Below the pieces are notes generated by a model. It ran no database searches, was not told where the DNA came from, and saw only the letters and a program-made list of their open reading frames with translations. The position numbers and the translations under genes were made by a program. From Adineta ricciae (taxonomy: Eukaryota; Rotifera; Eurotatoria; Adinetida; Adinetidae), in contig CAJNOJ010000168.1 of the NCBI GenBank assembly GCA_905250025.1, positions 7,512 through 71,511 on the forward strand: a stretch of 64,000 nucleotides of DNA, written 5' to 3'. Shown one piece after another: positions 1-64,000 of the stretch; the first letter of the stretch is position 1, and each line of letters starts with the position of its first letter.

Positions 1-611
1 TACTATAGTATAAATATAACTTCCCCACCCTAAAGAACAGAACTACTAGACATTGAGATAATCCCCTAGATGAACACCAACGAGAGAAAGAGGGGCAGAT
101 AGGGTGTGGATATAACGCAAGAACGTGAAGGAACTGTTAGAAAATAAATGAGGTGAGTTGATAGCATGACTAGTAATCTTTTATGTATATCGTATGTCTA
201 TATATGTAATTGAATCAATTACATTGATAGGATGAATTTGTGATATGACTGATGTTGTGTGATTGAATTCTTCATCTCTTTTATTGTTATTTCTTTTCTA
301 GTCATCATCGGAAATTCTTTTCTTCTTATTTTTCCGTGCGTTTTTTCTGTTTTATTCTTTGTTTCTCTCTCTCTCTTCTTCTCCCGTCGCTGACTAACGA
401 TGTAGCGCGCTCTCGTTGTTCCGGATGAAAATAAATTTTCTTTTTTTTTTTTACATTGTAGAACTAGAGAGAAAAGGCACAAACACAAACTCTAATGTTG
501 GCTTGTGTTGTTCAAATCCTTCATCGTCATAATCATCAGCGTTATTATTATTATTATGGTTATTTTCGTAGGATGTAAGCGTGTTGATCATCCTAATCTA
601 GTTCATTCGTG
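1..611. other. Upstream region of the Na/Ca exchanger gene
   Basis: No coding exon is visible. The stretch is AT-rich with CT-rich and T-rich runs between about 360 and 450. It probably holds the promoter and 5' UTR of the exchanger gene that starts at 612. A CTAG lies about 11 nt before that ATG and could be a splice acceptor for a leader, but this is weak. Confidence 0.4.
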
Positions 612-3600
612 ATGCCTACTTGTCATTATTTAGTATTCTTAATGACTTTATTTTTGTCAATCAGTCTTGTACCAATCCTCGTACACGGTAGCGTGACTGA
701 TCTTAATCAATCAGTAATTCTAAATTATAATTCATCGAATACATGCTTAAAAATTAACACAAGCTGTAGTACACAAGATGGATTACTTATACCTCTGTGG
801 CGCCCTCAAGAAGGCATATCCACTGGCGATCGAATTGCACGCGCAATTGTCTATCTATTAGCACTTATTTATTTATTCATCGGTGTCGCTATTATATCCG
901 ATCGTTTTATGGCATCAATTGAAGTCATAACATCGCAAAAACGTGAAATTCGAAAGAAGAATCCTGATGGAACTATCTCCATAACAACAGTCGCTATATG
1001 GAATGAAACAGTATCGAATTTAACACTAATGGCATTAGGCTCATCCGCTCCGGAAATCCTTCTCTCCATAATTGAAGTTGTTGGTAAAAATTTCGAAAGC
1101 GGAGATCTTGGACCGGGCACTATTGTTGGTTCAGCCGCGTTTAATTTATTTGTTATTATTGCTATATGTATTTTGTCAATCCCATCCGGTGAAGTACGTC
1201 GCATACGTCATCAGCGCGTCTTTTTCGTTACAACAGCTTGGTCAATATTTGCTTATATCTGGCTATGGGCTATCGTTGCCAAAATTTCTCCAGGTCATAT
1301 TGAAGTGTGGGAGGGCACACTGACATTTCTATTTTTCCCTTTGACGGTCTTCTCCGCGTATATTGTTGATACCAAAGTGGGTCAATTCATACGTATTCGT
1401 ATTACATCTCAAAAGCAAGTTCTACAAGTCGATAATCAAGCCACATCGGCAATACCGATAACAGTCGATGATTCGGAACAGAAAAGTATGATCGATGGTT
1501 TCAATCGACAATCAGCAGCGCCGAGCACAAACGATTTATATCCAAAAAAGGCTAGCAGCATCATTACAGGCTCAATCATGGAACAATTAGCCGGCTCAAC
1601 AGCAGGAGGCTTAGATGAAAATGCTCTATCTGATCATGTTGAATCACAACAACGTCAAGAATTCATCGAGATATGGCGCGAATTACGTAAGCAGTACCCC
1701 AATCATGATATGCAGACCTTGAATGAAATGGCAGCAGTTGAAATGATGAATCGTGTGCCCAAATCTCGAGGTATGTGTTTTTGTTCTATCTGCAAAAAAA
1801 CAGAGTGAGACGACAAACTTTTTTTATCTCGATTTTCAGCCTACTATCGCATTCAAGCAACAAAACGCCTCGGTGGTGGTGGTGGAAATATCAGAAAGAA
1901 ACTATTAGAAAAGCTCCATGAACCAGATAAACTCAACCCGAGTGAAAAACAACAACTAATTGCCGACACAAATTCGCACATCAGTAAGATACGTTTTGAG
2001 CCAAGTCATTACACAGTCCTTGAAAATGCTGGTTACGTTACATTACACGTTGTTCGTGTCGACGGAAACTTGCGGAATACGGTTTATGTGGATTACATGA
2101 CCGAAGATGGAACAGCAACTCATGGAGCTGATTATGAACCAGCAGAGGGTACATTGATATTCTATCCAATGGAAACAAATAAACAAATTCAAGTGAAAAT
2201 TATCGATGATGAAATATTCGAAGAAGGTACAGAGATTAATTGTTCTTTAGGAAATCTGAAAGGTTTATTGCAATTCTCGTTTCTAGATGAACATTTTTCG
2301 GTGAAACTAAGTAATTTGAAGATTAAAGACAATCAAGGACGTTTAACTCCCGGCGCCTTCGATAAAACCGTACAGTTAGACGAGCCATCTACAGCAGTTG
2401 TAATGATTATCGACGATGATCATTCCGGTTTATTCGTTTTTGATAATGACGAAAAAACTGTTGTAGAATCGGATCGTTTTGCTGAATTGAAAGTTCTCCG
2501 AACGTCAGGCGCCCGTGGTCGTGTACGAGTCCCGTTCACCACGGAAGACGAAACAGCTTTGAACGAACGCGATTATATATCAAAAACGGGCGAAATCATC
2601 TTTGAAAACGAAGAGAACGAGTAAGTCACACGAGCACGATTCTTTGTTCAAGTTATTTTAATCATAGAGTATTAAAAATAGATACAAATATTTCTTGTCA
2701 ACAGAATTCAGTATTTATCGATCGGACTTCGATCGGCTAATTGCTTCGTTGCCGAAGGAGATTCTCTTTTCTAACACTTACATCACCGATTCTAATCATA
2801 GAAATAAATCATCAACAGACTGCGTTATTGTCTGACTACACGCTTTGACATGCTTGTCAAATTATGTTGAAAGTTTTCCCCCCCTCGCCGACAAGAGTTT
2901 CATATCTATCAAACCGTTCTACATAGAGCATGAAATACAACAAAAAAAAACGTCGACGTCAGCCGACAAAGATAAATGAAGCTTGATTAAAATTGCGAAT
3001 AAAAGACTATATTTGCTGTCCTTGATCATGATTTTGAATTCAATGAAGTTCTTTTCACGATCGCGTTTTATCAAATGCGAATAATTAACGATCCTCAAAC
3101 ATGTTTTTTGTTTATTATCAAGGACACGACGACTTCGGTCTATTATTATCTCGTATACAGAAGTCAGTCGTTAGAATATAAGAACACAGTTTCTTGATTG
3201 TCAATTAGCAGATCTTATATCTCCTTCGATTGCTTTTTATTTGTCCGTCAGCCATATGTCTCCGAGATTGAAAAGAATCCAAACTGATAATTGCTTGTGA
3301 ATTGCTAAAAGACCACTTACTAATTAATATCTCTTAAACATCATTGACTTTGAAACGATATGTGTTGTGAAAGCCTTGACGTCTGCGTGTTTATCATCAT
3401 CGAGTGTCAACTATGTTCGTTTTTTTTCTAGGAAAATAATCTCGATTGAAATCACTGATCGCGATCAATATCAACGCAATGAAACGTTTCTGATTCGATT
3501 AGGTGAACCAACATTGATTAGAGACGACGAGAACAGCGATGATTCGCGTACGCAATAAAATAACTCGAGCATGATTGATTTCTCTGTTGTTTTTTTTTAT

Positions 3601-4750
3601 AGCTATGACAGATCATGATAAACTAATTGCGGAATTAGGAAAACCACGATTAGGCGAAAGAAGTGTTATTCGCGTTCGCATCCGCGAAAGCAAAGAATTC
3701 AAGGTATGAATCCGTGACTTTCTTTCTTCATTAACTAATGTGCTCTTTTCTCATGGAAAGAACGCAGTTGACAAAGCTTTATACAAAGCGAATACGGCCA
3801 TACTCGTGGGTACGTCGACATGGTTAGAACAATTTAAACAAGCCTTCAGCGTCAAAGGTAAATCGAATGCATTCGAGCCGAAAAAAAGTTAACTCATGGT
3901 TTGATTGCTTCAGAAGAAGATGATGATGATGTTGTCGAGTCAGGCGAAAGCAATAATGATGATGATCAACCGGCAACATGTAAAGACTATATGTTACATT
4001 TCATATCATTTTTCTGGAAATTTTTATTTGCATTCGTACCACCAACGAGTAAACACATTGTTCTACAAATACGAGAACTTCTAATTAACATTTCCTTTGT
4101 GTTCATCTAGGTATTGCTGGTGGTTGGCTATGTTTTATCGTCTCAATTTTGATCATTGGCATGTTGACAGCAGTCATTGGAGATCTCGCGACACATGTAC
4201 GTTTAATCAGCTTGGTACATACGTTCTCATAATTTATTTTGGTCTAGTTCGGCTGCACTGTTGGCCTCACAGACACAATGACTGCTATAGCTTTTGTCGC
4301 TCTAGGAACGTCGTTACCAGGTGGGAATATGATGAATACAGCACTAGACTAATACTTTTTATTATTTTCTCAGACACATTCGCCTCGAAAGTCGCAGCAG
4401 AGCATGACAAGTACGCGGATAGCTCCGTGGGAAATGTCAACGGTTCGAATGCTGTAAATGTTTTTCTTGGCATCGGTTTACCATGGGCGATGTCAGCATG
4501 GTACCATTACTTCAAAGATACGAAGTTCAAAGTGCAAAAAGGCTCCCTGTCATTCAGTGTGACCTTGTTTTGTTCATTCGCAGCTGTCGCGGTTATTATT
4601 CTATTAATAAAACGCTTGAAAGTTTTCGGTGGCGGAGAATTAGGTGGTCCGTTGAAATATCGTCTTATTTCAAGTTTCATATTTTTTCTGCTTTGGGTTG
4701 TTTATTTAGTATTAAGTGGACTCGAAAATTACTGTCATATTAATGTGTAA
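612..4750 (+). CDS. SLC8: Sodium/calcium exchanger (NCX/SLC8 family)
   Basis: Plasma-membrane antiporter that exports Ca2+ in exchange for Na+. Exons: 612-1770, 1840-2226, 2287-2620, 3432-3547, 3603-3703, 3761-3857, 3914-4048, 4111-4196, 4248-4320, 4374-4750; total 2865 nt, 954 aa, close to vertebrate NCX1. The first in-frame ATG is at 612 and is followed by a hydrophobic signal-like stretch. The N-terminal membrane half has the alpha-1 repeat (ALGSSAPEILLS, then GTIVGSAAFNLF). The cytoplasmic loop has two Calx-beta domains, CBD1 ending at IIDDDHSG and CBD2 after it. The C-terminal half has alpha-2 (ALGTSLPDTFASK, GNVNGSNAVNVFLGIG). The 811-nt intron 2621-3431 lies just before the CBD2 exon that corresponds to the alternatively used exon of vertebrate NCX. 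The 60-nt intron 2227-2286 is in frame and stop-free. Assignment is very secure. Confidence 0.96.
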
Positions 4751-5052
4751 AAACATTTGATGTCTTTCCGTTAAATACGTTTATTTGTCGATGTGTCTGT
4801 GTGTATTTTTTTGTGTTTCTTTTACAGAAAAACAATAAGAATAAGATTAACAAGAAGAATAGAACAGAACGGTGCACGGAGAAATGGTTTTTGTTATTGT
4901 TGCAGAATCGATAACGGTTAACTAAGAGCGAAGGAGTAAGAAGAAGGACAAGCTGGTTGTTTTCGTCTACTGAATGAAAATTTGACTTGAAAGATGATGT
5001 GATGATGGATTCCATTCGATTAACTAGACTGTCTTGCGGACCCCAAATGTTG
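4751..5052. other. Convergent 3' region between SLC8 and the G-gamma gene
   Basis: About 300 nt between two stop codons of genes that run toward each other. Reading frames here are short and look unrelated to either gene. It presumably contains both 3' UTRs. Confidence 0.4.
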
Positions 5053-5593
5053 TTACAACAAAGAACATTTTTGTTTATCGCGAAATGGATTGTCTCTAGG
5101 TGATGAAAATCCCATGACAAGCGTGTCGGTTGTTTGATGATCTGTAATATAACGAACAAGATCTTTACATACAATCGAGACTTTTATTCGGTCACGTTTG
5201 GCTTCTTCGCGTAATTGTTCGCATAGACGATGTTGAGCAAGATATGTAGTTTGGGTATGATCTAAACACGCGAGAAAAAACGAAAGGTTCATCTGCTTCT
5301 TGGACGGGTGAATAAAATCATTCTGCTCTATGTAAAAGTCATCTATCGTGACATGAACAGAATTTGTCAACGTCAAACTTGATGAGTCTCCGTCATTTTA
5401 TGAATAATTTCTTCTTCGCACGATCAAGTCAGAAATCTAATTCATAATTCGCCACTTCGCAATAAGACTTACATTCAGGTGTATATGAACGCGGTGCGGA
5501 AAAGTTGTCTGATACACGTCGATTTGGAATATGATCATGACTCGAAGATAATTGAGTAAAAGCAGCAATGCTGTTAATATGTAGGACTGACAT
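5053..5593 (-). CDS. GNG: Heterotrimeric G-protein gamma subunit with N-terminal extension
   Basis: Membrane-anchored partner of G beta in GPCR signalling. Exons on the minus strand: 5593-5473 and 5387-5053 (121 + 335 nt, 151 aa). The C-terminal 60 residues carry the family signature: EQLREEAKRDRIKVS, then NPFRDKQK and a terminal CSLL. CSLL is a CaaX box, and the final leucine predicts geranylgeranylation. Known gamma subunits are about 70 aa, so roughly 80 extra N-terminal residues are present. The C-terminal exon is secure. The first exon is inferred from a perfect GTAAGT donor at 5472 and from frame closure. If translation instead starts at an internal Met near MNLSFF, a normal-sized subunit results. 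Confidence 0.85.
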
Positions 5594-6476
5594 TCGAACG
5601 ATTTCTCGGCTTTCAATGAATGATAATTAATCAAATTGTATACTTTGCTGGTTTTGACGCGGAATAGAGTTTTTGCTTTCAAGTCGAGAGTCGTAGTTGA
5701 TCATGTAAATTAACATAATTATCCAAGTTAACTTCGATGGGTTTTGTTATTCTTCAATAGACTACAAGTCTCAAATTGCTACGAGTTAGAAGGAGAACAG
5801 CGAATGAAGAAAGAAATCTCGAAAAGAAAAGATAGAGAAAGTTAGTTGTTTTTCCTTGTCATTTTCCGTTTTTCTTTTTGATGTGCCAATAGATTGACGC
5901 TTTTCTTTTCTTTCGTCGAAATTATCTTACAACAAACATGCTAATAGAATCAACGTTTGTCTTTAGCCGTGCATGAAACATATATTGAAGTTCTTGAGCA
6001 ATTCTATTAATGAACAGAATAACTTGATATTAGCATGAGGCATTCAATTCCATCTTCTTCACATTGTCAAGTTTAATTAACATCAATTTGTCTGTAATTC
6101 GTTAGTTTTCTTTTCGATTAAGACATGCAAGGGAAAGCAAATCCAAATTCGATTATGCATTGATCAACTTTTCCATAGGAATAATGCCGATATAGACAGA
6201 GGAGACGGGTCAGTGTTGTTTGATAGAAATTTTATACAGTTATTTATTTGTTTTAAATTCATTTAACACAATGAGCAACAAACAGAAAACAAACAAACAT
6301 AGAACGAGTGTGTGTATGAATGACTGACTAGAAAGGAGATTCGTCATGAAATAGGCTTTTTTTCTGTACATCTAATATCGATATATTTTAGAGAAGAAGA
6401 AAAGGATTGAGAGGATTGATAACAAGGGAAAATGATTTCGAATACTAAAAAAAGATGAATTTGGTACGAAAAGTTG
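5594..6476. other. Gene-free stretch between G gamma and SS18
   Basis: About 880 nt without a convincing coding exon on either strand. It likely holds the G-gamma promoter and the SS18 3' UTR, since both genes are on the minus strand. Confidence 0.35.
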
Positions 6477-8233
6477 TTAAGTTTGAGGTGGAGCTGGTTG
6501 GTATTGTCCTTGTTGATATGATGCGTATTGAGGTTGCATCATCATTCGTGGCTGATTTTGCCATTGGGGAGGTTGTGTTTGTTGCTGCATGTGATAATTC
6601 TGTTGGGGATGGTACATAGGAGGTTGTTGAGGCTGACCGCCGTAATTGTTATAAGCCATTTGTTGTGGAGGCGGTGGCTGCTGTTGTTGATTGGAAACTA
6701 GATTTTGTGTATTAGTGGCTTGAGAAGGCGAACTTGATGACGAAGGTTTAGGTGAGGTAGAAGATGGAATAATTGTTTGTTGTTGTTGTTGACCATTTAA
6801 TGGGGAATTGGGTTTAACAGTTTGATTCGGAGGAACAGACATTCCTGGATCTAAAGAGTGAGATTTTCATTGTAGTAGATAGAGCAAGATGTTTACAATT
6901 CTTCCTTACTTTGCTGTTGATGATACATGGAATAATGTGGCTGTTGTTGTTGCTGCTGAGGCATACCACCATTAGGATGGTGACCGTATCCATTTTGTTG
7001 CATTTGATATGCATGCTGCTGCTGCTGCGACGGTTGTTGTTGTTGAGGCATATATGCTTGTTGTCCTTGCATATATGAAGAAGGCGCTTGACCGGTCGAT
7101 GAATGATCCATACCAGCGCCGTTCAACATTCTGCCTTGTTGTGGCATCATGGGTTGAGCAGATAGATAAGGTCGTTGCTGCTGCTGCTGCTGTTGTTGTT
7201 GTGGCATCGAAGGTAGATGCGCGGATGATGGTTGTGGGGTTGGCGCCTTGTTCATAACTGAATTTTGTGGTGAAATTGACGATGTCATCGCACCCGAAGG
7301 AGAAGGTGATGGTGCTGAATGCGCTGGTGATCGTTGTTGTTGAAGAGAAGGAGCCAAAGACGTATTTGTCGAAGGAGCATTCGATGGTGGATAGAGACCA
7401 CCGCTAGTATTGGCATGCGGACTTTTGTTCAACGTTGACGAAGGAACATTCGACGGTACTGGACTATTCGTTTGGGTTCGATACACTAAAAAATAAAATA
7501 AATAATTTTTCATTCAGACTACGAAAATTTAATAAGAAGAATCATTGTGACGAAGGTGCCGAGTTCGTTTGTAAAATAAAAGACTCGGCATGTAATTTAA
7601 GTAATGTAAATCTAGCGCTTAACGTAATCAGTAATAGCCTCTCGTAAAACTCCATCGAATAGTCGATCTAACGAAATATATTACTTTGTTCTGAAGTTGA
7701 TGGTGGTACACCCATTTGATTTTGTTGCATCATATTATTTCCCTAAAATAGAACGTCATCTTTGTTTGGCTATCTCTCATTTAGTTTACCATCATCATCG
7801 GCTGTTGTTGCTGTGGTGTTTGCAAAAACGCTTCTGGTGGCTAAAACAAAAAAAACGTCGTACTTTAACATTGTCTCGAGCAATTTCAACGTACAGGCAG
7901 GTTATTTGGATGATGTGACTGTGTCATATCGAATTGTGTAAGATACGTTAGATTTCGATGCAATGTACGTTGGTATCTATATGAACGGATGATTTAGAAT
8001 GATAGTTGTCGAAATTGATGACATACTCAAGGCATTCTGTTGGTCTTCCTTTGGATTGTAAGTCAATGATCATTGATATTAGCTGAGAATTGTCATCAAG
8101 TAACTGAAAAAGAAAGGAAATGAATGATCGAGAAGAAAATCGACTAGTGAATATGAACCTTTTGAATTGTTGGTTTTTGTTGTTGCTGAGGCATTGGAGC
8201 CATTTGCTGTTGAGAATACATGTTTGAAATCAT
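6477..8233 (-). CDS. SS18: SS18 (SSXT/SYT) homologue, BAF chromatin-remodelling subunit
   Basis: Transcriptional co-activator subunit of SWI/SNF (BAF) complexes. Exons on the minus strand: 8233-8159, 8103-8027, 7976-7895, 7840-7790, 7742-7685, 7485-6910, 6850-6477; total 1293 nt, 430 aa, against about 418 in human. The SSXT N-terminal domain is clear across three small exons: TIQK, then LLDDNSQLISMIIDLQSKGR, then TECLEYQRTLHRNLTYL. The remaining two-thirds is low-complexity and rich in Gln, Pro and Ser with many CAG/CAA runs, matching the QPGY-like region of SS18. An alternative start is the ATG at 8221. A CTAATCTCAG acceptor-like motif lies about 10 nt before the first ATG. Confidence 0.93.
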
Positions 8234-8837
8234 GCACAAATAACTGAGATTAGGATAAAAAACAAGAAGTTCAAAAGAAAGAAAGACATGAATTATTCAC
8301 CAATGGATTTTTTATAAAGCAAAACAAGAAGATCGAAATTCAACAAAATTGATCGATTTTATTGCGAAAAAAAGTTTGAGGAAATATTTTTTGCGTTATT
8401 TAAATTCTCAATTGTGATATAGATGTCACTGGTCTCACCAATGAGATCATTTTTCTCATTGACAAACAAACAACCACTCAGTTTTCGCATCATTTGATTA
8501 AATAAAGACTCAACATCTCAAACTAAATTAATACTAATAAAAACAATAAATATTTGTATAAATGTCTCTTTGAAAATCCGATTTTGAGCCAGTAGCAATA
8601 CTCCGAATCAGTTATTCTTACAAATCCTCACGATTGAACGTTAATAGAATGAAGTAGCACTTGTATCTATAAGCGATAATCATTTCAATTAGATATTTTA
8701 TCTTTAGTAATTCAATTATCGTCGATTCAATCGTGCGCATTTTCTATAAATCATTCAAGAATCCAAGTATAAACTCTTTTCCTTTCGAGTTATTAAACCA
8801 ATTATGGATAATTTTCCTTCTAACTATTCCGTTTCAG
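8234..8837. promoter_or_regulatory. Divergent promoter region between SS18 and the hydrolase gene
   Basis: About 600 AT-rich nucleotides between two genes transcribed away from each other, so both promoters must lie here or in upstream leader introns. The frame of the hydrolase stays open upstream to about 8733, but its first ATG at 8838 directly follows a TTTCAG acceptor. Confidence 0.4.
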
Positions 8838-11033
8838 ATGTTGTTCCGTCTGATTGCTTATCCTCGGTTACATCTACCGTTGTTTTATCAGCCGATGAAA
8901 ACTCTTTCAACAGCAATAGTTTCAAGTGTTACAAAACCGTATCCGAGCTACGTCGAACGTCAAATAACGATTAACGTGAACACATCACCAGGTGATGAAT
9001 TCATAGAAATTGATCAAGAGACAAAAGCGAAAGTTGCTAAACCAGCAACATATATTCGTCCGACTGTCAACTATGTAGATACAAATCCGTTAGGAGACAA
9101 GAATCAACCGATTGTCTTACTCGTACACGGTTATCCTGGTACACATGAATCCACAAGAAATCTTATAGAAGAATTTCAACAACGAGATTTCCGTTGTATT
9201 GCTCCTGATATGCCTTGTAGGTTGACTCAGGCGCAAATTTCTAAGAACTATTCGTCTGTTTAGATTGTGGCAAAACTAAAATGCCACTTTGGGGTGCGTT
9301 GTTATGGGAAAACTCAGTCTTTCTACGAGGAAGATTTCTCGGTGAATTGCTGAAAAGCATTATGGGAAATAAACTATTGTAAGACGAATATTCTTCTTCT
9401 ATTGATTTTATTCCGACATATATTTCCTTAGACCGATTCATACTGTAGTCGGTTTGCATGAGAATGCTTTAGCATTAGTCTCACTGATAGATCAATATGA
9501 ATATTTTCGTTGTAAATCATTGGTAATGATTGATCCGGTGCCAAGAAAACTTCTTCGGTAGACGAATTGATTTTGATCGAAAAATAGAATGAATATTTGA
9601 TGTAATTTTCATAGATTCTTTCCCTTGGCAAAACTTGTCTTCGATTTCGGTCGGCTTCCACTCCACTGGCCAGTCGCTAAGTTTCTACTTCAAGCTCTTG
9701 GATATAAAGATCTACTAAAATACTCTCAACAAGATATCATGGGTGCTTTGCGTATATGGATGTTAGAAAACACGCACGAGGTAAGATATCTGTATATATT
9801 TTGAATCAATCTTCGACTCTTTTTTAATTTATAGTACGATGCGTATATTCATAATCTATGGTTATCTCGATTACGAACAATGATGGTTGTCTCTGATGAA
9901 GATAAATTTTTAAATAGGAAGTTGTTGAATGGATTGATCAAAGATTTAGCGGTCGAACCATTAAATAAATGTAGGTGAGAGAAAGATAGACTAGGCCACG
10001 CATGTTTAGACCACTTGCTGATTATTCAAATAAGAAAAGCTTTGGGACACTGAGCAGATAGTTTTGGCACTTTTGTTTAATGTTTGCAAACTGTGCGCAT
10101 CTACTCATTCGAATAAGGAACGACCTGTAGCGAAGTCTTACTTAATTCACTCTATTGAATTGTTGTTTCAAATCAGCGGAAGACTTTGTCGAAATCAGAT
10201 TAGCTATAATCAAACTCATGTAACACCTTCGAAGTACCATTAACTGAAAAATATGATTAGCGTTTCTCTCATCAATACAAATTCAATTATAGTTGATAAC
10301 GAACCAGCCGACGAGTCTATCCTTAAGTCAAAAGAAACATCCAATGTTCCTAGTAGACACCATATAGTACCTCAGGCGCTTAAGAAGTCGTGTGACATCC
10401 ATTACAGTAGTATGAAAGAATGTCAAATTGAACCATTCGCTATCTTCACTGTTAATTTCCTTATTACGACTACATATATATTGTCTTTTCCTTTGTAGCA
10501 AACATCGCAAACACTGTGATTAGAAAATATGCTTGCAATCACGATGAATTACTAACTGATCGCGTCAGTAATGTTGCTGATGATATCGAAACATTTGTCT
10601 CTGCGGTGCTTAAATCACCAGCTGCGACCTTGTATGTAATTATATGATTTCTTTGCATTTCGATTTGACTCTTTTTTCTCTTTCTATGCTTTGTTTCAAT
10701 CTCATCAGAACGCAGCCGTATACATCGACAATAACAAAGAAGAAAGAACAAAAAACGCCCATCCAAACTATTAACAACCAACAAGATGGATCAGAAACTG
10801 AATTAGATGAAAACTCATATAGGCGTGCGGCGGCAAATGACTTTTTCTCTCAAGTATTTGGTCCAAGCAAGTCCGAGTTGAAACCAAATCAACCACACAG
10901 CATACGTTCAGCGTTCGAGTCTGTCGCGAGCGGATTTATTCAAAAACCACCACCCGGCACACAACGCGAAACATTAGAATCAGTCAAAGAACAGATGAGA
11001 AAGAAAAATATTCGCATAGAAACGAAAAGTTGA
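8838..11033 (+). CDS. Alpha/beta-hydrolase-fold protein lacking the nucleophile serine
   Basis: Exons: 8838-9216, 9264-9378, 9432-9557, 9615-9780, 9835-9970, 10499-10631, 10709-11033; total 1380 nt, 459 aa. The oxyanion strand-turn motif LLVHGYPGTHEST and the following IAPDMP strand identify the fold. The nucleophile elbow, normally G-x-S-x-G, reads VVGLHENALAL, so the serine is absent. Asp candidates in VVSDEDKF and a His in CNHDELL sit where the other triad members belong. After the fold comes an unusual polar tail of about 110 aa ending in KKNIRIETKS. The 528-nt intron 9971-10498 is long for this locus; skipping it rejoins the fold in frame. The start is chosen because TTTCAG directly precedes ATG. 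Hydrolytic activity is doubtful. Confidence 0.75.
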
Positions 11034-11153
11034 TTTGATACATCTAAATAAATAAACGAGAGACTGACCACTTTTCTCTTGACATTCATCATCTCAAACT
11101 ATGTGACGAAAGGTCATTTATGAATAAACATCTTCTCATTTGTTTTCTTTCAG

Positions 11154-14100
11154 ATGTACTCATCACTTGTCTACTATTTTATGTACCGTCGTCGAAATAA
11201 ATTCATCATTCTGTTAGTAATCATATTCTGCATCTTAGTCTTTTTCCATTCGACTTCTCAGCAGAATTCGCCAAGAACTAAGAAGAGTGTTAACTTGCCT
11301 CAGAAATTAATAAATGAAAGGAAGGTACGTGTCAATCGAGATACGTACACAACACCAGAACCATGTCATGGATGTCCAGGTGAAAATGGTCAAGGTGTAC
11401 AGTTAACGGTAATACCGGCAAAAGAAAGAATTGATTGATTGGAATGGTATATTTTAGGCAGAAGAATCAGTTAATTTAGATGCAGTGATGAAAAAAGAGT
11501 TTTTCAATTTACGTGCAAGTGATAAGATTTCACTATGGAGATCAATACCAGATACTCGAGATTCGATGTATGTTTCATAGAAGAATGTTGTCTGTTGAAT
11601 GAAAATCTTTTTCTCCGCAGGTGTAAATCCGTCGAATATCCACCAGATTTACCAACAGCGTCAGTAGTAATAGTGTTTAAGAATGAGCGATGGTCACCGG
11701 TACTTCGAACAGTTTATTCTGTCTTGAATCGATCGCCGAAGCACTTGCTCAAAGAAGTCATTCTAGTGGATGATCAATCAGATATTGGTAGGATGAGAAG
11801 AACAAAACCAGTCAATTTTCGACAACGAGATGATTTGTTTTCTAGAGGAGATGGGGCAACGCTTAGACGATTATTGTGAAGAACACTTTGGTGATCTAGT
11901 GCGGGTCTTACGAGCACCAACACGGCTTGGATTAATCAAAGCGAAGAACTATGGTGGAAGAAATGGTTAGTCAGAAATCTCGGAATCATAAAAGACAATG
12001 TATTTCCTTACTTTTAGCCACCGGCGATGTGATCGTATTTCTCGATGCACATTGTGAAGCGAATACTGGATGGTAAGTAGGTCGAGTCTCGCTGTTATAA
12101 ATACAATTCACAAGATCTAGGCTTGAACCATTAGTATATCGCATTAAACAAAAGCGGACAGCTATCTTATGTCCTATCATTGACTTGATCAATGCTTTTG
12201 CTTTATCGTACCGTTCGGGTCAGCCGAATTCGATTGGAGTCTTCACGTGGTCGCTTCATTTCAGTTGGTCGGGTATTTTTCCACGACTTATAAATACACG
12301 ACAATCAAGAATCGATCCTATCTCGTAGTTGGCGTTTGATTTTTGAAGTTGTTCATCCGCTTTGTTTTACTTCTTTATCTGGTGATTGGTTATTTTGATT
12401 TTTATAGGTTAGAGCCGCTTTTATTACGAATTAAGCAAAAACGTTCAGCTATTCTGTGTCCTGGTATCGATATGATTAGTGATAGTAACATGGGTTATGG
12501 TGTAAGTAGATATGCTGACTAAGAGATCATTACAGAAACTATCATTTCGGGATTTTTCAAGGGTACGGGTGACGGGAGTGTGGGCGGATTTTGGTGGTCG
12601 TTACATTTTAATTGGATTCCAGTTCCAGCACGAATACGAAATGCACAAAAATCGAGGATCGATCCTTACCCGTGCGTGATTCTTGCATTGCTTTGTTTCT
12701 AACACAGATGTTTGATCAGTAGCTTTATTTGGTTTTTTTTTACATTACAGATCTCCAACTATGGCTGGTGGTTTACTAGCAGCTCATCGAGAATATTTCT
12801 TCGAGATTGGTGGTTACGGTAAGTCATGACATCTGAGATGTGTACCAAATGTTAAGATATTCTCTTATTTTTATTTAGACGATGATATGGAAGTAAGACT
12901 TGTTAATTTCTTTTTCGTGCCTATTAGATGCGAAAAGTATACGATTGTAACGGGACATCTTTGTTTATTTTAGTGGGAAAATTGTCATACTTTGACAGAT
13001 TCATTGTGCATGCCTTGTAGGTTCGCGAAAGTGTCTTGCAGTTCAGCTAATGCATGAGTCTCTCACACAGTCCGTTTGGACAATGTTTTTTTTATTTCCG
13101 AAGCACAATTATAAAGCGTTCGATTGAAAAACTATTAACGAAATATTGAGTATGACCGCATGTTCACATTTGCTTCAGAAACCAGTTTTTTTTGCCTTAT
13201 TCATATGAAGATTTTCGGCATTTACATAACGAATAGTTTTTTCTGCATACAATCAATGTATTTTTAGGTGTGGGGTGGCGAAAACCTGGAAATTTCCTTT
13301 CGTGTTTGGATGTGTGGTGGCAGTTTGGAATTTGTACCATGTTCTCGCGTAGGTCATATATTTCGTCCAGGTCATCCGTATAATATGACTGGAGCGAAAG
13401 GTAATTTCATTCGTTTACTTCAAAAAGCAACCGATCATTCTGTTTCTCTTAAAGGTAAAGGTGATGTTCACGGTCGAAATTCGATGCGGCTCGCAGAAGT
13501 ATGGATGGATGACTATAAACGTTTTTACTATATGCACAGACACGATCTAAAGGTAGTTGGATATCATGAGTTGTTTAGTAGAAAAGTATGTCGAGTGTAT
13601 TTTGTTTTAAAATAGGGTAAAGATTATGGTGACGTAGAAGATCGTCGAGCAATAAGAAAACGTTTAAATTGTAAATCATTCAAATGGTACTTGGAGAATG
13701 TCTTTCCTGAAAAGTTCATCCTCGATGAAAATGTTCACGGTTTCGGAGAAGTAAATCAAACGAAAATAAATGAAATCATTGAATGAAACAATTTTCTTTT
13801 CAGCTCCGAAATCCTGCATCGAGTTTATGCTTAGATACTTTAGGTAAAGACGAAAAAGGTTCGTTACAATTAGCAATATTTTCTTGTCAAAATGGTGCCT
13901 CAGCCAATCAATATTTTTCTTTAACAAAAACGGATCAATTACGCCGTGAAGATACATGTGCACTGATATCTGGACGTGGGTCAGATGGTGCAGGTGTGAT
14001 CCTATCGCAATGTGATTATTCTGATCGAAATCAGAAATGGACACATGAAAAGGTAGCATTCATTGAAAAAACATATGACGCGCTCTATATAAACTCCGTG

Positions 14101-14252
14101 TTTTTCCTTAGAATGGAACAATTGTTCATCATCCAAGCGAACTGTGTTTAGATGTTGAAGGTCTTGCCAACAACGATCAAGTGAAACTACGAAAATGCCA
14201 ACCGAATAAACGATCACAACAGTGGCTGTTCGAACATTATGCAACAACTTAA
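11154..14252 (+). CDS. GALNT: Polypeptide N-acetylgalactosaminyltransferase (GALNT)
   Basis: Golgi type II membrane enzyme that starts mucin-type O-glycosylation by transferring GalNAc to Ser/Thr. Exons: 11154-11408, 11458-11567, 11621-11787, 11846-11965, 12018-12072, then either 12121-12324 or 12408-12501 plus 12562-12671, then 12751-12818, 12879-12892 (14 nt), 13268-13552, 13616-13750, 13804-14052, 14112-14252. Either choice gives 1803 nt, 600 aa. Visible parts are a short cytoplasmic tail, a TM anchor ([14 protein letters not shown]), the GT-A catalytic core with DxH (FLDAHCEAN), the Gal/GalNAc-T motif [17 protein letters not shown] with VGHIFR, and a C-terminal ricin-B lectin domain ([23 protein letters not shown]). 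The start follows a TTTCAG acceptor directly. The stop of the upstream hydrolase gene is only 120 nt away. Confidence 0.96.
12121..12324 (+). other. GALNT: Duplicated alternative exon of GALNT
   Basis: This 204-nt open exon encodes a full alternative to the segment encoded by 12408-12501 plus 12562-12671, also 204 nt. It starts with the same phase after the TGG tryptophan codon and ends with the same phase before the SPTMAGG exon. The two 67-residue products align with no gap and about 52% identity. Both begin LEPL, both contain RIKQKR, AILCP and WSLHF, and both end SRIDP. The copy has no intron where the other has one. Mutually exclusive splicing is the natural reading, but including both would also keep frame. 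Confidence 0.8.
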
Positions 14253-14791
14253 TATAATTCCATTGCACCGTCCAATAACCTATTTCTAGAGAATTCCATC
14301 TTCATGTTTAACAACAGTGCTGTAACTATTTCGTGATAAGCAACTTTTATCGATGCTGTTACTCTTTTATCTTTTCCTTTCTTGGCTTTATTTGTTTTGT
14401 TACTATTATCAATTAAATTATAATAATCTTTCTACTAAAAGCACGCGATGTCGTTGTTTGCGTCTAGGGTTCGACTGTTTATCTAGAGTGAAACGCAGAA
14501 TGTTGATTATTAGATATTTATATGTATGTATACGAACACATCGAAGGAAAGTTGCATTGCACGCATTCGAAAGACAGAAGCAAGGAAAGAAATTCGACAT
14601 TCAACATCGATTACATGTCGAATGGAGCGAATGTAAACACACACAAAAGAAAGAAAAACCAGAGAAGGTGAACGAATTTGTATGTTTCTTATTGAGCATC
14701 ATGATAAATTGAGAATATGATGTCACCGGAAATGGAATGAATTCAAAATAGATGAGAGAGAGGGAGAGAAAGAGAGACGAGGAAAACTAAA
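14253..14791. other. Convergent 3' region between GALNT and RapGAP
   Basis: About 540 nt between two stop codons. Open frames on both strands have no domain signal or splice structure. The stretch contains GA-rich runs near 14755-14780. Confidence 0.35.
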
Positions 14792-17700
14792 CTATAGATT
14801 TGCGTTTGCTTCCACCAATGGTAAGGAAGGTTTAATGGTGGCTTGGCGATGTTCCAGTTTGTCAACTTCGCTAAATTCACCTCGAACATCTTCACCAATA
14901 GAGTTGTTGATATTGTCCTGCGCCTCGCTAATGCTTGGTACCGCTGGTATTGAAGGTCTAAAATAATAACGAAGAAAAAAAATCGTTAATTCAAGCTTGC
15001 TAGAAACTAAGCATAGGAAGGAGATCGCAAATCCACACAGAGAGTATATCTACCAGGCTTCATTAAATGCTCGTATCATATACATGTCAATGAGTCTATT
15101 TAGTTTTTCATTTTATTGAAAAACATTCGGATATATCGATGAGAATAAACTTACTTGGTCGTTGTGTTAGTACTATTTTCTGGTAATGAATTTGATCGAC
15201 TTTTTGACGCTTCTTCCAAAGCGGTTGTGTTCAAAAACGTTGGTTGGGATAATACACTGAAACACAAGAACGAAATGAACGCTGTGTGAGAGAAAGATAT
15301 TTTTCGTACCTGTCATTTGGTGTGGTGTTAGAATCAGAAGTTTGGGAAGTTAGTGAACTAGATAATGGAGTTGTTGATATACTTGGGAACTTTGAAATCG
15401 GTATTCGGGGTGGAACGGGCGGTGCCGCACCTTGAGGTAATGGCGGTGGTACCGTAATTTGAGGAGGCGGTGGTGGCGCCGGACGGCCCTTCTAAGATAG
15501 AAGAAGTGAAATACTCATGAAGACAAAGTATATCACAGAAAGAAACATACCGCCGATGTTGTTCGTTTAATAGAATCTTTATTGCCTATCGGCAGTGTCT
15601 TATTATGCATAGCATTCATGTCCGGTGATGGTGGTGTAGCAGGGGATACGTCTGGACTAGTAAAATTTAAAGGTGTATTCGATGATGGAGATGGCATTGT
15701 TGATGATATCGAGCCTTGTCGACCAGAGAAGACGCCGAAGATCTTATAAAAACCACGCATTGTACGACCAGAAGTTGTACCCGGATTGTCCATGGTTAGA
15801 TTGAGGCCATGATCACCACGTGTAGTAGAACGTTGTTCAACTTGATGATTAATGCTTTCAACATCGGTTTCATTCGTTGCACACTGACCCATGCATAGTG
15901 CTTGGGAAAGTTTTCTTAGTTCTTCACGTTTCAATCGTTGTCTTTGTTCGGCTACTCGACCACGAAGGCTGGGCGATTCAATTGCTATATGTACTGAATT
16001 GAGCAATAAAGTAAGAAAATACTCTCGAAATGAACTATCACATTGATACATTCCACCGGGGGGCTGAATTGATTTGGTCATATCGTTACGATGCCAAATA
16101 CCAACCTACGAAAGTATAGCGATCATTCGTGATGACAACGAGTTAAGTTTTCATCTTACTTTATAATAAACTTGTTCGTTAATTCGATGTGGTTGGACAG
16201 TAATATATACTTGTGTGACTTTACCAGAAATGAAATCGGGTGAGAATTCCGCGTTGGGCTCTTGGAAAACAACGCAAACGAAGGCATTGCCAACAAGCCC
16301 TTTACGTTCAATACACTGTCCATTGGCTTTTGTCGATGGGATCATCGGAGCAACATTGAACATAATTTCGTGATTCTTATATTGAGCATAATAGGAATGT
16401 TCTCCGTGTAAATCATCTTTAGTATCCAGATCGCCTCGATACTTCGTAAACCCTTTCAAACGTACACACTCGGCTAGGATTTGTAGAAAATTCAATAAAT
16501 CGACAGATAAGAGGTCATTGCTGAAGATGTCGTATTCCATCGTTTGATCTGAACGTTGATAAATAAGTCCGATTTTACAGTTTTGCCTTTCGTCATTCAA
16601 TTTATCGAACGCATAAATCTTCTCATTTGCCTATTATTCAATTAAGAGGAAAAAACGCTATTTAATACAATCCTCGTTGACCACTCTTCTAACCTATACT
16701 TACTTTTGGATCGCCAATGGTTTTACACGTTTGAACTGTGGATAGATTAGCTTGATTGAACAAGACTTGCAGGATATTTTCTTCATTGGTACTATCAACC
16801 AATACAGAAACATGATCGTTACGACTCGCTGTGCTAAAATAAGAAAATTACCGTGAACGTTTTCGTTTTTCTGAAAGTAGTTTCCTGTTGTCAACAAGCA
16901 ACCAGTACATACCGAATAATTGCTCGTGCTTGGCAATGTACATCTGTGTCATCGAATGATTTTATATAAAAATATCTTAACGACGCAATAAATGGTCCTT
17001 CTTGTTCAAATTCTCCACAATAATTTGTATGAAACTAAACAAAAGCCAACCATCGTTCGCTTTCATTTCCACAGCATACAGATCTTCACTTACATATTCG
17101 AAGAAATACTCTCGGTAAATTTCTGCTACACATGTCTGTGTTTGTAATTCTAGTGTGAGCGAATGAGCTGAGTATGGTTCATTCGAACTGATCTCATAAC
17201 AGAACAACGACGTAGCAGATGAGACAGACGACGTCCGAGAATCTTCTTGTATAACTGAAGCTAACCGCTCGTTACTGACAGTTGAATTTGTTCGAGAGTG
17301 GTTCAATGCTGAATTGGATAATATCTATAAGTAAAAACACGTCAATTCTATCTATTTAGAAATACATCCATCAACTAAATAATCGAGGTCAGCTGTTATA
17401 TAGAAACAAACTTTTCTTACTCTCATCTGTTGAAGAATTCTTTTCAGAGACAACGCTGGTTGACTTTCACTTTCGGTTAATAGCATATTTTCGTACTTTC
17501 CATTGGACGAACTCAATTTCTATTTTTGTTTTGCATTGTTATATAGCATCATGTTATCTGTTTTCGGACATGACGTTATACAACGAAAACTCAGTGTATA
17601 GCATGACAAAACATTTCACTTACCATTGACGAAGGCAATTCGTTTTTCGCTCTCATCATATCATTGTGATGTAACGAGGACATACTATTGAAAGAATTAG

Positions 17701-18335
17701 TTAATGTGTTTGTGTCGTCTCTAGAAGAAAAGTTTCTTTATAGTAAAAAAAAAACACGAGAAAATGATGAACACACACACACACACATACACACTGGATG
17801 TAGTGAAGAATAATCAAGTGCGTTTAACTCTCAGCTACTGATAAAAGCAGAAAAGAATTGTTAGTTTTCTAATGAAAATGACGTTGTTTTAACAACGACA
17901 TTGTTATCATCATCATCTGCTTTTTATACCCATCGTTATAGTAACTTACTTGTTGATGTTTTTGGAATGTTTATTAGAACGAAAAGGATTTGGAAGTAAG
18001 GCACCAAAGTTGATTTGTGACGTGGAATTTCGTCGTTCGGAATTCTTGTTCTGAACTTGTTGAATGTGTGCTGGCTTCAGTTCACTGAATCGTCGATTAC
18101 GTTTGTGAGTCACTTGTTTGCATGTCATGTATGGCATGGATGATAAATCTGTTAGAATATCATCAGATGTTTCTTCTTGACTCGATGCTGTTCGATGAAT
18201 GGAATTCTTTCGCTGTTGGGAGCTTTTCAACGAAAGTCTGGAATACGGATGGTTATCCGATTGTGAGAACGCCGAATTCATGGTTTTTTTACGATAAATG
18301 TTTGCTTTGCTCGTCGAATCGATGGACATAATCAT
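14792..18335 (-). CDS. Rap GTPase-activating protein (RapGAP domain)
   Basis: Switches off Rap-type small GTPases. Exons on the minus strand: 18335-17950, 17720-17624, 17519-17421, 17324-17094, 17034-16913, 16833-16704, 16630-16160, 16105-15551, 15491-15310, 15256-15155, 14957-14792; total 2541 nt, 846 aa. The dimerisation and catalytic parts are recognisable: REYFFEYFHTNYC, then KIGLIYQRSDQT, KGFTKYRGDLDTK, NHEIMFNVAPMIP and LVGNAFVCVVFQEP. The Asn in VGNA corresponds to the catalytic asparagine thumb of Rap1GAP. The N-terminal third is Ser-rich, and the C-terminus is Pro-rich (PPPPPQITVPPPLPQ), which suggests SH3 or EVH1 partners. It resembles RAP1GAP, SIPA1 and GARNL3; no CNH or PDZ domain is visible, so the subfamily is left open. 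The intron at 17035-17093 corrects a misleading continuous frame. Confidence 0.9.
17773..17793. repeat. CA dinucleotide repeat
   Basis: Short run of about ten CA units inside an intron of the RapGAP gene, with one interruption. Confidence 0.6.
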
Positions 18336-20780
18336 AGGATGCAAAGATGCTTTCTAAAAGATATTTTTGACATCGTATTAGTTTATAAAGAGCAACTTTT
18401 CTCTTTCTTTGTTAGTGTCAATAAAAAGGAAATCTTAATGAGTTTTTCAGAAAGGGTCGTTTGTCGACAGAGAGAATTTTAAAGCAAGCTGAAATGATTT
18501 TCCTACGGCGTGCTTTTCTTCATTACCGAAACTATCACTTTTTCATCGCATACACACCCACTTACCAGTCAATCGTTTGCTCCCCATATCTACGAGTGTT
18601 TGTAACGATGCGATTTCTAGTTTTTCATCAAAATAATATAGGAATAAAGCAAATCTTCTTTCTCTTTCTGTTTTTTTTTCTCCGCCCTATCCAGCAGGGA
18701 AAAAGAGAATAGGCTGCAAGCTGCATTTTTAATATATTTGATACATTCTACTCATATTACTCTCACTTGAAAAAATAACAACAAGCAACAAAAGTGTACG
18801 AAACTGTCGAACACAATTCAATTTAACTTAATGTTAACTTCTCAACCATTAATGATATGTACATACTAGCGATCATGTTCTGCTTCAATGATCATTCGAT
18901 GATTAAAGTTCGGAGATGCATACGCATTGCGCAGGTTCATAGATGTGACACTGGCAAGATCAACTTTGCATTTTTATAGTAAAAATCACTGAGGAGGTGT
19001 GAGTATATACATATTTTGTTATTCATTGCACATTACGCTAAGAACCTATCATAGGTAACATCGAAGGTAAATATGTACACCATGTAACTCGAGCTACTTA
19101 AATGTCCATTAGTCAGATGCGTATATTGATTTATTTTCGACGTATGAGAATTACTAATCTGATTCTAAGGCGATCCAACGTATTTTTAGATTGACTGTCA
19201 GGCATAGTACCGACAGTTGGCTCTTACTTCGAGATAGGTAATCTAGACGAATGAGATGTTCGTGATGAGAGAAAGAGAGAGAGAGAGAGAAGTGTTAAAA
19301 TCGATGATGAAATACTTCAACTCATCTAAAAAATACGTTGTCCTTCTTCTTTTTTTCCATTTACATTATTTGTCAAGAACAGTTAAGAGGAAAGAGAGAA
19401 AGGTCTAGAGCCTTGAAACGTGTCACTCTATTGCAACAACTTTGCGATTGTTTGTCTAATTTCTTCTTCGTCTTCTTCGTCGCACTATTTGCACATGTAA
19501 AAAAAAGTAAATTGATTTACACAAAAATTTCTAAATAAAGCATCGAAAAAAGCGAATTCAATTAGATATATGGCGTCGATTCGTTTTAAAAATAACAAAA
19601 ATGACTTCGACATAAGGAAATCACATTTCTCACCTGTTTTTTTTTGTCATTCCTCTTGCAAATATAGTTTCATTATGATTATTATGCAAATGTAACCTTT
19701 GGAATAAACTTTTCATATGGTTATACATGAGCGTAACTCGAAATTGAATTTGAACGATGTCGTAAAACTGCTGGTAAGGCTCATAGAACATTTACAGGCT
19801 ATCAACGATACCAATCAGGATAATTAATCGAACTTCTCCAACAAGACGTATTAAACATCTAAGCAGATTAAGATCAAAAAGACAAAGTTGTCATGTTGTG
19901 GATATGATTAATCTTCGTAAGGCAAGAAATCAAAGATTTTTTTGTCGAGTTCTTTGCATTAATGCATTTTTGTAATTAAACCATGATGAGAAATGACATT
20001 TACATTCGAACCAGATTTATTTATAGTATAGTGGCATCTGTACTTCGCTCACGAGGAACACTTCATTTGATGAAGTCATAGGACTCGTATTTACATAGCA
20101 GTGTATTTGTTTAGTCATATTTCAATTGGATTTATTCGGAAAGTTGACCTTGGATTGAAAAGAAAGCAACATCAGGTGATGAAGCAAGCTGATCATTCGA
20201 AATCGATTCGTTAAAGGCTAGCGACAAGAGAAAAAACATATTGATAGAGATGCGTATCGCTGTGTCTTCCGGAAAATCCATTGATTAATTGTGAAATAAA
20301 TATTACGCAAATGTGTTCAATAAGCATCACTGTGCAAGTCACGTGTCCCAGCACATCGATACACGTTGAGGATGTACCGTGCATTTAATTTCATTCATTG
20401 AACTTTCAACGAAAGGAAATAGAATTGAAAAGATCAAGGGTATAATTGACATATTCCCAAATTTCAAGTTAATTTAGTCTGATATAGGGTAAAAATGCGC
20501 GATAAACGTAGGCGAATGAACGTTCATTACTGTAATTTTCTGTTGATATAAAAAGCACAAAATAATAGATGAAATTTTCTACGACGGACTATCGTCAAGT
20601 ATATTGCTGTGCCAAAATATCCGTTTATAGTAAATTATATGCTGCGGGTCAAAAGAGAAGTTCGCTGATACATTAGTGAACTACAATACTTATTTTTTTA
20701 CCATTGAAAAAAAGGGAGTTTTACATACAGTTATTGTTGTCATTCTTTTACAGTTCCCATCAAACGAAGACGATAGCAGT
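18336..20780. other. Longest gene-free stretch of the window
   Basis: About 2.4 kb between RapGAP and the NHL gene, the 5' ends of both. No exon with splice signals and domain content is visible on either strand. There is a GA-rich simple repeat at about 19267-19290 and several T-rich tracts. A TTTTAG acceptor-like site lies just upstream of the RapGAP ATG (18354-18359 on the minus strand). It probably holds the two divergent promoters. Confidence 0.35.
19267..19292. repeat. GA dinucleotide repeat
   Basis: About a dozen GA units with one AAA interruption in the gene-free region between RapGAP and the NHL gene. Confidence 0.6.
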
Positions 20781-22283
20781 ATGCTCATCTGGTTCATACT
20801 GGCAGCTATTCATACCCAGCTGAGAGCTGATGAATACCAGTCACTCTTTAATATATCTGATTTAGGGCAGCAGTTTTCTCCCGTAAATCAGCAAGCATTA
20901 CTCCTATCGAATATCAGTGCAGATTCTAGCTCAACTTGTCGTCAAGCATGCCATGCAAATATTTATTGCTGGATATACGATTACGATGGCCTAACAAAGC
21001 AATGCCGTTTGTTTGAAGGCGACGTCAGTACAATGGGGATTATCAGTGCATCTTCTTCACCGTTGTCAACTGTTGGTCAGATTCAACTGAACAAAGAGCT
21101 GTTTGCTAGTAGCGGATTGTCCTGTTCATTTTGTGCTAAGAGTCGGTATTTGACTTGTGTGAATTCAACTTGCCAGTGTTTAGCACGCACATATTTCGAC
21201 GGATCGATGTGTCGCAGTCAAAAGTTACTGAGCACTCAATGCACTTCGGAAACAGATTGTCGAAATGATTTAAATCTAACTTGTTTATCACGTAAACAAT
21301 GTGGACGTGAGTATTCTGAAGAACATTCTACACAGTTTAACTGTACTATGAGCTTCTTTTTTTCTTTGTATGTATTAGCAATATCGCTTCAATCTGGTAT
21401 CACTGTTGCTGGCAGTTCAAATGGGTCGTCGGGATCGACAAGTAATGCACTTTTATCTCCATTCGGCATTGCCATCGGAAGAGACGATTCACTATGGATT
21501 AGTGACGCTGGTAATTCTCGTGTGATGCGAGTGTCAGTAGGATCTTTAAATGGAACTATCGTTGCTGGAACAGGAACTTCAGGTATTGCAAGCACACAAC
21601 TGAATTTTCCATCGCATTTATTCGTTGACAATGCATCCAATATTTACGTTAGCGACACGTTGAATGGTCGAGTTATGCTGTGGCTCAACGGTTCTTCTTC
21701 TGGTTTTTCAGCCACAGGTGCAACCCGTATAGCAGGAAGAACAATAGGACTCGCTGTTGATTCGCAGAAGAATGTTTACGTGGCTGAAACAGATAATCAT
21801 CGTGTAACTAAATGGACACCGAATGCTACAACTGGCATAGTAGTTGCTGGTGCCAGTACTGTCGGTACCGACAATCAGCATCTTGCTTATCCTTTTGGAC
21901 TTTTTCTCGATGAACTGCACTCGTACCTTTATGTTGCTGACTATGGAAATAATCGTATACAAAGATTCACGCTTGGAGGATCATTAAACGGAACGACAGT
22001 AGCCGGTGGAAGTGGACAAGGCTCGAATGATAGTCAATTATATTTTCCTCAAGCGGTATGTGTATCGAAAAACACGGGCGCGATCTATGTTGCCGATACG
22101 TATAATAATCGTGTTGTCCGTTGGAGTTCTGGTGCAACAAAAGGCGTCACACTCGTTGGTGTTCCGGGAACATCTGCAACGTTATTATCGGGCCCCGGTC
22201 ATGTCGCTTTAAGCAGAAACGAAACGTTTCTTTATGTGGCAGATGTAAATAACAATCGTATCCAACGCTTTGAACTCATTTAA
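20781..22283 (+). CDS. Secreted PAN/Cys-rich protein with NHL-repeat beta-propeller
   Basis: Exons 20781-21306 and 21379-22283; 1431 nt, 476 aa. The ATG at 20781 opens a signal peptide (MLIWFILAAIHTQLRA). A PAN/apple-like Cys segment follows (STCRQACHANIYCWIYDY), then a short Cys-rich EGF-like stretch near residues 115-175. The last 300 residues hold about six NHL repeats with the typical NNRIQRF, GNSRVMRV and NNRVVRW blade ends. NHL propellers bind protein or RNA; here, with a signal peptide and many N-glycosylation sites, the protein is extracellular. The 72-nt intron (21307-21378) is in frame and stop-free, so retention would add 24 residues. No enzymatic role is evident. Confidence 0.88.
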   Translation: MLIWFILAAIHTQLRADEYQSLFNISDLGQQFSPVNQQALLLSNISADSSSTCRQACHANIYCWIYDYDGLTKQCRLFEGDVSTMGIISASSSPLSTVGQIQLNKELFASSGLSCSFCAKSRYLTCVNSTCQCLARTYFDGSMCRSQKLLSTQCTSETDCRNDLNLTCLSRKQCGREYSEEHSTQFNCTMSFFFSLYVLAISLQSGITVAGSSNGSSGSTSNALLSPFGIAIGRDDSLWISDAGNSRVMRVSVGSLNGTIVAGTGTSGIASTQLNFPSHLFVDNASNIYVSDTLNGRVMLWLNGSSSGFSATGATRIAGRTIGLAVDSQKNVYVAETDNHRVTKWTPNATTGIVVAGASTVGTDNQHLAYPFGLFLDELHSYLYVADYGNNRIQRFTLGGSLNGTTVAGGSGQGSNDSQLYFPQAVCVSKNTGAIYVADTYNNRVVRWSSGATKGVTLVGVPGTSATLLSGPGHVALSRNETFLYVADVNNNRIQRFELI

Positions 22284-22954
22284 ATCCTCTATTTCAAATT
22301 TATATACAAAAATTGAAAGTTGCTGATTTCCTAACGGTTTCTTCTTTTCTTTTTGATATATAGAAATAAATTAGAATATACCTTTGCTTCCAAATCTTAA
22401 CAATGAGAAAGACACGCGCACACATTAGCACTTGGAAAAAACCGATCACAATGAACTTGAGGACAATAACAACAGAATAACAACAGAGACATTGGAAAAA
22501 AAAACAACTGAAAAAATAATAACAAGCTAAACAAAAAGGAAAGACATACAAGAAACGAAGAATCTTGTTTTGTTTCACTTAGACAAAAAGAAATCAAGAG
22601 ATTCATCAATTGAGAGTACTGTGTTAGATAAGACCGTTGATCACTAAAAAAAAAGAAATTCGGTGGATTAAGATTTTGTTTCAAAATTCAAGTTAGTAGA
22701 ATAGTCACACGCGATGAATAAGGTCAGTAAAACAAGTGTCAAACAACTCAATTTCTCCCCGTCGAACATGATAAATCTACTGCATTCATCTAAGTTAGTC
22801 GACTGAAAGCATATTATGTTCGGGAAGCCTAATACACACACACGTGCGCGCGCGCGCATATGATTCTGTTAACGACTGGTACTGCGACGGCGACGAAAAA
22901 GTTTTTTAAATATATTTCCTATCGACAGAATGATCAGACGTTCGATCGAATAGT
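22284..22954. other. Convergent 3' region between NHL gene and S6K
   Basis: About 670 nt with no credible exon. It contains A-rich runs and an AC/GC dinucleotide repeat at about 22834-22858. It should contain both 3' UTRs. Confidence 0.35.
22832..22858. repeat. CA/CG alternating purine-pyrimidine repeat
   Basis: Alternating CACACACACG then GCGCGCGCGC-like sequence, about 26 nt, in the convergent region after the NHL gene. Such tracts can adopt Z-DNA; no function is implied. Confidence 0.5.
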
Positions 22955-25424
<2,470 letters not shown>

Positions 25425-26522
25425 TGTTTGAGTTAGCTTTCAGGAGAAATAACGACCAAAAAATCAGCTTTATATATATGAAAAGATTTGTCAGTGCATA
25501 GTTGAGATTTTCTATGCGGAATTTAAATGCCTCGATTTGAAGAAGAAAAAAAATAAAAAGCAAGACAAGATAATGGAACTATTTCGTATTGGTTAAAGAT
25601 CCATGCAATCAGAAACGCCATGTCAATGTCATCGTGTTAGAAACCGTTGTATACGTTGCCATGACAGTTGTATTCAAAATGGTGGATAAGTTTTTTTTTG
25701 TTATTGATTTTATATCGAAATAAATTACATGTAAGTTCTATCGAAGTACAAAGATCACAAGAGGCGAAGTTTCTAGGTCCGGACTTATCTTTGCTAGAGG
25801 GCGAGAAAAGAGAGACAATGCGCGCGATTCTATCGAAAAAGTGAAGTAGAGAGGCTTTCTGTTCGGATTTGTTTTTTTTTTCATTTTGAGCTTATCCTCT
25901 ATTTATACTTTTATCTAAAATGAATGATTCCGTTATAAATGTCAGCATGACCGAGTAAGTTTTATTGGCTGTGAAAAAAAATGCACTAACGGTCTAGGCA
26001 GAAGAGATTACTACTCAATAGTTGCTTTTATATTTTTAGGCTTACATGGAAGACGGATCTTCCGGATTAGAATACCTGTTATGCGTCGAATAAAACGTAA
26101 GGCGAAAGGTATCTTTAGATTAGGGAAGAAGCTTTCATGCAAGAATAATATATTTATGATTGATGAGTGCCATGTGATACAAGATCTTTTAAGTTTCAGC
26201 TTAATTCAAGTCGGATCAATCGAAATATGACGTGAACCATTCGCCCGTTCATGTGGAAAGAGAAAATTCGTCTACTGTTTACTCGAAAACGACAATATTG
26301 ACAATATCGTAGCACATATACTTTTCTTTCATCTATCTTGGTCAATATTTGATGAAAACAACATTTCCATTGTCAACATCACGATCTCGACTCGAAAAGC
26401 AAAGTTCTATAGAAATGCGCATGTTTCAACAAGTCCGCTGTTTGAACAATGTGTTAGAATGATTTTTATATTTCTAGATATCAAAAAACTTCTTGCGTGG
26501 GAGCTTTGAGCAGGATTTCTAG
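25425..26522. promoter_or_regulatory. Divergent promoter region between S6K and STPG2
   Basis: About 1.1 kb between two genes transcribed away from each other. No domain-bearing exon is visible. T-rich and A-rich tracts occur, and a TTTCTAG acceptor directly precedes the STPG2 ATG. Confidence 0.4.
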
Positions 26523-29500
26523 ATGTACGATCGAGCATCACGTAGTTTTAATCAAACGGCAGGATGCACCTTAGATCATGTCGGCCCCGGCACATACGAT
26601 CACCAGAGGAAGCGAGTTCAAGACGGTAGAAATAATCTAATTAACATTATTCCGCTTCGACAAGAACCTACTTTCTTTTCCAGAAGGCTACGCACCCTTC
26701 CTATCGCTGGCGAATCGTGGACAAATATTCTCGAACGATGAAAATCCTGGACCTGGCCACTACGATCTCCGTAATGCTCATGTGTCAAACGTTAAAGTAA
26801 GTTTTTCTTCCGAGAGAAATCACTCGATAACAATTTGCGAGGAAAGACAGTATAGATAAGATATTTTCATTTCTTCCATTCACATGAGAGTGATTGCCCT
26901 TTTTCATCTTTGAAGTGCGTGCCTAAAAAAACTTTAAGTATCATCGGTAGATTGAACTATGTAGGAGTACACTTGAGAAAATATCGGTTTCAATGAATTT
27001 TCGTATTTCTTCTTTTTCTTTTATTGGGAGACGAAAAAAAGAGAAGATATTTTTGATTATTCAAAGTTGCATAAACGTTCAACGGATTTCGCTCGAACTT
27101 TTGTGCGCTTGTCTTCATTAACATGCGGTTGAAGATTGTTGAGCAGTTCATCTGTAATTGCATACGTGAGAGCAGCACAATCGAGAAATGGTAAAAATGA
27201 ATCAGCAGATTCGTACAGATTCAAATACTTCTCAGTAAATCTTTCTAATTCATCGTGTTCTTCTTGTGTCCATTGAGAATAATCGTTGTCCTTATTCATG
27301 AACTTCTGAAGAAATAAGCGTTTATCGACGTCCGTGACATGTTTACTTTCGAGGAACATCGTTTTCAAAAATGGCAAATTCCATTCGATTTTGTACTCAG
27401 GATCTTGATTCGGTGTATGAACAACGGTAAAAAATAATTTCAGTGGATTAATTCGACGTATGACACTGGCTTTCGGTTTGAGAAATGTTGCAAGTGATGG
27501 CGTGACGGACTCGTGACGACGAAGTGGATGTGCTTGAACGCATGAATTAGAAAAGACGAATACGAAGAGAAGAATAACCACTGATGTGTGCATGATAATG
27601 AATGAGATATTTGGAGTAACTAATCGGATGTCTGTTGGTATTTGTTTGCGTATGTGTCGATAGCACTCGCAAGTGAGAGTGTGTGGAAAGAGAATGAATA
27701 GAAGTCGTTCTTCGAACTTTTCTAGTAAGAAAGAGCGTAAAAAAGACATAAGAAAACGAGAGAAATGAGAGAAAGTGTTGAACTTGCTTTTATATACTTG
27801 AAAAGAAAGAAGATTCGACGTAAATTATTATTCGATAAAATATTTTCTTCTGACGACATCACATCCGATAAGGATGTTGTTTCCCAAGTTTGTCAAGACG
27901 ATAATGTGATTCACTAGATAATAATTAAGTGAAGTATATCATCATCATCATCGAGATGTACGTCACTGAAATTCTCACGGAGAGTTCTCCCACAATTTGC
28001 ACAATAACCTATGATTTTCTCCACTGATTGAATAAAAACAAGACAGGTTTTTTTTCATCTGTTTTCTTTATCTTCAGTCAGACTACAATTCGTCGAGATA
28101 TTTCAAGTGGTAATCAAATAAATTACTTTTAATTCTAGCTCCTTCTTGCTGTAGCTTTAATGATGATTTCTCTGACTACGAAAAACATTAGCGTGATTCC
28201 ATTTTCCCACGCAATTTTTGTCCTTTCAGGGAGGAAGTACACTTGCCAATCGAGCTAGTCGATTCAGCTCGAAATTAACCGAAGATACACCAGGTATGAA
28301 AAAGGTCTTTCACCAAATGTAAGTTCTCACTGGAATATTTTAGGACCTGGCACATACGAACTTCGCAAAAGTCAATCCGCTCGTGCCACTGCCGCAGATA
28401 TTAATAAAGTAACAAACTACTACCAATAATTGCATGTGATCTTTACAGAGTATATTTTTTCTATACTATAGCAGCCGCGGCAAAATTTAGTGAAATATAA
28501 TCGGAAGTCTCTTCCGCCTTCAATTCCCGATCCGAAATTTGCCTATGGTTTCGAAGAAGATAACACTGGTATCTTAGTTCCACAGAAACCTCCGACAAGA
28601 GATGGTTCTCTTGGACCAGCTTTTTACAATCCACCACCGAATGTTCGTTGATTTTTCGAATTGAACTTAATTTGAAAATGTTTCTTTCGTTCGTAACAAA
28701 CAGGTTGAAGTCGATGCAACAAAACTCTATCATGGTGTTCATTTTGGTAAATACTCAAGTAAACGTACAGACTTTGCAGGGAAAACTGGTCCTGGTCCTG
28801 GTGAATACGATCCAAGCGATCCAGTTAAACTCGAAGTGCATCATATGAACATGAGAGCAGCCGATCGTCGGCCTGAGTTGCAAGTGGCACGATATCCTGA
28901 AAACATCCTTAAAGTAGCCAATAAAGAAGTCTGTATTCTTTTCATATAAGAAGACAAATCGATTCTATATACTGGCCTCATTTCTTCTGTAGAGTATCCC
29001 GGGGCCTGGTCAGTACTCGATTCGACGTGATTTAGATCCTGAGCAAGCAAAAGGAGATATCATTGGTTTAGAATTTGAACGACCGCCATTTGGTTCACAA
29101 ACTAAAGTAAGAGTGGCTCATAGAAACATCGTTTTTTTGAACGCCAACTGACTTTCCGCTCTTTTCTTAGCGATTTGATAGTGTAAATTCAGATGTTCCT
29201 GGTCCGGCGGCGTACACTGATAAATACATGTCTGCATTTAATACTTCCCAATCGAAACCTTCCAGTTTGAAGCGAAACCCTTTCAACCAAACTTCGGCCA
29301 GATTCGTGAGTATCGACTACAAAGCGAGAAGTGCTCCCGGACCTGGTCAATATCGCATTCCTGGATTCGCTGATGAAAACCTACGAAAAGCAGTCGTGGA
29401 AAACGGTAAAAAGCCACCCTTCAATGTTGCCTCTGTACGAGGATTGAATATGGCACGAAAAGATGAATACAATGCACCAGGTAAGCCATCTATCTTACAT

Positions 29501-30183
29501 CATAGTAATACACTTCTTCTTATTTAGGTCCAAGCAGTTATGATATTAAAACAACGCCATTTAAATCCAAAATCGAGCATCCGACTGCGAATTTTTCGTC
29601 GACAACCACACGAGAACTCATTGTTGAAGTAAATAGTTCTTTCTAACTAAGATATCAATCTATAGTTGATATACTTTCAAGGATATTCCCGGCCCAACAG
29701 CATACGATGTTTCACGTGCCTATCATGCACTCACATCGTCTCATAAGCAAGGGCCACGATCTAAGAATGCTCGCAAACGTCATGGCCAATTTCTGAGCGC
29801 GGCTAAACGTACATTTGCTGGCGATGCCACAAATGATACACCTGGTCCAGGTGCATATGACGGATATACTACTGAGCATCCGCGTGGTGTAGCACCACCA
29901 CGTGACACTCGTTTCCGTTACGAAAATTCCAGAGGACCAGGTCCTGCTGATTATGAAGTAAGACAAAAGCAACTCAGCACTATTGAAACTCATATCTTAT
30001 CCTCTGTAGTTATCGCCACTTCTTCAAGATACGATTCTTCGTGGTACATTTAACACAACATTGAACAATCCTGTCCTGGCTAAACTACAAAATCGTGCCT
30101 TACGTGAAGAGAAATTGTCGACTACCAAGACAAAGCCTGTTGGTAATATGGATGATCTCAAAGAAGTAGCTGTTCACACTTAA
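26523..30183 (+). CDS. STPG2: Sperm-tail PG-rich repeat-containing protein 2
   Basis: Exons: 26523-26625, 26684-26796, 28230-28293, 28344-28408, 28472-28642, 28704-28928, 28993-29106, 29171-29480, 29528-29628, 29682-29957, 30010-30183; 1716 nt, 571 aa. The start MYDRA and the following YAPFLSL match the N-terminus of vertebrate STPG2. About ten STPGR/SHIPPO repeats follow with PGPG-x-Y cores: GPGTYD, NPGPGHYDL, TPGPGTYEL, GPGPGEYDP, IPGPGQYSI, APGPGQYRI, IPGPTAYDV, TPGPGAYDG and GPGPADYEL. Proteins of this family are axoneme or sperm-flagellum associated, probably as microtubule inner proteins. The ATG sits directly after TTTCTAG. The second intron (26797-28229, 1433 nt) is far longer than the others and hosts a gene on the opposite strand. 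Confidence 0.92.
27057..27593 (-). CDS. Secreted orphan protein nested in an STPG2 intron
   Basis: Single-exon frame of 178 aa on the strand opposite to STPG2, wholly inside its 1433-nt intron. The ATG at 27593 opens a good signal peptide (MHTSVVILLFVFVFSNSCVQ) followed by a mature region with charged and aromatic residues, for example NLPFLKTMFLESKHV and ERFTEKYLNLYESADS. No domain is recognised. The frame stays open upstream to about 27749, but the signal peptide supports the internal ATG. Length, signal peptide and the unusual host intron size argue for a real gene. Expression is not shown. Confidence 0.65.
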   Translation of the reverse strand: MHTSVVILLFVFVFSNSCVQAHPLRRHESVTPSLATFLKPKASVIRRINPLKLFFTVVHTPNQDPEYKIEWNLPFLKTMFLESKHVTDVDKRLFLQKFMNKDNDYSQWTQEEHDELERFTEKYLNLYESADSFLPFLDCAALTYAITDELLNNLQPHVNEDKRTKVRAKSVERLCNFE

Positions 30184-30626
30184 ACCTAGAATTTCACTCG
30201 TTTTATTTTCTTTCTGTGTAAACATTGAATAAATAACGACAGATAATCTCGTATTCTGCTCAATATCACGCGTGAAGAACGGTAGAAGCCATCGATTTGG
30301 AAGAAAATAAAACAACAGTATTCTCATTAATGCGTCATTCTTTTTTTATTTATTTGTATAGCGTATGTTTTTGTCAAAACGAATAGATTCACACATAAAC
30401 ATTGATGTATTACACGACTGAATGTAGAATACATAACTAAACGTGAATATAATCGAATTACACAAAAAAAAACAAGGAAAAACGAAGAGTCGTTGATCAG
30501 AACTAATGACTATATGTTCGATTTTCTTTTTATCATGGCAATAAAATAGACAAAAGGAAAATTCATCTGACTGGATTTGTTTCGCTTGAAGGAGAAGAAC
30601 AAACAAAGCAGAGAAATATGCATAGT
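30184..30626. other. Convergent 3' region after STPG2
   Basis: About 440 nt between the STPG2 stop and the stop of a small minus-strand gene. Only short, AT-rich frames are seen. Confidence 0.3.
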
Positions 30627-31044
30627 TTAATTAAGCCATTCCGACGGTGGTGGCGGTAAATTCGAGCATGGCGGCGGCAATGAACATTTACCATTTGGTC
30701 CCGGAGAGTAGACATCTGGTACACAAAAGGACAATACAGGCGAATGATCTAAACAAATCTTCCTTGATGCATTTTGCCGAAGAAAGCAGAAAGCTTATTT
30801 TACCTTTTCTGTTCTTTTGAAAACTACTCGGCGATCGATATACCGGCAAGACATCTTTTGTTCGATGACGATGATGATCATGATGTTGATGATTACTATT
30901 ATTCTCGTAGAGCTTCGATGACCAGAAAATGTACTGTTTAGTTTTGATTATTTGTCTATTATTGTAGATCGACTTCGGTTGGTACTGTGTTTGCCGGGTG
31001 TAGGCCATGGTTTCATAGCACGCATCGCGGTGTCCGGAATACAT
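30627..31044 (-). CDS. Small hypothetical protein
   Basis: Proposed exons on the minus strand are 31044-30804 and about 30748-30627, giving about 120 aa. The ATG is preceded by TTTTCAAG. The product starts MYSGHRDACYETMAY, has a His/Asn-rich middle (NHQHHDHHRHR), and ends in a Pro/Cys segment (KCSLPPPCSNLPPPPSEW). I do not recognise a family. The alternative is reading through the donor to a stop at 30688. The exon-2 boundary carries an uncertainty of one base. It could be a real short gene or a chance spliced frame. Confidence 0.35.
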
Positions 31045-31205
31045 CTTGAAAATGACAACAACAAATACATATGTATATATAATAAAAAAGAAAAAGAAGA
31101 TTGTAAAATACAGCTAATAATTTGTGTTCAATTTCTCGTATAGGATGCTAAATGTTTAAAAAAATAGTTATATCAACAAAAGAAAAAGATCCAAAAAAAA
31201 ATTCA

Positions 31206-34200
31206 TCACAGGGTCATCAACTCTTCGACAGGTGCCGCCGTTGAAGACGACGACATCAAATTTGAAATGTTTATTGTAACTGGAACATTGGAATTAACTG
31301 ATGATGAAGATAACACAGATGTGACGCCTAAATCCGCATTGGTTGTTGTAATTGAATCTTGAATATCACTTCGAAACTGTGTCACATTTTGAGTGAAGTT
31401 CTCCTTATTCGTTTCGGTTAACGTACGGTCAATACCAGTCATTAAACTGTCTAATGCTGTCGATAGAATCGCTTGTTTTGCTTGGGTATGTCCGTATAAC
31501 AATTGTTGTTTGATTTCAGTGAAAAATTTGTTTTCATTCAAGAGGATAAGACCAAGAAGAGGCTTGGAAATGGTATAAATATTTCTAAACGCACAAAGAA
31601 ATTCGGATCAACAAATTGGAGAAATCTTGCTCGACTTACTTGCATTCAGCGTATATGATTCCGTTCATTAAATTTACAAGTATCTGCCGAAATAGGCTTT
31701 CGTATTCACGAACATTTGCCATCAGATTCGTCGATGCAGTATTCTTCTTGACCGAACGAAAGACATACGATAAAAATGTATCCAAGTACACACAGCAAGA
31801 GTTTTGTATTGTTTGCTCATGTGAAACAAACCCTTCGCTGATGGTTTCCAACACGTAACCAAATAGTGGGATAGATAAATTTGCGAGGAAATCGATTTTG
31901 ATGATAGATAAACTTTCGATCAAGGAAAAATAGGCGTTAGTGAGTTTAGGATACGAGAATAAATCCGTTTTCTTAACCGATGTCAATAGCGCTATGAATA
32001 CTTGTAAACAATTGTCAAAACATGGATCAGAATAAAGTTGAAATACACCGAAATTCACATAGTTACCTAAGGAAATGAAACAGACGTCTTTTTCTTCGAA
32101 TCGATCTCAGAAAACTTACCAACTAAGCACGTTTGAATAATCTTTAAGCACGTTGTAATAGGTTTCAACTTTGATTTATAATATAAAGTGGCATCGGTTT
32201 CCGGTACGGTTGTATTCACATGCATAAGTGTTTTTGTTTGAAATATATAGAGTAAGTTCGATGTTTCACGAAATAACAGATAGGCACTTGCTTTTGTCGG
32301 ATCGAACACTAGACGATCTTGTCGGTTCGCTGATAGTTCATGGAAAAACTTTAACAGTGGATTGTACACCTCGAGGCGATCGCAGAAAACATAGAGAGCT
32401 TTGAGGAATAAGGGTAAATATGCGGGATATAGCCAATCGAAAAACGAATTGTAAGCTTGTTTGGAGAGTAGAGAACTACATAGGCCACGTAGATCACGAG
32501 TAATACCGATGACAAGTGATTGAACTTCGTCTAGAGGCGCGAGGGTCGGACTGAAAAAGAAAAAAAGGGTTTTATTTTGAAAGAATGATCGTAGAAGGTG
32601 ATTTCGTACTTGAATTGATTCAATGCAGCAAATTGTCCAGGATTAATCAGAGAAAATTCGGGAAATTCTTTGAATATCTGCACTAATTTTGCACATTGAG
32701 CTGTGAATGGAATCATAAATGCTTCGGCACGATCGTCATCATCGTCATCGTAACGAAAATCGTGCATCAACATTCGACCAATAGCGGTGTAGAATGTCGT
32801 TCGTAAACGTGACCAACTGCTGGCAGTAATCGTACTATTATGTGACCGTTTACTTGCAAAGATCGGATGAAGAAATGGAAATAATTCTTGTGTGTGATTG
32901 TTAATGAAATATTGTATTGGATCGAGTTTCACTAATTTACGTACACTTTGATATCCATGAGTCAATTCACTGAAACATCCCACAGTTCGTTCGATTAATT
33001 TATCTGATATAACTGAATATTGTAGATTAGTGAAGAGTTTCTTTACAAATATACATAATAATTGTTCTTCATCGGCAATACCTGAATAGAAGACATATGA
33101 ATTTATCGAAATACTACAACTAATGATGTCGAAAGCTCACCGAGATGTTTGAAAAGTACTTGATAGATCTTATCCGATCTTCCGTGATCACCAACGTATT
33201 GTTTACGAAATTGATCGAAAAAGAAGAGGATAGCTAGTTCTAGCCTTTCGGAATAAGGCGTGGAATCGATTTTATCTGTCGCCGTTGTTGTTATGGCTGT
33301 ATTAATCGGCTTTTGATTATTTTCTTGAGAAGTTTTTTGTTGAATGTATGTCATCAATTGTAAAACACGTACAACGAGTTCGCCATCGAATAAATCTTGA
33401 TCATCACTTGACATCGATAAGGATGATAGGGTTATTCCACGTGCACCAAGAACACAACCAAGGACATAAATCAAAAAAGTAAATCGTCGTTCGACTGTTT
33501 CGGAATTCGCGGCCTAGAACAAAAAAGAAAGCATTTCAAATGACGAACTCTCCTATTCCATTTACCTGTTGATACTGTTGAGCGATGTCGTCGAAGCAGT
33601 TGCAAAGGAGAACACATGTTTTATTATAATCTAATCTCGACATAATACTTATCATATCTAATTGTTGTTGTAGGATTGTTTGATCGTTATCAAATAATTC
33701 CGTATAGAGTGTATCATCTGTATTCAGTGCATCTAAGCGTGATTGAATGTAATAGGCAACGATCTGCGGAACATAAATGTCGAGTAAATGTAAGGTCGAT
33801 GATTCGTCGGAATCAGATAGTTTTGATATATGCGAAAGGAATGCCACTATTTTCGACCAGAACGAAAGAATGTAATGAAGTGTATTGGGAGATAAATGAT
33901 ATTGCCGGTGATGATGAACACTTAGAAGATGATCAATGGTGAAACGGAATAATCGTTCCATGAAGAGTTGATAATTGTCGATGCGAACTAGTTCGTGCAA
34001 TTGGGCATTGGATTTTAGTCGAGCGATCAAGCGACAAAATTCATGGAGAGACTTTTCATCGGCGAGAAGTCCACCAGGTTGTTCGAGAATGGAACGAATA
34101 CCTAAAAGTCAAACATTCGACTTTAAGATGTTCTCATCAAAGTCGTCTCTTTACCTAAAGTGAGTAGATTCAATACAACTAGGCGTTCATTCGTGTTCAA

Positions 34201-35219
34201 CAACGATCGTCGTACGCTCGACAATTGGACAAGACATGATATCGCGATGGGTACGAGTGTCGTATTCGAGAACAGAAAATAATACGAAAAATACAATTGA
34301 TAAAAACTTCGATCGACTATATGATCATGCCAGGAGATCGGAACTTGCAACGTTAAGTGTTCATCAGATATATCAACATCCTGCACGCTCGAGCCAGTTC
34401 CTACAAAGAAATGGGTTTTTAAGCAAAAAAGGTATCTTATAATGTGTATTTACCGAGAAAATCGTATGTCAAACAAGTCAATGCTAATGAAAGTAGTTTT
34501 TCCACCACTATGTAATAATTTGGTTGTAACTGGACGGAATGGATTGCTTTTGGATAATCGTCGAATTCGATCGATAGACCTAATGCTTTCTTTTGATTAC
34601 TAATTACATCACGTAGGTATTGACAAGCGAATAGATAGATACCGATTAATTTCGTGTCTCGGAATGAAATACAAATCTTTCGATGTTTGGTGAACGCTCG
34701 TGCTGTTGTTTCTTCATCATTGGGAACGCTCATTTCTGTGAGAATGGCAATAAGAATCTGTAGAGCAACCGAGAAATGTGGTGGATCCATTTGAAATTTC
34801 AATAGATCGTCTGTGAATGATTGAAACGGGTAAGTCTCGTTATTTACTGTTGGATTCATGTCAAACCAGAAATTCTTCGTTAAACGTGCATATAATTTCA
34901 CTAATTCGGCCAGGACAAATTGAGCTAGGGAACTGTTATGTTTGAACAAATAATCCAGAATGTACGTGCGCAATTCATATCGTTCATTGAAAGGTATAAC
35001 TGGTTGAGATGATATCGAATTGAAATGCTTGATAAGTGTTGAAGCACCGAAAAATTGAGTATACGGGGTTAAAGCACGATCAAGTAGGACGCGACATTGT
35101 GCAAGACAGTTTGGTTCGTTGACAAATGCTTCCAAGCGTTGAGATGCAAGTCGCATTTGCTCATTATTGCCACTACCATAGAATTGATCACATAAACGTT
35201 CAATTTCCAGAGCATCCAT
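31206..35219 (-). CDS. XPO7: Exportin-7
   Basis: Importin-beta-like nuclear export receptor that works with Ran-GTP. Exons on the minus strand: 35219-34454, 34400-34155, 34101-33566, 33513-33141, 33081-32610, 32550-32120, 32066-31640, 31584-31206; 3630 nt, 1209 aa, against about 1087 in human. Alignable blocks run the whole length: YARLTKNFWFD, TKHRKICISFRDTKL, IARLKSNAQLHELVRI, DGELVVRVLQLM, LELAILFFFDQFRKQYVGD, HGYQSVRKLVKL, FYTAIGRMLM, NYVNFGVFQLYSD and KPLLGLILLNE. The extra length comes from Asp-rich and Ser/Thr-rich inserts and a Ser-rich C-terminus. Closely related RANBP17 is the alternative name; a tree would decide, but invertebrates usually carry one gene. Confidence 0.95.
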
Positions 35220-35915
35220 TTTCGAACGACAAGGATACGACAATTTAGTGATTGACACAATTCTTTCCTTCTTCGATCGAAAACGAAAAAAAAGAGAAAT
35301 GGTATTGGATCAAGTAGAATAATTTGTTTTGCAGCCAATGGTAGTCGAAAAATGACTTTCGGAAAAGGAAAAACAACTATGTTTCGTTTGTTACAAATTC
35401 GTTTTAGAGAAAATTAATATACCGACAAAAAGTTATCGGAGTTGGTTAAATCTCAGAAATTACGATAGATGTCGCTAGCCGATACAAACACGCGCATTTC
35501 AACATGCGTAAAAGTACAGTCTTTGGACAAAATTGTTAATTTCGATCATGAAATATTCGGGTTGATGATTTCTCTAATGAGATTTTGACCTATGCATTCA
35601 GAAAGTTTGGATAAACAAAGATCTGCAAACGACGCATCGGTATGTGTTTACAAGTGCGCATTTTAACGATTTTCCTTCGCCTCCTTTTCAATAGAAACGC
35701 GCTCTTGAACGCACGAGAACGTTGCTTTTCCATGTTTGTCTATCGGAGAAAAAAGAAGCGATAATAAAATGTTTTTTCCCATTAAGTATAGTATTTTACT
35801 CTAGGATTCTATTTATATTAAAGAAAAAAAAAGCGAATTCATCTAGGTTATTTGCATCAATAATTAAAGTAAGTTAATGGGTCATCTAAAGCAAAAGACA
35901 AAGCATGGGTACTAA
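35220..35915. other. Intergenic region between XPO7 and cystatin
   Basis: About 700 nt between two minus-strand genes; it should contain the exportin-7 promoter and cystatin 3' UTR. No coding exon is visible. Confidence 0.35.
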
Positions 35916-36460
35916 TCAATAATAACAAGAATAAATACCTTCAGTAAATACGCATGTAGCAGTATTGTGCTTAATTATTTCGTGCAAGGCATAGAAATCG
36001 CATTTATCTTGATTTTTATGACGATGAATACGAATATGAATGTATAAATCATCACCAATCGAAACTTTCAAGAAACAATTGATACCATAAGCGACTTCTT
36101 CTTCAGCATATTTTGTTACTCTAAAAATACATTCATTCATCTTGTTCCATCAATTGATAACATCATACTTCCAATTAGCGATGTGTTTTTCCCGATGTTC
36201 TTCAGTAAACCGATGAACTCGATGCTCATGATGTTTTCTATAGAGCGTATCAATTGCGGGATAGATTATTTCCGGACGTTCGCTAGTTAAATAAGAAAAA
36301 CATATATATAGATCGTATGAATGCTGGAGAACGAAACCTTAGTTTTTGAATATCCGCTGTCGCATCCTAAAACGATAAATTCATTACTTGATGTTTTTCC
36401 TTTTGTTTCAAATCAACAAACTAGAACGGGGCCCATGGAATTGTGCTGTTCATCCGACAT
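35916..36460 (-). CDS. Cystatin-family cysteine protease inhibitor
   Basis: Exons on the minus strand: 36460-36422, 36366-36338, 36282-36169, 36120-35916; 387 nt, 128 aa. No signal peptide is seen, so it resembles a cytosolic stefin. The N-terminal Gly (MSDEQHNSMGPVLDA), the central strand EEEVAYGINCFLKVSIGD and the following YIHIRIHRH match stefin strands. The papain-binding Q-x-V-x-G loop reads EEVAYG, so the Gln is replaced and one residue is inserted. A His- and Glu-rich stretch (YRKHHEHRVHRFTEEHREKH) lengthens the helix region. The last codons could alternatively be spliced at a GTATTT after TEG. Inhibitory activity is uncertain because of the altered loop. Confidence 0.7.
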
Positions 36461-38733
36461 TGTTATTGGCAAAGATGTCAAGCCCGAAATGTTTCTATTC
36501 TGCTCTTTTCTTTTCTGAAACGAAGGCTACACGATTCCTCGACAAGCGCAGCCGCAAAGAAAAAAAGAGACCGAGCGAAGTGCAACTGCCGATTAATACA
36601 TTCACCACAAGAAAGTAACTATTCGGGTTTTCTCTTCTTCTCTCGTTTTCTTAGATTACACAACTTCTGCGTGAACTAGAATTTAATAATGATAATCAGA
36701 TAAAGCAATATAGATGTTTTTCTCAAGCAGTGTTGATGAGACAAAGAGTTTTGCGAGACTTTCTTTGAAAATACATTTGATGATTGATGATTTGAGTCTT
36801 TTGTACCGAGAAGAATGGGTACCAGAAATCAAATGCATATGATCATATTTCATGTCAAGATTCAGATCAATGCATACATCACTTGTTTGTATTCTTCAAG
36901 GAAAAAAATCGAATTATTCGGTGAAGATAACGTGTGTATTGAATAAATAATCACAAATATGAATGAAACTATCAAATGTTCTGCTTATTTTTGTTTCCGA
37001 GCAAGAAAAAAAGCGATAGGAAGTAAAAGTACAGCTTTCACCACCTTTGATCATTACATGCGCGGTGTTTTTAGCAAATCAAATGTTGTGACGCTGCTTT
37101 CAGCTACCAGCCAACCCTTTTCCAGAAGCCAAAGCATATTACGCGTTAATCATACGGAAATTTGCCGTAGATAAAACTGAATTTCCACCTTTCAAAATTT
37201 GATAACATGAAATATCATCCGGAGGTGGAACTTTACTTTCTTCAACAGTGGACTAACCGATTCTAAATCACGAACCAACTGCTTAGTTGATTGTGTAATT
37301 CCGGTAGTGCATTCGATGCATTGCTTATTTCTAGAATTATAAAGATCGGCTAAGCAGCAGTCATAGTCAGTAAATGAACCACCTGATTTAAGAACACGAA
37401 ACACTTCTGCACAGCATTATGCTTGGAACAAGTTGTTTTCGAAACATCATTGAGGTTTTCTTCGAAGAATACTTACCGGTACACCTAAACAAAACACTTG
37501 AATTCGTACTGTGCAATCAACTATGATACATCGATAGTTTTTGCTCGTTGAATTTTATATTTACAAATAGATATACCCATGATCTATGCGTTAGTTCGAT
37601 AAACAATGATCACAAGGTCTTCCAATCTTACAGTCTATGTCAAAAATTTTGTCATCTGTGTTTTAGCTTGCATTTTCAATGCTAAGTAAGATTCATGGCG
37701 CTGCAACGGTTCAGCTAACGAAACGAGCTGCTTCTTTTGTACGGTGAATGATCGTCTTTTCTACTAGAACTCATTCAATGTGTGTAAGGTTGTAGGTACA
37801 GAAAGAAATAGCGTGATCATGATCGTATGCTTTTTCGTTTTTGTCCTACATTTCGCAGATGACGTTGAAAACAATTCGATGGATAGTACGAAAATTAAAT
37901 GATCAATCGGGTGAAATCAACCAAAGGTCACAACTATTTCTCGCGCGATCATTCTTCAGAATCTTCCTTTTTACATTTAATAGCAAATAGTAAATATTCC
38001 CAACGGTCCTTTAAACCCTTGACTACTAATTGATAATTAACTACGTATCTTTTCTTTCTTCGGGCGAATCTCAAGTAATTCACTATCTATGAAATTCGAT
38101 AGATTATTTGTATCGAAAGCCTTCATTTTTCCAATGCTATCCATGATAATATCGCAAATTTACTCATTAATAGCCGCACTATCTTCCAATTAAGCTCATC
38201 GACTGAATGTATCAATCCTTTTTGACACCCCCGTCGAATCTATACGGTAAAAAAGTTTGACCTCGAGTTACTTGCGTCGGAGCAGTAAGGATGAACGTAT
38301 TCTTCAATAAAATACTGCGGTCGATCAAATGCGAAAATAAGTTTCGAATGGTTTTGTTTAATGATCAGGCCTATCTCGTATATAACCTTCGGCCCCCACG
38401 AAATGATGAACAATCAGATGCATTGCCAACAAAATAAGAAAACTGCCATATCAGGTTCCGACAAATACTACTCATAAGCTTCAATTATATAGGTGATGTC
38501 CAACTCAAAGCATAATATAGTAAAAAAATCCGAAGTTCGTGTAGGTTAATTACATTCTTCACTGATTACTTTACCTCCGATAATTTTTCATCAGGAAAAT
38601 AGCTAGATGTATAGTTGCATACTGGTATCGAACGCCCTCTTTTACACTACAGAGGTTAATGAAAAATTTCTGTGCAATAGGAAAACAGTCGATCAGAATC
38701 TTCTTCAGTCCATCTGTCTGCGCTATTCATATC
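36461..38733. other. Gene-poor region with decayed coding sequence
   Basis: About 2.3 kb without an intact gene. The middle contains methyltransferase remnants, listed separately. A further minus-strand frame at about 38050-37949 ends KGLKDRWEYLLFAIKCKKE then a stop and looks like a former C-terminal exon of unknown origin, with a neighbouring frame (SNFIDSELLEIRPKKEK) that runs into it out of phase. Confidence 0.35.
37192..37742 (-). pseudogene. Remnant of a sterol-methyltransferase-like SAM methyltransferase
   Basis: Two minus-strand fragments lie in the order and spacing expected for a sterol C24-methyltransferase-type protein. At about 37742-37635 the frame reads LAEPLQRHESYLALKMQAK, similar to the RHEHxLALKxGL segment that precedes the SAM-binding loop, and then hits a stop. 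About 220 nt downstream, at 37420-37192, it reads AEVFRVLKSGGSFTDYD, the conserved strand after the substrate helix, and stops about 60 residues later. The GCGVGG loop expected between them is not found. I interpret this as a decayed gene; unrecognised introns are the alternative. Confidence 0.4.
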
Positions 38734-39422
38734 ATGCTTCGATTACGTTTTCATGCGTCTTGGCTACCGGATGAACATAATCGATTTTGGACAGTTATTG
38801 ATAGCAATACAAGTAATCAAACTATAAGAGATTTAATTGAATACTTCATCGAACAAGAGACTTCGTTCGCGAACTATTATCAATTTCAAATACCAAAACG
38901 AGCGAAAAAACTGAAATATCTCAAAGCGTTCTTAAACGATTATGTCTTGCCACCTCATGCTCAAATCAGTCATCTTTTACGTGATAATGATGAAATTGAG
39001 TAAGAATTTGTCCGGATCATCAGTGCAGAAATCGTCGTGTTGTTTAGTTTTCGCTTAGCAATTGACGCAGAAAATGATTGGATTCTTGTCAAACCTGCTC
39101 CAACATCGAAAAGAAAACGATCCAATGAACGACCTATGGTTTCTCTTACGCTACCACCTCCTCCCGCTCCTGCTGCTACGAATGATTTAGATACAGCTCT
39201 TCGAACCATTGCTCAATCAACAACCAAATCCCCAGCGAAAGACACATTCTCATTTCAATTCGGCAATAAACGTGGTCGTCCTATTCCTCCACGACCTGCA
39301 GTCATTTCAGTTACTAAAGTACTACTCACATTTGCTGTGATATTTTCAAATACCTGTCCGTTTTCTGTTTATTCTAGGTGAATTCACTAGTTCCACGGCA
39401 AGTTCTGACTAATAAAAGATAA
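38734..39422 (+). CDS. Short coilin-like protein (coilin N-terminal domain)
   Basis: Exons 38734-38999, 39048-39318, 39378-39422; 582 nt, 193 aa. The first 100 residues resemble the ubiquitin-like N-terminal domain of coilin, the Cajal-body scaffold: MLRLRFHASWLPDEHNRFW, then TIRDLIEYFIEQE, LPPHAQISHLLRDNDEI and WILVKPA. A short basic stretch (KRKRSNERP) could be a nuclear localisation signal, followed by Pro-rich sequence. It ends soon after (VPRQVLTNKR), without the RG box and Tudor-like C-terminal domain of animal coilin. The frame stays open 25 codons upstream, but the motif alignment starts at the ATG used here. Confidence 0.6.
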
Positions 39423-39819
39423 TTTTCATATCGTCTTGATTCATCGCTGGTTTTTTTCTCGAAAAAAAAGGAAAAAACAAACGCTTTTTTGTTCGAACAA
39501 ATAAAACGAACATCGACAATAGTAAAATTCGACGAAGAGAGAAAAAAGAACAACACTAAGAAGAAGAAAACATTGTGTGATGCATGTGTAATTGAAAAGA
39601 AAAACACACAGAGAGAGAGAAAAAAAAAACAGAAAACATGAGCAAACAACAAATATGAATAAAACTAATAAGGTTCGTTAGACGAAATGAAAACGGACAG
39701 GTAAAAGAGATATGACTATCGTCTATTTACATCAAAACAAACTTCGTAGCCGCGTTCTTATGGTCATATTTAAACATTCGCACTAAAAATAAAGACTTTG
39801 CAGATATGAGATTTGTTAA
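39423..39819. other. Convergent 3' region
   Basis: About 400 nt between the coilin-like stop and the stop of the minus-strand PEHE-like gene. It is A-rich, with AG repeats near 39609-39628, and has no coding signal. Confidence 0.3.
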
Positions 39820-41579
39820 CTAAATCAACACATACGAAAGTCGTGTTTGTCGACGAGTTGATGATGAATAAATATTCATTGGATGTTTTCGAGTGTTGGG
39901 ATACGAACGGTACGATGTTGAAGGTTTCATCGATACCATTCTAGAAAATAAACTCATTTAACTGATTTCTGCTTCGCGAACGAACTTACGACGGTGTGAC
40001 TCTTGAAACAAGAGTTGAATGTGAAGAGTGATTGCTTCCTGTAGATGTCCCCAGGCTGCAATTCTCTTTTTCTAGTGGTCGCTTCTTTGTTTGCGATGAC
40101 TCAGACATACTAAAATTTGAAGTCGAACATTCTTTTCTTCGACGTAGAAGTATATGCGTACTTGGTATGTGTTAATTTTGGACGAAGGAATTGTTTTCGA
40201 ATACCAATCGGTGAAGATATTTCATTTGTTGTCCTGGAATAGCAGACATAGTCGAGAAGAAAGATCTTTCTTTCAATTTCTTACATTCGACTGGCATGAT
40301 GGTTGTGATTGTTATTAGTTTGTAATAAAACATTTTGAATACATGTTAAATGTTGAGAGTTATTCATTCGTAATGGATCGTCGACAAATCTCACGACTGG
40401 TACACGTGGTATTGCAGTTGGTTGAGGTATTGAGTGGATTCTATTTGCAGAAATAGAGATAGAAAGATCAGCGCATCTCGTTTGTTATCCTCAAAATTAT
40501 TTACGGTGAGATTACTGAACGGGTTTCGTTTGCTTGTGTGGTATTCGAAACAAGCGGAGTAACTGGAAGATTTCGTGCAGTCAGACGTTGTTTCTGTCTT
40601 TCATGTACAGATAGTCGTGGTTTGGATCTAGCGAATGAGAATATAGAAAATATTGCATAGTCATGTCAATGTGTCGGCTTACAAAGACGATTTTGAAGTT
40701 TGAATGACTTTCTTCAGATTGTTAATCATTACATCTAATTGATGTATAGTATCAAAATGTTTCTGCCGAGGCAGTTCGTCTTCCAATGTTGACCAAGTCA
40801 TTGGTTCACTGGAATTGATTTGACATCCATGTCGAAAGATTATTGTATGATCAGTAACTGAAAGACAAAGTGGAGAATTCGACTCGAAAACTCATATGAA
40901 TTTCACTTACGATAAGCACAAACTTGGTCTTGAACTGTGTATCGACGTTCACGTTCTAGTTCACGTAATAGACGGGTACGTGTTGCTTCGTTCAAGTGAG
41001 CTGTATGAGTACGACGACATTGCAAACGACGAAGTGTTCGTTGACCACGAACGTATCGTTCGTAAAGTCTACAGAGAAACATTTGAAATTGGGTGACAAA
41101 GTCAAATTTACTTTCTATCTTTTTGTTCTTCCAACATGTGTCGATGATGGCGAGCTAGAAGTTCATCGTAATCATCGTCTTCGTCATTTATGGAGAGATT
41201 ATCTTCGGCAGTGTCATTCTCGACTTTACGCCATTTTGGTGCTAGACGGAGAAAAAAACGAAATTTTTGACTTTGTGTATGTGTATAAATAAATAGTTAA
41301 CTTTCGTACAAGTTTCACGAATGATTGGTCGAGGTTTTGCTTGATTAAGAATCGACGTTAAACGAAGACTTTGACGTCGATTTGCTTGATTATTCTTTGC
41401 TGTAGCTCGGCGATGTTTTAATCTTTTGGCACTAGAATAGAAAAATTGGGATATACACAGATAAAGAGAACAGGTGAATATACAAACATTCGAGAGGACG
41501 ATATTGAAGGTAAATCTTTATTTGATGAGGAAACAAAGACTTTTGATGCTTGAGTACGAAGATTGTACCGCGGTTTCAT
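39820..41579 (-). CDS. Basic nuclear protein, possible PEHE domain (MSL1/KANSL1-like)
   Basis: Exons on the minus strand: 41579-41488, 41431-41310, 41241-41112, 41068-40911, 40857-40683, 40627-40505, 40440-40285, 40233-40162, 40109-39990, 39940-39820; 1269 nt, 422 aa. The model closes in frame over ten exons. The stretch SPKWRKVEN, an acidic DEDDDYDELLARHHRHMLEE, then RKLYERYVRGQRTLRRLQ follows the pattern of PEHE domains (WR-V, acidic D-E-Y, RH, EE, R-x-R-LQRLQ), which bind MOF-type acetyltransferases in MSL and NSL complexes. The rest is Arg/Ser/Thr-rich and contains a KEN-box-like PLEKEN. The PEHE call is tentative; a generic nuclear Arg-rich protein is the alternative. Confidence 0.5.
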
Positions 41580-42341
41580 TCGATGGACTATCAGTTTAGT
41601 TCAGATAGGATATCTATAATCGAACAAGGAAGCTTTTTTGTATAGAACAACTGTGGATCAGTTCAACAGTAGAAAGAAAGAGAAGAAAATAATAAACTAT
41701 AGCAGCCATTTATGTTGACAGATACGTTAGCCGACCAATGACAGTTGAAGCAAAAACATTCAGAAATATTTGCGCAGAAATATACATTCTATTTAATATT
41801 AGAAAGAAAATTTTGAAAACGCTGAAAATATACAAAACTTTGATGTATGTTACTGACATCTATCGACAGTCATAAAACACAATCCGCAATTTGATCCCTC
41901 AAGTACGAAAATGCAAAGAACTGTTTTGTGATTGTTAGAACTATACAAGAATGCGGGTGTAAGCACTTTGTAGGCTGAGGTATATTGACAGATGACCTTT
42001 GAAGGAAGATCAGAGGGTAATAGTCAATATATGATCTCTTTACTTTTTTGCGAATATATATTTATTCGCCTGTACCTGTGAGATGGCTTTCACTTACGAA
42101 CAAATGCAATTTAGCACGTCCAACTACGCAACTCTTTGACATATCGCGGACTTCTACCGACTTACTTTGATCGTCAGAGACATCTACATCAGATGTATTC
42201 TAAGCCAATCAGCGCGGATTTATGCGTTAGTCAACGATCAATCATATTTCATCATATTTATTTTCTCCTTCGCTCGTTCCAATGACGTTTGAAACAACTC
42301 TATCGTCTTCGTATTTTCTCTATTTCAGTTATTAGTTTGTA
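41580..42341. promoter_or_regulatory. Divergent promoter region between PEHE-like gene and PKI
   Basis: About 760 nt between two genes pointing away from each other. No exon is visible. A CTATTTCAG acceptor-like motif lies 13 nt before the PKI ATG. Confidence 0.35.
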
Positions 42342-42604
42342 ATGAGTACGTCAGCGTCAAATACGACCAATCCATCAAATTCAACGTCTGAAGTAGATGA
42401 TATCAATCTATTTCAAGCAGCCAGACGGAATGGTCGACGTAATGCACTAGCTGATCTTGGCGAACAACTTTCCCAAGGTTAACTTTGTTTTCCTCTATCG
42501 TTCATTCTTAAGCACTCGATTTTTTTCTAGTTAATACGACAGCGTCGTCGCCTGAAGTTGACAACCTGTCGCCGCACTTTCAATCAATGTCACTTAAGCA
42601 TTAA
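42342..42604 (+). CDS. PKI: cAMP-dependent protein kinase inhibitor (PKI)
   Basis: Exons 42342-42477 and 42531-42604; 210 nt, 69 aa, the usual size of this family. The core LFQAARRNGRRNALADL matches the PKI high-affinity site: a hydrophobic anchor (Phe), then the pseudosubstrate R-R-N-A-L in which Ala replaces the phospho-acceptor Ser. This peptide occupies the catalytic cleft of PKA C-subunit. A Leu-containing tail could serve as the nuclear export signal known in vertebrate PKI, but here it is not obvious. The gene is very short, so the pseudosubstrate motif, intron phase and length carry the call. Confidence 0.8.
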
Positions 42605-42882
42605 ACGAACGTTCTATACGCCGGACAAACATGTCTAATACATCTCTTGTCTCTGCTGTGATAGAAGTATAATCAACAACCGTCTCCGTAATTTGTTTTT
42701 TTTTCTTCGTATACCGATACACGAGAGAATGACGAAAATTTCAACAAAAGTGTATTTATATTTGTTTTAATAAAAAAATCTCATATGATAACAGCAATTG
42801 AAGCTGCTAGTCATGTCGAATATGTATGTATACAGGATTTTTTAGATGTTCGACTGATTGAATTTCAAGTAATTCGGTACTC

Positions 42883-43804
<922 letters not shown>

Positions 43805-44144
43805 TGGAACTCCTTCATCCTGATGTACATTCGATTTCTTTACTCATGTAAACAGGTACGGACGTACTTTTCCATTAGAGAAACGACGTCTATTTGCTAT
43901 CTTTGTAGGAAATGAAAACAAACAACAATCGAACAGTGCAATCATTTCTTCTTCTTCTCCTTCTTTTTTCTTCTTTGAATGAATATTTACATCAGTTATT
44001 TTTCTGTCTATTGTGTAAAAAACAAGGAAAAGCATAACCATACCCACCTGATAGGAAAATGAATGGCATGAAGAATTCTTGATCTATCATTCGCAAGATT
44101 TGCAATAAATTCGTGTTTGGAAAGTCTCATTTCGTACTTTTCAG
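43805..44144. other. Intergenic gap between UBE2W and the hydrolase-like gene
   Basis: About 340 nt between two plus-strand genes. It contains a CTTCTTCTTCTTCTCC-rich tract near 43950 and ends with TTTCAG directly before the next ATG. Confidence 0.35.
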
Positions 44145-45230
44145 ATGACATCAGAACTGATACTTGAGCAAAGCATAAAATCATTTGATGGTTATCAATG
44201 TGTCTTTAGTCATGATAGGTATCGATGAAGAAGAAAGCGTTTTGCTGACTATGCTATGAAATTCCGTGTTTAGTTTTACGGTTGATTGTCAAATGAAATT
44301 CGGTATTTATCTTCCAAATAGAGCAGATCATGAAAGTCTACCATTGCTTATATTTCTTTCTAGTTTGTAGCTTGTTTGCGAAGAATTTCTGTAATGATTG
44401 TTCGTGCTTTTATTAGATTCCGAATGTAATGAGCAAAGTTTTATTTTGAAATCAGGCGTTCAATGTTTAGCATCGAAATATGGTTTCATTGTTGCGAATC
44501 CAGATACGACTCCTCGTATGTATTCAATGGAAACGCAGGATTGATTTGAATTTATATTGAGATAGGCGGTTGCAATTCGGAAAACGAAGGGGAAGGATTT
44601 TGTATTGATGCTACGGAAAGTCCATGGGATAAAAACTATCAGATGTTTTCGTATATCAATGATGAGTTTTATGACTTAGTTTTAAGTCATTTCAATGTTG
44701 ATATCGATCGAATTGGAATATTAGGGTGAAACGAAAAGATCACAGGAAAAACTCGATGTATCTATGATTCTAGGCATGGAGTCGGTGGTCACGGTGCATT
44801 GATAAGTTATTTTAAACGTCCTGGTCAGTATAAATCAATATCAGCTTTAGCACCTCTATGTAACCCAACAAAATGTCAAAACGGTAGACAGACATTCGTG
44901 AAATTCCTAGGAGAAAGTATGTTAAACATATCAACATCCATAAATTAGCTTTCTTTTGTCGATTTTTCTCAAAAAGATGAAACTCTTTGGAAAGACTACG
45001 ATGTTTGTGAACTTGTCCAAACATATCAAGGTCCAATGCCACATTCGCCTCTCTTAATCGATCAAATTTCGGATAACTACTCGTCGACAAACGAATTTAT
45101 TCATGGATGTACTATCGCAACATTTCCAGTACGATTACGTGAACAAACGGACTACGATGACAATTATTACTTCATCATGACTTTCCTCGACGATCATTTT
45201 AAATATCATCAAAACGAATTTGAACATTAA
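44145..45230 (+). CDS. S-formylglutathione hydrolase (esterase D) homologue, predicted inactive
   Basis: Exons: 44145-44218, 44274-44362, 44417-44515, 44566-44725, 44774-44916, 44977-45230; 819 nt, 272 aa, versus 282 in human ESD. Family landmarks: CQMKFGIYLPN, PDTTPRGCN, GFCIDATESPWDKNY, SYINDEFYDLV, KSISALAPLCNP and NYYFIMTFLDDH. In active enzymes the nucleophile lies in GHSMGGHGAL; here the same place reads GHGVGGHGAL, so Ser is Gly. The catalytic His of GYDHSYYF is replaced (DYDDNYYF). The acid region IDQGKDDQF reads IDQISDNYS. All exons are open and in phase, so the gene is intact but should not hydrolyse S-formylglutathione by the known mechanism. The start directly follows TTTCAG. Confidence 0.88.
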
Positions 45231-45271
45231 AATATCATTTCGTTCACCTAAACACTTCAGCATGTTCCTTG

Positions 45272-46132
45272 TCACAATTCATACGTGGTCAATCGTCCCA
45301 TAGTAACTATAAAAATAAGCACATATATGTATTCAGATAACTCGTATTTCAACGTTCTGCTGTAATTGTATGTGAGATTCATTCCGAATAGAGTATAATG
45401 GTAAACGATTGCTTTGATTTGCGCAACTACCAACTCATCATTACAAGCAGTTGTATTACAAACGATACTTTCATATGTTTTCTTTATCGATTTCGTGTCT
45501 TTGGACATGATCACAAAGCCGTACTCTAATCTTGGAAATAAATCAGATGAACATCGTTGATTGAGAATATCAGTTGAATTGAAAATACAAGTGGAACGCT
45601 GAGATACGGAGCATTCTTCGATAATTTTGGTATATGAGTTATAACAAACTAAAATAGATGGTGCCCTCGAATCGAAAATTAAGGATTTTAATTGTTCCAC
45701 CGGGCTGACTTGATTGTCATAAAAAGCAATGAACTCTTCTGCATACTTTGCAGCGCAATTATTCACCGTTTGACAAGCAATATGTATTCCGATAACAAGT
45801 TCATCGGTATGCAACGTTTCCATAACAAATAAAAAGTAGATGACAGATTGATAGTTGTTTTTCTCTAAAGTCTCGTTGATTTCTCTTTGAATAACATGAT
45901 TCGTTGAACCTAACATGTACGACATCGTCCGAGAATTCGTGTCTCTGCCGTAGAAAATTGTCAATTGTGCAACACATCTTCTCGCATGATTATTAATCAT
46001 GCAATAGGGCAAGTTTTTCAAGTTAAGATAGCGTCTCGCATAGGTTATTTCATAGGGGAGACACTGATCAAAACAAATAAGTTGTTGCGATAATTGAAAA
46101 ACAAAAATCAAGAGAAAAAGGCTAGCTTTCAT
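45272..46132 (-). CDS. Secreted Cys-containing orphan protein
   Basis: Single-exon gene of 286 aa. The N-terminus is a clear signal peptide (MKASLFLLIFVFQLSQQLIC). The mature part has many scattered Cys residues and several N-glycosylation sites (NETLE, NSTDI, NTTAC, NLTYN, NYSRT), and the C-terminus has a hydrophobic stretch (YIYVLIFIVTMG) that could anchor it or act as a GPI signal. I recognise no domain. Its stop is only 41 nt from the stop of the convergent hydrolase-like gene, so the 3' UTRs must overlap or be very short. Confidence 0.7.
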   Translation of the reverse strand: MKASLFLLIFVFQLSQQLICFDQCLPYEITYARRYLNLKNLPYCMINNHARRCVAQLTIFYGRDTNSRTMSYMLGSTNHVIQREINETLEKNNYQSVIYFLFVMETLHTDELVIGIHIACQTVNNCAAKYAEEFIAFYDNQVSPVEQLKSLIFDSRAPSILVCYNSYTKIIEECSVSQRSTCIFNSTDILNQRCSSDLFPRLEYGFVIMSKDTKSIKKTYESIVCNTTACNDELVVAQIKAIVYHYTLFGMNLTYNYSRTLKYELSEYIYVLIFIVTMGRLTTYEL

Positions 46133-47795
46133 TCATTTGAGTTTACCGCTGAATTTGTATTCATTAAATTATAATTCTTTCATCCAGACTATTTTAGTAT
46201 CTATTAAAAGGCACTCGAGGTTATTTTCTTTCTCCTCGGATTGACATTATAAATGAATGCAATTACAGGGATTTTTCAAAGCTTCTGATGTATTATATTC
46301 GTTCGGCTCCGTTTTACAAGAGCAAACATGGAAATCTTCAATAGAGCGCATTAATATTTCTTTTTTTTTAGTCGACGTTCGAGAGAGAAAAAAAAACGTC
46401 GAAGCGGAATAGAAAAAACAGACGATACAAATGTAATTCTTTGCATATTCCATTTCTATCTCTTATCAGATTGATACAAAGCAAAGAAGCATAGACACCA
46501 ATGGGGACAACATCTGATCACTCTGAGGAAGTACGTAAAGCTAGGATGAATTCATCTTTAATAAGCGAATAAATTTACAGTATTGTTATCTGATTGTAAA
46601 GCGGATATTTAATCTCCTGGGCGTGAAAAGTATCCGCAGGAAATGTTTCCGTTTCTTAGAAAAAAGAACGCGCATCGCATATTAATATTTAATTGGCTAT
46701 TATTGCGGATTTCAGGGGTAATTACATTAAAGCTCAGCAAGTTTCCTTGAGAAGAGGAAAGCAACATAATACACGGCTATCCAGTATTTTCGTGTGAACA
46801 ACATACGGAAACAGAGCGAAGCTTATTAGTGATTACGAATGCGTCGAAGTTAGTTGCGATGGTATGCGGATGATGAGGAAGAACTGAATATTCTAGGCGA
46901 ATCAATGAGCAGAAGAAATAGAAACGCGAGTACAAGAGTAGTGAGATATATTTGGTCAATTTACTTGTATGTCTGACGAAAGAAATAGAAGTATGTCTTT
47001 TTCGTTAGTATAATGAGAAAATGTTGGCAAAGAACATGACAGCAAGCAGATAAACGGTTGTTTTGTCTGCCCTGCTAAAGAGTATGCCAGTTGACAGCTT
47101 GTCCCACAACTAAAATTTGATGGTACTCAGAGCTATAGAATATTAGTAGAAGAGACATTTTATTTGTGAAGAGGAAAGTACTTTTCCTCTAGGCTGTCAT
47201 CAATAATTCACGGAGTTTCGGTATAGAATGGTTTTTTTTGTCCCAATAGATTTTTTATCAAACATTCGGAAGCCGTAAGCTTGCAATTGAAGCTACGCAG
47301 GATGTCGAAGTATTTTTATAAGAAGAAAAGTAGAGAAGATCGTCTGTGCTAGAAACAAAGGAAAAGAAGAGAGAATAAATTCAGTATTGAAGTGCATTTC
47401 ATTTAACATTGCGAGAATCTTCTCAGCTAATACAGGTAAAAGTTGAGCTTTCACATGTCGAATGTACTTGTAAGAAACAAAGTACGTCAATAAGAGTCTA
47501 TATGGACCTGTTGTTTTCATTCGGAACAGTCTTATATGTCACTCATCGCTCAGTACGCTGTGGATTTTAGATAATGCTACGCCCACTCTCGTTTTAGATA
47601 TGAATGTCTCTCATCATCACATAATTAGAAACTGGATTATTCATAAACTATCGTCTTTAATCGAAATACTCTTCTCGACAATATGCCGAGTAGTAAGGTA
47701 CGCGACAAAGAAATCATTGGCTAGTATAGACATTTAGTTCGAGTTTTAACTTGCTGCTTTCTTTTTATCGAAGTTGATGTTTTCTTTCCGTTTAG
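46133..47795. other. Gene-free stretch upstream of an orphan GPCR
   Basis: About 1.7 kb with only short frames on either strand. A mini-frame at 46500 (MGTTSDHSEE followed by GTACGT) has no continuation that I could find. It should contain the divergent promoters of the secreted orphan and the GPCR. Confidence 0.3.
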
Positions 47796-49355
47796 ATGAA
47801 CATTCTTGCTTATAACAATCTGAGCTTATGCAAAGCTGATTATTTTGAAACGTGTTGGTGTAAACTGAACCGAAGTGAAGTAACGACATGCTCGTATCTC
47901 TTACGTCACGTTGCTTCATCATCGAATTTGACACATTTTTGTGTTTATCATAACATCCGCAAAATCATCGAATGTTTCAATTCCACATCAATCTTTTCGA
48001 AATCTTCATATTCTGCTTCGAACATGTACATTTATTTCACTATTCTCCTATTTATCGTCGGAATCATCGGCAATGGCCTGTCGATCATTGTCCTGTTCGC
48101 TAAAACGCTTCGATGTTTAAGTATTTATAGAAATTTGATTATCCTCTGTGCACTAAACATCTTCTATTTACTGGCGATATCCAGCCGACATATCAATATC
48201 TATAATCAAGATTTACGTAATATCTCTCCGAATGTTTGCCGTTGGCATACATTTATCGTTGCTTTCACCGGCCATTTGTGTTCGTGGCAACTAGTGTCAA
48301 CTAGTATTCAACGTGTACATGCCTCACTTAGTTTGCAGTTGCACCGAACAGCATCGTGGGTAAGTGCGGAGAAAAACATATTTCCATCGAGAAATAGAAT
48401 AATTTGCCAAACGATTAACTAAATTATTGATGAATTAATTTTTTTTTAGATACAAATATTCGCCATACTGTTCCTTTGCATCGTGTTGCCGTTGCTCGTT
48501 TTCGATGGTCAACTCGTATTCAAGTATGGATTCTTATCCAAGCGTCACATGTGTGACGAGAGCTCAATATTCAAAATCAAGCAATTTCAACGAGCATTAG
48601 ATACTCCGATCACAACCCAGTCCGAACTATTGAGGAATGTCACAACTCGTTATTACTCAACTGTGTTCCGCACACCGAATTCGAAACCATACTTCTGTGG
48701 TGTTTGTACTCTTTGGAATATTTTAGACACGTTTATCTATGCGATTATTCCGTTTCTACTGATTTTGATAAGTAGTATCATCATTATCATCAAAATATGG
48801 CAACGACGTCGTTTGACGATTACGATTGGTGGAGTGCATCAAATCAATCCAAGGTTCATATCGATTCAAGATAAACTATCCATACTTTTGATTCTCATTA
48901 ATTGTCTATTTTTGATTATGACTGGCCCATTCAATACCCATTTGATTATTCAGTCAACTTTGAAATACTTTTTCTCCAAGCCGTGCTCAATGAAGATGAA
49001 TACACAATTAAATGAATATTTACGTATACTTCAGAATCTCTACCATGCGTTGTCATTTATGTTTTATTGTTTAATCGGCAATAAGTTTCGACAAGCGGCA
49101 TACACGATGTGTCAACGATGTTACTGGAAATTTATACAATTCCTATGTAGATATAAACAAACTCAAGCATCGTTCTTGTCATGCTATATTACGCGTGGCC
49201 AGTTAAAAAGTCGAGCGGCATCGGAGTCACTGTCAAATACTGCCAATCATAAACGTCTATCGGATTTCTTGCCAATGACTTTGATGGGCAAGCAGAGCTC
49301 ATTTCTAGGCATTTCAAATGAACGAGCAAATGAGGAGTCTGATGCATTTTTATAG
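47796..49355 (+). CDS. Rhodopsin-like orphan GPCR
   Basis: Exons 47796-48359 and 48450-49355; 1470 nt, 489 aa. An N-terminal extracellular domain of about 75 residues with several Cys precedes TM1 (YFTILLFIVGIIGNGLSIIV, with the GN of TM1). TM2 to TM7 follow; TM3 ends in STSIQRVHASL, where the usual D/E-R-Y is QRV. ECL2 is long. TM7 has LSFMFYCLIGNKFR in place of the NPxxY consensus, followed by a helix-8-like basic stretch and a Ser-rich tail. The family resembles the large orphan class A sets of rotifers. The start directly follows CCGTTTAG. Confidence 0.85.
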
Positions 49356-49700
49356 AAATGAAAAGGCGATGCAACGAATATCTATAATTTATTTTCATAT
49401 GCATTCCGTCTCTTCATTGTTGTTGTTGTCTTTATTTTACAAACGAAATAAATGAAAATAAACATTTGCACTAATAAATAAGAAAAGAACATTCAAGGAT
49501 GGTGAGTAGAAACGTCGGCTCTTACTGCTTAAAGAGAGAAAGAAAAAGACTCCATTGCCATGTGCTTATTCTATATACGTCTATTTAACCAGTCAGAAAA
49601 AATACAGGAAAAATCAACACCATCCATTTTTTTTATTCGCTGCGTTGTTTTGCAATCAATTGACAACATCACTCGCATCTTCTTTTCTTTTCAACTAATC

Positions 49701-50774
49701 ATGGAGCAGCTGAACATGAACACAATCGAATTACCAGCTACGAATCCAAATGACGAATCAGTCGATTTCCTAGGTGAACCGGCTGTGAAACTGTCTCCAT
49801 CTGCATCCTCAACTCCAAGTCTATTACAACGTTTTTCCGGAATCTTTTATAATTTAATTTCAGCATTTCTATTGACATTTTCCATTTTTATTGTCAAACA
49901 CCTAGGTGTCGATCTACTTGACGCCTTGATCCCACGATTTCTTCTTCAAACGATTCTTCTCGCTTTCTATATGAAATTTATTAAACATTATACATTCTAC
50001 AAGCAAACAAGCAAAGGAGAAATATTGTCTCTATTCGCAAATGTGTTCTTTGCTACCAGTGGCTTTTTTGCTTTTTTCTTTGCCTATCGTTATTTATCAC
50101 TACCAGATGCCATCACTATACGTTACACGCAAATCATCTGGACAGCAATCCTATCGGCGATTGTCTATCGTGAGAGACCGTCAATACCGATAGTTATAGC
50201 CACACTGTTAACGACAATCGGAGTGACATGTGTTGCTCAACCGAGCTTTTTATTCAGCAAAATCTCGTCATCGAATGATCCACATCGTTCATTAGGCTTA
50301 GTGATTGTATTTTATTCTTCAATAGCCATGTCAATTATGGTCCTAACGAATAAACATTTACTTCTGAAATATAAGACAAAACACAGCTTAATTGTGTTAC
50401 AATATGCATTCGTTTCATTATGTGCAATGGTTATTTACTGTTTTTACAAATATTATTTTCGTTCTGATCGCATTCAAGCATTACAAGAGAATTTTCTTAC
50501 TTGGAAGTATTTCTGTGCATCATTAGTTTGTCTTTTACAGATTCTCTCCTCGATATGGATACAAAAAGCGATCAAACGCGAATCACCCTCGGTATTTACC
50601 ATTATTCAATCCAGTGATATTTTATTTTCTATTCTATTACAAAATCTCCTTTCGTCTAGCAAATCCAATCTCCTTTCAATATTTGGCTCGATGCTTGTTC
50701 TAGCAAGTATACTAATCATCAGCATTCACAAGTTTCTCAATGAACGAAAGACGAAGACAAACATTGTGGAATGA
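49701..50774 (+). CDS. SLC35G/EamA-like drug/metabolite transporter
   Basis: Single-exon gene, 357 aa from the ATG at 49701. It has an N-terminal polar region and about ten hydrophobic helices arranged as two EamA halves: TFSIFIVKHLGVDLLDALIP, then ATSGFFAFFFAYRYLSLPDA, YTQIIWTAILSAIVYRE, and later IIQSSDILFSILLQNLL and GSMLVLASILIIS. The YTQIIWTAILSAIVYREKP-type end of the first half is typical of SLC35G/TMEM20 proteins. Substrate unknown. The frame is open upstream to an ATG at 49560, which would add 47 residues of unlikely composition; length comparison with about 365-aa relatives favours 49701. Confidence 0.82.
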   Translation: MEQLNMNTIELPATNPNDESVDFLGEPAVKLSPSASSTPSLLQRFSGIFYNLISAFLLTFSIFIVKHLGVDLLDALIPRFLLQTILLAFYMKFIKHYTFYKQTSKGEILSLFANVFFATSGFFAFFFAYRYLSLPDAITIRYTQIIWTAILSAIVYRERPSIPIVIATLLTTIGVTCVAQPSFLFSKISSSNDPHRSLGLVIVFYSSIAMSIMVLTNKHLLLKYKTKHSLIVLQYAFVSLCAMVIYCFYKYYFRSDRIQALQENFLTWKYFCASLVCLLQILSSIWIQKAIKRESPSVFTIIQSSDILFSILLQNLLSSSKSNLLSIFGSMLVLASILIISIHKFLNERKTKTNIVE

Positions 50775-51292
50775 ATCGATTTGTTTAGTTTCCTTTTTTT
50801 TCAAATAAATATGTTTGCAAAATTCCAGCAGAATGTAAAGACAATTTCCATGCGGGCGAGACTTTCCCAGGAACAGTTTAAATGCTCTTCTGTGTAGTAC
50901 AACTGAAAAGTCGAGAAATCGTATGGGCCGTTTGATGCTGAGTGAGGTTTCTTTTCCATTGATTGTATGCGTATGTAGATATATGCATATATATTTATAA
51001 GTTTTCGGACTTGAACGAAAAGGAAACGAGTCGAAAAGAAATAGGTACAGAAAACGAGAATAAGACGAATTTTGTTTTGCATACATAATCGAACTCAACA
51101 GAAAGAGAGAGAGAGAGAAAACGAGTGTTTGATTTTCTTCCATCACGATACATTCGTTAAGAGGATAAAAAGAGAAAAACAAATCGGAACATTATCAAAA
51201 GTAGAGAGAGATCCACTGACTAAAAACATATTTATTGTAGATTGATCAACAAACGGAATGTCAATGGAAGAAGAGAAATTACTGATTTGAAA
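50775..51292. other. Convergent 3' region between transporter and RNF216-like gene
   Basis: About 520 nt with no coding signal. GA repeats occur near 51101-51120. Confidence 0.3.
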
Positions 51293-54052
51293 TCAAGTAG
51301 CACTTGTCGCTGAAGTTGCTGGTTTTGTCAGATGTGATATTGGATCATATCGAAGTACCATATCGTGTGCTTCGGGATGAAGACGAAGATACTCATTTTT
51401 AGCATTAGCATACGCTTGAACCATTTCTTCGTAGTGAAGCTTTTCACTTTGGTTGGATAATGTACATCTACAAGCATAGGAACGTCCTCTTCTGCAACGA
51501 AATGTTCAATTGCATACCTTTCATTATTAGTGAAGTGATCGTAACCATTGATTGTCTCACGACACACATAACAAATGAATAATCCACATGACGAACAGGT
51601 CATTTTATTACAGCCTTCGACTTTATAAAATCTCTGAAAAGAAGAAACAGATTGGAGTTGTTATCATATTTTCTTAAACTAATATGTCTATTACTTGTGT
51701 ACACCGAGGACATTTACGTATCATTGCTTCTGTTACATGCTCTTCAATAAATTTACGCATTTCGAGTTCAACACCTTTTTCAACTTCATCACATCGTAAC
51801 GGGATATGATTCGGTTCTTTGCATAATCTAAAAGCATTGCGAAAAACACGCAAGATAAGAAAAAAAACAAAGTTTTCCGCATGAAAGTTCACCTGCAGGT
51901 TTCCTTCATGCATTCGGGATTTAAACAGCGAAAGACTTTGTCATCTGGGTTATCAACAATAACAGCATATGGACAATAGGGACAACATTCAAGACCATCG
52001 ATTTCAGCTAAACAAAAACAATCAAATCTTTCTTTTCACGCTATCAATTTCGTTCGTACCTTGTCGAATATTCTCCTCTTGGATCCGTTTATTCAATCGA
52101 CTGAAATCATTCGGCGGCAGAAGTTCACCAACAAGTTGTATTGCATATTCACCTGGACACGAACTTTCAACACAAGGAAATTGGCATTTGCCTTGCTTGA
52201 AGCAAACATCAACGTGTCTTCGAACGCAGTTGCTATAAAAACATAAGTTTCGTATCATCCGAAGAGTTCAGCTTAACTTACCGGCAATAAAGATGTCCAA
52301 CTGTACATTCTACCATATCGTCGATTAATAGATCCTCTCGACAACAAATTTCACATTCCAATGTTTCATTGCCTTTTTTCGCTTTCTTCACACGTTTCTC
52401 ATGATCTTTTGACATTTTACCGAGGTAACCTAACAGACATATGCATTTACCACCATCGTCCAAACAAAACAGTTCTTACGTCGAATTTTCACTTCGTTCT
52501 TCGCAAAACGAAGTTCATCGTAAAATTCTTCACACGGCGTATGCGGAATTGCGTATGCAAACTTATTATTTTTAATTAACCATGACGCAGATGGCATCCG
52601 ACCAACGCCACTCGTCGAAAGATCTAGCGAATTCACAAAATAGAATCATTTGTTTCAATCAATTGACATACCAAGCATATCGACCGACTTTCGGATGGCT
52701 GTTCGTTGCAAGAACGTGTTTGTTCGTATGGACAACCGTGCTTCTAATTTGCGTACGGTTGGTAGAAAATGATAGTTTTCTTCTTGTAAAGCTTGTTCGA
52801 GAATACTCTTATCAGTCGTTGGAAACGCACGGACAAGAAACGCTTTTGCATGATTTGTATAGGATTCTGATTGCTTGCGTTGAGTATCGAAAAAGTAGGC
52901 TAAAGGATCTGAATAGGATGCAAGAAATCGAGGAATATCATCGATTGTTTCTGACCAAGAACGTTTCAGTGACACATGACGATCGTGATCGAATGACTTC
53001 TTTTGCTTCTTTGTGTAGCCATTATCGAAGAAACTCGTTACGATATCATTAGTTGAAGGAATAGGGTTCATTGCTGTAATTGTTCGACGTGCTGCATCGA
53101 GATCAATGTCAGGTATGACAGCTTCAACTTGTCCAAGAATTTCTTCAATGTCGACTTCAGGTACGAGAATAAGGTCTGCTTCATTCACGGGGTTTTCAGG
53201 CAAAGTCGGCGATGGAAACGCTGTTGTTGGGACTATTGGAGTAACATACTGATTCATAGGAGGAGTTGGATATGTATATGCATTTGGTTGAACCGGAATA
53301 AAGTCTCTAGAATACATATTTTATTGATAAGCATTGGAAAAACGCGAGACACTTTTATCTTATCGCTAATTTGATAGATTCTTACTGAAAGTGATGAAAA
53401 GATATTGATGTGATAGAGAAATTTCCCTGTGAGTCATTTTCATAATCGATGATTTTTTAATTATCTTTACGATCTACCAAATAGTGAAATTTCGATTTTT
53501 ATGCGTGGATGAGAATGATTTATCGAATAGGTTTTAGGGGAAGATCAATTTGTTAGTGCAAGTTGGAAATTTTCAATTTTACTAAAAATACTTTGTTGGA
53601 AACTCGGATTTTTTCTAAAAATACCTGATAGTGGTTGATGGATTCACTGTATGATTTGTCGTTAGATCAATGACCTCATTTGCTAGAGTTGGTTGTGGAG
53701 AGCTGAAGTTGTTCATCGGAAGTGTAGTCGTCGGCCATGATGGATTCGTATTTAGATTCATCCATGGATAGGTCGACGATGCTTGTTGCGTATAGAGTGA
53801 TGGATACATCGGTGGAGTTGACGTTGGCCATGGATTCACGGTGGTTGGTATCCAAAATCGATCAAACATTGTTGGCGTTGTGCCAAGCTGAATATTCCTC
53901 CAATCAGATAAATCTTTTGCTTGTTGATTTACAGACGCTGCTGTTGTTGACGTCGATGTTGATGTCGTCGTCGTTGTTGTTGTTTGTGTATTCGCCGACG
54001 ATATATTTAACGAATGATCAATTTCATTGAAATCCAAATAGTTCATGGCCAT
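51293..54052 (-). CDS. RNF216: RNF216 (TRIAD3)-like RBR E3 ubiquitin ligase
   Basis: Exons on the minus strand: 54052-53625, 53306-52672, 52623-52480, 52429-52282, 52232-52060, 52007-51893, 51827-51695, 51633-51518, 51467-51293; 2067 nt, 688 aa. The C-terminal half is an RBR module. RING1 is [12 protein letters not shown] to GHLYCRNCVRRH. The IBR is [20 protein letters not shown] to MKETCRLCKE. RING2 is [19 protein letters not shown] then [20 protein letters not shown]; the INGYDHF end is specific to RNF216. The Cys of [10 protein letters not shown] region includes the thioester acceptor. The N-terminal half is low-complexity (Thr-, Pro-, Asn-rich) with an acidic motif ([19 protein letters not shown]). 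A TTTTAG acceptor lies 5 nt before the ATG. Confidence 0.93.
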
Positions 54053-54959
54053 AAGATCTAAAATAAACTCGTATCGTCAGACAAGAAGGATTCGTCTGTT
54101 CGAGTGTCAGCGTAACAACTGAGCATATGAATGAATGAAAAAAAAAGTAAACATATATACTCAACGACAACAGCATTTTTCTGTCCTACCACAACAACAA
54201 CAACAACAGCGTCATAGCTCGCAAAAAAAAACGAGAAAAAAAAACTTAACGAAGTATGTGCGCGTTAGGAGAACGAACAACGCACAGCGCCGCGGCGTGT
54301 AATAACGGAAGAGGAAAGTGAGAGAAAATGTACGAGAGCTTGAGGGACCGGCCGATCGACTATCTGCTTGTCTCTTCTCGTCGATAACGAACATTAATAA
54401 ATGTTTCGATTGTCTCACCTACTGATGAACGATTTTTTTCTTATTCTGTCGTCTTTGCATCTCGATGATTCAATATGACATCAAAATCTCATCTTAGACT
54501 AAATTGACTTGCAGATCAGAACGAGTATATTTCTATTTTCCATAAACATTCCCACGCCAATGCTTGAGTCAGAAGGTTATTAGTCATCGAATTTCAATAT
54601 TCAGGTAGAGAAAAAACACATCAATTAAATTAGACTACAGCGACATCTAGCTTTTCATTTCAAACAAATTTCCATTCAGCTTTCTCAGCTGATGTAGTTT
54701 TTATACAACTAAACTGCTTTCGAGGGAAGAAAACAAGTCGTCATTTGTTTGCTTTGTCATTGGGTCAAATCTCAGCTGATAAGAAATGATGTAATCAAAC
54801 AAAAAAACTCTAAATTATTTTTATGTATACATATGCATGTTCAGAAAATCTCAACAATATTTGTGGAGGAAGAGTAGAACCCGTGGTGGTCATCTCCATC
54901 TATATGATCACATTTTCATCCAATGTACTCTTCCACCAACACGGTAATTTCCATATAGA
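54053..54959. promoter_or_regulatory. Divergent promoter region between RNF216 and DNAJC4-like genes
   Basis: About 900 nt. The first 350 nt are relatively GC-rich with several CG dinucleotides (near 54240-54360), unlike the rest. A CAACAACAACAACAACA tract lies at about 54190-54206. A frame at 54823 leads into the DNAJC4 region but has no support as coding. Confidence 0.35.
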
Positions 54960-55967
54960 ATGTCATTGTGCGTTTATTCCTTGCTGTTCTTATTCATTTC
55001 AAGATCATTCAGTCTGACTAAATGTCGATGCAAAACAGCGAATATCAATGCACGAAATTATTACGATCTGTTGGGCGTCGAACAGACTGCAACGCAAAAA
55101 GAAATTCGAAAAGCTTTTGTAAAATTGTCGAAAGAGGTGAATACGAATAGAGCTTCGAGCATATGTATCCTTATCAAAGACTTCAAGTTATAGTATCATC
55201 CGGACGCCAATTCAGCAGATAAATCTCTACACGATAAATTTGTCAAAATCAATGAAGCATTCAGTGTTCTGAGTAAACCGTCAGCAAGGAAAACTTACGA
55301 TCAAAGTAATCGAACAGAAATGCAATTAGATATACGGTTATTGGAGTTTTTCTGTTTAGATCTTAATTACCCACATCAATCTGCTAGTCGAGGATACTCA
55401 GCACCTCCAACAGCACGCCAACAAGCATCAACCGGTTCTCCATTCGAATGGACAGCACGAAATTCCAACAATCGAGGAGCCTATGCTCGTCGACCGACTT
55501 CCAATGAGTTTGACTGGTAGAGACATGTGCTTGTCATATCTTGATTGCTCACTCTTTGTTGTGATAGGGGAACACCACATTTTGATAAAACGTTCTATGA
55601 TATGCTTCGTCGGCAAATGGAACAAGATCAAAAACGTCGCCGAAGCTATTCGTATAATCCACCACCGGGATACGGAATGATCAATACTTACTTGGCCCCA
55701 TTTACGATTATCACAGTTCTCCTTGCTTTTGGTATTTTGATACATGTCCTCCAAGGACGGTAAGAGACTTGAATGAGAGTTACAGATTCCTTCGTAACAC
55801 AATTCGAATTTAGAATGGCGAACTTTTCTGACCCCAATTATGTTGTAGATCCACGAAGTCGGAGTTATCATGCTTACCGTGAATGGCAACGATTGAGTGC
55901 ACTCAAAAATGCTGAATCAATGCCTCTACGTACCGGGTCAACAAAGCGTGATAATGAAGACGAATGA
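54960..55967 (+). CDS. DNAJC4: DNAJC4-like J-domain membrane protein
   Basis: Hsp70 co-chaperone. Exons: 54960-55136, 55194-55305, 55360-55516, 55568-55759, 55814-55967; 792 nt, 263 aa. The J domain runs from NYYDLLGVEQTATQKEI to KPSARKTYDQ, with the HPD motif created at the first splice junction (KEYHPDANS). A hydrophobic N-terminus (SLCVYSLLFLFIS) could be a mitochondrial or secretory signal. After a Ser/Arg linker comes one TM segment (LAPFTIITVLLAFGILIHVL) and a short polar tail. The order N-terminal J domain, linker, late TM matches DNAJC4; sequence outside the J domain is diverged, so the orthology is likely rather than certain. Confidence 0.8.
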
Positions 55968-56831
55968 ATATTCTTTCGTTCGGTTATCAACCTTGTTCTC
56001 TTTTATATGATATTATTTAAGCGAATAAATATAGATGTTTGAAACATTCTATGACGATTAGGATCTGAAAGAGACGCGAGAAACATGCTATGCTCGTTTT
56101 TCACGAAGGAAATAAATGACTGTGCAAGGCAAGACGATTGTCTAATGAAAATAAGACATAGAAAACGAGAGCATTTTTTAATTGTCAGTCTCGTCGATGT
56201 GTAATTACTTGCAATTTCATGCTTATTCGTAGTAAAAAAAACCCTTTGTTATGTACAGCTCTTTCTGTTCGATGATAAGAAGGATGTTGAATATGTATTC
56301 CGAAAGACGGCTAACACATACTGATCATGTGATGGCGTTTGTCTCTTGATAAAACGAGTGTCAGAATAAATGAGTGAATTGAATAGATAGATAGCAAAGA
56401 ATATGTTACTTAAAAACAGCGAAACGATAGATGTGTTCAAGAATATGTTCTAAATTCTCATTGTTCATACTGATTTGATATATCTTCACTAAATCTATCG
56501 GATTAATTCAATAGAAGCGTGTTTCGATCCAGCTTAAACGTATTTGCAGTTTCTGCGAACTTCTGCTTCTTTTTTATACTGACGTTCTTCAAGTTCAAAC
56601 ACTAAGATGCCCTGGAGATCTATTGTATCCTATAATATTTCTCGAGCGACGTATTTTCGTACATGTTTTTTTTAATGATGCAAATATTTTCCCTAAATGA
56701 AAATGGAACAGACGTCAATATATTATTCCGCCGAATGTTATTAATAGTCCGGATTACAAGAGAACGCCAACAGTATAAATACTCGGATATTAGAATAGAA
56801 CTCTTTATATTTTAATAAGAAAAGGTTACGA
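55968..56831. other. Intergenic region upstream of second GPCR
   Basis: About 860 nt with no exon seen; AT-rich. It holds the DNAJC4-like 3' UTR and the GPCR promoter. Confidence 0.3.
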
Positions 56832-58008
56832 ATGGCAACTGCTGCTCAACCACGTGATGAACCGGCCTATATTTCTCTTTTGAAACCGTCTCTTGTTGGA
56901 CAACTTTATTCATGGGGTTACTTATGCCTGTTTGTCCTCGGCTTTACTGGCAATATCTTCAGTTTGCTAACATTCACGCGACCCACATTACGATCTGTCT
57001 CGACAGGCATACTCTTTATCACCTTAGCAAGCTCAGATACAATTTTTTTACTTGTATCCATCATTGATTTTCTTGACTTTGGTTTGGGCATTCCTCTGGT
57101 CAGCTATGTTAACTATACCATTCTATGTCGTGTACGCCTGTTTACTGTCTCAATGACGCAAATCTGTTCGGCTTGGGTTTTAGTTGTGATTTCACTCGAT
57201 CGATGGATTCGTACACGATTTCCATACAAGTCATCTGTGATATGCACCCAAAAGAAAGCATTGCTCGCCGTTGCGATCATCCTCATTCTTGACATTGGTA
57301 TTCATGCAGTTATGCTTACACCACTGGTCGGCACTATATTTCCTGGCGTTGCGTTACTAGCCTGTGGGCCAGCTACATGGGATTATTTATATTTTTATTA
57401 CATAACCTGGACAGTTATTCAAGTAAACTAGACAGAACTAAGCTGAACAGTAGTGGAATAATGTAACAGCTCTTTTTTCTTCTTTTTTCTTCGTAGGTTT
57501 TCATTAATTGTCTTGTGCCTGTAATCGTAATGCTACTGTTTCTCATTGACATGTTCACCAGAATTCGTGCTCAAAAGCGAAATGCAGGTCAACAAATCGA
57601 AGTTCAATCTCGTGGTCGAATGTCCAATCCAGCAGTGAGACGAAATAATCGCTTACAAACGCAATTGTTTGCATTGATGTTATCAAGTATTACAGTCTTT
57701 CTGGCAACAAATTTACCAGTAGCCATCTATCGAATTGTATTTCCCCGGCAAGTGCTTACCATCCCAATAACAGAATATCCATCTGTGGCGAAACTATCCG
57801 CCATATTTCAGTTCATCTGGAGTGTCAATTACACAGTGAGTGAATCGTAGAGAGATCTTTTTAATAAGTCGGATTCTTTTAGATCAATTTCTACATTCAC
57901 TGTTTGACTTCAACGTTATTCCGACGAGAATTTCGAAAATGCTTCAATTCATTGTGCAAATCTAGAGATACTCAAGTTACTCCGGCCACTTTTATAACCG
58001 CACGCTAA
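56832..58008 (+). CDS. Rhodopsin-like GPCR, peptide-receptor type
   Basis: Exons 56832-57422, 57497-57835, 57883-58008; 1056 nt, 351 aa. Seven TM segments are visible. TM1 has GFTGNIFSLLTF, TM2 has ITLASSDTIFLL, TM3 ends in VVISLDRWIRTRFP, a DRW variant of DRY, TM6 follows a basic ICL3 (NNRLQTQLFALMLSSITVFL), and TM7 reads QFIWSVNYTINFYIHCLTS, with NFYIH in the NPxxY position, then FRREFRKCF as helix 8. A Cys at the top of TM3 (ILCRVR) can pair with a Cys in ECL2 (LACGP). It resembles FMRFamide/thyrotropin-like orphan receptors of invertebrates; ligand unknown. It is not closely similar to the GPCR at 47.8 kb. Confidence 0.88.
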
Positions 58009-58756
58009 GTAATGCGTACTTGCATGTTCACTACGAACACTTTCGAGATCGGTAGCACTCTGAGGTGCCATTGAGATTCCATGTTGTCGTATATATAGAA
58101 TTTCGAATTTTTTCCGTGTCTCTTCGAAATAAATGTTGTTTTTGACGCTCATGTTATGCTTAGTATTATCTTTTTCTTGTTCACATTTTTGATGAGTTCG
58201 AAAAGAACTAAATCAATCTTAAGAATATTACACTTTGTAATTGTTTCTTAAAATAAGCTAATCTTGAAAAGATTAATCTAGAGAAAGTAAATTTCAGAGT
58301 GCAAATCTTTCGACGTCATTCGGTCAAATAATTGCTCTTGGCAAAAAACTAATCCGGTAAAGTTGACTTTTACCATCACTGTCATGTTTGAAAGAATCCA
58401 TCAGAGACAGAAAATGCGATAATCCGTTTTCTTCTATCTTGGCAAAAGGAAGCGGTCAGGATACCTGCTGTAGTTCTAAAAACAAACAAACTTTCTTTTT
58501 TTGAAATGTGATTTTCATTTTGTAAACCTATTGCCTTTAACCGGTAAATAAGCAATTTTATTCGCAGTAAATGAAGGAAAGCACAACAGACACACGGAAA
58601 GAAAATTTAAAAAAAGAAATTGAATTCAACTTTAATACATAGATGCAATTTGTTTTTATTCAATACTGAAAATGAAAACATTGTACAAAACCAACTCACT
58701 AAATGTATACGTATCACAGTTAAAACAACACGAAAATAATAAATGCACGCAGTATT
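58009..58756. other. Convergent 3' region between GPCR and ACAP
   Basis: About 750 AT-rich nt between two stop codons. No coding exon is visible. Confidence 0.3.
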
Positions 58757-61700
58757 TCATGATGAAAATGATGGCGTTCTTGCAATTTCTTTCATATAAA
58801 CAGGATCATCTAAGATTGACACATAGGTTTTCTCAACATTGGCATCTTCTTCTTTCATTTGTTCATGTAATGCTATCAAACGATACCATGTAATAACATC
58901 AGGATCAGCCAGATTCATCGAAAGTGAACATGCATCAATACCATGATTATCTTTTAATAAAGGATCAGCGCCACGTTTAAGTAACAGTATAATCGGTCTA
59001 AAGATATCTATTAGATAGTGATAAGAACATTATCAAAGATAAATACCCCCGTCCTTTGTTCGCTAATTGAGTTGCATAATGAAGAGGTGTTCGACCGTCT
59101 TCATCTGGCAGATTCACTTTTGCATTGTTTGTGAGAAGAAACTCAGCAGCTGCGACAGATTTCTACAGTATTACAAGTCTCAATTGAAGTATGTAGAAAA
59201 CGAGAAGAGACAATCATACGCTTAATATTGCTTCTATCAATGGTGTTCGTCCATGGTCATGTTCGTTGGAGAAATTCTTGTCAGCGCCAAGAGCTAATGC
59301 ATGTAACATCATCGGTACGTTACGATTTCGAGCTGCATCGTACAAATAGATATTCTGATTCCATATCAACGGTGGATTATCTTCAAGATAAGAAGAAAAC
59401 GAAATGAAAATACTGAGAATACATAGCTATCATACCTGCGACAATGCCATTATCAGAAGGCATGATTGGTTTCCTAAAATACGATATTAATTTCAACGGA
59501 GATTCCATTTAGAATGAGATAAACCTGAATAGTTGTTGTCGGTTATAGTTCTTCAATAGATGTGCAGTATTTTCATCGTCAAGATCACTTCCAAGACTTG
59601 CTGATAAGGCCGCATTTTTCATAACTGTCCATCGTCGAATATTGCGCGTTGTTGGTCGTAAATAATTTGACGAAGGCAACGGACGTACAAATGCTTTCAG
59701 AACGTATTTTGATTCGATATAATTTCGACGCTTAGCACTAGAGAAGACAACGAATGACGGTGTGACACCAATCAAGTTCATTTCTTTTCAAAAAATCTTA
59801 CGGATCTGTGTCTATCGTTGGTTTTGGTATTTCACTTGACAATTGCGCTTCGTAGATTTCATTGACAACATTGTTACCTAATTCTGACATGACTAACAAT
59901 GTTTCTAAGTCCCACGTGTCCATGTGCAATGAACGAACTTTGGAAAGATTAACACCAAGACCTCTAATAGAAAGAAGGTTTCATTGGATAAATAGCACAG
60001 CGACAATCGAACGAACCGATGTGCGCCACCACAGTTCAAGCAGAGTAGGATGCCTAAGTTAATCGATGCCCATTCAGGATTTTCAGCATCACAATCACAA
60101 CATTTCTCATTTCCCGGCAGCGAACGTACGTATTCAATTTTCTCTTTAATCCTAAACAACCGAATGTTTTTTCGTACGTCAAATGCGAACTTTCTCTTTA
60201 CATCTTTTGTTTCAATTCGATTTTAGCAATTGAAAGTGTACTTGAATGATTATCGAATAAAGACTTCGGTGAAGACTGAAAAAAAAGAGAATGAGTAAAG
60301 AAAATGAATCTTTTTTTCACACTTTTACCGAGGATGAAGTTGGTCTTTCATTATTATTCGATGATTTGAATAAATGCGCTATCGTTGCATGCAGTACATT
60401 AATCCATTGTTCACATTCTAATTGCGAATCCGCTTGAAGAAGATGTGAACTAAACAGTTCCGACAATGATCGCGAATCATTCATGATAACAACACTTGCC
60501 TGTTCGGAGAAATAATTTCGAAAACAAATCGACGGTCGTTATCATTTGAAGAACGAATTGTACATAGACGCAAATCGGGTACCATGACTGAGTAGGGAAA
60601 TTGTTCGGGAGAATTATCATGGAGAGCAGTGCTACTATTCCGTTTCATATAGAGCAACTGTCCATTTCGAATACAAAACCATCGTCTAGAGGAAAACTGA
60701 GAGTAAGGTTTTGATGAAAAGAGCCATTTTCACCTGTTCCATGTTTTGAACTTGTTATGTGAACGTTTGAACAAATAACCTAGAAACTATTTTCATGACT
60801 TGGCTTAAGCAAATCTCCGCTTACCTTCTTTTGTTACTTCAGTTCCATTCGAAGGTACATTAGTCATGTTCAATAAATTTTGTTGGGAGATATTTCGCGG
60901 TGGGATAATTTTCGACTAAATAGAGATGACGTAATCTTCTATCGGAATGTTTCTTTATCACTTACTAAAGATAAGGATGACTCAGGTGTTAATCCATCGC
61001 TTCGATTATCATCTGGATTGTACTAGAATAGATGCGCATAGTATTGAAATTCACTGACTCGTCAATTTTACTCGTTTTTGATTGGCTTCATGCATTTTTT
61101 CTAATAGCTTTTGTTTTTGGCCATTATCTTGCTTCGTTTTGATTAACTAAACAAATAATCTGTCGAGTTGCTATTGTGCCAATCAAGACTTACTTCAGTG
61201 GTCATGGCCTGAGCATCCCCTTCTGTTTCCGCTGACAATAATTCATAGCCTTGATGAAAAAAGGCCTTGTGGAAATTGATATACGATAAGAACAGTTCAA
61301 TCAAATCGACTTTATGTTGATCGAAGAGAACATTGATTTGATAAGTGTAGTCAATCGATGTATGACCAAAACAACTACGAGTTGCGATCAAATTCTTACT
61401 AACATCTTCACAGATATTAACTAGAACAAGGAAACTACACACATGTTCTCACAGTTCAAGTTCCTTACGCTTTGTTTTGGATACGTCAGCGTTCTTCTGC
61501 AAGGCTATGTCATAATCAGTGCTTAATCGTTCGAATAATTTGCCCTGATCTTTGACTTTCTTGATATCTTCTTTTAACATTCGTGTCAATGTCCGAAGAA
61601 TACTGTGCGATGTTTGTTCCAATAGACTCTAAGTTGATGAAGACATGTCGATCGTAATCAGTGTCTCAATCAATCAACCGACTTACGGAGAATAATGTTT

Positions 61701-62303
61701 GGATTTCGTAGAGGTAATTACCGAATTTAGCGAGACTTTTATAAGCTAGTTCGTCAGTTGAGAAGAATTCACGTACATCAAAGATACATTTAATAAATTT
61801 TCTAAATGAAAAGAAGTTGTATTCACAAAGTTCAACTCTTTCTCGTCTTTTACTGAAAATCTTGCACGAATAATTTGCCACTGGTGACGAGCGAATTGCA
61901 CATTTTATACATTTGTTCTAAACGATCTTCAAGTATGTCGATTCGATTGGCTGCTTGTCGAAGTTGACTTCTATTGATGAGAGAAAAAACTTGTTATTTT
62001 CTGTAAACAGCATATAAAACAGAAAACATACCGAAAAACAGGCGAGTCTTTAAGACATTCNTTCTCGTCTTTTACTGAAAATCTTGCACGAATAATTTGC
62101 CACTGGTGACGAGCGAATTGCACATTTTATACATTTGTTCTAAACGATCTTCAAGTATGTCGATTCGATTGGCTGCTTGTCGAAGTTGACTTCTATTGAT
62201 GAGAGAAAAAACTTGTTATTTTCTGTAAACAGCATATAAAACAGAAAACATACCGAAAAACAGGCGAGTCTTTAAGACATTCTTCAAAATCGATGGTATA
62301 CAT
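58757..62303 (-). CDS. ACAP: Arf-GAP with BAR, PH and ankyrin domains (ACAP)
   Basis: GTPase-activating protein for Arf6-type GTPases in endocytic recycling. Nineteen minus-strand exons: 62303-62254, 61970-61854 (or its copy 62192-62076), 61801-61687, 61628-61469, 61420-61194, 61146-61072, 61022-60966, 60915-60825, 60779-60734, 60685-60500, 60449-60329, 60275-60202, 60151-60017, 59963-59802, 59737-59525, 59473-59436, 59380-59220, 59162-59047, 58997-58757; 2385 nt, 794 aa (human ACAP2 778). [68 protein letters not shown]. ArfGAP zinc finger: [32 protein letters not shown] with the Arg finger. Ankyrins near the C-terminus: [13 protein letters not shown]. One intron (60450-60499) has a GC donor. 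Confidence 0.95.
61840..62060. repeat. Copy 1 of a 221-bp direct duplication beside an assembly gap
   Basis: By eye identical to 62062-62282, offset 222, with a single N at 62061 between the copies. It contains the second ACAP exon, the adjacent intron, and the 3' part of the first exon. Confidence 0.9.
62061..62061. other. Ambiguous base (assembly gap)
   Basis: The only N in the window. The two sides of the N are the end and the start of the same 221-bp sequence, the pattern expected when two contigs that overlap are joined without merging the overlap. Confidence 0.9.
62062..62282. repeat. Copy 2 of the 221-bp direct duplication
   Basis: Same sequence as 61840-62060. This copy is continuous with the real ACAP start codon at 62303, while copy 1 is continuous with the downstream exons. 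Merging the two copies would give a normal gene. Confidence 0.9.
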
Positions 62304-63490
62304 GACTAAAAGGAAACAGTAGTATCTGTTATGATAATACAATCTAACGAGAATGAAGCATCTCTATCTGTATCTTTCTCTTCTTGTTATATAATCTAAT
62401 GGGGAGATATTGAAGTATCGTTGTCACATTTGCCGATGAATGCCGACAGCTCGCGCGTCTCTATCTCTTTCTTTCTATTTGCTCATCATACACAATGCCG
62501 ATGTTCAGTCGGAGTGAAAATGAGTAATTATATACGAGCGATAGAAGAATAACACATGTTTGTTAGAAGTGCTTGACCTCTCGTCGGCATCAATTTCACG
62601 GAAGCTACTTACTCGATCGATTCAAAATGGTAACTCATCGTCATGTTGATACCAACCACAGAAAAAAAAGAGGAAAAAACAAATGAAGAGCAGAAGAAAT
62701 CATCTGAAGGAACAGATGGTCATCTCCACAGGGTATTTTGTTTTCTATTGTCTACATAGAAATGAATATGTAAACGATGTATGTCATTTTATAGCATGCC
62801 AGATCAAAATTCGACTCTTCAACATCTCAATAGACACTTATTAGGCATTCTCATACTCAGATGATGATAAGAAAACATTCGTATTGATATGCTATTTTCT
62901 TTCAAGGCAAAAAAGTCTCGTTTTTTTTCTGTCTACGATGTCCAAGTGAAACGAACGTGATATTTTAAATAACGTTCCGCATCTCATAAATTAATCTAGA
63001 AATAAATACGCTAATCCTTTTCTTGTTCTATAGCAACCGATGCGAAAGTGTAAAAGATGTGCTTTCTATGCAATGGACATACGTGTGTTTTTCTTGAGAC
63101 AATGAGTTCGAGTTAGAACGACGTAAAATAAATAATTTAACTGTTTATGTTGAAATCTTCTTCGAGTAGGAGAAAGACCATATTTACTTTCGTGTTAAAA
63201 GAATAAAAAATGCAAGCAAAAGCCATCTACTGATTCATTGCTTGCATTCATTCACGAACGCTCTCTCGCTCGCGCATATCTACGTACATCATCATCGTAA
63301 CTGTTGGTCAAATTCAAAGACAAACGGCCAGCTGATTATCGACTCTTTCTCTAGATGTCGGCACTTTAAAGTTCTCGAACGTTGCTTTTCATTGATTTAT
63401 GTAACTTTTGTCTTGAAATCAGAAATAATAACATAACGTTTTAAAATGGAAAAAAAACAACAACACACACACGCACACACACGTTTCATA
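62304..63490. other. Region upstream of ACAP
   Basis: About 1.2 kb between the ACAP start and the stop of the next minus-strand gene. No coding exon is convincing; a plus-strand frame at 63242-63436 has no domain. A CA-repeat lies at about 63463-63482. CTTTTAG directly precedes the ACAP ATG by two bases. Confidence 0.35.
63461..63484. repeat. CA dinucleotide repeat
   Basis: About eleven CA units with a CG interruption, just downstream of the partial gene at the window end. Confidence 0.6.
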
Positions 63491-64000
63491 CTACAAATGT
63501 TCTAAATGACGGTCTTTGGATTTTCTTCGATGTTTCTTCATGACTTCCGATGTTTGAGAAAGATTTTTCCCACTGGAGTTCTCCGGCACGGTCAATGCAC
63601 TTGATGTTCGCCTTGCGCGTGCTGATACCAATTGCTGCTGTTGAAAAACGTCGGTTAGTTTGACACGTGGATTTTTCTGTGGTGGATTTTTGCTTTGTGT
63701 CAACGCTTGATAACGTGATTTGAACACGTGGTCAAGTGATTTATTGTATAAATGGCGTTTATTCGATAATTGCCGTCGTTTAATCGCATCATAATTACTT
63801 CCATAAGTATGAATTGAGCCTGCCATGATTTGAGATAGATCACTGTGATCAGTTGTGTCTAAGTTTCTTTGCATATCATTGACTTTCGCAGCTTCGCTCC
63901 ATTGTTGAGATGTACATGCTGAATTTTTAAGATATCGACCATTGCCACGATAGATAAGTCCAGTGGTGGAGAGGTCAGGTTCCGATGCTTGTCTTTCATC
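63491..64000 (-). CDS. C-terminal part of an unknown basic protein (runs off the window)
   Basis: The minus-strand frame is open from the window edge to a stop at 63491, at least 169 aa. The sequence is polar and basic, for example IYRGNGRYLKNSACTSQQW, NKRHLYNKSLDHVFKSRYQA, and KKHRRKSKDRHLEHL at the end. No domain is recognised. It looks like the disordered C-terminus of a larger intracellular protein whose 5' exons lie beyond 64000. Confidence 0.55.
   Translation of the reverse strand, partial: DERQASEPDLSTTGLIYRGNGRYLKNSACTSQQWSEAAKVNDMQRNLDTTDHSDLSQIMAGSIHTYGSNYDAIKRRQLSNKRHLYNKSLDHVFKSRYQALTQSKNPPQKNPRVKLTDVFQQQQLVSARARRTSSALTVPENSSGKNLSQTSEVMKKHRRKSKDRHLEHL

Follow-up and report, generated by a model that had tools for sequence, protein, structure and literature searches.

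A tandemly duplicated exon in a bdelloid rotifer GalNAc-transferase gene as a candidate splicing switch of the acceptor-groove segment

Results

A duplicated exon within the catalytic domain

Our analysis of a polypeptide GalNAc-transferase (GALNT) gene in the window (the whole 64,000-nt stretch of DNA that was analysed) suggests that two units in the middle of its catalytic domain, exon A and the split exon B, derive from an old tandem duplication in a bdelloid rotifer and serve as alternatives for the acceptor-groove segment that most likely exclude each other, with exon A in use, a reading to which we give a probability of about 0.68. A and B are a real tandem exon duplication with both units intact; the use of exon A, its exclusivity with B, the mechanism of that exclusivity and a changed specificity are what we infer beyond it.

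GALNTs are the enzymes which attach the first sugar of mucin-type chains. The gene lies on contig C168 of the genome searched (130.5 Mb, 1033 contigs) and consists of the parts below, where splice-site strengths are percentiles of 159 introns from the other 19 GALNT loci (matrices built from introns of 40–140 nt within model positions 85–540).

11154-14252, + strand: complete GALNT gene (our own model, A and B as alternatives)
11154-11408, 11458-11567, 11621-11787, 11846-11965 and 12018-12072, + strand: five constant upstream coding exons (open-frame spliced model; Pfam GT2 and ricin-lectin matches)
12073-12120, + strand: intron before A, with a strong donor (95.6th percentile), a weak A acceptor (2.5th) and an additional AG ending at 12114
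12121-12324, + strand: exon A, 204 nt, the alternative segment lying between the DxH and SPTMAGG motifs (alignment to B; kept in C335)
12325-12407, + strand: 83-nt intron between A and B, with a weak A donor (0.6th percentile) and a strong B acceptor (95th)
12408-12501, + strand: exon B1, first half of the other version (alignment to A)
12502-12561, + strand: phase-0 intron within B, at a position used only in this gene, C335, C59 and C308 (4 of 21 loci)
12562-12671, + strand: exon B2, second half of the other version (alignment to A)
12672-12750, + strand: 79-nt intron after B, with a weak donor (0.6th percentile)
12751-12818, 12879-12892, 13268-13400, 13455-13552, 13616-13750, 13804-14052 and 14112-14252, + strand: seven constant downstream exons (spliced model; Pfam matches)

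All introns of the spliced model are GT..AG and a single stop codon terminates it. The isoform with A and the isoform with B are each 582 aa long, a transcript with both stays open without a stop (651 aa), and one with neither meets a TGA at the junction. The upstream constant exons (11154-12072) encode the membrane anchor, the stem and the first half of the GT-A domain with DAH(CE), whilst the downstream constant exons (12751-14252) encode the second half of the catalytic domain and a ricin-type lectin domain, and both PF00535 (GT2) and PF00652 (ricin-type lectin) score above their cut-offs in both isoforms. By eye, the model also contains the DxH metal motif, the AGG and WGGEN motifs of GALNTs (family GT27) and a hydrophobic N-terminal stretch (type II anchor). 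Fifteen of 16 solved relatives of each isoform query were named N-acetylgalactosaminyltransferases or GalNAc-transferase and one ‘Glycosyl transferase’, and the DXH motif is named for GalNAc-transferases in the available part of PMC6994419. By its sequence, the gene product is a polypeptide GalNAc-transferase, predicted to transfer GalNAc to Ser/Thr.

Further downstream, a 14-nt micro-exon (12879-12892) is followed by a 375-nt intron (12893-13267), which is only 47 nt in the C59 and C308 copies of the gene. A genome search with this intron as a possible further exon copy or repeat matched only itself and C335 (88%), and an exon search at E up to 0.001 reported no homologous extra exon within it. 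In three GALNT paralogs elsewhere in the genome (L017, L018 and L019) the alignment ends at about residue 437–447 of the model, and these may lack the lectin domain or possess a very different one.

Exon A and B1 plus B2 are each 204 nt long with identical phases, both beginning at a third codon position and leaving two bases at the end. Aligned gap-free, their products share 36 of 69 residues (counting the two codons that are split at the boundaries), in agreement with the original prediction of a gap-free pair of equal length and phase at about 52% identity by eye, and the borders of all units are GT..AG where it had placed them. At the nucleotide level 113 of 204 positions are identical, the differences being distributed 32/22/37 over the three codon positions (68 of each). 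This similarity goes well beyond chance: the A query matched the B stretch with an E-value of 2.6e-16 (small set of loci), whilst genome-wide it matched itself, the C335 copy (96%), other GALNTs and the B exons, and among 21 GALNT-like loci an extra homologous exon was found only in C168 and C335 (E up to 0.001). The same prediction held the pair to be a candidate for mutually exclusive splicing: the tandem duplication proved real, with both units coding and conserved in C335, whilst the exclusivity keeps the standing of a candidate.

Four gene copies and the age of exon A

The gene is present in four copies which form two pairs, C168/C335 and C59/C308. Across B, 200 of 204 nucleotides are identical between C168 and C335, 195 of 204 between C59 and C308, and 150–155 of 204 between the pairs. 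Over the gene, the C335 copy shows 94% identity, and the stretch compared there is collinear with the window, whilst C59 and C308 each share 443 of 574 aligned residues with the window gene. Synteny of the older pair was examined for C59, which is flanked on both sides by counterparts of the window gene's neighbours (36–73% identity). The neighbouring coding stretches at 5056-8229 and 15536-17324, both on the minus strand, have counterparts beside C59 and mark an older duplicated block. The near copies show a dS of 0.09–0.18 (C168 vs. C335), the GC content is 36.7%, and the GALNT introns have a median of 55 nt (181 introns). For Adineta ricciae, the accessible sections of PMC5916493 and PMC7943196 give a homolog KS of 0.135–0.14, a median intron of 55 and a GC content of 35.5–35.6%; the copy pattern, short introns, GC content and dS thus fit a bdelloid rotifer, best Adineta ricciae, a species for which PMC7943196 also mentions RNA-seq data already in print.

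C59 and C308 carry B only, and a search of both for a relic of A found no trace. All four copies carry the intron within B at one position and in one phase, but it is absent from A and from the other 17 aligned GALNT loci. As its position is occupied in only 4 of 21 loci, A most likely never gained it, which tips towards the latter the choice left by the original prediction between an intron lost and an intron never gained. Nearby, a phase-0 intron lies 7 residues beyond this position in C62 and C155, and a phase-1 intron 5 residues beyond it in C61, which implies that this segment received introns repeatedly or that introns shifted. The phase-2 intron that bounds A and B upstream occurs only in the four copies, whilst the downstream one occurs in 16 of 21 loci, all of these calls coming from our own spliced aligner, for which ends in poorly conserved parts are unsure.

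In the protein tree, from which C62 was removed (doubtful alignment with a stop) and in which C44 was a row of 54 residues, A and the Bs form one group (99/97), within which the four Bs cluster to the exclusion of A (support 94/89, not starred). Among nucleotide sites consistent within pairs, the two B lineages are united by 51, whilst A goes with B168 at 13 and with B59 at another 13, the difference between the latter two having a 95% bootstrap range of −8 to 14. It is suggestive, from these relationships, that A and B separated before or at about the time when the copy pairs split and that C59/C308 lost A, and on the simplest reading B would have gained its internal intron before that split.

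A different origin would have A younger, copied from B after the split from C59/C308 and subsequently altered by intron loss and fast evolution, which would be compatible with a working switch. The lack of A, or any trace of it, in C59/C308 is what such a history predicts, and a tree joining A to B168 was not rejected (p-AU 0.20), the program warning of long branches around A. However, the sites that A shares with either B are evenly divided, with far more joining the two Bs, the four Bs form a clade (at the unstarred support given above), A is without the intron which all four Bs have, and A possesses family-like residues where both Bs differ (see below), so that we regard a younger A as unlikely, albeit not negligible. 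An old duplication, with loss from one pair, is the reading we retain.

Selection on exon A

Between C168 and C335, exon A differs at 9 of 204 positions with no indel, amounting to six synonymous and three nonsynonymous steps, which change two residues (dN 0.019, dS 0.135, dN/dS ~0.14). So low a number of nonsynonymous steps has a binomial probability of 0.007 (from site counts), and set against the intron rate (105 in 1138) the Poisson p is 0.0003. In the same comparison, the dN/dS of A is lower than that of the upstream constant part (0.19) and higher than that of the downstream one (0.03), whilst B exhibits four differences, all synonymous. Exon A is under purifying selection between C168 and C335, the one pair of copies on which selection on A and B was measured. 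The original prediction had proposed to compare dN/dS of both exons and to look for disabling mutations in A: the former gave constraint on both units, and the latter found none in C335, the one other copy in this genome that has A.

Twelve columns reach a conservation of 75% or more among 19 other rows; exon A keeps 11 of them, and B168 also keeps 11 (counts made without C62 and C44, for the doubtful alignment and short row noted above). The commonest family residue is found in A, but in neither B168 nor B59, in five columns, in both Bs but not in A in five, and only in B168 in two, and this even division argues against reading A as a mere decay product of B. The two isoforms fit the family profiles about equally well: isoform A scores 105.7 bits against Pfam GT2 and isoform B 104.0, whilst for Glyco_transf_7C the values are 38.6 and 41.4. 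Against the best solved GALNT, queries with shared flanks scored 130.9 bits for A and 137.5 for B, and with the exon alone A scored lower against solved GALNTs (44.3 vs. 56.8 bits).

Splice sites and the choice between A and B

The donor shared by both choices (12072) and the B acceptor are strong (95.6th and 95th percentiles), whereas A is weak at both ends (acceptor 2.5th, donor 0.6th), and in C335 its acceptor and donor are at the 6th and 1st percentiles. The donor after B2 is as low as the A donor, the same donor in C59 and C308 being at the 6.9th percentile. A control count over the window showed that 43% of GT dinucleotides reach or exceed the score of the A donor, and 22% of AG dinucleotides that of the A acceptor. 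A second AG (12113-12114) lies 6 nt before the A acceptor (7 nt in C335), and by sequence, splicing to it would bring in a stop no more than two codons from the junction in both copies; read-through past the A donor would meet a stop at once. This AG may add another level of control, or else reflect that the exon is weak.

Because the 12072 donor and the B acceptor are strong, the 12018-12072 exon would probably be joined to B by default, with A either regulated or a poor exon; the former is favoured by the selection result. Weak A sites beside a strong B acceptor fit a regulated alternative exon, which would need an activating or a B-repressing factor, and either choice would yield a full-length 582-aa enzyme, whilst skipping both would end in the stop at the junction. 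The same weak sites, matched by many random GT and AG, also fit an exon that is rarely or never used. On that account A would be a remnant, a duplicated exon now hardly spliced and preserved through the recent common descent of the copies, and its donor and acceptor percentiles, the additional AG upstream of A in both copies and the lack of A in C59 and C308 all lend it some weight. The few nonsynonymous changes between copies (p 0.007 and 0.0003) speak against it, however, as does the retention of GT and AG in C168 and C335 with no indel or stop, and A has retained family-conserved residues despite differing from B at 33 of 69 positions, for which reasons we consider a remnant improbable and prefer a regulated, used exon A.

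A search for what might exclude double inclusion, covering intron length, frame and RNA pairing, found no such mechanism. Steric exclusion was set aside, since at 83 nt the intron separating the two units exceeds most others in length, the median of the GALNT family being 55 nt (5–95% range 47–69 nt). Frame-based decay was rejected, since the A+B frame stays open and decay cannot remove such transcripts; in the part of PMC6071210 at hand, this route is described as not applying to exons in multiples of three. Pairing among the four introns around A and B, compared with 300 simple shuffles for each of the six pairs, was in no case unusual (p 0.15 at the lowest), which gives no sign of docking and selector sites. 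The whole A/B region folds less stably than 60 simple shuffles, and the two downstream introns have no word in common that is longer than 9 nt (p 0.17). By eye, the A donor does not look like a U12-type site when set beside the consensus of that class.

By site strength alone, the strong B acceptor favours joining A to B. A might accordingly be an optional cassette spliced together with B (651 aa, with the segment twice), or both patterns might occur, and the open A+B frame, the long intron between the units and the 95th-percentile B acceptor are all consistent with this. Yet A keeps 11 of 12 conserved columns, implying that it is kept as a working GALNT segment, and carrying the segment twice at the centre of the catalytic domain would presumably disrupt folding; we consider the cassette rather unlikely. 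Alternative use of A or B is the reading carried forward here.

What the exchange would change in the enzyme

Residues 1-63 of exon A match human GalNAc-T2 residues 233-295, and as the lengths are equal, residue n of exon A corresponds to T2 residue n+232 if the match is gapless. The available text of PMC4432651 names eight hydrophobic groove residues of T2 (Val255, Phe361, His365, Leu270, Phe377, Phe280, Trp282 and Tyr284), five of which fall within the exchanged stretch, bearing out the suggestion that this segment lies near the substrate groove. Three of the five are equal in A and B, with F and W at the places of Phe280 and Trp282 and S in both at that of Leu270, whilst two differ: the Val255 place is L in A and M in B, and the Tyr284 place is G in A and P in B. 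The portion of PMC6994419 consulted highlights the loop T2 257-262 near the flexible loop; at its place the sequence is NAFALS in A and SDSNMG in B. There are three acidic residues in A and five in B, with eight basic residues in each. These groove and loop differences make it plausible that the A and B isoforms differ in peptide preference with catalysis kept; the two enzymes would then share donor sugar and catalysis whilst preferring different peptides.

Discussion

Exon switching in GALNTs is already known. In Drosophila pgant5, as given in the available part of a preprint (PMC12776162), splicing exchanges residues 398-457, including a flexible gating loop and a helix-turn-helix, between A and B isoforms. 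As would be the case for our candidate, splicing there replaces part of the catalytic domain, and in pgant5 the peptide preference changes, although its authors call the amino-acid changes modest. The location differs, as the pgant5 stretch corresponds to about T1 327-386 (taking S420 as GalNAc-T1 A349, no gap assumed), whereas ours corresponds to about T1 218-286 (8v9q match 218-279, last residues by extension). Alternative exon choice is also described for Drosophila pgant9, where exons 8A and 8B alter substrate choice and the isoform ratio is tissue-specific, but the exchanged stretch of ~30 residues lies in the lectin domain rather than the catalytic groove (PMC6115407, from the passages available). 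Tandem duplicated exon substitutions in vertebrates, arthropods and nematodes include GALNT13, Pgant5 and gly-5, which the authors read as convergence (PMC9741552, as far as its text was available); the likeness of GALNT13 and gly-5 to our case is one of gene family and kind of event. The same source describes the loss of one exon after gene duplication for PGM1/PGM5, duplicates of which only one keeps both exons, and the counterpart here would be C168/C335 versus C59/C308.

Searches of open-licence literature for mutually exclusive exons in bdelloid rotifers and for GALNT splicing in rotifers found no relevant paper. The location of the present exchange is seemingly new and differs from those of pgant5 and pgant9. 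At its fullest, the interpretation would be of a bdelloid exon switch, older than tetraploidy, which exchanges the acceptor-groove segment of a GalNAc-transferase, with one pair of copies having kept the switch after tetraploidisation, the other having become fixed for form B, and GALNT genes having been recruited once more, independently, to tandem-exon switching; we advance this tentatively, at somewhat short of even odds.

GALNT families reach different targets largely via separate genes. If the present reading is true, mucin-type glycosylation would be redirected without a new gene, and a probable rotifer case would be added to the GALNT switches of vertebrates, flies and worms. Exchange of the groove segment by splicing would constitute a natural domain-swap experiment, in which the enzymes are equal except at 33 of 69 residues, and the four-copy genome provides a built-in control pair without the switch (C59/C308).
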